The position numbers and the translations under genes are program-made. Positions 1 to 56,508 of a DNA stretch of 56,508 bases are shown piece by piece (the first letter of the stretch is position 1; every line of letters starts with the position of its first letter). The DNA comes from Aporhodopirellula sallentina SM41 (GTDB lineage: Bacteria > Planctomycetota > Planctomycetia > Pirellulales > Pirellulaceae), in NCBI RefSeq assembly GCF_000346505.1, contig NZ_ANOH01000206.1:1-56508 (forward strand), read 5' to 3'. The notes beneath the pieces were generated by a model. It did not search any database, was not told where the DNA came from, and worked only from the letters and a program-made list of their open reading frames with translations.

Positions 1-545
1 CGATGTTTTCCCTCGGAGTGCCGATGTTCCTGATGGGCGACGAAGTTCGCCGGACGCAGCATGGCAACAACAATGCCTATTGCCAAGACAACGAACTGAG
101 TTGGTTCGACTGGGACGACCTCGAACGACATGCCGACGTACGACGTTTCTTCGCACTCTTATGCAAACAACGCAGTCAACGCAGCATGTACGTCGAGAAT
201 CAACGCGTCAGCCTTGTCGACATGCTACGCGAGGCACAAAAAGCCTGGCATGGTGTGAAGCTCAACGAACCCGACTGGGGAGAAGACTCGCACGCGGTCG
301 CGTTTGGCGGAATGCTTAAACGACAGGGGCTCATTTTTCATCTGATTCTTAACGCCTACTGGGAACCGCTGCAGTTTGAACTTCCCAATTCCAACAATAA
401 TCCCTGGCGCCGATGGATCGACACATCATTGGATTCCCCCGAAGACATCTCTCCTTGGAACGAGGCTCCCGAATGGAACCAGCAATCTTACCGGGTCGCG
501 GATCGCTCGGTCGTCATGCTGTATAAGCACTGCGAGGGATCCTAA
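1..545 (+). CDS. glgX: Glycogen debranching enzyme (GlgX/isoamylase type), C-terminal part
   Basis: The gene enters from the left edge, so only about the last 181 residues are present. Seen: the stretch around [20 protein letters not shown] followed by ELSWFDW is the characteristic end of the GH13 catalytic barrel of GlgX-type debranching enzymes, and the remainder matches the small C-terminal beta-sandwich domain that packs on it. Known for the family: hydrolysis of alpha-1,6 branch points in glycogen or limit dextrins in the cytoplasm, working with glycogen phosphorylase. The catalytic Asp/Glu residues lie upstream of the window and cannot be checked. It ends at a TAA at 543-545, and the following 350 bases hold no gene. 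Family assignment is strong; the exact subclass (GlgX or TreX) is less certain. Confidence 0.88.
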
Positions 546-901
546 ACGTTCACACCCCCAATCAGACTGCCGGAACTGCAGCATTGGTGCCCCCTGCATT
601 AACGAATCGTTTGCGTTTATCCTAAGAATCTATCCGAACACTTCGCAGCCGATCGGCATGAGCGCATTTTGAAGTTTGATGGGTCCGATTCCAGAGGATG
701 AACTCACCCGAGTTCATACCACCGAAATCGGGCGATATCGGCTACGTGATTATCAAAAACGCGCTAGCCGCGGTTCGTTTGGGACAACCGAGGCCAACGC
801 CCGCTAGCTATTGGGTCTATCGAGGTTTTCGGGTAGGCTCGATTTCTGTCCACTTCTAGGCGGGCAGCCACGATTCTTTCGCAGCAGTGCATAGGTGAAC
901 C
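546..901. other. Intergenic gap with a dispersed-repeat copy
   Basis: No credible gene. The middle (about 762-835) resembles a stretch at 44290-44362, sharing GCTAGCCGCGG/GTTAGCCGCGG, GGCCAACGCCCG and CGAGGTT in the same order. The last bases before 902 contain AGGTGA, a plausible ribosome binding site for the next gene. Confidence 0.6.
762..835. repeat. Dispersed intergenic repeat, family 2, copy 1
   Basis: Shares ordered blocks with 44290-44362: (G/C)G(C/T)TAGCCGCGG, GGCCAACGCCCG, ATTGGG(T/C)(C/T)(A/G)TCGAGGTT. Both copies are intergenic. Function unknown; resembles REP-like extragenic repeats. Confidence 0.6.
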
Positions 902-2896
902 ATGGGGTTGGTCTCAGACGTCATCGATTGGTTCTCCCCCGGTGAATTTGACGCTCATCAGGGACTCGAAGAACGCCGAGTTCGCACCCAGTTGTCTGCC
1001 ACGGTTTTCACGGGAGACGCACGAAATTGGATTGACTACCTCAGCCAAACTCCCGAAGAACGCTACAAAAACAAGACACGCGCTCTGATTCGATGGGAAC
1101 CTGAGAGCGAAACGCTTCGATTCGAACCTCTTGATGAAAACGCGGAGCCGCTAACCGACCTTCTGAACAAAACACATCGCGATGTTTGCAAACGACTCGC
1201 GAAACGGCCGATGCTATTGGAGAGTCTTCACGAAGCCATCTTTGAGAACGAGTCGAACCGAGAGAAGCCGCTCGAACTGCGACTAAGTTCGAAAATTCCC
1301 TCGCACGTGACGCGTGAGATGGGTCGCTCGACGACCTCCATCGTTTGCAACGCGAACGAAGTCGCCAAGATTCAATCACGTGTTGCAGATTGCGAATCCA
1401 ACGACGAACGTCTCGGTTACACATTGGCATTGCATGGACGGATCCTCTCTCGGCTGGCGTACAACAATCACCCGCGAGATCGTTTTTTCGAAAAGATACG
1501 TGTTGTCGCACAGTCACTGCCACTGCTGACACCGCTGCTCTATGAAGGGATGTCGTATGGAAGGCTCGTTCCGACCAAAGCCGGCAAAGTCAACGAAAAA
1601 CTGATCAGCAAACAGACCGGCATCCCGCAAAATCACCTGATCGACGACCACCCGTACTTCCGGATGCTCAACCGACTCGGTTCGATGCTCTTCGACTACA
1701 AACTATTCAAAGAACACGAGGACATCGTCGAACTCGTTGCTCGCGAATATGTTGACGAGAAATACCTGCGGCTCGGGATCAGCGGCATCATGCCTGACGT
1801 CACTGACACAATGCGGGCAATGAAATACAAACGAAAGAAGGACCGTATCCTGACCGACGCCCCGGAAATCGGCAGATATGGCATCCTTAACAAGAGCGAC
1901 AAGAAGGCGTGGAATCGAATAGCCAAGCCGATGAAATCGATGGGCTACACCCTGTTGTCGCAACTCGGTTCAGGAGAATTTGGCCGCGTTTACGACGCGC
2001 TGAACCAAGCCAATCCATCACTGCCGCTGCGTGTCGCGATCAAAGTCGACCGGTCTGTTAAGGAAGACGAAGCGAAGTCGATCCGTGACTCAGCGTCGAT
2101 GATTCGTATCGGCAGAGACCTCGCCAGGTCGCCGCACATCATCCGACTGTTCGATGCCGGACAAATTCCGGGAATGGGGAACAACTACCACATTCTACAG
2201 CGAGTCGATGGAGACACGCTGGACAACCTCATCGGTGTTACCGGACGAGAACACTCGAGCTTCATGAACAAACCGCGTCCCGGTCGAGACGAAAAATCAC
2301 GACGCGAGGACTATGAACAACGCATTAAGGAATCGCACGGCGAAGGTTGGCGACGGGAACGCATCACGCTGCCGTTCATCGCACAGCCCAACCTGCTGCA
2401 ATACGCAGAACTGCTGACCAGCATCCTGCTATGGGTCGAAAAGGTTCACGAACTCGGCTACGCGGTCAACGACCTGAAGAACGGCAACATCATGGTGAGC
2501 CGTCGCGGTCAACTCAAAGCAATCGACCTTGACTCCTACGGAACGATTCACGAACCGCTGGACAAGATTTCGGACTTTCTCTTTTTGTCCTCGAGCTTGC
2601 TGCTCGGCAGTATGCGACATCGAAACCGAACCATGTCAGCCTTGGAGGTGGAAAAGCTGTTGCGTTCCCCTGACGCACTGCGGGAGGTCCTCTCCAGCGA
2701 ACAAATTCATGACGAATCCGGCACGCCGCAATTTGGGAGACTCGCTCATCAAGAGTTCGTTGATTTCGAAGTCGATCTTTTGCACCGATGCCGTGGACGC
2801 AGATACATCGACGATCCGAATGAACTGAGCGCGGATATCGATCGGTTAATCCGTATCAAACGAGACATGTCAACCGACGAACTCGTCCTCGACTAA
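902..2896 (+). CDS. Atypical Ser/Thr protein kinase with large unknown N-terminal region
   Basis: A 664-residue protein. Residues 1 to about 345 match no family I recognise; they are charged and probably helical. Residues about 350-640 form a protein-kinase fold: glycine loop LGSGEFGRVY (355-364), the ATP-binding lysine in VAIKVD (K381), and a catalytic loop VNDLKNGN (522-529) that keeps Asp524, Lys526 and Asn529 but replaces the usual His-Arg with Val-Asn. The DFG triplet reads D-L-D (542-544). A basic insert of about 45 residues (around 450-490) sits between the lobes. No signal peptide or membrane segment is visible, so it is probably cytoplasmic. The ATG is preceded by AGGTGA at good spacing. 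The retained Lys and Asp residues suggest possible activity, but the substrate is unknown. The gene stands alone. Confidence 0.78.
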   Translation: MGLVSDVIDWFSPGEFDAHQGLEERRVRTQLSATVFTGDARNWIDYLSQTPEERYKNKTRALIRWEPESETLRFEPLDENAEPLTDLLNKTHRDVCKRLAKRPMLLESLHEAIFENESNREKPLELRLSSKIPSHVTREMGRSTTSIVCNANEVAKIQSRVADCESNDERLGYTLALHGRILSRLAYNNHPRDRFFEKIRVVAQSLPLLTPLLYEGMSYGRLVPTKAGKVNEKLISKQTGIPQNHLIDDHPYFRMLNRLGSMLFDYKLFKEHEDIVELVAREYVDEKYLRLGISGIMPDVTDTMRAMKYKRKKDRILTDAPEIGRYGILNKSDKKAWNRIAKPMKSMGYTLLSQLGSGEFGRVYDALNQANPSLPLRVAIKVDRSVKEDEAKSIRDSASMIRIGRDLARSPHIIRLFDAGQIPGMGNNYHILQRVDGDTLDNLIGVTGREHSSFMNKPRPGRDEKSRREDYEQRIKESHGEGWRRERITLPFIAQPNLLQYAELLTSILLWVEKVHELGYAVNDLKNGNIMVSRRGQLKAIDLDSYGTIHEPLDKISDFLFLSSSLLLGSMRHRNRTMSALEVEKLLRSPDALREVLSSEQIHDESGTPQFGRLAHQEFVDFEVDLLHRCRGRRYIDDPNELSADIDRLIRIKRDMSTDELVLD

Positions 2897-2945
2897 CCAA
2901 GCCCGCAATCCGTATCCATTTAGCACGACAAATCTGCCACAACCC

Positions 2946-3013
2946 GTAGCGAAAGTCGCCAAGACTTTCGGCGTCTTCGACCGCTTGCCGAAACTCTTGG
3001 CGAGTTTCGCTAC
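2946..3013. repeat. GTAGC palindromic element, copy A
   Basis: Outer arms GTAGCGAAA and TTTCGCTAC enclose two hairpins: CGAAAGTC-GCCAA-GACTTTCG and CGAAACTC-TTGGC-GAGTTTCG. It lies between the convergent ends of the kinase gene and the SDR gene. Same architecture as copies at 19913, 29564 and 36824. Confidence 0.85.
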
Positions 3014-3133
3014 CCCGCTAAATTCGAAAATTTGACGTGCCGAACCTGCGACCCTGGATTCGACAAAATTCAGCCCACCGAAACCAGACACCCTCGTCAC
3101 ATCACGTTGAATGCCGCCGATAAACGCCCCATC

Positions 3134-3913
3134 CTACTCGTAGGCACCCTGCATTTTCGCGACGACCTTGCGCGTAATACCGCGTGGAATGAACCCCGTT
3201 GAGGTGACCAACAACCGGTTCTTCCATCCTGGGATCACAACGTCTTCGTTCGCTTGGTAGCCATCGTACCCCGACTGCGCGACTTGGGCGGCAGACATGG
3301 CTTGCGTGGAGAACGACTTCAAACGTCCCATTCCGGAATCTTCGCCAAACCCAGTTTCAGTCGGTCCGGGTTCCAAACAGGTCACGTGCAATCCCGTGCC
3401 GTGCAGCTCCTCGCGAAGCCCTTCAGTGAACGACAACACGTAGGCTTTGCTCGCGTAGTAGACCGACATGTTGGGTCCCGCTTGGTGCGCCGCGATCGAA
3501 CCGATGTTCAACACACCGCCTCGACCTCGTTCCAACATCGACGGTAGCAACCGACGCGTTAACCGTGTCAGCGCGACAACGTTTACCATCAACATGTCGG
3601 TTTGCCGGTCAACCGACAACTCGGAGAATTTCCCCAACGCACCAAACCCAGCGTTGTTGACGAGATTGTCAACATGGATATTCCGTTCATTGAGTTGATT
3701 GCACAGTTGATCGATCGCGTTGGGATCCGACAAATCAGCCACGAGGACCGTGGCGCTGACGTGACATTCGTCTTCAATCGAACGAGCTAGCTCGACGAGT
3801 TTGTCTTCGCTACGAGCAACCAAGACGACATCATCGCCTCCCTTCGCAAAGAGTTGTGCGAGGTCTCGCCCGATCCCGGACGATGCACCGGTAATGAGTG
3901 TCGTTGGCATCAT
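3134..3913 (-). CDS. Short-chain dehydrogenase/reductase (SDR)
   Basis: A 259-residue classical SDR. Seen: the nucleotide-binding TGASSGIG near the N-terminus, NNAGFG in the middle, a serine in the NIGSIAAH strand, and the catalytic Tyr-x-x-x-Lys in YYASKAYV. The Arg following the first beta strand (VLVARSEDKL) suggests NADP(H) rather than NAD(H). Known for the family: reversible oxidation of alcohols or ketones, or reduction of acyl intermediates; the substrate cannot be read from sequence. GGAG lies just upstream of the ATG at 3913 (a second ATG follows immediately). The small DUF1328 membrane protein gene ends 43 bases upstream on the same strand, so the two are probably cotranscribed. Confidence 0.9.
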   Translation of the reverse strand: MMPTTLITGASSGIGRDLAQLFAKGGDDVVLVARSEDKLVELARSIEDECHVSATVLVADLSDPNAIDQLCNQLNERNIHVDNLVNNAGFGALGKFSELSVDRQTDMLMVNVVALTRLTRRLLPSMLERGRGGVLNIGSIAAHQAGPNMSVYYASKAYVLSFTEGLREELHGTGLHVTCLEPGPTETGFGEDSGMGRLKSFSTQAMSAAQVAQSGYDGYQANEDVVIPGWKNRLLVTSTGFIPRGITRKVVAKMQGAYE

Positions 3914-3956
3914 GTTTCTCCAAAGTTAAGTAAAACTGTGTTTGGTCTTCCGCGAA

Positions 3957-4124
3957 TCAGGCAACTGGTCCGCGACGCCCCATCAACAGTCCTACCACGA
4001 ACAGCACCAAGAACACCACGAAGAGAACCTTCGCAATCGTGGCCGCGGTCCCGGCAACAACACCGAATCCGAGCACACCGGCGATCAAAGCAACAATCAG
4101 AAAAGTCAAAGCCCAGCCCAACAT
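3957..4124 (-). CDS. Small DUF1328 (YtjA-type) membrane protein
   Basis: A 55-residue protein starting [21 protein letters not shown] and continuing through a second hydrophobic stretch to a short Arg-rich end (MGRRGPVA). Two transmembrane helices fill nearly the whole chain. The MLGWALTFL start and the GVLGFG motif are typical of the DUF1328/YtjA family, small inner-membrane proteins of unknown function, often stress-related in enterobacteria. A longer reading back to 4235 is open but would add an unlikely polar leader, so the ATG at 4124 is preferred. It lies 43 bases upstream of the SDR gene on the same strand. Confidence 0.85.
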
Positions 4125-4327
4125 GGCAATCTCCAAAATTGAAAGGTAATACCGCGTTCTCGTGACCATCACGATCCCGCGAAGATGGTTTCGTGCTGAC
4201 GCGATTGCCATGCCAAAAAACGATGCCCGTCGCAAATTCGGCGAAACACAGGTCCCGAGAACACCGATTCCCGCTTAACGGCAGACCGAATGCGGGCAGA
4301 TTGCTGGGATCGAGTGGCCTAAAAAGA

Positions 4328-4358
4328 GATGTCGCCAAACATCGGTGGCCTGAAATCT
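4328..4358. repeat. Short dispersed repeat (family 3), copy 1
   Basis: GATGTCGCCAAAC followed by A/G, TCGG and GGCCTGAAATCT is nearly identical to a stretch at 48384-48413. Both lie between genes. Function unknown. Confidence 0.55.
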
Positions 4359-4437
4359 GTCAAATTCACCTGCCGCGACCAGACACGTGAATTATCAGAC
4401 CGCTTTTAATTGAGAAGACGGGGCTTCGGAAACGCTT

Positions 4438-5565
4438 TTACGCAACCGCATCCATCGGTTCATATCCCCAACCCCGGAGTTTGCCGGCGGCAAAGGCATG
4501 GAACCGATCTTCCTCGATCGCTTGACGCGTTTGACGCATCAAGTTTCCGTAGTACGTGAGATTATGATGCGACAACAAAATGGGGCCTAACATTTCATTG
4601 GCGTTAAAGAGATGCCGCAGATAACCGCGGCTATGTCGACATGCGAGGCACGGACAATCTTCCATTATCGGACGGGTGTCTTCGCGATGGACTGCGTTGC
4701 GAAGCTTGATCGGCCCATCGTCAGTGAAGGCTAACGCGTTGCGGCCATTGCGGGTCGGCATAACGCAATCGAACAAATCGATCCCGCGGGCAATGTTCTC
4801 GAGTAAGTCACGAGGGGTTCCGACGCCCATGAGATACCGGGGCTTGTCCACGGGCAGATGCACCGTGGTGACCGCAGTGGTCGCGTACATTTCCTCCGGT
4901 GCTTCTCCGACGCTGAGCCCACCAACTGCGAATCCTTCGAACGGCATCGTCGCGAGTTCGGTGGCACACTGACGACGAAGCTCTGGATCCAAACCGCCTT
5001 GGACGATCGCAAACAAAGCCTGCTCGGGACGGTCTGCCGCATCGCGACACCGCTTCGCCCAGCGGATTGATCGCGCCAACGCATCTTCGACAACAGCCTG
5101 CTCTGCCGGCAACGCGATCACGTGATCAAGCACCATGGCGACGTCGCTGCCGAGTGCCTGTTGAATTTCGATCGAGTGCTCGGGCGTCAACTCAATCTTC
5201 GAGCCATCGAGATGCGACCGAAATGTCGCCGCCTGTTCGGTGACCTTGTTCAGGGCCCCGAGCGAGAAGACTTGGAAGCCACCTGAATCCGTAAGGATTG
5301 GTCCATCCCAACCGCACATTTTATGCAGCCCGCCGAGCCGAGCGACGGTCTCATGACCGGGCCGCAAACGCAGGTGGTAGGTGTTTCCAAGGATCATGTC
5401 GGCGCCGGTCGCGGCGACTTGATCGATCGTCAGCCCCTTCACCGTGCCGACGGTGCCAACGGGCATGAAACCTGGGGTCTGAACGTCGCCGCGAGGCGTG
5501 CGGAACACACCTCGACGGGCACCGTTGCTTTCGTGTTGCAGATCGAAGCGAAACACTCCGATCAA
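4438..5565 (-). CDS. tgt: Queuine tRNA-ribosyltransferase (tRNA-guanine transglycosylase)
   Basis: A 375-residue protein of normal Tgt length. It exchanges guanine at position 34 of tRNAs with GUN anticodons for preQ1 during queuosine synthesis. Seen: [14 protein letters not shown] (nucleophile region and substrate Asp), [27 protein letters not shown] with the second conserved Asp, and the zinc site [16 protein letters not shown] with three Cys and a downstream His. Its start overlaps the stop of the upstream TPR/alpha-CTD gene by four bases, a translational-coupling arrangement that ties the two genes together. No other queuosine gene is present in the window. Confidence 0.96.
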
Positions 5566-6893
5566 TCGCCACGCATTTTCAATCCGAGATCGCCGAGCTT
5601 CTCGCGAACCTCATTCAGACTGGTCACGCCGAAGTTCTTGCACTCGAGCATGTCGTCACCGGTCTTGCGAATCAGTTCGCCGATGGTGTTGATTTGCAAT
5701 CGAGTCATGCACTTACGGGCACGCACCGACAGGTTCAGGTCCGCGATCGGCCGTTCGAGCAACGCTTGCTCGTCCGCGGACATGTGCGAAGTATCGATTG
5801 GCGGATCGTTGCTCTTCTTCTCGCCAGCGAACTGGCCGAGCGACAACCCTTTCTGAGACAGCATTTCGCGGATCTCGACCAAGCTGGTCTCGCCGAAGTT
5901 TTTACTTCCGAGCAATTCCTGTTCGGTGTGCCGAGTCAGTTCGCCGATGGTTTCGATGCCCATCTTTTGCAGACAGTTACGGCTGCGAACGCTGAGTTCG
6001 AAGTTCGAGACCGGCATGTTGAGGATTTGAGCCAAACGGTCGTTGCGGCGTTGGGCTTCTTCGTCGTAGAGCATGTTGCCCGTTGCCGACGCGTCCTTCA
6101 TGTACAACGCGGTCCGCGGATGGCCGGGGAAGCAATCCAGGATTCGCTTGTAGCACATCTGTGCCTTATCGTACTCGTTGCGATCCTCGTACATCACGCC
6201 GAGGTTTGTCAACGCACCGAGTCCGGTCGGGAATGCTTTCGCGGCTCGCTCGTACAACTGCAACGCTTCGTCATCGTTGCCCAACCGGTCGTTTTCAAGA
6301 GCCAAACCGAACAGGGCACCGGCGTGATTCTCGTCGGTTGCGACCGCACGCTGGTAAAGGTTGATGGCTTCTTCCATGCGGCCACCGATTAACGCCGCAG
6401 TGGCGGCACGTTGGTACATGTAGTCGGCGGTTTGTTCGGCTGGTCCGAAGATGTCGTCGAGAATCGCCATTGCTTCCTCGATTTCGCCTGCGTAGCGTTT
6501 CGCTTCGGCGATTCCGATTTTGCACTGGTCTTCGTTGTAGCCGGAAACCTTGGCTTTCTCGTAGGCTTCGATCGACTCTTGATATTGACCGAGTTCGAAA
6601 CGGCATCGAGCACCGTAGAACAACGCCATCGCGCTGCCGTCGGCCGACGACAATGTTTCCAGAGCGTCGCTGAACCGGCCCAGCAAGAACTGGCAGACGC
6701 CCATCTTCGTGCGGTTGGCGGGAGTCAGAGCGGTGTCCTGCTCCATCTCCTGAGTCGCATCTCTCAGTTCACTGAAATGGCCGTAGTTTTCAGTCACGGC
6801 CTTGCGGATCTCAGCGACGTCGTTCGGGCCGAACGCGTTGCTAGCCAAGACCATTTGTTTCAAGTCGAGCACTTCGAGATCGACTTCGCTCAT
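5562..6893 (-). CDS. TPR protein with two RNA polymerase alpha C-terminal-like domains
   Basis: A 443-residue protein. Residues about 60-265 are TPR repeats (for example [20 protein letters not shown] and [18 protein letters not shown]). Two helix-hairpin-helix modules resembling the alpha-subunit C-terminal domain follow, at about 296-353 ([31 protein letters not shown]) and 383-440 ([31 protein letters not shown]). In the first, the residues matching E. coli alpha Arg265, Asn268, Cys269, Gly296, Ser299 and Glu302 are kept, while Lys298 is Thr. In the second, Asn268 becomes Lys. There is no N-terminal polymerase-assembly domain, so this is not RpoA. Inferred role: DNA binding at promoters or contact with transcription factors, with TPRs recruiting partners. 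It overlaps tgt by four bases. Confidence 0.88.
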
Positions 6894-7061
6894 AAGTGAG
6901 ATTCCTATACGGAGGAGACTTCGCGAGAAAACGGCGACAAGTCAGCCAATCAATCGACGAACAGATTTTACGGATCCAGAGAGCAGGAACGCCCCGAGAA
7001 AGACACTGCCGAGAAGATCACGCCCCGACACAATGCGGGGAACAGTGAATCGACAGGTTTA

Positions 7062-7135
7062 AGCCAGCGGCCGGATTTGAACCGGCAACCCTCGCATTAC
7101 GAATGCGATGCTCTGCCAATTGAAGCTACGCTGGC
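7062..7135 (-). tRNA. tRNA-Thr (anticodon CGT)
   Basis: On the minus strand the acceptor arms GCCAGCG and CGCTGGC pair over 7 bp. The anticodon stem TCGCA/TGCGA encloses loop TTCGTAA with anticodon CGT, and the T arm GCCGG-TTCAAAT-CCGGC is canonical. CCA is not encoded. The gene reads ACG codons. It is oriented away from the tRNA-Arg 200 bases further on. Confidence 0.93.
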
Positions 7136-7331
7136 GACTGTTTCGGACAGATTATCGACATCCCGGCGAACACGTCAAGCGGTCCCTAAAACCCCTACGA
7201 TCACCCCTCGCATCGCACCCCTCGCCCCCCACGCCGCCGGACCGCTATGGAGCTTATTAAAAATTTCACACAAACGGCCACATCCCCCTTGCCAAGCCAA
7301 AGTGGAATCTTTACTCTTCCACGCCTCAACG

Positions 7332-7405
7332 GCACCCCTAGCTCAACTGGATAGAGCATCGGTCTACGAAACCGAAGGTTACTGGTTCGAATCCAGTGGG
7401 GTGTA
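7332..7405 (+). tRNA. tRNA-Arg (anticodon ACG)
   Basis: Acceptor GCACCCC pairs with GGGGTGT (the first pair is a G-U wobble). The anticodon stem TCGGT/ACCGA holds loop CTACGAA with anticodon ACG, whose A34 is normally deaminated to inosine by TadA. The T arm ACTGG-TTCGAAT-CCAGT is canonical. CCA is not encoded. A terminator hairpin follows directly. Confidence 0.94.
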
Positions 7406-7410
7406 CTCCC

Positions 7411-7442
7411 AAGCCGACTGCAACCCGCAGCCGGCTTTTTTT
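7411..7442 (+). terminator. Rho-independent terminator after tRNA-Arg
   Basis: AAGCCG-A-CTGC, loop AACCC, GCAG-C-CGGCTT, then a run of seven T. It starts six bases after the tRNA. Confidence 0.85.
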
Positions 7443-7767
7443 GTGCGCCGACAGATAGCCGAAAGGGTCTCGCTCGTCATTTCGTGCGGACTAATTCAGG
7501 AGCGTTTCGGGGGCGGAGCAGATTTGCCTGCCCACCAAAACCTACAACCTTCACCCTCCCTCTGGGAGGTTCGAGCGAGGGGAGGCCGGAGCATGCAATC
7601 CAGCGCAAAACCCTCCCCGGCCCGAAGCGGGCCGACCCTCCCGGATGGAGGGTGAAGTCGCTGGTGTTGCGATCGCCGGAAAAGTTGATAATCGAATGGA
7701 CCTTCCAATCCTGCCGCCCCCCTCTCGTGCCACCCACGCTTTGTTTGTTAAAAGGAAACGCCAACCG
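7443..7767. repeat. Intergenic gap with long inverted repeat
   Basis: No convincing gene. CTTCACCCTCC at 7549-7559 is matched by the inverted copy GGAGGGTGAAG at 7647-7657. Smaller inverted pieces between them (CTCCC...GGGAG and GGCCCG...CGGGCC) would give a folded element of about 110 bases. The last part holds AAAGGAAA, a possible ribosome binding site for the channel gene at 7768. Confidence 0.6.
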
Positions 7768-9369
7768 ATGACTTGGAACCACTTTGCTTTCCACACCCGC
7801 GTTCATGCGGTTGCCATGCTCCTCGTTTGCTTTTCGACTGCATTCGCCCTGCCTTGCATGGCTGAGGATAGCCAACCTGCGAAACCGGCACCACTGACGA
7901 CTTCGGATCCGAACGTGCCGTTGGAGGATTTGCAGGTGATGGTCAAACCGCTGACTCAAGAAGAGCTTGCGGTCGAAGCGGACGCTTGGTTTAACCTGCT
8001 GAAATCCAAAGCTCGGCAAATCGCAGCGGTCAAACTCGGGGTCCGCAAGACCAGCAAAGCGATCGTCGCTGAGGACAACGAGGTCGCGACCGAGTCGCTT
8101 GAAGAGGCAAAGAAAGTTCGGGCATTGGCCGACCGGGTCGCCAAGAACACCGAAGACAAAATCGTCCAAGCCGCACGGAACACAATCGACAGTGAACCGA
8201 ACGAAGCTTCCCCCGATCCCGCCTCGGAAGCGCAAAGCGATTCCGAAACGACGGCGGACGCAGATGAAGCCACCACCGAGAGTCCGGCAGAAACGCCTGC
8301 TGAGCAAACTACCGATGCATCCGCACACACACCTGCCGAAGATGCCGCGGAGATGAAGACGCAACTGCTCGAAGACATCGCAGAACTGCAAGATCAACGC
8401 ACCTCGCTCAGCGACCGACTCACCATCGTGCTCAATTCATGGGAAGAAAAAGGAGGCGACACCGAATCGTACCGGCAGTACATCACCGCAGTATCCGGAG
8501 TCGAACTCGATACAACCGATGCGGAAGCGGTGTGGTCAACGGTCGTTGGTTGGTTTGGGTCCAAGGAAGGCGGGCAGCGATGGGCGTGGAACATCATTAA
8601 GTTCGTACTGATCCTGGTCATTGCCTATCTGCTCTCGAAGATTTTGTCGGGCGGTGTGAACTGGTTGCTCGATCGCAAGATCCATCTTTCGCAACTCGCC
8701 GAACGCTTGATCGCCAACACGATCCGCAACGTTCTGTTGGCAGTCGGCTTCGCAGTCGCACTCACCGCGCTGGAAGTCGATATCGCGCCGATCATCGCGG
8801 CGATTGGTGCGACCGGTTTGGTCGTCGGTTTGGCATTGCAAGACACGCTCAGCAACTTTGCCAGCGGTTTGATGATTTTGGTGAACCGTCCGTTCGACGT
8901 CGGCGATGTAGTGAACGCGGGTGGTGTTACCGGCACTGTGCACCAGATGAACCTGGTCTCGACGACGTTTCACACCTTCGACAACCAAACGATCTACGTT
9001 CCCAACAATGAAATTTGGAACAACGTGATCACCAACATCACGGCGAACGACAAACGGCGCGTCGACATGGAATTCGGCATCGGTTACAGCGACGATTTCG
9101 AGCAAGCCGAACAGATCATCACCGAGGTGGTCAAAGCTCACGACTCCGTACTCGACGAACCTGAACCGGTTGTCGTGACACATGCCTTGGCGGATTCGTC
9201 TGTCAATATCGTTTGCCGTCCGTGGGCAGCGACCTCGGATTGGTGGAAGGTCAAAACCGATGTCACTCGGGAGGTAAAGCGACGATTTGACGCAGCAGGC
9301 ATCTCGATCCCGTTCCCTCAGCAAGATGTCCACGTCTATCAAACCGCAACCTCCGAAGGCGACAAGTAG
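7768..9369 (+). CDS. Mechanosensitive ion channel, MscS family
   Basis: Read from the ATG at 7768 (533 residues); the longer upstream reading runs through the inverted repeat and is unlikely. An N-terminal signal peptide (hydrophobic AVAMLLVCFSTAFAL, then MAED) leads to a periplasmic region of about 230 residues rich in Ala/Glu/Thr and probably coiled coil. Transmembrane helices lie near 274-293 and 320-340, followed by the pore helix (IGATGLVVGLALQDTLSNFA, 346-365), which matches the Gly/Ala-packed TM3 of MscS. The cytoplasmic beta domain (NRPFDVGDVV, TFDNQTIYVPN) and an alpha/beta C-terminal domain complete it. Known role: opening under membrane tension to release osmolytes during hypo-osmotic shock. 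The long periplasmic domain makes it larger than the 286-residue E. coli MscS. Confidence 0.92.
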   Translation: MTWNHFAFHTRVHAVAMLLVCFSTAFALPCMAEDSQPAKPAPLTTSDPNVPLEDLQVMVKPLTQEELAVEADAWFNLLKSKARQIAAVKLGVRKTSKAIVAEDNEVATESLEEAKKVRALADRVAKNTEDKIVQAARNTIDSEPNEASPDPASEAQSDSETTADADEATTESPAETPAEQTTDASAHTPAEDAAEMKTQLLEDIAELQDQRTSLSDRLTIVLNSWEEKGGDTESYRQYITAVSGVELDTTDAEAVWSTVVGWFGSKEGGQRWAWNIIKFVLILVIAYLLSKILSGGVNWLLDRKIHLSQLAERLIANTIRNVLLAVGFAVALTALEVDIAPIIAAIGATGLVVGLALQDTLSNFASGLMILVNRPFDVGDVVNAGGVTGTVHQMNLVSTTFHTFDNQTIYVPNNEIWNNVITNITANDKRRVDMEFGIGYSDDFEQAEQIITEVVKAHDSVLDEPEPVVVTHALADSSVNIVCRPWAATSDWWKVKTDVTREVKRRFDAAGISIPFPQQDVHVYQTATSEGDK

Positions 9370-9865
9370 CCTACGTGTGAAACGAGTGTGCCCGGGCGAC
9401 GAATCGTGCGGCGACAGCGAAACGCGGCTTACCGCGACTCACGTACTGCTCGGCGGCCTTCTGAGTGGTGCCCTTCTAACCAACGGGGCCGATATGCGCC
9501 GTCAATTCCGAAATCGCGGTGTTAGCGCAGTAGGCAGCGCCGGCGACAGTTAGTAAAAAATGCCGTGTATAGACCAGCGACCTCGCAAATATCGCGGGCA
9601 TTCGTTCATCAAGGGCAACCGTTTCGCGGCATCATTTCCTCCCCTCGCATCGATGGCTTCTCTCGGATCGACGGCTTCCCTCGCGTCAACGGTTCGTTGG
9701 TGGCGGCCCGGTTTGCCTTTTGTGCACGGCGTTTGCCTTTTGTGCATAGCCGATCGCCGAACCGTCGCAAAAGGAATTTCGTGACCGCGATACGCGATGA
9801 AGTGATGCGAGATAAAAAACAGCCCGCGATCCCAATCGTTTCCCCACTACTTGAAGGCCACCTGA
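9370..9865. other. Intergenic gap with short tandem repeats
   Basis: No supported gene. It contains an 18-bp tandem repeat at about 9648-9695 (ATCGA(T/C)GGCTTC(T/C)CTCG units) and a 16-base motif GTTTGCCTTTTGTGCA repeated at 9711-9726 and 9731-9746. It presumably also holds the promoter of the GH88-like gene, though no clear -35/-10 pair was found. Confidence 0.5.
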
Positions 9866-11224
9866 ATGAAACCGAACACGTCAATCCAGCCATCTGATTT
9901 AAAAAAGAGTTTGGACCGGTTTTGGGAAGTCTCGGGCCAGAAGATCGAGTTGATCGATCGTGAGTACGACGCGTCGCAAGGTTCGCCGGTCTTCACCGTC
10001 GAAGGGAAATACACGACTCGCGGATGGACGGAATGGACCCAGGGTTTTCAATACGGCTCGGCGATCCTTCAGTTTGATGCAACCGGTGACGAATCATTCC
10101 TGAACATGGGAAGGCAAGCCACCGTTTCCAAGATGGCACCGCACGTGACGCACTTTGGCGTTCACGATCATGGCTTCAACAACGTCAGCACGTACGGCAA
10201 TCTGTTGCGTTTGATGAACGAAGGCCGCATTCCCGAGAACGAGTGGGAACGCAACTTCTACGTCATCACGCTCCAGGCATCCAGCGCCGTCCAGGCCAAG
10301 CGATGGACGCAACTTCCCAACGGCGGCTACATCTATTCGTTCAACGGCCCTCACTCGCTGTTCGCCGACACAATCCGCTCGCTGCGTTCGCTAGCGGTCG
10401 GACACCAACTCGGCCACGCCGTGATGGGCGAGAACGATAAAAAGACCAGTCTCCTCGAACGCCTCGTTCAACACGCAAAAACGACCGCTGACTATGCCGT
10501 CTATTACGGCGAAGGACGCGACTACTACGACGAATGGGGCCGCACCGCGCACGAGAGCGTCTTCAACCTGAACGACGGCAACTACCGTTGCCCGAACTCG
10601 CAACAAGGCTTCTCCCCGTTCACCACGTGGACTCGCGGGTTGGCCTGGATCATGACCGGCGCCGCCGAACAACTCGAGTTCTTAAAGACAATCGACGACT
10701 CCGAACTCGAACCGCTCGGCGGCCGCGAATCGGTCGAAGCGTTCTTCGTGAAGATGGCCAAAGCGACTTGCGACTTCTTCATCGCCAACACGCCAACCGA
10801 CGGTATCCCGTACTGGGACACCGGTGCCCCGAACCTATATCAACTCGGCAGCGATGTTTACGACCGAGAGTCGGAACCGTTCAACACAGCCGAACCGGTC
10901 GACTCTTCCGCAGCCGCCATCGGTGCCCAGGGGCTGATGCGACTCGGCCGATATTTAGGGGACGAGAAATACACGGCGGCAGGTTTGACGGTGATGCAGA
11001 CGTTGCTGAGCGACAAATACCTCAGTCTCGATGCGGCCCACCAAGGTTTGATTCTCCATTCAGTTTATCACCGCCCGAACGGTTGGGATCACATTCCCGC
11101 AGGCCAATCGGTTCCATGCGGCGAGTCATGCATGTGGGGCGATTACCACGCTCGCGAAGCAGCGTTGTACCTGCAGCGATTGATCAACGACGATCCTTAC
11201 TACACGTTCTATCTGCAGAAGTAA
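9866..11224 (+). CDS. GH88-like unsaturated glucuronyl hydrolase
   Basis: A 452-residue (alpha/alpha)6-barrel protein. Seen: FGVHDHGFNNVSTYGN carries the Asp expected at one GH88 catalytic position, PVDSSAAAIGAQGLMRL matches the conserved DSSAAAIAA segment, and CMWGDYHAREAALYL matches the C-terminal WGDYFxxEAL signature. No signal peptide is visible, which fits a cytoplasmic enzyme. Known family role: hydration-driven removal of 4,5-unsaturated uronic acid from oligosaccharides made by polysaccharide lyases, such as ulvan, chondroitin or pectin fragments. The SDR 180 bases downstream on the same strand and the sulfatases beyond suggest use of a sulfated uronic-acid polysaccharide. The specific substrate cannot be told from sequence. 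Confidence 0.85.
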   Translation: MKPNTSIQPSDLKKSLDRFWEVSGQKIELIDREYDASQGSPVFTVEGKYTTRGWTEWTQGFQYGSAILQFDATGDESFLNMGRQATVSKMAPHVTHFGVHDHGFNNVSTYGNLLRLMNEGRIPENEWERNFYVITLQASSAVQAKRWTQLPNGGYIYSFNGPHSLFADTIRSLRSLAVGHQLGHAVMGENDKKTSLLERLVQHAKTTADYAVYYGEGRDYYDEWGRTAHESVFNLNDGNYRCPNSQQGFSPFTTWTRGLAWIMTGAAEQLEFLKTIDDSELEPLGGRESVEAFFVKMAKATCDFFIANTPTDGIPYWDTGAPNLYQLGSDVYDRESEPFNTAEPVDSSAAAIGAQGLMRLGRYLGDEKYTAAGLTVMQTLLSDKYLSLDAAHQGLILHSVYHRPNGWDHIPAGQSVPCGESCMWGDYHAREAALYLQRLINDDPYYTFYLQK

Positions 11225-11405
11225 CGACTCGCGTTCACGTGGTCCTGCGGGCGATCGCCGAACAACCAAGGTTCGATGAGCCATCAGGCATCGGACCGTT
11301 TTACACTCACCGCACCTGACGAGCGTAGCCGGGCAGATGAGTTCGCGGGTACGTTCTCATCCGCGTGGGCGATTTTAAAGACATCAACTCCCCGAAAGCA
11401 ACAAC

Positions 11406-12182
11406 ATGAAAAAGAAAGTCGCACTCGTCACCGGTGGTGGCCGTGGTATCGGGTTGGGAATCTGCGAAAAACTCGCAGCCGATGGTTTCGATCTCGTCCT
11501 CAGCGGTCGATCGGATGCGTCCAAAGTCAGCGACGCGATCACGGCCCTCGAAGCGCACGGGGCGCAGGTTTTGTACTGCGCCGGAGACGTTTCGTCCGCC
11601 GATGACCGCGCCACAATGTTGGCTCAGATTAGAGATCGTTTCGGCCGGCTCGATGTGTTGGTTAACAACGCTGGGGTCGCCCCCAAAGTACGCGCCGACA
11701 TCCTTGACGCGTCAGAAGAGAGTTTTGAATGGGTGATGAAGATCAACCTGCAAGGCCCGTACTTTCTCACCCAAGCGTGTGCGAACTGGATGATCGAACA
11801 GAAGTCATCTGACGAATCGTTTGCAGGCTGCATCATTAACGTCGGTTCGATCTCCGCGACCGTCGTCTCCCCCAACCGCGGCGACTACTGCGTCTCGAAA
11901 GCCGGGCTCGGGATGATGAGCTCTCTGTTCGCTGCACGCCTCGGCGAATTCGCGATTCCGGTCTACGAAATTCGTCCAGGAATCATCAAAACCGACATGA
12001 CATCGGGCGTGACTGAGAAGTACGACAACCTGATCAATAACACGGAACTGTTGGTCGAAAAGCGTTGGGGCCTCCCCGAAGACATCGGCAAACTCGCCGC
12101 CGCGATGGCTCGTGGCGACATGCCGTATGCGACCGGTCAAGTCGTTTACGTCGACGGCGGCCTCACACTGAATCGACTTTAG
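11406..12182 (+). CDS. SDR oxidoreductase (3-oxoacyl-ACP reductase/KduD-like)
   Basis: A 258-residue classical SDR. Seen: TGGGRGIGLGI (cofactor loop), NNAGVAPK, the serine in NVGSISA, the active-site Tyr-x-x-x-Lys in DYCVSKAGL, the R-P-G-I-I-K-T motif, and the C-terminal VYVDGGLTL. The Arg in SGRSD suggests NADP(H). Automatic annotation would probably read 3-ketoacyl-ACP reductase. Its position after the GH88-like gene makes a role in handling the released 4-deoxy-5-keto-uronate or a related sugar acid (as KduD does) more likely; this is inference from context. It ends convergently with the sulfatase gene on the other strand. Confidence 0.88.
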   Translation: MKKKVALVTGGGRGIGLGICEKLAADGFDLVLSGRSDASKVSDAITALEAHGAQVLYCAGDVSSADDRATMLAQIRDRFGRLDVLVNNAGVAPKVRADILDASEESFEWVMKINLQGPYFLTQACANWMIEQKSSDESFAGCIINVGSISATVVSPNRGDYCVSKAGLGMMSSLFAARLGEFAIPVYEIRPGIIKTDMTSGVTEKYDNLINNTELLVEKRWGLPEDIGKLAAAMARGDMPYATGQVVYVDGGLTLNRL

Positions 12183-12344
12183 ATCGCTTGAAGATTCAGG
12201 TCACCGTTGCCGCTCGACTTCGGGATTTCGAACTCAGCCGATCGTTGTTAGCCATGGTTCGCATCCGACGATCCGGGCAAACCCCGCCGGCATATTAGTT
12301 GATCGAGATTACCGGAACGCTTTTAAAATCGACGGGTGGCAGCT

Positions 12345-14087
12345 TTATGTCCCGTTGGCGACCGGAATGATCGCTTCGGCGGTGCGGTCATCGACGACGA
12401 AGTACCCCAGATCATCGCCGGTCGCCTTCGCACGAATGAGCCACACCTCACCGGGACGCGACTTCTGTTTGCCGCGTGTTCCCGCGTCCACGGAAATCTT
12501 TGGGATCACCGTGCCGGTCGAATCGACCAAGCAAACCTCGACGGCAACATCTCGTCGATTCGTGAAGTAGATCGAGAACGCATTCCCGTCTGGCTTGGAC
12601 ACCGGAAGGTCAGAACCGTCACTCGGTTTCCATTTCAACTTCGCGAGTGAGTCGACTGATGGCTCGACGCGTTCATGGAACTCGGTCGGAGACAAAGCCC
12701 GGAACTTGGCGAGCAACTCGCTCGACTCCGGATCGGTCGCGAGGTTTGTCCACTCGTAGCGGTCGTTTACGAAGTCGTAGAGCTCTTCGCTGCCGTCGTG
12801 GTAGTGGATGTACTGATGCGTTCTTCCGTTGACGCTGTAACTGCCCGGTTTCGACAAATACGTGATACTTTGATGGGGCCATTCGGGGCCACTTGGGTCG
12901 TCGAGCAGCGGCAGCAAACTCGGCCCATCTATCTCGGACTTATCAGGCAAACCACACAAGTCAACCAAAGTAGGATAGAGGCTGAGAAGGTTGACCGGTG
13001 CGTCGCAAACAGCTCCGGTTGGCGTCCCCTTCGGCAAGGTGTTGGAGACTCCTTTGGGCACTCGGATCATCAGCGGAACTCGGGTGACCGCGCGCCATGG
13101 CGTGTATTTTTGCCAGTGTTCTTTCTCGCCGAGTTGCCAACCGTGATCGGACCACAACACGACGATCGTGTTGTCGGCATGGGGACTCGCCTCGAGCGCG
13201 TCCAACACACGCCCCAACATCGCGTCGGCGAAATGAATGGACGCGAGATAGCCCTGGATACCTTGCTTCCACTGACCTTGCTCGACGATGTGTGCGAAGT
13301 ATCGGTTTCGGGCCGCAGACGCACCAACGGCCGGAACGTCATCCAGATCGTCTGCCTTGTATCCGGGAGGCAGTTCAATGCGATCCAACGGGAACGGTTC
13401 GAAATACTTCTTCGGCACAAACCATGGTTCATGTGGTCGGTAGAGCCCACACGCGAGGAAGAACGGTTTCTTATGATCCTTCGCCAACTGCTGCGACACA
13501 TAGTCGGCGGTCGCGTAATCGCCACCGAACTCTTCGTCGGTCACGTCCAATGCTGCCCAGTCGGTATCGACGTATTGCCATGGGCCGCCGCGTGGCAGAC
13601 TCGCGGGACGTTGAGTTGGTTCAGCCGATCGCGGCAACGGATTTTCGGTCGACTTCGCCGGGTAGTACTCATCCCACGATTGTGCGTCGATGAAATAGTG
13701 CAACATCTTGCCTGAACCGGTTGCGAAATAACCGTTCTCGCGGAAGTACTGAGGGATCAACACCTCCTCCGGCATGATCTCTCGCATCTGCTGCCGGTTG
13801 TCATACATTCCGCTGCGGTTAGGTGCTCGACCGGTAAAGATCGCCGACCGACATGGGTTGCACGCGGGTGCGGGACAGTGCGCGTTGTTGAACAACACAC
13901 CACTCTCCGCGAGCCTATTCAGGTTCGGCGTGATCGATTGAGGGTGCCCACCGAGGCACTCGATCCAATCGTTGAGATCGTCCATCGCGATAAAGAGAAC
14001 GTTCGGCGGAGCGTCCGCGAGCGAATGTCGCGAATCCAAAACGCCGAACAGCAGCACGGCCCAACAAATCGCGAATCTCAATCTCAT
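12345..14087 (-). CDS. Secreted sulfatase (iduronate-2-sulfatase-like)
   Basis: A 580-residue type I sulfatase. A signal peptide (AICWAVLLFGVLDSRHSLADA) sends it out of the cytoplasm. The metal-binding pair Asp36-Asp37 lies in NVLFIAMDDLNDW, and the formylglycine signature is C76-N-P-C79-R80 followed by SAIFTGR. C76 would be oxidised to formylglycine by a sulfatase-maturing enzyme not encoded here. WSDHGWQLGEKEHWQKYT carries the second set of metal and sulfate ligands and is typical of the iduronate-2-sulfatase-like subfamily. The C-terminal 100 residues are a poorly conserved beta domain. It is divergent from the second sulfatase, with 587 bases between the chosen starts. Likely substrate: sulfated polysaccharide fragments. 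Confidence 0.93.
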   Translation of the reverse strand: MRLRFAICWAVLLFGVLDSRHSLADAPPNVLFIAMDDLNDWIECLGGHPQSITPNLNRLAESGVLFNNAHCPAPACNPCRSAIFTGRAPNRSGMYDNRQQMREIMPEEVLIPQYFRENGYFATGSGKMLHYFIDAQSWDEYYPAKSTENPLPRSAEPTQRPASLPRGGPWQYVDTDWAALDVTDEEFGGDYATADYVSQQLAKDHKKPFFLACGLYRPHEPWFVPKKYFEPFPLDRIELPPGYKADDLDDVPAVGASAARNRYFAHIVEQGQWKQGIQGYLASIHFADAMLGRVLDALEASPHADNTIVVLWSDHGWQLGEKEHWQKYTPWRAVTRVPLMIRVPKGVSNTLPKGTPTGAVCDAPVNLLSLYPTLVDLCGLPDKSEIDGPSLLPLLDDPSGPEWPHQSITYLSKPGSYSVNGRTHQYIHYHDGSEELYDFVNDRYEWTNLATDPESSELLAKFRALSPTEFHERVEPSVDSLAKLKWKPSDGSDLPVSKPDGNAFSIYFTNRRDVAVEVCLVDSTGTVIPKISVDAGTRGKQKSRPGEVWLIRAKATGDDLGYFVVDDRTAEAIIPVANGT

Positions 14088-14674
14088 CCGAGGTGCCTCA
14101 ATTCAGTCGTGGTGGAAACGGTGGCGTTCCAATTCGTTGAACACAACGCGCCGGAGCACCGAACCGGGCGTCGTTGAGAATCGACAACGAAGACCAATTC
14201 ACCAACGACGCGGCCAACAGGTTAGACGTATCGACACCCCGATGATTGTCGATCTGTGCGTGATGCAAGTGAAGCCGCGCACAAGCCCGGATTCCGGCGA
14301 ATCCACCTACGCGGATCAGACTGTGGAATGCTCGATCGACTCTGCGACACCATTCCGCCTGCGGATGGATTCGCATCGTTCATGGGGAGCAACCGTCGAT
14401 GCAATCTCGACAGCTCGCGTTTGATCGTTCAAACGCCAGCACAGAGAACTCTCCCTTGCAGGCAAACAGCGGCAACTCGCCCACCGCTAAACAAAATCTA
14501 CTAGGATAGAGTGCCGAGCGTGACGCGGCAAAAGAGATCCGACCGCGATGCCCCGGCGCACGGAAAATTGTTCGCGTGAAGCCTATCTGAACGTCAACTG
14601 AAACTCAGTTGAAGCCCGACACACCCTGCCGTCCTCCCCTCCACGTCATCGTAGTCCCACCATTGAGGCCAATT
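14088..14674. other. Divergent intergenic region between two sulfatase genes
   Basis: Both flanking genes point outward, so their promoters should lie here. No clear gene is present; the open frames are short and of atypical composition. No convincing -35/-10 pair or operator palindrome was identified by eye. Confidence 0.5.
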
Positions 14675-16522
14675 ATGAAGCGAGCCATCAACGTCATCAC
14701 GTTCGCCGCCTTGTCACTTTGGTTGACCGTAGGTATCCCCAGTTCGGCAGCGACCGAGTCGGCCGACTCGACTCAGAATGTTCGCACTGAACGTCCAAAC
14801 GTTGTTGTCATCCTGGCGGACGACCAAGGATGGGGCGATCTGAGTCTTCACGGGAATCCAAACTTAAAGACGCCACACATCGACTCGCTCGCCCGCGACG
14901 GTGCGAACCTGAAGAACTTTTACGTCTGTGCGGTTTGCTCACCAACACGTGCGGAATTCTTGACCGGACGCTACCACAGCCGGATGGGCGTCTACAGCAC
15001 GTCGCAAGGTGGCGAACGCTTCCATCTCGGCGAACGCACCATCGGCGAAGTGTTTTCCGACGCCGGATATCAAACTGCTGCCTACGGAAAATGGCATTCG
15101 GGAATGCAGGCTCCCTATCATCCGAACTCGCGTGGTTTTGCCGACTTCTACGGTTTCTGCAGCGGTCATTGGGGCAACTATTTTTCTCCGATCCTCGAAC
15201 ACAACGGCGAGATTGTTCGTGGCGATGGATTCCTGACGGACGACCTGACCAACCATGCGATCGAATTTATCAAGAAACATCGTCAGTCCCCTTTCTTCGT
15301 TTACCTGCCGCTAAACACGCCTCATTCGCCTATGCAGGTTCCCGATTCCGATTGGGCTCCGTTCGCTGATAAAGACATCGTTCCCGACCCGCGGAAAGAA
15401 AACGCCCGGCGAGAAAACCAACAACATACCCGCGCCGCCCTGGCGTTGTGTGAGAACATCGATCGGAACGTTGGCCGTTTGCTGAAGTCACTCGAGTCTC
15501 TTGAGATCGCGGACAATACCGTGGTAGTGTACTTCAGCGACAACGGGCCGAACGGTCGCCGTTTCAATGGTGGGCTGCGGGGCCAGAAGGGATCAGTATA
15601 CGAAGGAGGCTTGCGTTCGCCCTGTTTGATTCGATGGCCAAAGCAAATCCAACCGGGGACCGAGATTGAATCCGTCGCCGGTGCGATCGATCTGCTTCCG
15701 ACGTTGGCCGCGTTCTGCCGAGCCGAAATTGGCGAGACGCGTGGGCCACTCGATGGCGTTTCATTTGCCGATCAACTGACCGGCCGATCCGAACCGCACG
15801 ATTCACCACATCGTGCATTGTTCTCGACTTGGAAGGGACGCGCGTCCGTCCGCACGCAGCACTACCGATACCACCTGGACGGAACGCTGTACGAGATCTC
15901 GAGCGACCGCGGCGAACAGAACGACGTCGCCAAAGAGCACCCTGTCGTCGTTGCGCGGTTGAAAAAGAAGCTTCACCGGTGGAGAGAAGAAACCGCGTCG
16001 AACGATCGGCGTGATCACCAAGAGCCTACCTTCCCGGTCGGTCATCCCGACAGCGAGTGGACCCAATTGCCGGTGCGCGACGCCACCGCAACGGGCGCAA
16101 TCCGACGCAGCAGCCGACACCCCAACAGCACCTACTTTTCCAATTGGACAAACGCGGACGATACGATCCGCTGGGACGTTGACGTGATTGCCGAAGGCAG
16201 CTTCGACGCGGAACTTTGGTACGCCAGCGACGAACAGGCCCTCGGAACCGAACTGACGCTCTCGTTCACACCCAGCGATTCCGACGAAGCCGCCTCCCCG
16301 TCGACATCAACCGTTGTCAACCAATCGACTCCACCGGGGCACGTCGCCACCGACTTCGACCGCGTGGCACGAACCGAAGGCTACGAGAAAGCTTGGCAGC
16401 AACTCCCCATCGGCCACCTGACATTGCCATCCGGTCACGGGACACTCCAACTAAGTGCCAGCAAAATTCAAGGCGACCAAGGCATCGAGATTCGTTTGCT
16501 AACGCTACGACGAAAAAAGTAG
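14675..16522 (+). CDS. Secreted sulfatase (arylsulfatase-like)
   Basis: Read from the ATG at 14675 (615 residues), which gives a clean signal peptide (INVITFAALSLWLTVGIPSSAA); the frame is open 22 codons further upstream. Seen: ILADDQGWGD with the paired metal Asp, C88-S-P-T-R92 (formylglycine motif, followed by AEFLTGRY), YGKWHSG with the Lys/His pair, TPHSPMQVPD, and YFSDNGPNGRRFNGGLRGQK with the Asp-Asn metal ligands. About 130 residues after the catalytic domain form a beta-rich extension (TYFSNWTNADDTIRWDV). A sulfatase of the S1 family acting outside the cytoplasm. The AEFLTGRY context differs from the neighbouring sulfatase, so the two probably attack different sulfate positions. Confidence 0.93.
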   Translation: MKRAINVITFAALSLWLTVGIPSSAATESADSTQNVRTERPNVVVILADDQGWGDLSLHGNPNLKTPHIDSLARDGANLKNFYVCAVCSPTRAEFLTGRYHSRMGVYSTSQGGERFHLGERTIGEVFSDAGYQTAAYGKWHSGMQAPYHPNSRGFADFYGFCSGHWGNYFSPILEHNGEIVRGDGFLTDDLTNHAIEFIKKHRQSPFFVYLPLNTPHSPMQVPDSDWAPFADKDIVPDPRKENARRENQQHTRAALALCENIDRNVGRLLKSLESLEIADNTVVVYFSDNGPNGRRFNGGLRGQKGSVYEGGLRSPCLIRWPKQIQPGTEIESVAGAIDLLPTLAAFCRAEIGETRGPLDGVSFADQLTGRSEPHDSPHRALFSTWKGRASVRTQHYRYHLDGTLYEISSDRGEQNDVAKEHPVVVARLKKKLHRWREETASNDRRDHQEPTFPVGHPDSEWTQLPVRDATATGAIRRSSRHPNSTYFSNWTNADDTIRWDVDVIAEGSFDAELWYASDEQALGTELTLSFTPSDSDEAASPSTSTVVNQSTPPGHVATDFDRVARTEGYEKAWQQLPIGHLTLPSGHGTLQLSASKIQGDQGIEIRLLTLRRKK

Positions 16523-16530
16523 TGTTCCCC

Positions 16531-16735
16531 CACGTAGCTCGGTCTTTCCAAGACCGAGAACCGCCACACGTCCTGCCGCATTTGTTTCCACAAAAGAAGC
16601 TCCTGCGAGGAATCCAAGCAACGGCGGTGTCGAGATGATTTCGACACGCGATTGCTGGGGTCATTAAAGCGGTTCCGCCGAATCAACTCCCTCGACCTCA
16701 AGGGATGTCCGTCTTGGAAAGACGGACCTACGTGA
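16531..16735. repeat. Large palindromic element with two inner hairpins
   Basis: Outer arms CACGTAG (16531-16537) and CTACGTG (16729-16735) enclose hairpins CTCGGTCTT-TCC-AAGACCGAG (16538-16558) and GTCCGTCTT-GGA-AAGACGGAC (16707-16727). It lies between convergent genes. The plan is the same as the GTAGC family, with longer spacing and different stem sequences. Confidence 0.75.
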
Positions 16736-16740
16736 AGACT

Positions 16741-17892
16741 CTACTCTTCATCTATCACGCGAAATACATGCGAACAGCTTCCGCAACGTCGGTTCTCGTT
16801 CGTGCCTGTCGCCACATATAGATACGCTGGTTGGTTGTCGATGCTAAGCAATTGCGGGCGTTCGAGACGGCCGGAAAGGTCTCCTCGGTGCACTGCCGCG
16901 TTCTGGAGTTTTTCTTTGCCGATGTAGTGAGTCAGATGCTCAAAGGATCGCCTGACCTTGTTCTTTTCGAACCGAAATCCATCCTTCGATGACCACCAAA
17001 GGCCTCCGCCGTGCGATCCTTTCTTTCCGCCGAAGTCTCGAGTCAAGAGATGCACCGCATTATCGAATTCAACTGCGTACGCATCTTCGATCCCAAACCA
17101 CAGTGGGGTAACCGATTCGGGATGGTGGATGTATGGCCCCTCAAGCGTATCCGACACCGCAACCCCGTACGTGTAGGAACCACCGCGCGCGGACACGTTC
17201 TTATTGACAACAGATTTGTTGTAGAGAAGGTACTTTCCCTGAAACTTCAAAAGCGTTGGGTTGGAAACACCGAGTCGCGCCGTGTAGTTCCAGTCGCTCG
17301 GCACGTCTGATTTCCGCAGCATCGTACCATCAGACTCTGCACCTGCAGCGGGCCGCCAGTCATCATCCAAGCTATCCGCGATCAACATCACAATGCGCTG
17401 CGTCTTGAGCTTATTGTCTTCGTTCACAATAAAGCACAGAACGTACTTGCCATCGATATGTTTGACCGTGGGATTGTGCGGCGAGTTGAAGCGGCCATCG
17501 CGATCGGATACCGCAACGCGAACGAACTCAAACGGCCCTGCGGGATCGTCACCCACGTAGTGTGCGATTTCGCAATCTTTGTACCAGCCACTGAAGTTGT
17601 TTTGGGTGTTGATGGGCCACTGCGCGACGAAGAGATGGACTCGCCCATCTGGCCCGATCACAGGTGATGCTCCCCAAATATGCATTCCCTCCACTTCCAA
17701 AGCCTTGCCAAGATATTCGAACCGATAATCCGAATGCGCGTTGGGTAACCACACGAAATGACACAGAGCGAACACAACCATTGCCACTCGACGCAGCGTC
17801 GCGTTCCCACGTCCGCGCAATCGGGAAGTTAGCTGCCGCGTTGAGATAGCATCGATGCCAGACTTCGGCTGGCTCGTATCGTCAGTTTTCAT
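16741..17892 (-). CDS. Secreted five-bladed beta-propeller glycosidase-like protein (GH43/GH117-like)
   Basis: Read from the ATG at 17892 (383 residues), which overlaps the stop of the upstream lipoprotein gene as ATGA; the frame is open 16 codons further. An N-terminal hydrophobic segment (VAMVVFALCHFVWLPNAHS) is a signal peptide or anchor. The rest reads as repeated beta blades: WGASPVIGPDGRVHLFVAQW, FNSPHNPTVKHIDGKYVL, GVSNPTLLKFQGKYLLY, IEDAYAVEFDNAVHLL and LERPQLLSIDNQPAYLYVAT. The H-N-P-x-V, S-N-P and E-D-A segments, plus the final ERPQLL strand, fit the GH43/GH32/GH117 clan. No catalytic residue assignment is secure. Context next to sulfatases suggests a sugar released from algal polysaccharide. 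Confidence 0.72.
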   Translation of the reverse strand: MKTDDTSQPKSGIDAISTRQLTSRLRGRGNATLRRVAMVVFALCHFVWLPNAHSDYRFEYLGKALEVEGMHIWGASPVIGPDGRVHLFVAQWPINTQNNFSGWYKDCEIAHYVGDDPAGPFEFVRVAVSDRDGRFNSPHNPTVKHIDGKYVLCFIVNEDNKLKTQRIVMLIADSLDDDWRPAAGAESDGTMLRKSDVPSDWNYTARLGVSNPTLLKFQGKYLLYNKSVVNKNVSARGGSYTYGVAVSDTLEGPYIHHPESVTPLWFGIEDAYAVEFDNAVHLLTRDFGGKKGSHGGGLWWSSKDGFRFEKNKVRRSFEHLTHYIGKEKLQNAAVHRGDLSGRLERPQLLSIDNQPAYLYVATGTNENRRCGSCSHVFRVIDEE

Positions 17893-18143
17893 TGCTCCGA
17901 TCCTGTTCCGGCTGCTTTCTCTTCCTGTTGCTTTTCCCATTCTTCCAATTCTTCTTCCGCACCTTGCTGACCTTCCTCGATTCGACGCTCAATATCTTTC
18001 TTCTGGATGTCGGCCTGCATCTTTTCAAACTCCTCGATCGTCATACCACCACCCTCGGTAATCAGACTTGGCTTGTTGTCGCCGCCACAGCCGATGGAAA
18101 ACTGAAGCATAAGAAGAAGGACGATACTAAGAGCGGTACGCAT
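17889..18143 (-). CDS. Small lipoprotein following the DUF1559 gene
   Basis: An 84-residue protein when read from the ATG at 18143: MRTALSIVLLLMLQFSIGC is a lipoprotein signal with the lipobox Cys, followed by GGDNKPS and a Glu/Lys/Gln-rich helical tail (IEEGQQGAEEELEEWEKQ). Small lipoproteins of this type often follow DUF1559 genes in planctomycetes, and its position 199 bases downstream of one fits. The gene ends with a four-base overlap (ATGA) with the propeller gene, so those two are translationally coupled. A slightly longer start at 18158 is possible. Function unknown; an envelope location is likely. Confidence 0.72.
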   Translation of the reverse strand: MRTALSIVLLLMLQFSIGCGGDNKPSLITEGGGMTIEEFEKMQADIQKKDIERRIEEGQQGAEEELEEWEKQQEEKAAGTGSEQ

Positions 18144-18188
18144 ATTTATTTGAGACATCAGAAACACGTAGGGACGAAAGGACGGCTC

Positions 18189-18324
18189 GTTCGTTTGTCG
18201 AACGAACCATGAAATGCACGCGACCGAGTTTCCAGACAGCAACCGTCAGTACTGGCTTTGCGGTGCCGAATGATCGGTCGCGTGTTCTTGCATGGCATGA
18301 GAACCAAGAACGATCCTCATGCCA
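18189..18324 (-). promoter_or_regulatory. Spacer with three inverted repeats between DUF1559 and lipoprotein genes
   Basis: Three perfect inverted repeats: GTTCGTT/AACGAAC (18189-18207), ACGCGACCGA/TCGGTCGCGT (18218-18283) and TGGCATGAG/CTCATGCCA (18293-18324). None is followed by a T run on the minus strand, so a simple terminator is unlikely. They may limit readthrough or protect the pilin-like mRNA. Confidence 0.6.
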
Positions 18325-18341
18325 CATCAACAGCGAGAAGT

Positions 18342-19649
18342 TTACAGTTCTTCTTGGATGACTTCTTTGGACGCTCGGGTGCCGAGAGCTCCCCAAAGAC
18401 CGTACGGACTCTGCGACCCAGGAGCACTGGTTCCTGTTCCCAATTCAGCGACAGGGACGGCATTCTGATTGCCGGAGTCGATGGAATCGGTCACGAACTT
18501 CACCGCACCGTCTCCCAACAAAACGTGACAACCACCCGCGTGCCTACTGCTAGGCGACATAAAACCGTTACGACGGACCGCGGTATTCACGCCGACTGGA
18601 TTGCTTCGCGTCGTACAGAGTGGGCTGTTCGGTGGCGACAGGGTGTTCATACCGCTGCACAACGGAACGCCGCTTGCCCACCGGAACCCACGCATCGCGG
18701 TGATGTTGTGTTCGGACAATGCTTGGACGGCGACGCCTTGCCCTCTCCAGAAACTCGGGCGAGTCGGATCGATATCGTCGTTCAGGTTACATTGATTCGG
18801 AAACCCTACCGGAGTCTCAGCCTGTCCGTTGACATTGTTGATCGCACGTAGCGTGACGTCAGGATTGTTCCCCAAAGGAGTCGTTCTTACGTCGCGATCG
18901 CCCAAGTCGGTGGCGATTTCTCCCGCCATGATCGTGTTCGCCAACCCGTCGAGAACATCGCGGAACTTCATCGTTTGTCGTGGAACGAACATCCCCCGCT
19001 GCGCCGCGCGGGTTTGCGTCACCAGCTGCGATGCGGTGTTCAAGTGGTTGTTATACGCTCCGGCGGCGCCCATGAATGGACTGTCTCCGAGGCAGGCGGC
19101 GTAGTTCGTTCTTCCGAATGAGGGAAGCCCAAACCCGGGATCACTCGGGCAACGCAACGTTGGGATTTCGGTGAGATACGGCGGATACTGTGCGTTTTGG
19201 GGAGTCGGCCCAAACGCGATCCAAGGCAGCGTGGCGTTTCCGGGAGTCGCGGATGCATTGCCGTCGACACGCATCGCCAGCGGATTGGAAACCTGCTCCC
19301 ACAAGGCTTGGGCTTCGAAGAACGGCAGCAATCCAACGAAAATACTGTGCCGCATTCCGTTGCACAGCGTTTGCGAGTTAACACCGTCCCCGTTCACTCC
19401 GGGCCGATCGGTCCCCGACATGTGAGTCGGAAGCTGGTTGTAGGCGGAGTGGTAGTTGTGAACAGCCAAGCCGATCTGTTTGAAATTGTTGCTGCAGCTC
19501 ATTCGTCGAGCCGCCTCGCGGGCAGCCTGAACGGCGGGCAGCAACAAGCCAACGAGAACACCGATGATTGCAATCACCACCAGCAGTTCCACTAGCGTGA
19601 AGGCAACTCGCCGGCTGGCCGGCCGAGCGATCTTTGAACGATTACACAT
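18342..19649 (-). CDS. DUF1559 protein with prepilin-type N-terminus
   Basis: Read from the ATG at 19649, preceded by an AGAGAAGAG purine tract (435 residues); 48 extra codons are open upstream. The N-terminus has the type IV prepilin / type II secretion signature: a basic leader, then FTLVELLVVIAIIGVLVGLL, with Phe and the Glu at +5, and PAVQAAREAARRMSCSNN. DUF1559 covers most of the rest, ending with HAGGCHVLLGDGAVKFVTDS, a common end motif of the family. Known: an expanded planctomycete family of pseudopilin-like surface or secretion-associated proteins with no settled role; cleavage before the Phe by a prepilin peptidase is expected. The lipoprotein and glycosidase genes follow on the same strand. 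Confidence 0.93.
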   Translation of the reverse strand: MCNRSKIARPASRRVAFTLVELLVVIAIIGVLVGLLLPAVQAAREAARRMSCSNNFKQIGLAVHNYHSAYNQLPTHMSGTDRPGVNGDGVNSQTLCNGMRHSIFVGLLPFFEAQALWEQVSNPLAMRVDGNASATPGNATLPWIAFGPTPQNAQYPPYLTEIPTLRCPSDPGFGLPSFGRTNYAACLGDSPFMGAAGAYNNHLNTASQLVTQTRAAQRGMFVPRQTMKFRDVLDGLANTIMAGEIATDLGDRDVRTTPLGNNPDVTLRAINNVNGQAETPVGFPNQCNLNDDIDPTRPSFWRGQGVAVQALSEHNITAMRGFRWASGVPLCSGMNTLSPPNSPLCTTRSNPVGVNTAVRRNGFMSPSSRHAGGCHVLLGDGAVKFVTDSIDSGNQNAVPVAELGTGTSAPGSQSPYGLWGALGTRASKEVIQEEL

Positions 19650-20194
19650 GCTCTTCTCTCTACTAATAATTTTGAGGGATATGGATCGTCGCCCTCTCAA
19701 CGAACGCAGCCAGCTCGCGCAACTGCGGAAACTGGGCCAAAACGCGGCACCAATGACACGTCCGGCAGATCGCCGAGAAGGGCAGACAATCAACTACTCG
19801 CGCGAGCTTGGCGGTTCTTAACAGCAGGAAGAAATTTTTTCCGAATTAGTTCCTAAAGCAGCCAGCGATTCCCTTCGAGCCCCCAATTGAGCGGCGAGAT
19901 CGCACTGCAGCCGTAGCGAAAGACGCCAAGTCTTTCGGTGAGTCGTGGGGGACCGCCAAAACTCTTGGCGAGTTTCGCTACCGGGAGGGATAGGGCGTGT
20001 TTGATCCGTTTAGCTGGACTCGCCAGAATTCAGGGCACCGAAGGCCGGCGCCCCTCCGAAGTCTGGCGACGTCCTTTTTCAACTGCGTTCTCTCGAAGAC
20101 CAATGGTCAGCTCGCAGTTGCACTTCACCACCGGATGTACGCCGGTGCGCTAATCCAGAGAAGATGATCAGCGGGCACGAACACTGCGAGCGGG
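19650..20194. other. Intergenic gap with GTAGC element
   Basis: No gene seen. It holds the palindromic element at 19913-19981 and presumably the promoter of the DUF1559 gene on the minus strand. Confidence 0.5.
19913..19981. repeat. GTAGC palindromic element, copy B
   Basis: GTAGCGAAAGACGCCAAGTC at the left end and CTCTTGGCGAGTTTCGCTAC at the right, giving outer GTAGCGAAA/TTTCGCTAC arms and two inner hairpins. Compensating changes (GAC...GTC instead of GTC...GAC) keep the left hairpin paired. Confidence 0.85.
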
Positions 20195-22321
20195 CTACAA
20201 AGAGCTACCGTTCGGTTCTTCGATCACCTCAATCCATGGCGGAAGACTCCGCAGAACCTTCGCTGGCAATTGGTCCTTGCCAACGATGACCGTCCTCAAG
20301 CTGCGGATCGCACGAAGGGGACCGAGATCGGTCACCGGAGTTTGTCGAATATCGACCTGCATCAGGTCCAACTCCGCCAACTCGGATAGGTCGTGGATTG
20401 CCGTCTCGCGAAGATCCAACCGGATCGGACGCAGCGACTGCAACAGATTCACCTTCACAACAGCCGACAACCGGTCGAGACCGAACTGGACCGTTAAACG
20501 TTCGATCGGACCGTGCAACCGGATCGATTGCGAGGATGGCAAATAGGTAACTTCAATCCCCGGCAAGCTATCGTTGTTGATTCGCACCCATTGCGAAACA
20601 ATTTGCGTTCGCTCCTCCATGCTCCGTGGGAAACGTTGATCGAGCTCGATCATGCGATGCACCATCGCGATCCGCCTCCTCCGCTTCACGAGGTCCACCA
20701 AAAGGTCGCAAAACTGCTCCGCCGGTAGGTAACCTTCTTCGTTGCACTGCGATGCGTATTTACGGGCCAAGACAGCGAGATCGCCGTCCACCTTTCTGCC
20801 GTCATCGAGCAACCCTACCGCGGCGGCGAAGTCTTGCGATAGGAAGTGCAACCAAAACTTGTCCCGCCAGAGCTGCGGATTGTGTTCGGGCGCGTCCGCG
20901 ACGAGGTCATCGTAATGTTTGATCGCCATCTCGATGGCTTCCGAGTAACCCGATCCCGAAACGAGAGCGATATCACAAACCCGTCCCGTCATCATAGTAA
21001 TGATGGACTGTTCCCTTTTCTTATCGAGCACCTCGGCTTCGTTCTTCTTCTCCAAATACTTTGCCAAAGAGTCTTCCGCAAACAGTCTTGCTTCGTCCGC
21101 TTCCGCCTTCGCAGCGAGCGCGGCGAGGCCTGATTCCACCGCCTTGACCCGAGCGGCTTCTGCCATCTGGTGTCTCGTGTTGAGTTGCCAAACGAAGTAT
21201 GCGATGAAGATCGCCAACGCCAGGGACGCGCAGAGAACGGTCATGCACGCCTCGCGGTGACGCCGCCAGAACAATCCCATCTCGCGAAACAGATTGGCAC
21301 TTTCGACCGCAGGACTGAACCCGTTCAAACATCGAGATATATCATCGTGCAACGCCTGCGCGTCGTCGTACCTCGACGTCGGATCGTCCGCAGTCGCTTT
21401 CTTGATAATCGCGATCAATCCAGGATCCACCGTCCTGACATCTTTGACGTCATCAACGCATGGCTTGAGAAAAACGAGTTCATGCAAAACGCAGCCGAGA
21501 GCATAGATGTCCATGAACACGGTCTTCTTCGTCTGGCGTCGCTTTTGTTCAGGCGCCATGTAGGCAGGCGTGCCTCGAACGTCCACGAAGAGCGGTCCAT
21601 ACAGATCGGGGTCCAAGAGCACCTCCGAATCGCGGAGCCTGTTTTTGTCGGGCACAACGACGCCGAGTCCCCAGTCGCACAGTTTCGCGTCCCCAAACTC
21701 TCCGATTTGAATATTTCCCGGCTTAATGTCCAGGTGCAGAACGCGGCGTGAATGCGCATACGCGACCGCTTCGCAAATTCGCAGGAACCACCCCAACCGG
21801 GTTCGCAGCGGGAACTCTTCCGTCCGCTTTCCTTCTGACAAATCCTGAATGATCCCCTTGAGCGATTGGCCTCGCTTGAACTCCATCGTGAAGAACGGCT
21901 TGCCCTCTTCATCGACGCCGATGTCGAAGACATCAATCACACTCGGGTGCTGCAGCCGGGCGGTCAGGTGGGCCTCGCGCAAGAACGCATCAAAGTGTTC
22001 GTCACCGTGTTTGGCCAGAGGTCTCGCCAACGCGACGTGGCGAGCGGTCTTGGCATCGTAGACACGATAAACCTCCTTCATCCCTCCGCGGCCGGCAAAT
22101 TCAGGATCGCTGTATCGGGACCGAATCTTGCGTATCGTGTTGTAGAGCGGATTCAAATCACCGGATGGATTCTCGCCTTGCCGCTCGTCCTGCTGGGCGT
22201 CAAAAGACGCGCGGTACAACTCATGTGCGACGGACCCGAGCCGGTCGCTTCGCCGGGATTTTCGGCTATCCAAACCACTCACCACTTTCGTTTCCTGCCA
22301 TCGAACTTTGTGGTGAGTCAA
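20195..22321 (-). CDS. Membrane Ser/Thr kinase with WNK-like lysine placement and LRR-like C-terminus
   Basis: A 708-residue protein. Kinase domain about 72-335: the glycine loop reads G77-R-G-G-M-K82-E-V-Y, and the beta-3 strand reads VALA (96-99) where VAxK is expected, so the usual ATP lysine is absent and K82 occupies the third-glycine position. The rest looks active: Glu in FLREAHL, HLDIKPGN (D198, K200, N203), DWG instead of DFG (D216), and MAPEQ. A transmembrane helix (about 360-380) leads to a long external region that starts as coiled coil and ends with leucine-rich-repeat-like strands (IRLDLRETAIHDLSELAELD, LGPLRAIRSLRTV). The ECF sigma gene lies 117 bases upstream on the same strand, a pairing common in planctomycetes that suggests the kinase controls the sigma factor or its targets. 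Confidence 0.86.
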   Translation of the reverse strand: MTHHKVRWQETKVVSGLDSRKSRRSDRLGSVAHELYRASFDAQQDERQGENPSGDLNPLYNTIRKIRSRYSDPEFAGRGGMKEVYRVYDAKTARHVALARPLAKHGDEHFDAFLREAHLTARLQHPSVIDVFDIGVDEEGKPFFTMEFKRGQSLKGIIQDLSEGKRTEEFPLRTRLGWFLRICEAVAYAHSRRVLHLDIKPGNIQIGEFGDAKLCDWGLGVVVPDKNRLRDSEVLLDPDLYGPLFVDVRGTPAYMAPEQKRRQTKKTVFMDIYALGCVLHELVFLKPCVDDVKDVRTVDPGLIAIIKKATADDPTSRYDDAQALHDDISRCLNGFSPAVESANLFREMGLFWRRHREACMTVLCASLALAIFIAYFVWQLNTRHQMAEAARVKAVESGLAALAAKAEADEARLFAEDSLAKYLEKKNEAEVLDKKREQSIITMMTGRVCDIALVSGSGYSEAIEMAIKHYDDLVADAPEHNPQLWRDKFWLHFLSQDFAAAVGLLDDGRKVDGDLAVLARKYASQCNEEGYLPAEQFCDLLVDLVKRRRRIAMVHRMIELDQRFPRSMEERTQIVSQWVRINNDSLPGIEVTYLPSSQSIRLHGPIERLTVQFGLDRLSAVVKVNLLQSLRPIRLDLRETAIHDLSELAELDLMQVDIRQTPVTDLGPLRAIRSLRTVIVGKDQLPAKVLRSLPPWIEVIEEPNGSSL

Positions 22322-22335
22322 AGCCTATTTTCAGG

Positions 22336-22403
22336 GTAGCCAAACTCGCCATGAATTTCGGGAGGGCTCGTGAATCACCCAAAGTCTTGGCAACATTCGC
22401 CAC
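22336..22403. repeat. GTAGC palindromic element, degenerate copy C
   Basis: GTAGCCAAACTCGCCATGAATTTCGG and CCCAAAGTCTTGGCAACATTCGCCAC preserve the plan with several mismatches. The flank GATTCTTGATCGTGACGCACCACTAGC (22416-22442) recurs almost exactly after copy E and runs into the stop codon of the sigma factor gene. Confidence 0.7.
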
Positions 22404-22438
22404 GGCCTTGAACCCTGATTCTTGATCGTGACGCACCA

Positions 22439-23062
22439 CTAGCTTGGAAACTCCAGCATTTCGCGGATGACCTTGATTTCGTGTACCAAGCGCCGCCTGA
22501 CTCGATTTTTCAAAACATAGACGCTATCGACGTGAATCCCAAGACTCTGGCCGATATCGGCAGCCGATTCGCCCTCGACACTGCGCAAGAACACCTCGAC
22601 GGCGTTCCCGGAAAAGATCTCGTCAATCCGCTCCATCGCGAGATCCACCAGGTAGCGTTGCCATTCGTCTTCGATCCGTTGTTCGATGTCCGACGAGTCC
22701 CCGGCGAGGCTCTCTAAGATACTGCTCTCCGCAAACGAAACACGTTGTCTCCGCATCCGTTTGCGGTACTCACTCACGGCCGTATTGCGAATGATACGCG
22801 TCAACCAAGTACGGAATCGTGCGCGTTCGTGATCGGGTTGAAAGTCGACGAGACGCCCCCAAAGGTGAGCCAAGACTTGCTGGCAAACATCGTCTGCCTC
22901 GCCTTCCTCCACTCCCATCGCGCGAAGGGTTCGCCGCACGAACGGCTCGTAATACTGAAGCAATTCCTCCCACGCCGATCCGTGTGCGTCCGCCTGAGCC
23001 CGTCGCAAAAGGGATTCGCGGGTCGCTGATTCGCCGGTCTCTTTTGAATCCAGCGTACTCAT
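22439..23062 (-). CDS. ECF-type RNA polymerase sigma factor
   Basis: A 207-residue sigma-70 family protein with regions 2 and 4 only. Region 2: the helix with EPFVRRTLRAMGVEEGEADDVCQQVLAHLW (read in parts) and FRTWLTRIIRNTAVSEYRKR, the -10 recognition and melting part. Region 4: FLRSVEGESAADIGQSLGIHVDSVYVLKNRVRRRL, a helix-turn-helix for -35 recognition. No anti-sigma factor gene is adjacent; instead the membrane kinase follows, as in planctomycete ECF groups thought to be controlled by phosphorylation (established for the group in general, inferred here). Directs transcription of an unknown regulon. Confidence 0.92.
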   Translation of the reverse strand: MSTLDSKETGESATRESLLRRAQADAHGSAWEELLQYYEPFVRRTLRAMGVEEGEADDVCQQVLAHLWGRLVDFQPDHERARFRTWLTRIIRNTAVSEYRKRMRRQRVSFAESSILESLAGDSSDIEQRIEDEWQRYLVDLAMERIDEIFSGNAVEVFLRSVEGESAADIGQSLGIHVDSVYVLKNRVRRRLVHEIKVIREMLEFPS

Positions 23063-23522
23063 CCGCCTATTCTCGCTCTGTAAATGAAACGCTCGCAGGG
23101 ATCGGCAGATACAACCGTCATCGCCACGGCAAATGCATCGCTACGCAAACGAGCCAGTATAACTGCAACGATGAACCCATCCGAAAAATCACCAGCCGCT
23201 CGGCGTCAGCCATGTCACACGCCAGGGCAACCAAGACGACAGCAAATTAGCTTATCGAGGTTTTCGAATCGGTTCCCAACCCAGGATGGTGAGACATTGG
23301 GCACCATGTCGTCAATCCACCCTGCGGGCGAGACTCCGCAATGTGAGCGAGATTCCGCAATTTGAACCAAAGCTATGCGAAGTCCGCGACGGGCACTTCC
23401 TCGGCGTCTTTGCGATCCTGATGAAAAACCGATGCCTGGATCTCGCGGATTGATTCGACTCGATCGATTCCAACACCGGACGGGTGGTGAGTCCTCAGAC
23501 GGGGCTCGTACTCGGTTCCGTT
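23063..23522. other. Intergenic gap
   Basis: No supported gene. It contains a short direct repeat, GCGAGA(C/T)TCCGCAAT(G/T)TGA, at about 23328-23365, and presumably the sigma factor promoter on the minus strand. Open frames on both strands are short and lack family features. Confidence 0.45.
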
Positions 23523-23963
23523 TCAACCGTCGCTCGATAGGTCCAAACCGCCGCCTTGTGGGCGGGGGGTAGAGGTTTGTTGATAGCCAGCGACGGCGCG
23601 ACGTGCTCCTTCGCCACGCATCAATTGCTCGCCGATCTCGTCGCGGCTGGTCGTCAGCGTTTCTTGACATTTGGCTTCTCGGGCGAGCAACTCTTGGTGC
23701 ATCGTGTTGCACGCTTGGTTGCGTTCGCGGTGTGCCTGCGAAACAGTCGGCTGCGTCTCGAACGAGTCGAACTCTCGTTTGAACTGATCCGACGTCGCGA
23801 CGAACAGTTCGATCAATCGCTGCTTCACCCCGAGCAATCGCATCAACTCGTTCATATGCCCTTGCTCGATCGCCGACTCCTGCTGGGTCGTCAGGTCGAG
23901 CAATTGGCTCAACTGCTCGTATCGGGTGTCGATCGTTTGCTCAAACTCTGCGATGGTCGGCAT
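23523..23963 (-). CDS. Coiled-coil protein, possibly FlgN-like flagellar chaperone
   Basis: A 146-residue, mostly helical protein. Seen: LSQLLDLTTQQESAIEQGHM followed by NELMRLLGVKQRLIELF resembles the first helical hairpin of FlgN-type chaperones (LxxLLxLTxxQxxAI...L..LL..K..LI..L), and the length fits that family (about 140-160). The C-terminal 20 residues are Pro/Gly-rich and disordered. The start has a strong GGAGG eight bases upstream. FlgN would hold hook-junction proteins FlgK and FlgL before export, but no flagellar gene is near, so the assignment rests on weak helix resemblance. It follows the sugar-phosphate transferase gene by 73 bases on the same strand. Confidence 0.5.
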   Translation of the reverse strand: MPTIAEFEQTIDTRYEQLSQLLDLTTQQESAIEQGHMNELMRLLGVKQRLIELFVATSDQFKREFDSFETQPTVSQAHRERNQACNTMHQELLAREAKCQETLTTSRDEIGEQLMRGEGARRAVAGYQQTSTPRPQGGGLDLSSDG

Positions 23964-24036
23964 CGATTAGCCTCCGAGGTGCGCGCATTCCAGGCATCTA
24001 GTTGCCAGGCAGGATAACGGCATCGAACGCTTTGCC

Positions 24037-25524
24037 TCAATACGCTTCGGGCTGTTTCCAGAAAATGAGCATCGTTCGAGCGAGAATTCTCAGATCGAGC
24101 AACAACGACCAAGTGCGGATGTATTGGTGATCGTACTCGACGCGTTTTTGCATCTTGTCGAGCGTTTCCGTTTCCCCACGGCAACCGCTGACCTGCGCCA
24201 ACCCGGTGATTCCCGGTTTGACCTTGTGCCGCAGCATGTAGCCACGAATTAAACCGCGATACTGTTCGTTGTGGGCACTCGCGTGCGGTCGCGGCCCGAC
24301 GAGACTCATCGTCCCTTCGATCACGTTGAACAATTGTGGCAGCTCATCGAGACTCGTTCGACGGAGGATTCCGCCGACCCGGGTGATCCGAGGATCGTTC
24401 GCGGTCGCTTGTTTGACGACCGGACCGTCGTCACAAGCCCGCATCGAACGAAACTTCCAGACGCGGATTTCTTGGCCGTCGAGCCCATACCGTCGTTGAC
24501 GAAAGAACACGGGCCCCGGCGAACTTAGTTTGACCGCGATCGCGATCAAACACATCGGAATCGAGATCATAATCAGCCCCGATGTCGCCAGGACCAAGTC
24601 CGCAACACGCTTGGCTGCTCCATCGATACCGAATAATGGATTCTCGAAAACGCTTACCGCCGGCAAGCCACCGACCTGCGTCCATCGCGAGTGCAACAAT
24701 TCGAAAACAAAGAAGTCAGGCACGATATAAACCGATGCGGTCGAGTCGCTGAGTTCGTCGAGCAGATAACGAATCCGCTTTTCGGCTCGCATCGGCAACG
24801 TAATCAAAACCGTTTCGACTTCGCCCGAACGCGCGGCCGTGACGAGTTCGTCGAGATTGCCTTTGAGCAACCCCGCGGAAGAATCGCCAAGGTCTTCGGC
24901 ACCTTTCCCGCCCTCGAGATCCGCGATCAATCGGTCGGAGTTTCGGTCATCGTAAAACCCGGCAAACTGCAGCCCGAGCGCGGGTTCACCTTCGACGTTC
25001 AATCGAGTTTGCTGGCCGAGTTGGTTCCAACCGGCGATGGCGACGCGGCGTGATCCGATGCCCCGTCGCAGCAATCCGACCTGGACGATCCGCAAACACA
25101 TCCGCGTCAAACCGATCAACGCGGGGCTCGTCAGAATCCACGCGAACATCACGCTGCGAGCGAACTGCGAACCGTAACGGGTTGCGAACGCAGTCACCGC
25201 CAGGACGCAGACCGTCAGGACCCACGTCGTCATGATGCTGATGATCTCTCCGTCAACGGTAATTTGGCGATCCGGACGCTGCAGACCGGTCAGTTTACTG
25301 CTGAGGAAGAAGACAATGATCGCGAGCAAACCCATCGCCCAAGCGGCTTCATCGACGTAGCCGCGTGCGAACATTTTGACCGCGATCAGGGATGCCATGA
25401 TCGAGGCGGCGTCTAACAATGGTTGCAAAAATTCGAACCAGTGACGCCCGCCGAGAATCGAGGTTGCTGAACGTGAGCCCACCGATGGGGTGAGCGCGGG
25501 GGAACCCGTAGGTGTCGATGACAT
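24037..25524 (-). CDS. Polyprenyl-phosphate sugar-phosphate transferase (WcaJ/exopolysaccharide type)
   Basis: Read from the ATG at 25524 (495 residues); a TTG 20 codons earlier would overlap nadC. Several N-terminal transmembrane helices are followed by a nucleotide-fold region ([15 protein letters not shown]). The last 200 residues are the bacterial sugar transferase domain: [14 protein letters not shown] leading into a membrane helix, [45 protein letters not shown] and [15 protein letters not shown]. Known: transfer of a sugar-1-phosphate (often glucose or galactose) from a UDP-sugar to undecaprenyl phosphate, the first step in exopolysaccharide, capsule or O-antigen synthesis. No other EPS gene adjoins it here. 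The nadC gene lies just upstream. Confidence 0.92.
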
Positions 25525-25573
25525 GGTGAACAAAAAGCGATGCGTATGCGAAGGAGTGTCAAACTGCACTACC

Positions 25574-26638
25574 CTAGGTCGCAAAACCCTCGGTCCAATC
25601 CATTCCCAAGTCCAACGAGGTCGCTTGGTGAGTCAATGCTCCGCTGCTGATTCGGTCCACACCGGTGCTAGCGACCGTAGCGATCGTGTCGATATTGATG
25701 TTGCCCGACGCTTCCAACTCAACACCGACGCCGGCTTCGTCACGTGCCTTCACCGCGGTGCGTAAATCGTCGATCGAAAAGTTGTCCAGCAGGATGATAT
25801 CGACGCCGGTCCGCAGCACCTCATCGAACTGATCGAGCCCGTCGACTTCGATTTCGACAATCTTCGGCGCAACCAAATGGTTCATCAAACCGCCCCGCAT
25901 TTCAACCGCCCGTCGAGCCGCCTCGCCGGCCGATAGGCGAGTGGGTTTGGAAGCGTCGTCGGAATCGGTGCTGAGTTTCGATCGCCCGAGCGCGAGGTGA
26001 TTGTCTTTGATGAGGAACCCGTCAAACAACCCGGTGCGGTGATTGTGTCCACCGCCGCAGCGAACCGCGTACTTCTCCAGACGTCGCATGCCGGGGGTGG
26101 TTTTACGGGTGTCGTACAACCGGGCCGAGGTGCCTTGGAGCAGTTCGACATACCGCCGCGTCATCGTCGCGATCCCGCACATCCGCGAGAGCAAGTTCAA
26201 TGTGACTCGTTCGGACGTTAACAGGTCTCGCGCCGATCCCGACAGCCGGACCAAGGCCGTACCGGGCGTGAACGTTTCGCTCTCGCCGACGAGAACCTCC
26301 ACGTCCAAATCCGCATCGAATTCGTCAATAACCCACGGCACCAAAGCCACGCCCGCGGCGACACCATCAGCCCTCGAAACAATCTCGCAGGCTCCACGTC
26401 GGTCGGCATCGATCATCGCCACGGTCGTCCAATCGACGGCAACATCGAGGTCTTCGGCGATCGCCAAACGGATGAGCTGCCGGAGGTCGTTCTCGAGTTG
26501 ATCGTTCATGACCACGGGTGCGTAATCCCCCGAGGACTCGCCCGATGCCTGATTTGCGGACGCCTGATCTGCAGACGCTTGGCCCGCGGATGGTACACTC
26601 GGTGAGCCGGGCGGATTGGATGCATTTTCGGTATTCAA
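25574..26638 (-). CDS. nadC: Nicotinate-nucleotide pyrophosphorylase (carboxylating)
   Basis: Converts quinolinate plus PRPP into nicotinate mononucleotide, CO2 and pyrophosphate in de novo NAD synthesis. Seen: IRLAIAEDLDVAVDWTT, LNLLSRMCGIATMTRRYVE, LYDTRKTTPGMRRLEKYAV with the substrate Arg/Lys cluster, CGGGHNHRTGLFDGFLIKDNH, VDIILLDNF and the C-terminal SSGALTHQATSLDLGMDW. The start is a TTG with GAAAGG seven bases upstream, giving an N-terminal extension of about 45 residues with an ASADQASANQAS-type degenerate repeat; the ATG at 26509 would give a 311-residue enzyme nearer the usual size (about 280-300). The glutamine-dependent NAD synthetase of the same pathway is at 44.9 kb. Confidence 0.95.
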   Translation of the reverse strand: MNTENASNPPGSPSVPSAGQASADQASANQASGESSGDYAPVVMNDQLENDLRQLIRLAIAEDLDVAVDWTTVAMIDADRRGACEIVSRADGVAAGVALVPWVIDEFDADLDVEVLVGESETFTPGTALVRLSGSARDLLTSERVTLNLLSRMCGIATMTRRYVELLQGTSARLYDTRKTTPGMRRLEKYAVRCGGGHNHRTGLFDGFLIKDNHLALGRSKLSTDSDDASKPTRLSAGEAARRAVEMRGGLMNHLVAPKIVEIEVDGLDQFDEVLRTGVDIILLDNFSIDDLRTAVKARDEAGVGVELEASGNINIDTIATVASTGVDRISSGALTHQATSLDLGMDWTEGFAT

Positions 26639-26752
26639 CGTCTACCTTTCATTGGGAGATCTGGATTTGCTAATAATGTAACAGGCCGGTGCGGTACCCC
26701 TGCTACCCCTGTTGCCACATCCGAAGACAGTTAACTCCATGCGTGAACGAGA

Positions 26753-27355
26753 ATGATTGGCGAATACAAAATCGGGCGAACCACGCGTCGCTGCAGCGTG
26801 GAGAACCGCCCGCTCGAACCCGGCGAGTACTACTACTCCGTGGTCACCGAGGGCGACGAGGAATTTCACCGAGCAGACATTTCCGCCAGCGCCTGGAACG
26901 GGCCGCCTGATGGCTGCGTCGGGCACTGGAAAAACCGGGTCCCGCTGCCTGAAGAGAAAAAACGAGAACTCGCACCACCGGAGGTCTTGATCGACATTTT
27001 GCGGTCGATGGAGGGGCATCCTGGGAAAACGAAAATGCGATACCTGTTGGCGTTGATGCTGCTGCGGAAACGGGCCCTGAAACCGCACGAGTCAGCGTCG
27101 TTCACGAATCCGGATGCTCAGGCGAGCCGCGAGTTGACCGACGAAAGCGTCACTGACAGTGACGATCCGGATGCCGAAAACGAACAAAACGAGGCCGCCA
27201 AAACCGCTCCGCCCCGGCCGCCTGCCGAAATGTTGCAACTCGAATCGACCGCGGACGGATCGGTGATGGCGATCGAAATTTGTGCCATTGCCGCGGGGGA
27301 AGCAGAAAGCCTACAAGAGCAACTCGTCGATCTATTGTATCGCGAAGTGGAATAA
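26753..27355 (+). CDS. Conserved hypothetical protein (planctomycete type)
   Basis: A 200-residue soluble protein I do not recognise as a named family. The N-terminus (EYKIGRTTRRCSVENRPLEPGEYYYSV) with a Cys and paired aromatic residues looks like a small beta fold, and GPPDGCVGHWKNRVP follows. LIDILRSMEGHPGKTKMRYLLALMLLRKRAL is a basic amphipathic helix pair. The middle (about 115-155) is acidic and Pro/Ala-rich, probably disordered. No signal peptide or membrane segment. The lipoprotein gene starts 45 bases after its stop on the same strand, so they may form an operon. It is transcribed away from nadC. The coding call rests on length, composition and neighbour spacing. Confidence 0.68.
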   Translation: MIGEYKIGRTTRRCSVENRPLEPGEYYYSVVTEGDEEFHRADISASAWNGPPDGCVGHWKNRVPLPEEKKRELAPPEVLIDILRSMEGHPGKTKMRYLLALMLLRKRALKPHESASFTNPDAQASRELTDESVTDSDDPDAENEQNEAAKTAPPRPPAEMLQLESTADGSVMAIEICAIAAGEAESLQEQLVDLLYREVE

Positions 27356-27400
27356 GACGACGCCGTCCGAACGCGCTGTGGCAGGGAGCCCAAATTCGTA

Positions 27401-28432
27401 ATGCATGACGTACGCACCGCCATGATCATCGCGTTCGGGATGCTCCTGTGCGCCGGTTGCGCTCGAACCGTGACCGTCTCCAACACTCCACCGCCCCCGG
27501 TCGTTTTCCAAGAAACGCCTGACATTCAGGCCCTCGCCACCGCGATCAACCGGTCCGACGCGATCCGCGAACTGTCGACCAACTCTGCCACGGTGGACGT
27601 GCTGAGCATGTCCGCGGTGCCGAAATTGTCCGCGAACATGCACCTGCAACGCGAACGCAATTTCCGGCTCAAGGCGAGCGTCCCGATCATCATGGGCAGC
27701 GGCATCGATCTGGGCAGCAACTCGCAGGAGTTCTGGTTCGAGGTTCCTGAGGGCATGACGCAAACGCTCTACCATGCCACCCACGAACAGTATTCACGCA
27801 ATCTGGACCGAGCGATCTTGCCGGTCGACCCGAGCTGGATGATGGAAGCGATCGGACTGGCACGCCTGGACCCGAACACGGTGATTTCCGGACCGGTCAC
27901 CCGCACCGACGGTTTGATCGAAGTCCGCACGGCCGTCCCGAGTGCAGTTGGAACCTATCAACGGGTTTGCTTCATCGAACCCGCCGCCGGCTACATCACA
28001 CACCTGTTCCTTTATTCGCCAAACCAACGCCTTGTCGCCAAGAGCTTCGCGAGCGAACACGAATACTTCGCCGAAGTGGACACGGTGCTGCCGCATCAAG
28101 TCAAAATCGAACTGTTCCCGGCCACCGGCCCCCCGTTGGCGTTGCAGCTCAGCGTCGCCACGTACAGCATCAACCAATTGCTCTCCGGCGATCCCCAATT
28201 ATTCGCCATGCCCGCGACCGCCAACCGCGTCGACCTGATGCAACTCGCCAGCGGCCCTTCTAACCCCGGCAACACCGTTTTCGGTGCAACGGTTGGTACG
28301 ACCTCGCCGAATTATCCAGTCGCGGGAACGTCTGCATGGTCGGCTCCGACAACTACCGCCGCAGGCACGCCGAGCGCCTACAGCGCCTCGGCCCCCACCG
28401 GACCGCCGCTGCGTGGTATCCGTTACGAATAG
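27401..28432 (+). CDS. Putative lipoprotein of unknown function
   Basis: A 343-residue protein. MHDVRTAMIIAFGMLLCAGC is a lipoprotein signal with lipobox Cys20. Residues about 45-270 resemble the LolA/LolB-type open beta-barrel in outline: an early strand with VDVLSMSAVPKLSANMHLQRERNFRLKAS (read in parts), then FWFEVPEGMTQTLYHATHE and a late VLPHQVKIELFPATGPPLALQLSV. That is a common pattern for planctomycete outer lipoproteins, but the resemblance is weak. The last 70 residues are Ser/Thr/Pro/Ala-rich. GGGAGCC lies before the ATG. It probably shares a transcript with the hypothetical gene just upstream. Confidence 0.7.
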   Translation: MHDVRTAMIIAFGMLLCAGCARTVTVSNTPPPPVVFQETPDIQALATAINRSDAIRELSTNSATVDVLSMSAVPKLSANMHLQRERNFRLKASVPIIMGSGIDLGSNSQEFWFEVPEGMTQTLYHATHEQYSRNLDRAILPVDPSWMMEAIGLARLDPNTVISGPVTRTDGLIEVRTAVPSAVGTYQRVCFIEPAAGYITHLFLYSPNQRLVAKSFASEHEYFAEVDTVLPHQVKIELFPATGPPLALQLSVATYSINQLLSGDPQLFAMPATANRVDLMQLASGPSNPGNTVFGATVGTTSPNYPVAGTSAWSAPTTTAAGTPSAYSASAPTGPPLRGIRYE

Positions 28433-28464
28433 AATGCTTGGGCGAAAAAATCGCGTGGGTAGAA

Positions 28465-28569
28465 CACGTAGCTCAACTCGCCAAGAGTTCAGGCCACACA
28501 CCCGGCCAACGCCAACCAGCCAACGCCAACTAGGCCTGCCTTCGAAGTCTTGGCGACTCCGGCTACGTA
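28465..28569. repeat. GTAGC palindromic element, extended copy D
   Basis: CACGTAGCTCAACTCGCCAAGAGTTCAGGCC at the left end and GGCCTGCCTTCGAAGTCTTGGCGACTCCGGCTACGTAC at the right (each read in parts). ACGTAGC/GGCTACGT arms and both inner hairpins are present; the middle contains a short CCAACGCCAACCAG duplication. Confidence 0.7.
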
Positions 28570-28694
28570 CGTCGTGCGTATCACCTTTCGGGATACCCAA
28601 TACCGCGGAACGTATGTGACGAATTTGCATTGCCCACACGCGCCCGTTGTTCGCCGCCCGGGAGTACGTACATTACCCGACTAAAGTTGAATGC

Positions 28695-29111
28695 GTGAGA
28701 CCGAGACTCAACCCTTACCAGCCAACTCACATTCAACCTGAACCGAGAAAGAACCGGGCGACCACACAATGCCCGGTTTGCGACGGTTCGCTAAGCCGAC
28801 TTCGTTTGGCTTTTCCTGCTGCACGCTGTCCAACATGCAGCCGACGGATCCGTCTCCGCAATTCGGCGACCGCGAGCACATTTTCGACTTTGACCGCAGT
28901 CGCCTGCTTCCTATCCCTGATGTACTTCGAAGCCACCCCAAGCCAAAATGAATGGCTATTCGGCGGTCATCTTTTGGTGTTTGTGGCCTTCGGCTGTCTC
29001 TGGCTGCCCATGTTCGGCCGCCCATCACTCGCCGGTTGGTGGTTTGGACACGCGTCACATGCTACGCTGGAACGCGAACGTCAAGCATTCCGCAAGGAAA
29101 ACGCTGGATAA
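28695..29111 (+). CDS. Small zinc-ribbon membrane protein (hypothetical)
   Basis: About 138 residues from the GTG at 28695; the frame is open to a TTG at 28647, and the true start is uncertain. Seen: a four-cysteine zinc ribbon CPVCDGSLSRL...RCPTCSRRI, then two hydrophobic segments (STLTAVACFLSLMYFEA and LLVFVAFGCLWLPMF), so the N-terminus is probably a cytoplasmic zinc finger and the rest a membrane anchor. The C-terminus is short and charged. No named family recognised. The Cys spacing and clear membrane segments argue for a real gene despite weak start signals. Confidence 0.55.
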   Translation: MRPRLNPYQPTHIQPEPRKNRATTQCPVCDGSLSRLRLAFPAARCPTCSRRIRLRNSATASTFSTLTAVACFLSLMYFEATPSQNEWLFGGHLLVFVAFGCLWLPMFGRPSLAGWWFGHASHATLERERQAFRKENAG

Positions 29112-29282
29112 CCACGGACTGCGCCGAATCGCAATTGCGTCCACTTTCAGACAGCCACATGGACTCTACCCGTCCGGTCTGCCCAACCGTTATCCGACAG
29201 GAACCAATGCTCAATCCCTGGTAGTTACCCTCAGCCCAATTCCCAAGCTACGGAGCGCGCAGCGATTGCTGGCATCGGTCAG

Positions 29283-29420
29283 ATGAACAACTTTTTCTAC
29301 ATTACCGCCTCCATTTTCTTCTGTGGAGGCACTGGTGCCTTGTTTGGTATCGCGATGTCGCTTTCCAAGATCGAACAGCACTTATCCAAGCTCGCCGAAA
29401 ACGCACCTTCGGATGAGTAG
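29283..29420 (+). CDS. Very small membrane protein (45 residues)
   Basis: ATG to TAG encodes MNNFFYITASIFFCGGTGAL followed by FGIAMSLSKIEQHLSKLAEN and APSDE. The first two-thirds is one hydrophobic segment with small residues, suitable as a transmembrane helix, and the last third is a charged amphipathic helix. Orientation and spacing after the zinc-ribbon gene suggest it may be cotranscribed. Only its composition and clean start/stop support it; conservation in related genomes is untested. Confidence 0.4.
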   Translation: MNNFFYITASIFFCGGTGALFGIAMSLSKIEQHLSKLAENAPSDE

Positions 29421-29563
29421 GGCGATTTCGCCCAAGCCGCGATGAATCCAATCGGCATTTCCCAACAAGTTGCCGGTATCGCGGCCTGCACTTGATCCGG
29501 TTCGGCGGATAACCACACGGTGCGCCGGATCCGGTCGGGGGCGCGTCAAAACCTAATTTCATG

Positions 29564-29630
29564 GTAGCGAAACTCGCCAGAGTTTCGGCAGGCTTCGGGA
29601 ATCGCCGAAAGTCTCGGCGACTTTCGCTAC
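29564..29630. repeat. GTAGC palindromic element, copy E
   Basis: GTAGCGAAACTCGCCAGAGT at the left and GTCTCGGCGACTTTCGCTAC at the right. The flank CATTCTTGATCGTGTCGCACCACTAGC follows, nearly the same as after copy C. Confidence 0.85.
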
Positions 29631-29710
29631 GCCCGTGAACCCCTCATTCTTGATCGTGTCGCACCACTAGCAGCGAAAATGGCCGGTCGAGACGCAACAG
29701 CGCTGCCCTC

Positions 29711-29735
29711 CGAAAGTCTTGGCGACTTTCGCTAC
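29711..29735. repeat. Half GTAGC element
   Basis: The right half only: CGAAAGTC-TTGGC-GACTTTCG plus CTAC. A lone half-copy 80 bases from copy E. Confidence 0.65.
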
Positions 29736-29755
29736 GGTTTGCTCGGGGGTTTTGA

Positions 29756-32700
29756 CTAAACCTGATTCCACTGCACGTCGGTGCGGGCGTGCAATCGTTT
29801 GCTGACTTGGGTGTTGCCGCCGGTGAGTGCTTCGAAGCGTTTGATTACGCTGTCGACTGGAATCTGTTGGGCTTCGTGAACGAGCACGGGTGTGATTCCT
29901 GGGATCACCACCGTCGTCAACGATCCTTGGTGAGCCGCGGATACCTTCGGCTCCAACCGCTCGCGTTCACCTTCACTGGAAACGAACAGCAAGAGACGTT
30001 GACGACCGCCGCATTGCAGCAAGCCCGGAACAGCAACCTTCAACGCCGATTCAATCGTCGTTTGCTCATTCCAACGGTTTCGTTGTCCGCCGGTGGGGCT
30101 GAACTCTTGCGTCTTCATCGGTGCGGATGCCGGCTCGCGATCTTCCGAGTTCATGTAGAACGCCGTCACCGTGGCTGTCTTTTGTGCTGTTTCTTCGACC
30201 CTCACTCCGAGCGATGCGGTGTTCGCGGTCTTCCCCCCTGCGGTGCTCGACACTCCGTCGCTGCAAGTGGTCGTAGACGACGATTCCGTCGCGCGGCGGT
30301 GTTGGTCGATCACGTCCTCCACCATCGGAAGACATTTCGCGACCAAGTCCGTCGCCATTGCCTCGACGTCCCACTTCGACTCTGGACTACGAACCGGGGC
30401 GATCAACCAACGCTGTGCGGTTTCACCGTGCAGGTGGTCGAGGATTTGAGGCAATCGCAGCTGAATCTCCTGCGGCATTTCGGTCCACGGATTTTCGGTG
30501 TCACGGTTGTCACCAGGAACCGTTCGCACCGCACGAGCGATTCCGATCGCAGCCTCGGACAAATGCGTGTGCAATCCCTCGAGTTGCCTACTCAACCGCA
30601 TATACGATTGGCTGGTCAACTGCTGCGCGATCGCCATCAAACGTTGCAGCGCGAGTGCCTCCGAGGCTTCGAGCCGATTGACCAGTTCATCGTCGCTCGT
30701 GTGCCCACCGTCAGTGATCTTGCTCGGGTGTTTTCCAGACTGATCCGAAAGCAATCGGGAAATTTCGCGGGTTTCCCCGATGAGTTTTTCGATCGCTTGT
30801 GCGGCGGAGGTCACGTCGATGCGTCCGTCCTGCAGACGCACGACGAGTTCACGTCGCAGCGAAACAATCTGAGCCGCAACCATGCGCTGCAATTGGGATC
30901 CGACGTCTGCATCGTCGAGACTGCCGAGGATGACCATCTCGATGGTTTCACATTGCGTGATCGATTCATCACTCAACGGCGACAGCAAAGAGGATAACCG
31001 ATCGACGATCGCGGCTTCGTTCGCTCCAAAGAGGGCTCGGATCTTTGCGACCATCGCGTCCGGATCCATGTCGCATCGTTTGCGGAGACGTTCGGCCAAC
31101 GGGCCAGCAATCTCTCGCGACTCAGCCGGCCGGCCGAGCCAACGCAGCAACAGATGCCGGGCCGCTGCGGGGGCGAGAAGGTTTTCCTCCAACGCGCGGA
31201 CACACTTCAATCTCGTCACGCCAACGCTGCGGATCATCGGCTTCGCCATCGCGTCGCCTTCGGACGTGTCACAGCGACGGGCGGACGCCAAAATTTCGCC
31301 CGCACCGGTCGCGTCCGCCCAAATGTAATCCACAATGGTCGCCGAGGCCGACGCGGATTCCGGCGACGACTGATCGCCGTCGAGAATCAGATAGGCGTCG
31401 CGCAACGGATTGCGGACGGCGGGAACGCCCGGCCAATCTACACCGTTGTCTCCCGGATAGCTGTTTCCCGGCGTGACATAGTGCCGAATTTCCGAAACAG
31501 CCGCATGAGTATCGTGCAACGAGACGCTTTGGTGCGGGTTGCCCTGCATCGCTACCGATGACAGCAACGGCAACACAGGAGCGTGCTCCAACCCGGCTTC
31601 GTCGAGCAAAGTGCGTAGACGCGGCGCGATGTCGAGCAGCATGCCGCTCGCCGTTCCTCCCGAAACCGATCCGACCAAATAGATCGACGGCACCCGTTCG
31701 CCGCAAACCGCAGCGAGGTGGTCGATCGAGTCGCGCAGTTCGCTATCGATTCTCTCCGCATGATCGACCATCGCGAGCCGACCGAGCGGACGCATGCCCT
31801 CGGTCGCACCGCTGCGAGGAACGTTGTAGATCCATCGACGCGAAACGTTCCGCAGATGCTCGGTTGGTCGGGCACGATAATCCGACGCCGATCGCAACGG
31901 CGTGTGAATGATCGCGGCCGGTGGAATCCGGTCGGACGCTTCGGTCAGACGTGCGGCGTGAATGGTATGCATGTCGGTGTCAATCAACACCGAGTGAAGG
32001 TCCAAAGGGCATGCCGAATGCAAAGTCGCCACCCGGCCGCGGAGTTCGTGCAGACATTCTGCACCGACTCCACCGATCGCCACGATCAACGCGTGTCCGG
32101 TCACGCGACTGCGGAGCAGTTTACTGTCGGCGGTCAGACTCGGCAGGTCCTCGACCGACGCGTCTTCTGGCACCGAAGCCGTCGTTGTGGTTCGCTGTAC
32201 TGTTGTGTCTTGACGCTGCCGCGGGGTTTTCAACGCATCGACAAATTCCTGACAGCTTTCAAAACGCCGATCAGGGTCTTTCTCCAAAGCACGAGCGACG
32301 GCCACACGATCGGCCGGCGGAAGTGGCTCCAAGTTCGGCGCCGCGTGCACGTGCTGCGTCGCCAACTGAGCGATCGTTCGCCCGGCGAATGGACGCGTTC
32401 CCGTCAGCAATTCCTGGTACATGACCGCGAGCGAATACTGATCGCTGTTCATGCTCGGCCGGCCATCGAACACTTCCGGCGGAGCGTAGATTGGCGTCAG
32501 TCCGCCGACGATGGAGTTGTCCGTCTCGCGGAGATCTTTCAGCAAACCAAAGTCACCGACTTTGACGTGCCCGCCGACCATCAACAGGTTGCCCGGCTTC
32601 ACGTCGAGGTGCTGTAACTGATAACTCTTGTGCAGATAATCGAGTGCATCGGCGGCGTCATGCAGATACGACAACAACGCCGCGCGGGGAATCCCGCACG

Positions 32701-33034
32701 AACCGCGGTCCTTGTGCCGCTTCAACACGTCCTCGAGCGATCCGTCGGCCAGTTCCGTGACGATTACCAATTGATCATCGACCACGCCGAATCGTTCGAG
32801 CGTCAACAGGAACGGGTGGTGCACCCCTTTGATCCGTTCGAGCGATTTCAGCTCGCGAGAACCACGATTCGCATGGGTGGCCCCAAAGACGATCTTCACC
32901 GCCTTCTTCAAACCACCGGGCGCGTTCGCACGCCAAACTTCGCCGAAACCGCCTTCGCCGATCTTCTGCTCGAGGGTATAGCCGGCGATCGGCTCATAAC
33001 CCGGCCCGATTTTGCGAACGCTTTGGACAGCCAT
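29756..33034 (-). CDS. Ser/Thr protein kinase fused to a tubulin/FtsZ-like domain
   Basis: A 1092-residue protein. Kinase domain about 17-270: IGEGGFGEVW (25-34), K47 in AVKIV, HLDVKPGN (142-149, D144), DFG (161-163), YAPPE, and NSDQYSLAVMYQEL. All catalytic residues are present. After a Thr-rich linker (about 275-310) comes a second domain: ALIVAIGGVGAECLHELR (315-332) looks like the first nucleotide-binding loop of the tubulin superfamily, and YLVGSVSGGTASGMLLDIA (452-470) carries the S-G-G-T-A-S-G form of the GGTGSG tubulin/FtsZ signature. This matches the Tubulin_2 (tubulin-like) family. Residues about 600-1092 are mainly helical with no recognised domain. No membrane segment. The AAA+ gene lies 123 bases upstream on the same strand. 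Inferred: a phosphorylation-coupled, possibly filament-forming regulator. Confidence 0.85.
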   Translation of the reverse strand: MAVQSVRKIGPGYEPIAGYTLEQKIGEGGFGEVWRANAPGGLKKAVKIVFGATHANRGSRELKSLERIKGVHHPFLLTLERFGVVDDQLVIVTELADGSLEDVLKRHKDRGSCGIPRAALLSYLHDAADALDYLHKSYQLQHLDVKPGNLLMVGGHVKVGDFGLLKDLRETDNSIVGGLTPIYAPPEVFDGRPSMNSDQYSLAVMYQELLTGTRPFAGRTIAQLATQHVHAAPNLEPLPPADRVAVARALEKDPDRRFESCQEFVDALKTPRQRQDTTVQRTTTTASVPEDASVEDLPSLTADSKLLRSRVTGHALIVAIGGVGAECLHELRGRVATLHSACPLDLHSVLIDTDMHTIHAARLTEASDRIPPAAIIHTPLRSASDYRARPTEHLRNVSRRWIYNVPRSGATEGMRPLGRLAMVDHAERIDSELRDSIDHLAAVCGERVPSIYLVGSVSGGTASGMLLDIAPRLRTLLDEAGLEHAPVLPLLSSVAMQGNPHQSVSLHDTHAAVSEIRHYVTPGNSYPGDNGVDWPGVPAVRNPLRDAYLILDGDQSSPESASASATIVDYIWADATGAGEILASARRCDTSEGDAMAKPMIRSVGVTRLKCVRALEENLLAPAAARHLLLRWLGRPAESREIAGPLAERLRKRCDMDPDAMVAKIRALFGANEAAIVDRLSSLLSPLSDESITQCETIEMVILGSLDDADVGSQLQRMVAAQIVSLRRELVVRLQDGRIDVTSAAQAIEKLIGETREISRLLSDQSGKHPSKITDGGHTSDDELVNRLEASEALALQRLMAIAQQLTSQSYMRLSRQLEGLHTHLSEAAIGIARAVRTVPGDNRDTENPWTEMPQEIQLRLPQILDHLHGETAQRWLIAPVRSPESKWDVEAMATDLVAKCLPMVEDVIDQHRRATESSSTTTCSDGVSSTAGGKTANTASLGVRVEETAQKTATVTAFYMNSEDREPASAPMKTQEFSPTGGQRNRWNEQTTIESALKVAVPGLLQCGGRQRLLLFVSSEGERERLEPKVSAAHQGSLTTVVIPGITPVLVHEAQQIPVDSVIKRFEALTGGNTQVSKRLHARTDVQWNQV

Positions 33035-33157
33035 TGAAACGAATCAGAAAAGGGAATAAATCGAAGGGGACAGCAAACAGTGTCGGGGCAAAACGATGAC
33101 ACGAACACGATGACAGCAAACGCGGCGAATCAAAATCAACCGCGAAAGCAACGATCC

Positions 33158-34483
33158 TTACAACGCGCTGAAGTAATTCTTGCAGGCTTGATCGAGGTAC
33201 TCAGGACGCAGCGTCAACGGGATCTTTCGGTACCGGCAAAAGTTCGCAACCTGCGTCAACAAATCGCGAGGATGACAACGACGTGGCGCACGCTTGCTTG
33301 ACTTGTAGAACGCGAGCAAATGCTCGGCGGCTTCCGGCGTCTCGGGGAAACCCATTTGAGCCCCCACGGTTTTCATCAAAATGCGAAATTCGTTTTCCGA
33401 CGGATCATCCACAAAGATCTTGTAGGGCACCCGACGCAGGAACGCCTCGTCCACGAGGTCATCCGGATTCAGGTTGGTTGAGAAGATGATCAACTGTTCG
33501 AACGGGATTTGAATCTTCTTTCCGGTCGGCAGCGTCAGGTAGTCGCAACGGTTTTCCAGCGGCACGATCCATCGATTGAGCAACTCTTCCGGGGCGATCC
33601 GTTGACGGCCAAAGTCATCGATCAACAAACAACCGCAGTTGCTCTTCATCTGCAGCGGAGCTTCGCACATGTTCGATCGCGAATCATGGCGTACCTCCAG
33701 GTTATCCATCACCAATTCGCCACCGACGACTACGCTTGGCCGTTGAATGCGGACCCAACGCTTGTCCCATTCCTGAGAGTTCAACATGCTGCCGTCCCCT
33801 TCCGGGATCGGTGCCTCTTGGTGAAACGCGTCGTCCTTGAGTTTGATCAGGTTGCCGTCATCGAGGATCGCATGCGGGATCCAAATCTCTTGACCGAGAC
33901 AACGTGTCAAACTGCGAGCGATCGTGGTCTTTCCATTTCCGGGAGGTCCGAAAAGGAACAACCCGGTATTGCTGTTGATCGCCGGGCCGAGTTGGTCGAG
34001 CAACTCGTCTTGGTACGAGATCCGCGACAGTGATTCTCGCAATTGATCGCGATCGATCGGGTCAACGCCCGCCGCCTGGGCTTCCACGCTCAACGTGTAA
34101 TCGTTTAGCGGAACGGGAGCGGGTCCGACGTAGCTGCACTGTGCAAAATGTGCCTGAGCCCTTTTTTGCCCGAGTTCGGTCAACGAGTAGTAGTAATCGT
34201 TGAACGCCGCCGGACGCACGTGAGCGACGTATTTGCGAACCCGAAGCGCGTCCACGATCGGCTCGACGATTCGAAACGGCAGGCCCAATCGCGCGGCCAC
34301 GTTGCGACCGCTGATCGTTCCCGTTTGGTGAACGGTTTTGACCAGCAACGACTCGACGAAAGTGATCGAGAGGCCGAGTTCATTCAGGCTCCGCGGTTCG
34401 GCTGGCCAGAACGTATCGTCCGTCAGCAGCCCGCCAAGCGCCGATGATTCGAAGCTATGGGTATCGGTCATCAATGCGGTCAT
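33158..34483 (-). CDS. AAA+ ATPase with N-terminal winged-helix-like region
   Basis: A 441-residue cytoplasmic protein. Residues about 30-125 look like a winged-helix module (LNELGLSITFVESLLVKTVH, VAARLGLPF, YYYSLTELGQKRAQ). The AAA+ domain follows: Walker A GPPGNGKTT, Walker B CLLIDDFG, a sensor-type Asn in LIIFSTN, an Arg-finger-like RRVPYKI, and C-terminal helices with CHPRDLLTQVANFCRYR. An insert after Walker A (DDGNLIKLKDDAFHQE) may form a substrate loop. Its family is an uncharacterised planctomycete AAA+ group; no closer name is justified. It is upstream of the kinase-tubulin gene and likely in the same transcript, so the two may form one complex. Confidence 0.85.
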   Translation of the reverse strand: MTALMTDTHSFESSALGGLLTDDTFWPAEPRSLNELGLSITFVESLLVKTVHQTGTISGRNVAARLGLPFRIVEPIVDALRVRKYVAHVRPAAFNDYYYSLTELGQKRAQAHFAQCSYVGPAPVPLNDYTLSVEAQAAGVDPIDRDQLRESLSRISYQDELLDQLGPAINSNTGLFLFGPPGNGKTTIARSLTRCLGQEIWIPHAILDDGNLIKLKDDAFHQEAPIPEGDGSMLNSQEWDKRWVRIQRPSVVVGGELVMDNLEVRHDSRSNMCEAPLQMKSNCGCLLIDDFGRQRIAPEELLNRWIVPLENRCDYLTLPTGKKIQIPFEQLIIFSTNLNPDDLVDEAFLRRVPYKIFVDDPSENEFRILMKTVGAQMGFPETPEAAEHLLAFYKSSKRAPRRCHPRDLLTQVANFCRYRKIPLTLRPEYLDQACKNYFSAL

Positions 34484-34699
34484 CGGTCTTCGTCTCGTCC
34501 AAATTGGCTAGCGAAAATGGTGTGATGCGGATATCGCCCCGCCAACGCAGCGGGGACAGAAATCCTTCCACGCAAACGTAGCTCACGATTTTGGCGCACC
34601 TGGACATTTGAAGCCTGAACCTTTGCGGGTGGCCTAATTCCCACCTGAAGACCGCCGATCACGCGGTGTCACCGCCCTCTGATCCGCGTGAACGCCCCC

Positions 34700-35527
34700 T
34701 CAATCCTCTAGCAAACGCGAGGCGATCACGCACGCAGCCGTTTCAACCCGCAAGATCCGTTTGCCCAGATCAATCGGACTCATGCCGGCGTCCACGCACG
34801 CGGAAAGCTCCTCATCACTGAAGCCGCCCTCCGGTCCGATCGCGCACTGCACTTTGACACGCCCCCATGAGTTTTGCCTCGATGACTCTTTCAACCCCGC
34901 AATCAGATCCCCGAGCGACTCGCCACCCGGCATCGCGATCAATCGAGCGTCCCACTGCGGCTGGCCTGATTCAATCGGCGCATCTTCCTCACGCGAATCT
35001 TCTTCCCCGATCGACTTTGCCGTCTGCGCAAAACCTTCCGACTGCAACGATGATCCGGATTCCATCCACTTGCGAAACTTCATCACCGGGGCGATCGACA
35101 TCAATTGATTTCGACCGGATTGTTTGCACGACTCGATGACGATGCGTTCCAACTTTCCGAGCAAAGAATCCGCCGGCGGACGCTGCGTCCGCTCACACAC
35201 GAGCGGCAGTACCCGCGCGACGCCGAGTTCGGTCAGTCGCTCGATCATTTCCTTCGCCCGGTCCGGTTTGGGCAACGCGATTGCCAACTCCAGGTAGACG
35301 CTCGGTTCGCGGTCGATGTTTTCGGGCTTCTCCGATCGGCAAACACATTGACGCCGGTCGACAAAGTTCACTGTGGCGGCGGCTTGGTTGCCCTTTCCAT
35401 CGAACAACTCAACCTCATCATCCGCTTGCACCCGCATCACCCGGGTGGCATGCATCGCCTCCTCCGAAGGCAACTCGACGAGCGGTTGCTGGGTCATTAA
35501 ATCGGGGGCGTAGTAGCGTCGCGTCAT
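34700..35527 (-). CDS. rsmE: 16S rRNA m3U1498 methyltransferase
   Basis: A 275-residue SPOUT-class methyltransferase that methylates N3 of U1498 in 16S rRNA using S-adenosylmethionine. Seen: the N-terminal PUA-like domain (HATRVMRVQADDEVELFDGKG), the AKEMIERLTELGVARVLPLV strand-helix, IVIESCKQSGRNQ, and the deep trefoil-knot end AIGPEGGFSDEE...LGKRILRVETAA, which binds SAM. A Glu/Ser-rich insert (about 175-195) makes it somewhat longer than the E. coli enzyme (243). The AAA+ gene follows 217 bases downstream on the same strand, with no obvious link in function. Confidence 0.94.
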   Translation of the reverse strand: MTRRYYAPDLMTQQPLVELPSEEAMHATRVMRVQADDEVELFDGKGNQAAATVNFVDRRQCVCRSEKPENIDREPSVYLELAIALPKPDRAKEMIERLTELGVARVLPLVCERTQRPPADSLLGKLERIVIESCKQSGRNQLMSIAPVMKFRKWMESGSSLQSEGFAQTAKSIGEEDSREEDAPIESGQPQWDARLIAMPGGESLGDLIAGLKESSRQNSWGRVKVQCAIGPEGGFSDEELSACVDAGMSPIDLGKRILRVETAACVIASRLLED

Positions 35528-35753
35528 TTCAAAAAGGCTCAGAAAGATTCAAGTTTCAAGGCGGCGAGGTTCACGTTGACCGTCGCAACCGTTAATCGAG
35601 CGCAAACCCGCAGAGGCGTTGCATCGGGCAGAGTTTAACGACTCGGTCGCACGACTCGCAGTGGCCCCGTCACGTTAGCCGATGAAATAGTCAATCGATC
35701 GTCCGTTGAACGCGCAAACCATTCAACCACTTCAATCAACGAGGCCTACTTCG

Positions 35754-36791
35754 GTGAACAGCGCCCCACGTTTCGTTACGCAGCCCCACACGGTCGCCGC
35801 CAACGCCGGTGACACGTACCCGCGAAACCGCGTCGCGTCCCACGAAGGCTTTGCCCCCAATGCGAACACATCCTCAAACCGAACGGACAATGAACCAACC
35901 CGTGGCGAGTTAATCGACGATCGTTTTCACCCGACGCCCTCCGCCTCGATTCATGAATTACCACCGGAAGTGCTGCGTCATTGGGGGCTGCTCGCCAGCC
36001 CGTTTTCACCGCACGCGATGGTCGATGTTCCCTGGGACGCGGCCAACTTCTATTTCCGTATCGCCTCGCACACGTCCGCGTTCTCCTGGCTGCAACGTCT
36101 CCTCAGTCGACCGGGATCTCTCGGCGTCGTGTCCGCGTCGACCGGAGCAGGATCGACGACTTGGTTGCGTCAACTCGCGGCGAGCTCCGGACTCGGTTCG
36201 ACCGCTTTCGAAACGGCCGTCGCGAACTGGCGAAACCAATCGATCGACGAGCTGACCGGTTGCCTGATGCGAACCGGCGGCAACGTCGAAACGCTCAGCC
36301 AAGTCCGCACGCTATGGCTGATTCAAACGCACCAGTCGCAAACAACATCCACGAAATTGAAGTACGCCGACATCAATCGCGCCGCGTTGCTGGCCGGATG
36401 GTATTCGGCTCGAGCGAACCGGCTTCGTAACCTGCAAGTTCTCGTCGTTCGTAAGCATCAACGCCGTTCGGCAGGTTCGAAACGATTCAGCATCGCGGCG
36501 GCGGATCGATTGGCAACGTTTCATCTCTCACGTCCCCACGCGAGCGAACTTCGCCGGTGCGTCAATGCAGCCATGCAGCACGCCGGAGCCACTCGGCCCG
36601 CGTTCACAGTCTCCGCCGCTACGCAACTGGCCGATTCGAGCGAAGGTTCCATCTCGCGACTCGCATCGCTTGTCCACGCCGCGCTCGTCCACGGACAAGT
36701 CGCCGGCATCCGGCAGATCACCGCCGCCGACCTGTCCACTCCGCTGAAAAATCACGCCGAAATGCCGAACACCACATCCAAGGCCGCCTAA
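35754..36791 (+). CDS. ExeA/GspA-like ATPase-type protein with degenerate P-loop
   Basis: Read from the GTG at 35754, which has an ACGAGG tract nine bases upstream (345 residues); a TTG at 35706 is the longest reading. After a disordered Asn/Thr-rich leader, HWGLLASPFSPHA and the Phe-Tyr stretch follow the ExeA-type start (HFGLxxxPFxxxxDxxFxY), and LQRLLSRPGSLGVVSASTGA-GSTTWLRQLA sits where the Walker A P-loop should be. The lysine of GxxxxGK(S/T) is replaced by Ser, so ATP hydrolysis is doubtful. The later part (LSRPHASELRRCVNAAM, ITAADL) resembles the helical lid of ExeA. Known relatives act in type II secretion or type IV pilus assembly. Stands alone between rsmE and a repeat. Confidence 0.65.
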   Translation: MNSAPRFVTQPHTVAANAGDTYPRNRVASHEGFAPNANTSSNRTDNEPTRGELIDDRFHPTPSASIHELPPEVLRHWGLLASPFSPHAMVDVPWDAANFYFRIASHTSAFSWLQRLLSRPGSLGVVSASTGAGSTTWLRQLAASSGLGSTAFETAVANWRNQSIDELTGCLMRTGGNVETLSQVRTLWLIQTHQSQTTSTKLKYADINRAALLAGWYSARANRLRNLQVLVVRKHQRRSAGSKRFSIAAADRLATFHLSRPHASELRRCVNAAMQHAGATRPAFTVSAATQLADSSEGSISRLASLVHAALVHGQVAGIRQITAADLSTPLKNHAEMPNTTSKAA

Positions 36792-36823
36792 AACTTTCGA
36801 CCAAAACATTGCTGAACTTCAGG

Positions 36824-36891
36824 GTAGCGAAACTCGCCAAGAGTTTCGGCAGGCTTCGTCAATCGCCGAAAGTCTTGGCGACGTTCGCTAC
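36824..36891. repeat. GTAGC palindromic element, copy G
   Basis: GTAGCGAAACTCGCCAAGAG at the left and AGTCTTGGCGACGTTCGCTAC at the right (in parts). The preceding AACTTCAGG and following GCACCACTCGG resemble the flanks of copies C and E. It lies between convergent genes. Confidence 0.85.
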
Positions 36892-36971
36892 GGCATTTCA
36901 CCCGAAATCATGCTCGCCACGCACCACTCGGATGCGGCGAAGTACAAACAAAGCAGCTTCGGCGCGTTATC

Positions 36972-37514
36972 CTACGCGCGTCCTCGCTTGCGATTTCGCA
37001 ACAGCAACGCGATGCATTCGTTGCCGAGCACCGAGCCTCGAAGGTCGATCTCGCAGGCAAACAACTTCGCCAATTCGCGACCGGTGATCCCCAATCCCCC
37101 GTAGCCGGCTTCTTTGACAACGACCTGGTTCGCACCGAAGGCGATGTGCCGAATCCCCGCGAGTGCCGCGGCCGACAGGCACATCGGACACGGCTCGGCG
37201 GTCGCGGCCAACCAATGCCCGCTCAGGTCACGTTGTTGCAACTTTTCACATGCGTTCGCAATCGCGTTGACCTCCGCGTGCGCCGACGGGTTGTTGGTCG
37301 ATCGCGCCGTGTTATGGGCGACCGCGATTGGCTCACCGGAAGGCGAAACGATCGCTGCTCCGAACGGGTTCTCGCCCTTCTGCACCCCCTCCTCTGCGAC
37401 CGCCAACGCCGACTTCATCGACTGTTTCAAATTCCAATCACTCAATGTCTGCGGCATCCCTGCAGCCTTTCTGATCATCAATGGTAGCTCTCTGTATTGC
37501 ATCTTCGGGAACAT
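36972..37514 (-). CDS. Nucleoside/guanine deaminase (CDA superfamily)
   Basis: A 180-residue zinc-dependent deaminase. Seen: NPFGAAIVSPSGE, the zinc and catalytic motif HAEVNAI (His and Glu), and EPCPMCLSAAALAGI with the two zinc Cys. These fit the CMP/dCMP deaminase superfamily and particularly the guanine deaminase (GuaD)/TadA-like branch. GuaD would turn guanine into xanthine plus ammonia, while TadA would edit A34 of tRNA-Arg(ACG), a tRNA encoded at 7.3 kb. The extended C-terminus (ELAKLFACEIDLRGSVLGNE) favours a guanine-type deaminase. The start could also be one of two internal ATGs near residues 13 and 20. Confidence 0.85.
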   Translation of the reverse strand: MFPKMQYRELPLMIRKAAGMPQTLSDWNLKQSMKSALAVAEEGVQKGENPFGAAIVSPSGEPIAVAHNTARSTNNPSAHAEVNAIANACEKLQQRDLSGHWLAATAEPCPMCLSAAALAGIRHIAFGANQVVVKEAGYGGLGITGRELAKLFACEIDLRGSVLGNECIALLLRNRKRGRA

Positions 37515-37950
37515 CGTATCATCGGCGACGCGGATGATTGTGAATCAAAGCTTGTTGTTCAGGCGGTGAACGTCCCACGTTCCAACCGCCCCACCCACAT
37601 CAACTTCCATCGCCTCGCATCGCCGCGACTCATTGACTCGCGACGCAGCACATATCGGGCCGGACAGTCCCGGCGATCACGCTCACGAGAACACTGTACG
37701 TACAAAATCGATCTCTTACGCGGACTGCACGCGTCACAGAGAAACGAACGCTAATTTTGCGCATCCAAACGTGATCCGATGAGTTGATTCTTATTGAACG
37801 AATTCACGCCGGGTTGGTCGATGTTCGAGTGATGAACACTCACATTTTTCTTCATCCATCTCGAGCGCGGGGTCACCAACCGGCGGTATCCATTCTGCTA
37901 CGATGAAACGTCGGTCCCCACCCTCATCCCCACTGCAGAAAGTTAGCTAT
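37515..37950. other. Intergenic gap
   Basis: Divergent region between the deaminase and the aldehyde dehydrogenase genes. No gene, structured repeat or clear promoter pair was identified. Confidence 0.45.
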
Positions 37951-39459
37951 ATGTCGACGTCGATCGCATCCGAACATGCCGTTCCCTCCGAGTTGAGATC
38001 GTTTCTATCATCGCCCAAACAGTTGTTGATCAACGGCCGATGGGTGAACGCCCAAAGCGGAAAGACGTTTGATGTCTTTGACCCGGCAACCGACGATGTC
38101 ATTGCACAGGCAGCCGAGGGCAACAGTGCCGATATCGACGCCGCCGTTGTCGCCGCTCGCGCGGCCTTCGACGAAGGGCCGTGGTCGAAGATGACTGCGT
38201 CCGAACGCAGCCGGCTGATTTGGAAGATCGGCGACCTGATCGAAGAGAACGCCGACCAACTCGCGCAGCTAGAAACGCTCGACAACGGCAAACCGTTTGC
38301 GGTCGCCAAAGCAGCCGACGTGGCACTCGCTGCCGATATGTTCCGATACATGGCGGGCTGGGCGACCAAGATCGAAGGCAACACGATTCCGCTCAACGTG
38401 CCGTACGCCCCCGGCAGTGAATTTCACGCGTACACACTGAAAGAACCAATCGGCGTTGTGGGGCAAATCATTCCATGGAACTTTCCACTGTTGATGGCCG
38501 CCTGGAAGCTCGGTCCGGCGTTGGCGACGGGTTGCACGATCGTCCTCAAGCCCGCCGAACAGACACCTTTGTCGGCGATTCGTCTCGGTGAGCTTGTTAC
38601 CGAAGCAGGCATCCCCGACGGCGTTGTCAACATCGTGACCGGTTTTGGCGAAACCGCAGGTGCCGCACTCGCTTCGCACGACGACGTCGACAAAATTGCT
38701 TTCACCGGATCCACGGAAGTCGGCAAACTGATCATCGGTGCGGCGACCGGCAACCTGAAAAAGGTGACACTCGAACTCGGTGGGAAGAGCCCCAATGTGA
38801 TCTACGATGATGCCGACATTGATACCGCCGTCGCAGGTGCGGCCGACGCGATATTCTTCAACCAAGGCCAGGTCTGCAGCGCCGGATCGAGGCTCTACAT
38901 CCAAAGCGGCATCTACGACGAAGTTGTTGCTGGTGTCAGCGAGATCGCATCGAACATGAAAGTCGGCAGCGGGTTTGATCCGTCAACTCAAATGGGGCCA
39001 CTGGTTTCTCGCGAACAATTCGAACGAGTCAGCGGATACCTGCAAGCCGGTCTCGATGCGGGCGCGGAAGCGGCCGCCGGCGGCGCGGCCCTCGACCGCA
39101 ACGGCTACTTCGTCCAACCCACCGTTCTCAAGAACGCAACACCGGAGATGTCGGTCGTTCGCGAGGAAATCTTTGGCCCCGTCGTCGCCGCCATGCCGTT
39201 TGAAAACGACAACGAACTCAAGGCTCACGCGAACGATTCCTCCTATGGTCTGGCGGCCGGAATTTGGACGCGAGACATCTCGAAAGCACACCGATTGGCC
39301 AAGGCGGTCAAAGCCGGAACGGTGTGGATCAACTGCTACAGCATCTTCGACGCGGCACTGCCGTTTGGCGGATACAAACAATCCGGATGGGGACGCGAAA
39401 TGGGACACGCCGCCTTGGAAAACTACCTGCAAACCAAATCGGTTTGCGTGAACTTGTAG
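37951..39459 (+). CDS. Aldehyde dehydrogenase (NAD-dependent, ALDH superfamily)
   Basis: Read from the ATG at 37951 (502 residues, standard length); 16 extra codons are open. Seen: IPWNFPLLMAAWKLGPALATG, KPAEQTPLSA, the cofactor glycine motif FTGSTEVGK, LELGGKSPN with the general-base Glu (about residue 275), the nucleophile Cys in NQGQVCSAGSR (about 309), and the C-terminal PFGGYKQSGWGRE. This matches the class resembling betaine or retinal aldehyde dehydrogenases. Known: oxidation of aldehydes to carboxylic acids with NAD(P)+ in the cytoplasm. The substrate cannot be read from sequence. The next gene starts 275 bases downstream, so cotranscription is uncertain. Confidence 0.94.
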   Translation: MSTSIASEHAVPSELRSFLSSPKQLLINGRWVNAQSGKTFDVFDPATDDVIAQAAEGNSADIDAAVVAARAAFDEGPWSKMTASERSRLIWKIGDLIEENADQLAQLETLDNGKPFAVAKAADVALAADMFRYMAGWATKIEGNTIPLNVPYAPGSEFHAYTLKEPIGVVGQIIPWNFPLLMAAWKLGPALATGCTIVLKPAEQTPLSAIRLGELVTEAGIPDGVVNIVTGFGETAGAALASHDDVDKIAFTGSTEVGKLIIGAATGNLKKVTLELGGKSPNVIYDDADIDTAVAGAADAIFFNQGQVCSAGSRLYIQSGIYDEVVAGVSEIASNMKVGSGFDPSTQMGPLVSREQFERVSGYLQAGLDAGAEAAAGGAALDRNGYFVQPTVLKNATPEMSVVREEIFGPVVAAMPFENDNELKAHANDSSYGLAAGIWTRDISKAHRLAKAVKAGTVWINCYSIFDAALPFGGYKQSGWGREMGHAALENYLQTKSVCVNL

Positions 39460-39556
39460 ACACCGGGCTGATAGCCCTGGACGAGAGTGATGCTGCGTCG
39501 CCCCACGCCTAACCGATTCGGTGCAACCAGGCACGCAGCACACTCGCGGAGGAATC

Positions 39557-39616
39557 ATCCGCGTCCTGCTCACCTACGTCCCGCTTATCCGCGTCCCGTT
39601 CACCTACGTCCCGTTC
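39557..39616 (+). repeat. 30-bp tandem duplication
   Basis: Two 30-base units: ATCCGCGTCCTGCTCACC + TACGTCCCGCTT and ATCCGCGTCCCGTTCACC + TACGTCCCGTTC, with four differences. Intergenic. Confidence 0.7.
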
Positions 39617-39733
39617 GCTTGGCATGCCACTTGCGACTCTCTCACGCGTTCAACGGCGAAACGTTAATCGCCGTTGCTATTTCACGCGTCGACGAAACAC
39701 GTTCTTTGCGTGTTCTGTTTGGAGTCTCGTTTC

Positions 39734-40519
39734 ATGGCACTTAAACCCCACTGTATCTTTCAACGTGGTACCGGACCGATCATCGCAGCGGCGATACACA
39801 ACGGTCACCAAACTCGCAAGAGCGTCGAACAGCGTTTAGCGATCGACGACAAGCAGCAACTCCGCGAGGAGGATCCACTGACCGGCGAATGGACCCAAAT
39901 CGCCAAGACTCAAATCGTTGGCTTGCGTTCACGCTTTGAAGTCGACCTCAATCGTCCACGTGATAAAGCGGTCTACGAAACCCCAGCCGACGCCTGGGGG
40001 CTCGAGGTGTGGGATACGCCGCCGGACCAGTCGATGATCGACGCCTCTCTTCGCGAGTACGACGCGTTCTACGCCGAAGTCAAAGAACTGCTCACCGAGA
40101 TGCTCGACGAGTATCCCCGTGTCGTCGTCTACGACCTTCACACCTACAACCAACGTCGTGACGGTCCCGAAGGCCCCAAAGCCGATCCCACAACCAATCC
40201 CGAAGTCAACATCGGCACGGGGACGATGGACCGAGATTACTGGGCACCGGTTGTGGAGCGGATGATCCACGAACTCCGCGAGTACGACTTCCACGGCCGA
40301 AAACTCGACGTGCGAGAAAACGTCAAATTCCAAGGCGGACACTTCTGCGAATGGATCCATCAAACGTTTCCCAAACAAGTTTGCTCGATCGCGATCGAGT
40401 TCAAAAAGTTCTTCATGGATGAATGGGAAGGCGAAGCGAATCCAGCCCAAGTCGAGTGTATCTACCAGGCGTTGGAAACGACCGTCCCGGGTGTCCGCAA
40501 AGCGTTGGAGCAGATGTGA
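39734..40519 (+). CDS. N-formylglutamate amidohydrolase-family protein
   Basis: Read from the ATG at 39734 (261 residues); the frame is open to 39674. Seen: an early RGTGPIIAAAIHNGH with the first His, RFEVDLNRPRDKAVY (conserved Glu/Asp/Asn/Arg), VVYDLHTYNQRR with a catalytic or zinc-binding Asp-x-His, and IAIEFKKFFMDEW near the end. This fits the N-formylglutamate amidohydrolase (FGase, HutG-like) fold, which hydrolyses N-formyl or related amide bonds. No other histidine-degradation gene is present. It is joined to the QEGLA gene by GTGA overlap and to the ATP-grasp gene beyond, so it more probably trims a product of that small pathway. Confidence 0.86.
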   Translation: MALKPHCIFQRGTGPIIAAAIHNGHQTRKSVEQRLAIDDKQQLREEDPLTGEWTQIAKTQIVGLRSRFEVDLNRPRDKAVYETPADAWGLEVWDTPPDQSMIDASLREYDAFYAEVKELLTEMLDEYPRVVVYDLHTYNQRRDGPEGPKADPTTNPEVNIGTGTMDRDYWAPVVERMIHELREYDFHGRKLDVRENVKFQGGHFCEWIHQTFPKQVCSIAIEFKKFFMDEWEGEANPAQVECIYQALETTVPGVRKALEQM

Positions 40520-42534
40520 ACATTGGCTCGGATCGACTCGCTTCGTCGATCGATATCACAAACCGATACGAAACCACCGCGTCGATCACATGTGAGCGAC
40601 TCGCCAGGAACCAACGCGTTCGCCGAAATCTCCCCGAAGGCGGTCGCCTACGCTTCGACCGTCAATTGCCGTTTCTGTGCTTGTTCCGCGGCGACCTTAC
40701 CGGCCTATCCAATCCGGCCAATCACGCCCCCAATGCATCGCACAATCTAGCGTCGCACCAGAACGACGCATCAGCCCGAGAACTGATCACGTCGGAAGCC
40801 GCGTACGTGTTTGCCTCGGATCGAGACTCACATCATCGAGGTTTGTCGAACCTCTGTGGGATGATCAGCTCATCCATGCAGGAGCATTTCGGGACGTTCT
40901 TGCTGATCGAGGTTTGGGAGCGCGACACGGGAGATCAAGACACAGATACACCTGACTTCGAAGTCATCGTCCCATCGATCAACAGCATCGCATCCACAAC
41001 GGATACTCTCTGCGATGCACTTCGTACGATTCGAATCAGTGGACGGACACCTGTCGTGGTGAAAACCGAAGCAGAACCCGCGGAGGCACGAGGACTCCCC
41101 GAACTCGCGGCGCTTTGCGAGGACACACGCGGTGCGTGCTGCTACGTCGGAATTGTTGTCCGGCCCTTTTATCGCGACCACATTCACCGAAAAATCTACC
41201 CATTGGCCTTCCAAGGCCTACGCGGAAAACTCGCGCGTGTGATTCGCAAAACAGTCGCCGAATTCACAGGCAGTCCATCCGGCAAAGCACAACCACACTA
41301 CGACCACTATGGCCCGTCTTCGATGGTGAAAGCTGCTCGGTTGGTCGACCAACAGCTATGCGAAGTTGCCGATTCGTTCGATTACCTCTTGCAAGTAACA
41401 CCCGTTAACGCGGACGCGATCACGAGCCAAATTGACAAAACCGGTCAACATGAAGAACCGCCGATGCAGTATCGGCACCTGCCTCATCACCCGAACATAC
41501 TGAAACGACGTCTGTTTGATATCGAAATCGAACGAGTCGAAGACCCGACGCTCGCGCATCTGTTCTGGGAGAAGCAGGATGAGATCGACCGCCAACTTAC
41601 TTCTCTCCGCGATCTCCACTCGCCGGAGCTAGCCCTTCACGACGATCCGCAACCGTCTAATTTCCTAACGAGCAGTCTGCAACTCTACGGCAGCCCGGAA
41701 CCGTCGCTGGTCAAACTCGCGGCCGAAATCCTCGAACGAATTCCCAAACGAGTCAGTCCACCGAAGAAAACCGAAACGTCGCAGCACGGCGTTGACGCCG
41801 ATACGTTAATGCAGGCTGCTCGCGAAGAAATCGATTACTACCACGCGCGGATGACGGAGTTCAACGCGACCGTGGAACGCGACGATTCGATCGCGTCGGG
41901 CATCATGGTCTCCAAAGACAAACTGTTGGTCTCGCCCGATGTTTCCATTTCACGCGAACGATTGGCACCGTTGTTGCATCACGAAATCGGCACGCACTTG
42001 CTGACTTATTTCAACGGCCGGTGCCAGCCGTTTCGTCAATTGCATGGCGGACTGGCGAGATACGAAGAGTTACAGGAAGGGCTCGCTGTGCTCGCCGAAT
42101 ACCTCGTCGGCGGACTCACCCAATCCCGGTTGCGAACGTTGGCCGCTCGTGTGTTGGCCGTTGACTGGATGGTCGAAGGGCGATCGTTCCGCGACGTGCT
42201 TGGGAAACTTCAAACAAACCACGACTTTTCGCTTCGCCAAGCCACCACGATCACGGTACGTGTTTTTCGCGGCGGCGGATTAACCAAAGACATGATCTAC
42301 CTGCGAGGTCTTCGCGACTTACTCGACTACCTATCCAACGGCCATGACCTCGAACCGTTGTACGTTGGCAAAATCGGACTTCATCACGTGCCCTACATTC
42401 AAGAACTCCGGCGTCGTGGCGTCATCCTACCGCCACGAATCTTGCCGCGTTTTCTTGAAGACGACGCCGCCCGCCAACGTCTCGATGCGTGTCGGGGCAA
42501 ATCAGTTATCGACCTCCTGGAGAACACCGAATGA
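40516..42534 (+). CDS. QEGLA-motif metallopeptidase-like protein (DUF1704)
   Basis: Read from the GTG at 40516, which overlaps the previous stop as GTGA (672 residues); a longer frame opens inside the upstream gene and is rejected. Seen: LLHHEIGTHLL with an H-E-x-x-x-H site (H489, E490, H494), followed by EELQEGLAVLAEYLVGG, the QEGLA motif (Q520) that names the family, whose Glu would be the third zinc ligand. The N-terminal part (about 130-300) is a separate alpha/beta region. Members are annotated as flavohemoglobin expression-modulating proteins, and eukaryotic relatives of this fold are tubulin carboxypeptidases. Coupled by ATGA overlap to the ATP-grasp gene. Inferred role: a metallopeptidase in a peptide or amide modification pathway. 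Confidence 0.9.
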   Translation: MNIGSDRLASSIDITNRYETTASITCERLARNQRVRRNLPEGGRLRFDRQLPFLCLFRGDLTGLSNPANHAPNASHNLASHQNDASARELITSEAAYVFASDRDSHHRGLSNLCGMISSSMQEHFGTFLLIEVWERDTGDQDTDTPDFEVIVPSINSIASTTDTLCDALRTIRISGRTPVVVKTEAEPAEARGLPELAALCEDTRGACCYVGIVVRPFYRDHIHRKIYPLAFQGLRGKLARVIRKTVAEFTGSPSGKAQPHYDHYGPSSMVKAARLVDQQLCEVADSFDYLLQVTPVNADAITSQIDKTGQHEEPPMQYRHLPHHPNILKRRLFDIEIERVEDPTLAHLFWEKQDEIDRQLTSLRDLHSPELALHDDPQPSNFLTSSLQLYGSPEPSLVKLAAEILERIPKRVSPPKKTETSQHGVDADTLMQAAREEIDYYHARMTEFNATVERDDSIASGIMVSKDKLLVSPDVSISRERLAPLLHHEIGTHLLTYFNGRCQPFRQLHGGLARYEELQEGLAVLAEYLVGGLTQSRLRTLAARVLAVDWMVEGRSFRDVLGKLQTNHDFSLRQATTITVRVFRGGGLTKDMIYLRGLRDLLDYLSNGHDLEPLYVGKIGLHHVPYIQELRRRGVILPPRILPRFLEDDAARQRLDACRGKSVIDLLENTE

Positions 42535-43577
42535 AGATCGCATTTGTCGTTAACGACGTCATGACCGAACAATCGGTTTACACGACCACACGTCTCGCGA
42601 TGACTGCGGTCAATATGGGACACGAAGCCTATCTTCTCGGAGTCGGTGATTTCATCTACGCGACCGACGGTTCGATCCAAGCACATGCCAAGAGTGCTAA
42701 CGGGGGAACCTACGACTCGCTCGAAGACTACCTTTCGGAAATCCAAAGCGAGAAAAACGCCGACCACCGCATCAACCTCGACGAACTCGATGTGTTGATG
42801 CTTCGAAACGATCCTTCCGACGACGCCACCGAACGCCCGTGGGCGCAGACGAGCGGTATTCTTTTCGGACAGCTCGCCGCCACGCGTGGCGTGATCGTAC
42901 TGAACGATCCCTTCAGCCTCGCCAATGCACTCAACAAAACCTATTTCCAACAATTTCCCGAACAGGTACGTCCCAAGACCTGCATCAGCCGCGACGTCAA
43001 CGACATCAAAGCGTTCATAGGGGATCAGGATGACAAGGTCGTGATCAAACCCCTGCAGGGCTCCGGTGGACAAAGCGTGTTTCTGATCGGCGAAGACGAA
43101 CGAGCCAACCTCAATCAAATGATCGAAGCCGTCATTCGAGACGGATACTGCATCGCTCAAGAATACCTCCCCGCGGCCATCGACGGTGACGTGCGGATGT
43201 TTGTCATGAACGGTCGCCCCCTGATGAAAGACGGCCAGTACGCTGCGTTTCGAAGACGCAACGATACCGGCGACGCTCGCAGCAACATGCACACCGGCGG
43301 CAAGTGCGTCGAAGCCGAAGTGACTGACAAAATGCTGCAGCTCGTCGAAATGGTGCGGCCGAAACTCGTCCAAGACGGCATGTTCTTGGTCGGACTCGAC
43401 ATCGTCGAAGACAAACTGATGGAGATTAACGTGTTCAGTCCCGGCGGGCTCGGCAGCGCACTCGAGCTGACCGGTGTCGACTTCGCCGCGGAAGTCATCC
43501 GCGATCTCGAGCGAAAGTCGAAGTATCGTTCCTACTACGGGTCTCACATGCAGAACCGCGATATCGCCACCCTGTAA
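42531..43577 (+). CDS. Glutathione-synthase-like ATP-grasp ligase
   Basis: Starts at the ATG at 42531, overlapping the previous stop as ATGA (348 residues). Seen: MKIAFVVNDV at the N-terminal fold, LDVLMLRNDPSDD with the glutathione-synthase-type R-x-D-P, LNDPFSLANALNKTY, the ATP-binding VVIKPLQGSGGQSVF, IAQEYLPAAIDGDVRMFV, and metal-binding NVFSPGG (EINVFSPGGLG). These match GshB-type ATP-grasp enzymes, which join an acyl-phosphate intermediate to an amine. A true GshB makes glutathione, but no GshA is here and the neighbours are a peptidase and an amidohydrolase, so a different peptide-like product is likelier. Confidence 0.9.
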   Translation: MKIAFVVNDVMTEQSVYTTTRLAMTAVNMGHEAYLLGVGDFIYATDGSIQAHAKSANGGTYDSLEDYLSEIQSEKNADHRINLDELDVLMLRNDPSDDATERPWAQTSGILFGQLAATRGVIVLNDPFSLANALNKTYFQQFPEQVRPKTCISRDVNDIKAFIGDQDDKVVIKPLQGSGGQSVFLIGEDERANLNQMIEAVIRDGYCIAQEYLPAAIDGDVRMFVMNGRPLMKDGQYAAFRRRNDTGDARSNMHTGGKCVEAEVTDKMLQLVEMVRPKLVQDGMFLVGLDIVEDKLMEINVFSPGGLGSALELTGVDFAAEVIRDLERKSKYRSYYGSHMQNRDIATL

Positions 43578-43621
43578 CGGCAATCGCGACGGGTTTTCGC
43601 CGACCGCACGACGATGATAAA

Positions 43622-44227
43622 GTGATTCGTATTCCCAACCGAACACTCATCCGCACTGCAGCACAGCAACACGTCATGCCACCCATTCTTTATCCCGTTG
43701 CCGGGTTTCTCGGCGTGATGTGGGCAGTCTACCTCGCCGACTTCATCGTGCCCGGATCGTTCATCGAATTCGGGCTGGTGCCGCGAACGTTCCGCCGTCT
43801 TCCCGGCATCGCCCTGATGCCGTTCCTTCACGCCAACCTCGCCCACTTGATCGGCAACACCATTCCGGTCGCCATTTTGTTGTCGCTCACCGTTTTGACG
43901 CGCGAACGCCCCTGGGAATCGGTCACCGCAATCATCGTCGGCGGAGGCGTGTTGCTGTGGCTGTTCGGCCGCCCCGCCAACCATGTCGGCGCGAGCGGTT
44001 TGGTGTTTGGGCTGATCACGTTCCTGATGATCGTCGGGATACGCGAGAAACAATTCGTCTCCATTGCCGTCGCGATCGCGGTGGGACTGTTCTTCGGCGG
44101 CAGCCTGCTCGGCGGCATCATCCCCTCGTTCGGATCATCCGTCTCATGGGACGGCCACCTCTTCGGCGCCATCGCCGGCGTCCTGGTCGGCGTCGCCACA
44201 TCCGAAAAGGTGACACACTTCTTTTGA
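43622..44227 (+). CDS. Rhomboid-family intramembrane serine protease
   Basis: A 201-residue polytopic membrane protein. Seen: HLIGN (His75, Asn79), the nucleophile motif GASG (Ser125) in HVGASGLVFG, and the catalytic His179 in SWDGHLFGAIAG. About six hydrophobic helices match the minimal bacterial rhomboid core. The longest reading starts at a GTG at 43622; an ATG at 43676 would begin MPPILYPV. Known: cleavage of membrane-spanning substrates inside the bilayer. It follows the ATP-grasp gene by 44 bases on the same strand, so it may be cotranscribed with the peptide-modification genes. Confidence 0.9.
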   Translation: MIRIPNRTLIRTAAQQHVMPPILYPVAGFLGVMWAVYLADFIVPGSFIEFGLVPRTFRRLPGIALMPFLHANLAHLIGNTIPVAILLSLTVLTRERPWESVTAIIVGGGVLLWLFGRPANHVGASGLVFGLITFLMIVGIREKQFVSIAVAIAVGLFFGGSLLGGIIPSFGSSVSWDGHLFGAIAGVLVGVATSEKVTHFF

Positions 44228-44289
44228 AGCGTTGTCAAAGAAGACATCGGGAGTCTTGAGAATCACCCCCAGAACCCTTCAGCCGAATG

Positions 44290-44362
44290 GCGTTAGCCGC
44301 GGATAACATCGGAAAACTGGGGCCAACGCCCGGCGGCTGATTGGGCTGTCGAGGTTCCGATA
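44290..44362. repeat. Dispersed intergenic repeat, family 2, copy 2
   Basis: Matches 762-835 in ordered blocks (GTTAGCCGCGG, GGCCAACGCCCG, CTGATTGGGCTGTCGAGGTT). It lies between convergent genes. Confidence 0.6.
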
Positions 44363-44366
44363 GGTA

Positions 44367-44855
44367 CTAAACGTTCTCGTCGTTCGCGTTCAATTTCGCG
44401 AAGTGACGAATCGCCTTGTGGAGCAGCCGGTCAAACGTTGCCGCGAACGCTTTCTTGTCTTTGTCCCCGTAGGGGGCACTCCCGCCGGTAACCATTCCGC
44501 TGCCACGGAGTGAATCCATAAAGTTCCGCATTGACAAACGGCTGGCAATGTTTGCGGCTGAGTATTCTTCGCCACGCGGATCGATGACGAGCAGACCCTT
44601 CTCGACCAAATGGTTCGCCAACGGAAGATCAGCGGTAATCGCGAGCTGCATCTTCTCGCCGTGCTTGACGATGTATCGGTCTGCCTGATCGGCACCTTCG
44701 CGAACCACCACCGATCGAATGGTGGGCGCATTGGCCGGCGTGGAGATTTTCTGATTGGCGACCAAGATCGTCTCGACGTTCAAACGATGAGCCGCTCGGA
44801 AGATGATTGTCTTCACATCCGTAGGCGCCGCGTCCGCGTCGATCCAAATTTTCAT
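44367..44855 (-). CDS. YaiI/YqxD family protein (DUF188)
   Basis: Read from the ATG at 44855 (162 residues); a GTG three codons earlier is also possible. Seen: [15 protein letters not shown] at the N-terminus with the family's conserved Asp residues, [58 protein letters not shown] and [14 protein letters not shown]. These are the signature segments of the YaiI/YqxD/DUF188 family, which has a PIN-domain-like fold. The acidic cluster suggests nuclease-like chemistry, but no function is established. The nadE stop lies 11 bases upstream on the same strand, so the two probably share a transcript. Confidence 0.92.
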
Positions 44856-44866
44856 CGAAGACACGG

Positions 44867-46945
44867 CTATTTGCGATCCTCATTTTTTGGATGGAAATCA
44901 AATGCATTGGAAGACGCATCCGCCGGCATCCGCCAATCACCTCGTGGTGACAAGGAAACCGAACCGACCTTCGGACCGTCAGGAACACAGTTGCGTTTGT
45001 ACTGACTGTTGAAAAACCGTCGAATGAAGGTTTGCAGTGTCCGGGTGATCGTCTCCTCGCTGTGCGGTTCACTGAACTCGGCTTGAGAGGCGAGGAAGTG
45101 CAGTTTCGCCGCGTCGCAACCGCTGCGGATGAAATGGTACAGAAAGAAGTCGTGCAACTCATAAGGCCCGAGCGACGCCTCGGTGCTCTGACGGATTTTT
45201 CCATCCGTCGTCGGCGGCAGCAGCTCCGGCGAAATCGGTGTGTCGGCGATCTCGTGCAGCAACGTTCGCATTTGTTCGTCGTAGCGGTGGTCAGCGATGT
45301 AACGCACGAGGTATCGCACCAACGTCTTGGGAATCGAACAGTTCACGTTGTACATCGACATGTGATCGCCGTTGTAGGTGCTCCACCCGAGAGCTTGCTC
45401 GCTCAAATCGCCGGTACCGAGAACAAACCCACGGCTCATCAACAACAACGTCCGCATTCGGGCCTGCACGTTTTCGAATACCAAATCATACGCGTCATCC
45501 GGCGTCGCTTGCAGTCGTGCTTGCAAGGCAGCGATTTCGGTTTTTGCATCCACCTCGATCCCCATCGGCGAATGCTCCAGCCCGACGAAAGTATCGAGCG
45601 ACAGTTGCCGGATGTCGACGTTCTGACACGTCACGCCGAGGCGTTGCACCAACTCCAGCGCGTTGTCGCGAGTGTGGTCGGTCGTTCCGAAACCGGGCAT
45701 CACGAGCGCTTTGATCACGCCGCGATCCCGTTGGAGGTGATCGACCGCACCGACCGCCACCAGCAACGCGAGCGTACTGTCGAGCCCACCGGATACTCCG
45801 ATCGCCAACGGCAAATCGTCCGGCAAGCCGCTAAGCCGTTTGACCAACCCGCCCGTTTGAATCGCCAAGATCTCCGCGCAACGTTCCTCCCGCTCGGCAA
45901 AGTTATCCGGAACAAACGGATGTGGATCGATTCGTCGAATCACACGGGTTCGGCTCTTCACCGCCGCGTTCTCGTCGGCTGAACTCGCCGAATCGTCTCG
46001 TCCAACATCAATGGTGCGGTAGGGCCGCGGCAACGAATCACGGAAGTCATCGAACGATCCGATCACGCGTCGATCGTGAGCGAGCTTTTGCAGATCGAGA
46101 TCACGCGTCAGCGCGGTCGCCCCGGGTAAGACGGGTTGCTCGCCGTCGCCAATGCGACGCGACGTGCCCAACAGACTGCCGTTCTCCGCAATCAAACAAT
46201 GCCCACCAAAGACTAGATCGCTCGTCGATTCGTCTCCGCCGGCGGACGCATACACATACCCGCAAATCAGCCGTCCGGATTGGCTGACAACGAGGTCGCG
46301 TCGCCACTGTGCTTTGCCGACCGTCTCGTTGCTGGCCGACAAATTCACGACCACGTTTGCCCCCGCGATCACCGCATGGCTGCTCGGAGGCACCGGCACC
46401 CACAGGTCTTCGCAAATTTCGACCGCCACCAACGCGTCACCGTCACGAAACAGCAAATCCGTTCCGAACGGGACGGCCTGACGTCCGAGTGAAATCGTCG
46501 CCGGATCCGACTGGCTCGCCGCACGAAAATGCCGCCCCTCGTAGAACTCGCGATAAGTGGGCAGGAATGTTTTTGGGACCACGCCATGAACGCGGCCATT
46601 GCCGATCACGGCGGCCACGTTCATCAGGCTCGTCCCGACCTCCATCGGCAACCCCGCGACGACCAACCCCGACCGACCGACAGTCGACTCAGCCAACCGC
46701 ATCAATCCGTCCAAAGCCGCCCGCAACAGTTGCTTCGTCGCAAACAGGTCGCCGCACGTGTACCCCGTGATCCCCAACTCCGGCAACACAACCAGATCAG
46801 AATCCTCGAATTGACGAATCGTTTCAATCGATGCCGCCACATTGAACGCAGGATCGGCCACACGCAATTCCGGTGACGCCGCTGTGGTCCGATAGTAGCC
46901 GTGCTGTCGTAAGGGATCAGGAATAACTTCGTTGGCCATCTTCAA
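44867..46945 (-). CDS. nadE: Glutamine-dependent NAD+ synthetase
   Basis: A 692-residue two-domain enzyme that makes NAD+ from deamido-NAD+, ATP and glutamine. The N-terminal nitrilase-like glutaminase domain has the Glu-Lys-Cys triad: E56 in [12 protein letters not shown]125 in [17 protein letters not shown], and C178 in [14 protein letters not shown]. The C-terminal synthetase domain shows the ATP pyrophosphatase loop [27 protein letters not shown], and [12 protein letters not shown]. The length fits long-type NadE proteins. An ATG two codons in is equally usable. The YaiI gene follows 11 bases beyond. nadC is elsewhere in the window. Confidence 0.96.
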
Positions 46946-47585
46946 TGGGCTTTCGAGTGCGCGGGAGTGCGTGACTTAGGACAGAGTAGGTGTGCGTGGG
47001 CGTCGAGACGCAACGCACCGCGAAGGGAACTTACCGAGAAACAGAACGCCCGACGATTTCGCGCCGAACGCTGCAAACTTGAGATGCTGCAGACGGCACG
47101 CGCCTCTCCGAACAACCTAAGTGAGTCGATTCGCCGGCGGGCGTTCGCTCCGGTTATGTCGAGCTTCGTTTCTTTCGAGCTTCGTTCTTTTCGAGTCCAC
47201 GTTTCGCCGAACTCCTGTTTTCTCTTTTGAACCGCGGCTACCGCCGTTGGGCGGATGAGTTTTCAGGCAGGCTCGAAACGTTGCCGACGCCCTGCGGTCT
47301 GACTCGCGTTGAGATCCCCCGGAACAAATCATCTCGAGCAAATCATCTCGCACGATGCGAACCTTCCCCGGGCCCACCTGCTCCTCAGGCGAGACGGGAT
47401 GGCAAAGTATAACGGCTGTGTGATTTTTGTTGCAGTTGCCGCGAAACACTGCCCTCCATTTTGTAATCCAGGGTGAAGACCTTGTAATTCCTTCCAATGG
47501 CCGATTGTAAAAACGGAAACCGGAAAAACACCAAATCATCGCAAACCGCTAATAACAAAGCACTTGCGAATAAAACGAATGTTTT

Positions 47586-47599
47586 CCAAACCGGTTTGG
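47586..47599. promoter_or_regulatory. Perfect 14-bp palindrome at the csrA promoter
   Basis: CCAAACCGGTTTGG. It overlaps the first bases of the sigma-54-like -24 element, where a bound protein could block or recruit polymerase. Confidence 0.5.
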
Positions 47600-47612
47600 C
47601 ACACCCTCTGCA
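47596..47612 (+). promoter_or_regulatory. Sigma-54-like (-24/-12) promoter for csrA
   Basis: TTGGCACACCCTCTGCA: the -24 TTGGCAC and the -12 TGCA have the GG-to-GC spacing of the consensus YTGGCACGRNNNTTGCW, differing at three bases. It is intergenic, on the csrA strand, 139 bases before its start codon. Confidence 0.55.
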
Positions 47613-47750
47613 TTAACGCTCTTTCGTTGCCGCGAGAAGGAAGGACTTCGAACGGTAGCCCCGCCTTTCACATCTTTTCGAGTTACAGTCCTGGTACTTT
47701 CGTTCGCTTCCTTTGGCAAGCAACGAAGCCTAGGCAATAAGGAGAATGCC

Positions 47751-48323
47751 ATGTTGGTTCTGTCACGAAAACTTAAAGAACAAATCAAAATCGGCGACGA
47801 CATCACGATCACCGTCGTCAAGCTTCGCAACAATCAAATCCGTCTCGGCATCGAAGCCCCCCGCGATGTCCGAGTCATGCGTGCCGAGTTGGACAAAGAG
47901 ACGCCTGAAACCACTACCAAGAACGAGGCCTCTGCCGACGCCGAAACCGTCGCAAAGCCCGAGGCAGCACCGACCAACCGCGTTCGCAACTTCCTAGACT
48001 CTGCCCCCACATCATCCGCCGCCCCGCAACCAACTGAACCGAACACAGAACAACCCAATTCCTCGAGCCGTGGCATTCGCAACGAGGTCGTCGACGGACT
48101 GATGTCAGCCGACGAAATGATCGCCGCGGGCAAAGAAATCGATGACGAAACGTCCGACGGTGGCAACCAACCTTGCCTCGGAGGAGACGACTCGCCACGC
48201 AGCTCGATCCAGTTGTTCTCGGGAACCATCGACCGCGACGGCACGCTCCGCGAGAACGCTCCGAGCGAAATTCGTTCGAGCCGCGATCGTGCTCCCCTGG
48301 CATCGTTCTTCACCGCCCCGTAA
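47751..48323 (+). CDS. csrA: CsrA-type translational regulator with long C-terminal extension
   Basis: Residues 1-47 are a complete CsrA: MLVLSRKLKEQIKIGDDITI with L4 and R6, then TVVKLRNNQIRLGIEAPRDV and RVMRAEL with R44; L4 and R44 are the RNA-contact positions. Usual CsrA proteins are 60-75 residues, but this one runs to 190. The extra tail is Thr/Pro/Ser/Glu-rich and probably disordered, with LMSADEMIAAGKEIDDE as a possible helix. The start has AAGGAG six bases upstream (47739-47744), and the GGA motif inside it could be a self-binding site. Known: CsrA binds GGA-containing leaders to control translation, often of carbon storage or motility genes. What the tail does is unknown. Confidence 0.9.
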   Translation: MLVLSRKLKEQIKIGDDITITVVKLRNNQIRLGIEAPRDVRVMRAELDKETPETTTKNEASADAETVAKPEAAPTNRVRNFLDSAPTSSAAPQPTEPNTEQPNSSSRGIRNEVVDGLMSADEMIAAGKEIDDETSDGGNQPCLGGDDSPRSSIQLFSGTIDRDGTLRENAPSEIRSSRDRAPLASFFTAP

Positions 48324-48383
48324 GTCGCTTCACCGCCCCGCGCGAGAGGCGAAGGCTGGAGCGAATTTGGGAACGATGCGGCC

Positions 48384-48413
48384 GATGTCGCCAAACGTCG
48401 GGGCCTGAAATCT
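48384..48413. repeat. Short dispersed repeat (family 3), copy 2
   Basis: GATGTCGCCAAACGTCGGGG then CCTGAAATCT, nearly the same as 4328-4358. Just upstream, GTCGCTTCACCGCCCCG is repeated twice across the csrA end. Confidence 0.55.
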
Positions 48414-48593
48414 CGCGTATCCAGCTACGAGGAGTGGATCCAGCTACGGGAATCCGACACGTCGAATTTCCTAATGCTCTGGGCGATGGCAATTGGCGGA
48501 CACCGGTGACCACTGGTTGATCGGTTACTTGGGTTTGATAGCCTGGGTGGCCCTCACAATCACCCGTCCGCTCCACCGTGCCTGTCTCGTCCC

Positions 48594-49070
48594 GTGCCCC
48601 GACCGAACGACCCTCACCCAAAAACGCCGCATTCACCGCCGGACTCCCAATCGCCAGGTCAGAATCCGTGGTACGCCGAGGGGCTTCGATTCGAATGCAC
48701 CCAGTGCGGTCAATGCTGCAGCGGCGAGCCGGGATACGTTTTTGTCGATCCGGCCGAAATCGACGCGATGGCCGCTGAGATGCAGATGACGGTCGAGCAA
48801 TTTGAGGAAAAATTCACCCGAAAAGTCGGGCGGCAGATCAGCCTCATCGAATATCCCGACGGCGACTGCATTTTCCTCGATCCGAAATCGCGGCACTGCA
48901 TGGTGTATCGATCTCGGCCGATCCAGTGCCGAACTTGGCCGTTCTGGGACAGCACTTTGGCGTCTCCCGCCGACTGGAAAGAAACCTGCGAGGTCTGCCC
49001 CGGTGCCGGAACCGGACCGCTGTATTCCCTCGAGGAAATCGAGGTCCGGCGAACCGAGAAATCCGTCTAA
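48594..49070 (+). CDS. YkgJ-type cysteine cluster protein
   Basis: A 158-residue protein, GTG start. The Pro-rich first 25 residues are probably disordered. Seen: FECTQCGQCCSGEPGYVFV with the C-x2-C-x2-C-C cluster, DGDCIFLD, HCMVYRSRPIQCRTWPFW with two further Cys, and ETCEVCPGAG. These are the hallmarks of the YkgJ/UPF0153 family, which probably binds zinc or an Fe-S cluster. Function is not established. A Glu-rich end follows. No operon partner is obvious: the HU-like gene starts 313 bases later. Confidence 0.9.
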   Translation: MPRPNDPHPKTPHSPPDSQSPGQNPWYAEGLRFECTQCGQCCSGEPGYVFVDPAEIDAMAAEMQMTVEQFEEKFTRKVGRQISLIEYPDGDCIFLDPKSRHCMVYRSRPIQCRTWPFWDSTLASPADWKETCEVCPGAGTGPLYSLEEIEVRRTEKSV

Positions 49071-49382
49071 AAGCCCACCCGCCATTCGGATCTCGACAAA
49101 AATTCGAGATTTGGTGGGGATCCCAGAATTTCTTCAGATTGATTGGACTTTAACGGTTGCGCCAGTCGATACCCATTGTGCGGGTTAATCGGCGACGTAC
49201 CGGGCAACCAGATGGATTCCAATTCCATCCTGTTTTCCAAGGCTACGTCGGCTTGACACTCGCCCGTCAACGTCCATACAGTGACGGCTCCTAAGTCGTG
49301 CAGAGTCAACGATTTGCGTCCTTCCGACGCGATCCACGCCTGTTCGGCATCGTGAGTCCACTGGGTTGGGAGTGCTGACGGA
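49071..49382. other. Intergenic gap with a promoter candidate
   Basis: No gene supported. It contains TTGACA (49253-49258) and TACAGT (49277-49282), 18 bases apart, facing the HU-like gene. Confidence 0.5.
49253..49282 (+). promoter_or_regulatory. Sigma-70-like promoter candidate for the HU-like gene
   Basis: -35 TTGACA, 18-base spacer, -10 TACAGT. It lies 101 bases before the GTG start. Matches the consensus at 6/6 and 4/6. Confidence 0.45.
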
Positions 49383-49829
49383 GTGACGAAAAAAGAGATC
49401 GTGCGAGTCATTTCCGAAGAACTCGGATTGACCCAGCAGCAGACCAAAGAGGTTGTGCAACGGACGTTCGATTCAATCGTCGAAACCTTGGTTCGCGAAG
49501 GCAGAATCGAGTTGCGAAACTTTGGCGTCTTCGAAGTCAAACTTCGAGCCGCTCGCAACGCGAGGAACCCCAAAACGAGCCAACAAGTTCACGTCCCTGA
49601 AAAGTACGTCGTCAGTTTCAAACCTGGAAAGGTGATGGAACAGCGAGTTCAGGAGCTGAGCGAAAAACCCAGCCGACCGGATTGGCTGGACATGACGGAT
49701 GAATCCAGCACCGCACGCTCGGGGAAACCCGGCACCTCGGATCCAAAATCCACCGACCGTTTAAACCAAAATTCAAAATCACCTCGCGATTCAGACGGCC
49801 CCATCAGCCCGAGCGGCAACTGGGGATAG
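49383..49829 (+). CDS. HU/IHF-family DNA-binding protein with C-terminal tail
   Basis: A 148-residue protein, GTG start. Residues 1-90 are a complete HU/IHF fold: [40 protein letters not shown], then [23 protein letters not shown] with the G-x-F-x-V strand and the A-R-N-P signature at the DNA-contacting arm tip, and [13 protein letters not shown]. Family members bend and compact DNA as dimers. The last 55 residues are polar ([17 protein letters not shown]), so the protein is longer than HU (90). Presumably cytoplasmic and nucleoid-bound. The small lipoprotein gene starts 40 bases downstream on the same strand. Confidence 0.92.
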
Positions 49830-49869
49830 TGGGAATCGCGAACGCTTGTTGTTCACGGAGGAACCCCAG

Positions 49870-50178
49870 ATGACACTTTCGACAGCGGCGATCGACGCCA
49901 CCGAAGCCAAAACCTCGGCTGGCCCAGCGACCCGGACTCGTTCCGCGCTGAAATCGGCCGCCATGCGAATGATCCTCGGGTTGACCTTGATGGTCGCGGT
50001 TTCGACCAGCGTCGGATGCTTCGTGCCGATCTATTCGGCTCGCCCTGAACGCCGTGTGCAACAGTTGCTCTATACTTCGGAAAACTTGCGTGCCATCGTC
50101 GACGAATGGGAACGCTTCTGGCAGCTCGATGCACCGAGTCACCTGACTCCGATCCGTACCCACGGCGGCGTCCTCTAA
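49870..50178 (+). CDS. Small putative lipoprotein
   Basis: A 102-residue protein starting at the ATG at 49870, with ACGGAGGAA about ten bases upstream. A long polar leader precedes a hydrophobic signal, AAMRMILGLTLMVAVSTSVGC, whose last Cys fits a lipobox. The mature part is short: RPERRVQQLLYTSENLRAIV, DEWERFWQLDAPSHLTPIRT and HGGVL, mostly one amphipathic helix. The strong EWERFW / SHLTP pattern looks conserved, as in small planctomycete proteins of unknown role. An internal ATG (MRMILG) would give a more usual signal length. Confidence 0.65.
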   Translation: MTLSTAAIDATEAKTSAGPATRTRSALKSAAMRMILGLTLMVAVSTSVGCFVPIYSARPERRVQQLLYTSENLRAIVDEWERFWQLDAPSHLTPIRTHGGVL

Positions 50179-50237
50179 GCAGAACAACGACAAACGCCTG
50201 GATGCCTGCATACGTCCGGGCGCAACAGTCCATATCG

Positions 50238-50290
50238 ATAGGACCGGTTCCTTTCCGCCTGCACGACAGGTGGAAGGGAATCGGTCCTAT
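50238..50290 (+). terminator. Long perfect hairpin, probable terminator
   Basis: ATAGGACCGGTTCCTTTCCG+CCTG, loop CACGA, CAGG+TGGAAGGGAATCGGTCCTAT: 24 consecutive pairs with three G-U wobbles. It is followed by TTTCGTTT and lies 60 bases after the small lipoprotein gene. Confidence 0.65.
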
Positions 50291-50493
50291 TTTCGTTTGC
50301 GAGTCCAAGGCGTTGCTTGGGCAGGCGTGCATCATCAACGCTGATCAACGGGCATGCACGGAAATCCAGACTACAGCGTTCTCGTTAGCGCACTGCGCCC
50401 CAATCGGCTAGAGCCTTCACTCCAACGACTGGAGCCAAGGCATCAGCCGATCCCAGCAAGGGAACACCCCTATAGAGTCCAGACGCCGGACAG

Positions 50494-50535
50494 TGTTTAC
50501 GCGCCGGGTGAAATTGTTTACGCGCCGGGTGAAAT
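50494..50535 (+). repeat. 21-bp tandem duplication
   Basis: Two identical copies of TGTTTACGCGCCGGGTGAAA+T. No role evident. Confidence 0.85.
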
Positions 50536-50622
50536 ATTGCGCATCGAGAAGATACCGTCCCTTCGGAATGAGTATCCTTTCTCTCTCCGCCTTTTAATCT
50601 CCTCCGGCTTTTGATTCACAAC

Positions 50623-52143
50623 ATGAACCATCAACGGCACCTGGCCAGTCTGCTCGCGTTTGTTTTTTTGATTGCGGGACCGCTCCAAGCTCAAGAAACT
50701 TTTCGCTATGAGGCCGATTGGGATTCGATCCGGAGCCACTATGAATGCCCGGAATGGTTCCGCGATGCGAAGTTTGGAATTTTTGTTTTCTGGGGCCCGG
50801 CTTCGGTTCCTCAGGTCGGCAACGACAAGTACGGAAAATGGATGTACGTGCAAAAGTACGTCCCCAACGGCATTGATATCCGCCGGTATCACGAAGCTCA
50901 TTTCGGGCATCAATCGGTGTTCGGATACAAGGACTTCTTTCCACGTTTCAAAATGGAAAACTACCAACCGGAGGAATGGGTATCGCTGTTCGTCGAATCC
51001 GGTGCACGGTACATCGTCCCCGTTGCAGAGATGCATGACGGGTACGCCATGTACGCGTCCAAACACACGCGTTGGAATGTGGTGGACGTTGGCCCGAAAC
51101 GTGACGTGATGCGATCACTCGTGGACACGGCACGCGACCGCGACCTGAAAGTCGGACTCTCGTCGCACTTCGCGTGGAACCGTGAGTACTACCCGAAGTG
51201 GGACCCGACCTTTGACACAAACGACCCGCAGTACCAAGACCTTTACGGAAAACCGGTCGACAAGGATGCGCCACCGACGCAGGAGTTCCTCGACCAGTGG
51301 TGGGATCGCACGACCGACATCGTCGATCAGTATCAACCGGACATTTTGTGGTTCGATTTCGGGCTCGACAAACCCGGGTTCGCTCCGGTGCACAAGAAGA
51401 TCATGGCGTACTACTACAACAAAGGTCTCGAGTGGAATAAAGGAGTCGTTTTCCAAGACAAGAACATGCGGTTCGAGTCGTTCCCGGAAGACCTGATGGT
51501 CCTCGACATTGAACGCGGCCGACGCAGCGAGGCGAGCGAACTGCCATGGCAAACCGATACCGCCGTCGGCAAGATCTCATGGACTTGGATCATCAATGAG
51601 AATTACAAGTCGTCGGACTTCTTGATCGATGAGCTTATCGACATCGTCAGCAAGAACGGAAACCTGTTGCTCTCGATCGGCCCGAAACCGGACGGGACAA
51701 TCGGCGAACGCGAGACAGCGATCCTGCGTGACTTCGGAGCCTGGCTCAAAATCAACGGCGAAGCGATTTACGGCACGCGTCCATGGAAAGTCTACGGTGA
51801 GGGCCCTGCGAAGTTTGCCGCCGGCGAAAACAGATTCAAACACCAACATCACACCGAATACGATGATGTCGAATCGGTCGCCGCCGACATCCGCTTCACG
51901 AGCAAGAACGAAACGCTCTACGCGATCTCACTGGCGTGGCCCGAAGACGGAACCTTCCGAATCGAAACCCTCCGACACGGCAGCCCTCACGTTACCCACC
52001 CCATCGCCTCGGTCGACTTCATCAGCGGACCAAAAAACATCACGTGGGAACAAACCGACGAAGCCCTCGTCATCCAAACCAACCAAGAAAAACCCTGCGA
52101 AGCCGCCTACGCATTCCGCGTTCGATTCGAGTCCGCCGAATAG
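50623..52143 (+). CDS. Secreted alpha-L-fucosidase (GH29)
   Basis: Read from the ATG at 50623 (506 residues); a TTG four codons earlier is possible. A signal peptide (LASLLAFVFLIAGPLQAQ) exports it. Seen: WFRDAKFGIFVFWGP, FESGARYIVPVAEMHDGYAM (read in parts) with the typical K-H-H/M-H-D-G region, KVGLSSHFAWN, and PDILWFDFGLDK, where the Asp in W-F-D-F-G fits the catalytic nucleophile. NGNLLLSIGPKPDGTI closes the barrel, and a C-terminal beta-sandwich domain follows. Known: retaining hydrolysis of terminal alpha-L-fucose from oligosaccharides or fucoidan pieces. The sulfatases at 12-16.5 kb would be natural partners for sulfated fucans (inference). Confidence 0.94.
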   Translation: MNHQRHLASLLAFVFLIAGPLQAQETFRYEADWDSIRSHYECPEWFRDAKFGIFVFWGPASVPQVGNDKYGKWMYVQKYVPNGIDIRRYHEAHFGHQSVFGYKDFFPRFKMENYQPEEWVSLFVESGARYIVPVAEMHDGYAMYASKHTRWNVVDVGPKRDVMRSLVDTARDRDLKVGLSSHFAWNREYYPKWDPTFDTNDPQYQDLYGKPVDKDAPPTQEFLDQWWDRTTDIVDQYQPDILWFDFGLDKPGFAPVHKKIMAYYYNKGLEWNKGVVFQDKNMRFESFPEDLMVLDIERGRRSEASELPWQTDTAVGKISWTWIINENYKSSDFLIDELIDIVSKNGNLLLSIGPKPDGTIGERETAILRDFGAWLKINGEAIYGTRPWKVYGEGPAKFAAGENRFKHQHHTEYDDVESVAADIRFTSKNETLYAISLAWPEDGTFRIETLRHGSPHVTHPIASVDFISGPKNITWEQTDEALVIQTNQEKPCEAAYAFRVRFESAE

Positions 52144-52155
52144 GACCAACCAAAT

Positions 52156-52247
52156 GTAGCCGGAGTCGCCAGACTTCGGTTGACTGTCAACGAGGTGGCA
52201 TGCTCCTACTTGCTGCACGACTCTCAACTCTTGGCGAGTTCAGCTAC
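52156..52247. repeat. GTAGC palindromic element, extended copy H
   Basis: GTAGCCGGAGTCGCCAGACTT at the left (in part) and AACTCTTGGCGAGTTCAGCTAC at the right (in part). Both hairpins are present, more divergent than in copies A and G. It lies between convergent genes. Confidence 0.7.
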
Positions 52248-52269
52248 GGGCGTTTAAGCTCGAGGCGCA

Positions 52270-52303
52270 TAAAAAAAGAGCGTCTGATTGCTCAGACGCT
52301 CTT
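52270..52303 (-). terminator. Terminator of clpC (works on both strands)
   Basis: AAAGAGCGTCTGA, loop of four, TCAGACGCTCTTT: 13 perfect pairs. On the minus strand it is followed by seven T, 29 bases past the clpC stop. Confidence 0.9.
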
Positions 52304-52331
52304 TCGTTCTTTCAGCTCGACTACCGTCGAC

Positions 52332-54929
<2,598 letters not shown>

Positions 54930-55086
54930 GTATTTTCGTCCTTAAATCAAAAACTTCAAATCTGGTTCCGAACCCTCAACGCTGCTGGCGGATAACAGCC
55001 CGCATCAACATTTCTAACGCTGTCAAATTGGCGAATCTTTCGCAGCACTGTCAACATCAACGCAAACCGTACACCAAAACCTTACG

Positions 55087-56469
55087 TTACGACTGGCCTG
55101 CTGTCATCCTAGTGGTTTGACGCGGTTTGGGGGATAGGAGTTCACCGGCGGCGGCCACCCCGAGGAGGTCACCCCGGTCAAAACAAAACTTTTCGAGCTG
55201 TGCGACAATCTTGTCGTCGCCTTTTTGCGATGCCCGACCCGCCATTTCGATCATTTCCGGCATCACACGCCCTAAAGGCACTTCATCCGGAAACAATTCC
55301 ATCGCCGCTCGCAAGGCTTCACCGGGACGCCCGAGGCGATCGAGCAGTTCGATGTAGGTTTCGATCGCCCCGCTTCCGTGAACGATTGAATCGACTGTAC
55401 GGGCTCGCTGCCCAAATAATCGTACCGCAGTGTCTACATTTTTCCCCAGAAGTGCGGAGAAGAACGCCGCATGAGCGGGGTAGAAATCCACAAAAGGCTC
55501 CTCCCCGGGGTACTGAAAATCGGGTGGCAGTTGTCGGCCATATTGGCACAATTGCAAAGCCTTCTCGAGCAAACCGGGATCGTCCAAAACCTGCGCAAAC
55601 CGCACCACAGACGCCAAATGCGTGGTGTCGAGGTGGTAGCCGCCCCCGCCGAGAATCCACTTGTGCTTGGTCACGAGTTCGCCGAGCACGGCGTTGTCGC
55701 GGTCGCGCTGAATAGCGTCAGGATCGATCCCGTTGTCGGACGCACGCTGTGCAAAGTCTTCGCGGACGCGCTCATCGAGTTCGTCAAAGAGATGAATGAG
55801 CAGACATTTTGCCGCGATTTTTTTGTCTTCACGGCTTCGACTGGAGATCGTTGAATCGTACAGCGTGATCGAGTTACAGGTGCCTTGCTGCTGCAGCACG
55901 GCGTTGAACCCACGCTCGAGATCGACGCCCTCGTGAAGCAACACGTGGATCATTTCGTCGTAGTTGTCTTCGGTGATCTCGACGGTCGAGAACAGTCGTT
56001 TGGCTAACGCCGGGTCGCCGATCGGACGCAGGTACATCCACCCTTCGCCGATCTTGCCGTCTTCGATCAACATCGCCCCGGCCTGTCGACACGCATCGAG
56101 CAAACCTTCCTCGAGGCCGCGCTGAATCTCCGCCTCGCGGGGCGTTTGCATGCCCAGTTTCTCATCGGGCGGTGCGATCATCGGCAGCCCGAACCGCATC
56201 CGACTTTTCATCTTCATCGCTTCGAACAATTCCACCGGTCGGCGTTCTCGACGATAGAACGCAATCACTTCGTCGATTCGCTTGGCGGGATCTTTGCTGA
56301 GTTTTTGCAGCAGTTGCGGATCGAGGGCGGGTGCGGAAGTCGGGGCGTCGTTCACGGCGGGGCTCGGAAGGAGAACGGAGGCGGGATGGCGTCGCGTGAC
56401 GGTTTCGTCGAAATCACTAGTATTCCACTGCAACGTGGCTTTCGGGTGGAATCGTAGTGGATGACGCAA
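55087..56469 (-). CDS. Conserved hypothetical protein (helical repeat-like)
   Basis: Up to 460 residues. The longest reading begins at a TTG at 56469; a GTG at 56355 (MNDAPTSAPALDPQ) gives a more ordinary start and 422 residues. I do not recognise the family. Seen: LSKDPAKRIDEVIAFYRRER and repeated helical stretches with LEKALQLCQYGRQL, AAFFSALLGKNVDTAVRLFG and YIELLDRLGRPGEALRAAME, which suggest an alpha-alpha repeat (TPR-like) scaffold. A long central part (CNSITLYDSTISSRSREDKK, WILGGGGYHLDTTHLASVVR) has conserved-looking His/Asp residues. No signal peptide or membrane segment. It precedes clpC on the same strand with 157 bases between. Confidence 0.7.
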   Translation of the reverse strand: MRHPLRFHPKATLQWNTSDFDETVTRRHPASVLLPSPAVNDAPTSAPALDPQLLQKLSKDPAKRIDEVIAFYRRERRPVELFEAMKMKSRMRFGLPMIAPPDEKLGMQTPREAEIQRGLEEGLLDACRQAGAMLIEDGKIGEGWMYLRPIGDPALAKRLFSTVEITEDNYDEMIHVLLHEGVDLERGFNAVLQQQGTCNSITLYDSTISSRSREDKKIAAKCLLIHLFDELDERVREDFAQRASDNGIDPDAIQRDRDNAVLGELVTKHKWILGGGGYHLDTTHLASVVRFAQVLDDPGLLEKALQLCQYGRQLPPDFQYPGEEPFVDFYPAHAAFFSALLGKNVDTAVRLFGQRARTVDSIVHGSGAIETYIELLDRLGRPGEALRAAMELFPDEVPLGRVMPEMIEMAGRASQKGDDKIVAQLEKFCFDRGDLLGVAAAGELLSPKPRQTTRMTAGQS

Positions 56470-56508
56470 GGAATCCCCTTGCGTGACTAACGCATCAAGG
56501 ACTCGTCG

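Follow-up and report, generated by a model that had tools for sequence, protein, structure and literature searches.

Fusions of a kinase with the FtsZ-like domain named FtsZl1 (Tubulin_2) were reported in 2010 by Makarova and Koonin in four Planctomycetes proteins (PMC2875224), and the kinase-tubulin fusion in Planctomycetes was reported again in 2023. In the 2010 work T6-H7 and the tubulin-like C-terminal domain could not be identified for FtsZl1, and the functional proposal was based on vWA, OmpA and GTPase partners. A referee of that paper pointed to a phosphodiesterase neighbour (Psta_0487), and the cases in his list were set aside by the authors.

Here we surveyed such a fusion and its neighbourhood in a stretch of 56,508 nucleotides (the window) of Aporhodopirellula sallentina SM41, contig NZ_ANOH01000206.1. 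By sequence comparison, the fusion (KT), an AAA+ ATPase and an FHA-EAL protein, which combines a phosphothreonine reader with a c-di-GMP phosphodiesterase, form a module that is kept across many planctomycetes. This conservation suggests a connection between a relative of tubulin and second-messenger signalling in bacteria without FtsZ. The preliminary description of this DNA had named the fusion and its AAA+ neighbour as the window's best candidate for an undescribed system; the kinase-tubulin fusion itself is already in print, and what goes beyond the published work found is the membership of FHA-EAL in the module and its unlinked co-inheritance in the genus of the window.

Table 1. Features of the KT locus (positions in the window).
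Feature	Position	Strand	Details
KT gene, Ser/Thr kinase and tubulin-fold (Tubulin_2/FtsZl1) fusion	29756..33034	-	1092 aa; ORF list, Pfam, predicted structure
KT kinase domain	32225..32980	-	residues 19-270; Pfam 19-240, end stretched to approximate domain end
KT Thr-rich linker	32099..32224	-	residues 271-312; candidate autophosphorylation and putative FHA docking site
KT tubulin N-terminal nucleotide-binding domain, core helix and strand S7	31205..32098	-	residues 313-610; Pfam, predicted structure
KT mostly helical insertion between S7 and S8, with a disordered stretch	30068..31204	-	residues 611-989; missing in homologues L074, L089, L093, L099
KT C-terminal part of tubulin fold (S8 to H11)	29759..30067	-	residues 990-1092; near-invariant R, R, D, W
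AAA+ ATPase gene, conserved partner of KT	33158..34483	-	441 aa; ORF list, homologues
Walker A (GPPGNGKT) of AAA+ protein	33926..33949	-	residues 179-186, counted from sequence
RsmE rRNA methyltransferase, outside the module	34700..35527	-	FHA-EAL has this place in the gene order most frequent among relatives

KT was matched in 108 of 296 genomes drawn from the order, the three draws being taken as one set with agreeing handles. From the matches 60 and 40 regions were taken, to which the best 80 out of 134 candidates were added. Together with the window this gave 181 KT loci, some genomes being present twice, and these collapsed to 129 at 85% identity. A kinase match was found in 127 of the 129 non-redundant KT proteins, and the exceptions are one that starts at a contig edge (L154) and one of 839 residues without a kinase match (L234). 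In one genome (G083) what matches KT is a C-terminal remnant, within a frame of 137 residues.

The single chain with an intact kinase and tubulin signatures, as given in the preliminary description, was confirmed from the open reading frame, Pfam and the motifs. Its kinase part matches Pfam Pkinase over residues 19-240 (E 1.1e-30), and the catalytic K, D and DFG of a Hanks-type Ser/Thr kinase are present. Among the 129 non-redundant homologues, window included, K47 is kept in 126 (the other three being gaps), D144 in 125 and D161 in 127. Of 56 linkers in a first set, 20 have the motif T[EQ]x[FILM] against 4.0 expected by shuffling, the motif having been picked after looking at that set; in a second set 20 of 71 linkers have it against 5.6 expected. 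The linker rows are related to one another. The linker of the window's own KT is without this motif. The control order [EQ]Tx[FILM] was also somewhat enriched in the second set, with 10 where 5.4 were expected, the control motifs S..[FILM] and [FILM]..T were raised in neither set, and a version with Asp at +3 was dropped as it showed no enrichment in KT linkers.

The tubulin part matches Tubulin_2 (PF13809) over residues 316-523 with E 8.4e-18 and 65.2 bits against a gathering cut-off of 27, and no KT match to PF00091 (Tubulin) was listed at E up to 1 in the Pfam search. Both nucleotide loops that mark FtsZl1/Tubulin_2 are found in KT: IGGVGAE (T1) begins at residue 320 and SGGTASG (T4) at 458, and the first G of T1 is kept in 129/129 non-redundant homologues and the two G of T4 in 129/129 and 126/129, window included. 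The tubulin fold was revealed by structure comparison only. The A1 profile, run against PDB sequences, matched within the helical insertion, and none of the 60 matches listed out of 124 is a tubulin; a viral library gave one named phage tubulin (E 1.7e-5), one unnamed match (1.1e-4) and the rest weaker than 0.001, and PHROGs gave no match for the tubulin part. In predicted structures the whole two-domain tubulin/CetZ fold appears both in the window's KT and in the homologue L093, which bears out the superfamily earlier assigned to this segment. The earlier statement that KT ends in about 500 helical residues has to be corrected, as about 380 mostly helical or disordered residues split the fold between strands S7 and S8 and a conserved alpha/beta C-terminal part follows them. 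KT is thus predicted to hold a complete tubulin fold including the C-terminal domain, interrupted by a helical insertion, and this also goes beyond the published work found.

The T7 catalytic motif of FtsZ and tubulin is of the NxDxxD type. By eye, the canonical motif was not seen in alignment columns 250-299, and GTP hydrolysis and polymerisation by KT are doubtful for this reason. It is quite conceivable, if somewhat short of an even chance, that KT is a nucleotide sensor and scaffold that does not polymerise, where binding of GTP or GDP would switch the kinase and the insertion along with the loss of T7 would have removed assembly. The missing T7 is in line with this, as 30 of 59 rows have D at position 262 of P0001 and 29 have it at 271, each position being acidic in part only, and so is the place of the insertion between S7 and S8, which we take to be that of the tubulin M-loop with its role in lateral contacts. 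Against it, T1 and T4 are strongly conserved, four natural homologues are altogether without the insertion, and the 2010 authors state that every characterised protein of the superfamily had been shown to form filaments (PMC2875224). The sensor reading overlaps with the explanation preferred below, which needs no filament.

The AAA+ gene lies 123 bases upstream of the KT gene on the same strand, as had been described and as the ORF coordinates confirm. Walker A, Walker B (LLIDDF) and sensor 1 (FSTN) are present and mostly conserved in 94 aligned sequences, and no Pfam model reaches its gathering cut-off on this protein. The best PDB sequence matches are to spastin and cover residues 145-201 only. 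A hairpin before sensor 1 is a mark of AAA+ clades other than the spastin-type severing ATPases; a hairpin-like segment was seen by eye at this place. With the short spastin match, this led us not to adopt a spastin-like severing role. A stand-alone paralogue (46%) exists in the same genome, and the AAA+ may therefore not be specific to KT; the two congeners that have no KT lack this paralogue as well, and no gene is common to the neighbourhoods of all its loci examined. A MATCAP gene (40423-42534) was considered as a tubulin-modifying partner and discarded, being found in no other locus searched.

The linkage of these genes was surveyed in 86 non-redundant loci with at least 6 kb of sequence on either side of KT. 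The pairing with AAA+, seen earlier in the window alone, recurs in 71 of the 86; in the other 15 no AAA+ gene was found close to KT. FHA-EAL lies within 6.5 kb of KT in 79 and was not found near KT in seven, the window among these; both partners are near in 67 loci and neither in three. FHA-EAL, the commonest neighbour elsewhere, was missed in the preliminary description, since in this genus its gene is sited away from KT. Three gene orders cover 45, 21 and 16 of 85 loci having both partners. A GGDEF gene is added at some loci, and three genomes from a different family of the class carry the same-strand run GGDEF, FHA-EAL, AAA+, KT. Of 108 FHA-EAL neighbours, 107 keep seven FHA positions intact. 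A degenerate EAL is seen in 45 of the 108, so that c-di-GMP turnover cannot be the universal output; a GGDEF-family gene is near 41 of these 45, its own motif usually being lost too. The FHA-EAL of the window's own genome (row L106; Pfam FHA 4.5e-17, EAL 6.3e-38) has the FHA signature and the EAL catalytic residues, and its FHA-EAL gene is located at 37949-39061 of contig C135. Away from KT, four of 13 FHA-EAL loci (L110, L112, L113, L114) adjoin another kinase gene.

Beyond KT, FHA-EAL, AAA+ and GGDEF, no neighbour family was found by clustering in more than 8 of 61 loci, and neither vWA, OmpA and GTPase nor TRAFAC GTPase/HSP70 genes form a common family, the smaller families being partly identified. 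These neighbours bear on the 2010 proposal that FtsZl1 proteins are membrane-remodelling cytoskeletal proteins (PMC2875224), by which the c-di-GMP genes would be peripheral regulators: KT belongs to FtsZl1/Tubulin_2, the proposal is a published one, and the vWA, OmpA and GTPase partners it was based on are not among the common neighbours. For KT this reading is unlikely. A defence or conflict role appears very unlikely. Tubulin-domain genes are described in PMC7159879 for conflict systems built around GTPases in Firmicutes and Actinobacteria, and the KT kinase resembles defence kinases (PADLOC mad6, E 3.6e-45), as kinases generally do. However, the PADLOC matches of KT are confined to the kinase part among the 25 of 28 listed, the tubulin part and the own FHA-EAL have no PADLOC match, the AAA+ has weak P-loop matches only, the match to NCBIfam MAD6 reaches a score of 90 where 460 is required, and the module holds to few gene orders across families.

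Co-occurrence was counted by hand. An AAA+ match (E 1e-139 or better, a cut-off chosen after the values were seen) is present in 98 of 108 genomes with KT versus one of 188 without, and an FHA-EAL match (1e-40) in 71 of 108 versus five of 188. In the lone AAA+ genome without a KT match (G202) a cut KT adjoins the AAA+ gene (L279). KT, AAA+ and FHA-EAL are each found in the same 11 of 13 genomes of the window's genus and none of the three in the other two; FHA-EAL is unlinked to KT in this genus, and in two genomes that consist of a single contig the distance between them exceeds 1 Mb. Tubulin_2 was matched in 22 of 392 genomes of a phylum draw, and eight such loci were left out of the KT counts because the kinase is absent (L271-L277) or the protein is undetected by the KT profile (L278).

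The lack of FtsZ in planctomycetes, noted in the preliminary description, is supported here, as PF00091 was found in none of 30 genomes (the own one, at E 0.001, and 29 relatives) versus 13 of 14 controls. We know of no explanation for the FtsZ-less division of the phylum. That KT takes the place of FtsZ in division would fit with this absence and is nevertheless highly improbable: KT has no match in 188 of the 296 genomes (114 of 206 good ones) or in two of 13 congeners, and is therefore dispensable in evolution. This role was rejected on the distribution across genomes.

Our leaning, a slight one, is that a planctomycete signalling module is centred on KT, with a kinase driven by assembly or nucleotide, a phosphorylated linker that docks FHA-EAL, an AAA+ that resets the complex, and a local c-di-GMP level set by it. 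The kinase domains would come together when the tubulin part binds nucleotide or assembles with itself, and the clustered kinases would phosphorylate threonines in KT's own Thr-containing linker. The FHA of FHA-EAL may bind this phosphothreonine and so place the c-di-GMP phosphodiesterase at the KT complex; the state of KT would thereby set local c-di-GMP, lowered by the docked FHA-EAL. The probable task of the AAA+ ATPase is to unfold or reset KT or the complex it forms. A choice controlled by c-di-GMP, e.g. surface attachment or a stage of the cell cycle, is the probable output, rather than division. A stronger version is possible and rather doubtful, in which KT assembly leads to autophosphorylation and a phosphodiesterase tethered by FHA, a dedicated AAA+ disassembles the polymer and a GGDEF cyclase opposes in the four-gene version, giving a phospho-switched polymer that controls a second messenger. 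If true, such a polymer would serve FtsZ-less bacteria as a cytoskeletal clock, or as a sensor of position, in the switch between motile and sessile states.

Pairs of a kinase and an FHA reader are present in bacteria, e.g. of the GarA/OdhI type. In the KT module, likewise, the Ser/Thr kinase is accompanied by a conserved FHA protein whose phosphopeptide residues are intact, whereas its FHA carries EAL and its kinase carries a tubulin fold. Compared with CetZ and tubulin (3zid, 4b45, 2bto), KT has 8-17% identity in the rows listed, and its family differs by the kinase fusion, by the inserted helical domain of most members and by T7, of which no canonical form was found. The GTPase-tubulin-HSP70 conflict systems also place a tubulin-domain gene in a conserved neighbourhood, and among the partners named in PMC7159879 are GTPases, HSP70 and vWA proteins, whereas those of KT are FHA-EAL and GGDEF. 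With FtsZl1 of PMC2875224 KT shares the PF13809 family and the arrangement in which an FtsZ-like domain is followed by a long helical region and then a C-terminal part; it differs in having T6-H7 and the C-terminal domain predicted, split by the insertion, and in its partners AAA+ and FHA-EAL (sometimes GGDEF) in place of vWA, OmpA and GTPase. Of the two questions left by the 2010 paper and its referee, the first, whether FtsZl1 keeps the tubulin elements needed for filaments, is answered with yes at the level of the predicted fold, T7 excepted. To the second, whether the c-di-GMP neighbour of a single planctomycete matters, a conserved and co-inherited FHA-EAL partner is offered, and with it a connection, open to testing, of c-di-GMP with Ser/Thr kinase signalling and a relative of tubulin.

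The kinase-tubulin protein (KT) and the AAA+ ATPase were found at the positions and with the products that the preliminary description had assigned to them, and the KT motifs lie at the residue positions given there. Its tubulin-like segment was matched by the Pfam family Tubulin_2 (FtsZl1) far above the cut-off, and KT is the sole such match in its own genome. The earlier remark that FtsZ is lacking was borne out, as neither the own genome nor any of 29 relatives gave a match to the tubulin/FtsZ domain PF00091, and an identical search recovered it in 13 of 14 control genomes. A search of the own genome with KT gave 53 matches, nearly all of them to the kinase part of KT. The coordinates are collected in the table.

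Coordinates of the features discussed (in the window unless another contig is named)
Feature	Position	Strand	Remark
KT	29756-33034	-	1092 aa, Ser/Thr kinase + Tubulin_2
AAA+ ATPase	33158-34483	-	441 aa
RsmE, rRNA methyltransferase	34700-35527	-	
ORF divergent from RsmE	35706-36791	+	361 aa
MATCAP-family protein (microtubule-associated tyrosine carboxypeptidase)	40423-42534	+	PF08014, E 3e-83
Further Pkinase match	902-2896	+	
Further Pkinase match	20195-22321	-	
TPR repeat protein	5562-6893	-	odd pairing with two matched stretches of RNA polymerase alpha-subunit C-terminal domain
FHA-EAL of own genome	C135:37949-39061		another contig

Pfam gave nothing for the 361-aa ORF up to E 1, and there is a weak match, far under the cut-off, to the model of the XrtA/PEP-CTERM-associated ATPase. 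The MATCAP gene, which overlaps an N-formylglutamate amidohydrolase-like ORF at the latter's end, lies about 7 kb from KT, probably by chance, since none was found in the remaining loci searched.

The neighbourhood of KT was surveyed in 61 loci (60 fetched and the window), where every KT has the kinase and, by clustering of the neighbours, the only other families present in more than 8 loci were AAA+, FHA-EAL (a phosphothreonine reader joined to a c-di-GMP phosphodiesterase) and a cyclase-family GGDEF gene. Pfam detected FHA in 57/57 FHA-EAL members and EAL in 52/57. The set was enlarged by 80 named contigs (the best 80 of 134 candidates) and 40 loci to 181 KT loci, or 129 non-redundant ones, of which 108 have FHA-EAL nearby, 97 AAA+, 85 both and 9 neither; for the 86 loci with at least 6 kb on each side the counts are 79, 71, 67 and 3. 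Three gene orders hold 45, 21 and 16 of the 85 loci with both partners, and two others hold 3. The order GGDEF, FHA-EAL, AAA+, KT was found in L094, a locus of the window's taxonomic order, and, on one strand and with the GGDEF motif intact, in three genomes that belong to a different family of the class. A fourth member of this family (L271) encodes Tubulin_2 with no kinase. One KT gene (L158) lies on a contig labelled Candidatus Nealsonbacteria, which is probably a misbinned planctomycete contig.

Where GGDEF was not detected near KT, all nine checked EAL residues are kept in 58/64 FHA-EAL proteins, versus 3/44 where it was detected; seven FHA residues are intact in 107/108, the single exception being gapped. 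The motif GG[DE]EF is kept in 4/45 GGDEF-like neighbours (L094, L156, L157, L195); the family profile gives low scores to those of L156 and L195, and L156, L157 and L195 may represent unrelated GGDEF genes. Two GGDEF-like neighbours were scanned for domains (L056, L078), giving receiver, GGDEF and CBS matches, the L078 receiver below cut-off. A degenerate EAL with a GGDEF-family gene near it, the motif of the latter usually lost, was noted at L060, L065, L070, L074, L080, L082, L088, L089, L093 and L099. Mapping of the EAL state on the KT tree needs 6 changes. With FHA almost always intact and the EAL residues mostly lost beside GGDEF, the constant part of the protein is, judged from these residues, the FHA reader, and EAL catalysis appears to have been lost in one large group, seemingly along with that of the GGDEF-family enzyme.

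Seven flanked loci have no FHA-EAL: the window, L129, L130, L131, L066, L075 and L092. The window, with L129, L131 and L130 as its nearest rows, belongs to a set of four lacking FHA-EAL, in which RsmE fills the FHA-EAL place; the genomes of L066 and L075 carry FHA-EAL elsewhere. The own genome also has one on another contig, 69% identical to a module member and with EAL and FHA residues intact. Among 13 genomes of the genus (E 1e-30), KT was found in 11, and these 11 also gave both AAA+ and FHA-EAL. The other two, G681 (rated 99% complete) and G683 (97%), yielded none of them. In two single-contig genomes KT and FHA-EAL lie far apart, at 0.85 and 6.72 Mb (G677) and at 5.60 and 6.88 Mb (G679). 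By our own arithmetic, if KT and FHA-EAL were distributed independently, the probability that both are lacking in the same two of the 13 genomes is 1 in 78, and the two genomes may share one loss; for AAA+ the argument is weakened because a stand-alone paralogue was not found in these two genomes either. Among 296 genomes of the order, counted by hand, KT-type AAA+ occurs in 98/108 with KT versus 1/188 without, that one carrying a cut KT, and FHA-EAL in 71/108 versus 5/188, where degenerate members may be missed because the query has an intact EAL. In 4/13 FHA-EAL loci read away from KT (L110, L112, L113, L114) a large other kinase gene directly adjoins FHA-EAL, which suggests a wider pairing of the two in planctomycetes.

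Many KT linkers between kinase and tubulin parts carry T, then E or Q, with a large hydrophobic residue at +3. This pattern was picked after inspection of the first set (20/56 linkers, 4.0 expected by shuffling) and subsequently tested on a second (20/71, 5.6 expected), and the shuffles overstate significance because the sequences are related. Control patterns S..[FILM] and [FILM]..T showed no rise in either set; [EQ]T.[FILM] was not raised in the first (4 versus 4.2 expected) and was raised in the second (10 versus 5.4). The pattern is absent from the window's own linker; it is a lead for FHA docking and no proof.

Conservation is higher for AAA+ than for KT: mean identity to the window protein is 59% (94 aligned) versus 31% (129), the window itself counted in both. 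Identity of AAA+ to its stand-alone paralogue is 46% in the own genome and roughly 46-54% among the other genomes listed, and no shared neighbour of the paralogue was found in the loci examined. By analogy with its enzyme class, AAA+ may act as a remodeller.

The preliminary description saw here a candidate for an undescribed system, and the fusion itself is already in print: FtsZl1 was defined by Makarova and Koonin 2010 (PMC2875224), who noted an N-terminal kinase on 4 planctomycete members, and PMC9871819 states the planctomycete fusion again, so it is not a discovery. In PMC2875224, T6-H7 and a tubulin-like C-terminal domain were not identifiable by the authors, whose reply to a referee offers three possible reasons; the one named first is that these elements exist and have diverged too far. 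No paper was found on FHA combined with EAL, in planctomycetes (also with FtsZ) or generally (also with c-di-GMP and threonine kinase), in a search mostly outside subscription journals that is no proof of absence; for planctomycetes with c-di-GMP, FtsZ and kinase it gave three papers, one of them PMC2875224. KT is no categorically new protein; it is a known uncharacterised one in a new, conserved arrangement. Its tubulin is split and fused to a kinase of its own, and the arrangement ties it to an AAA+ ATPase as well as an FHA-directed c-di-GMP enzyme.
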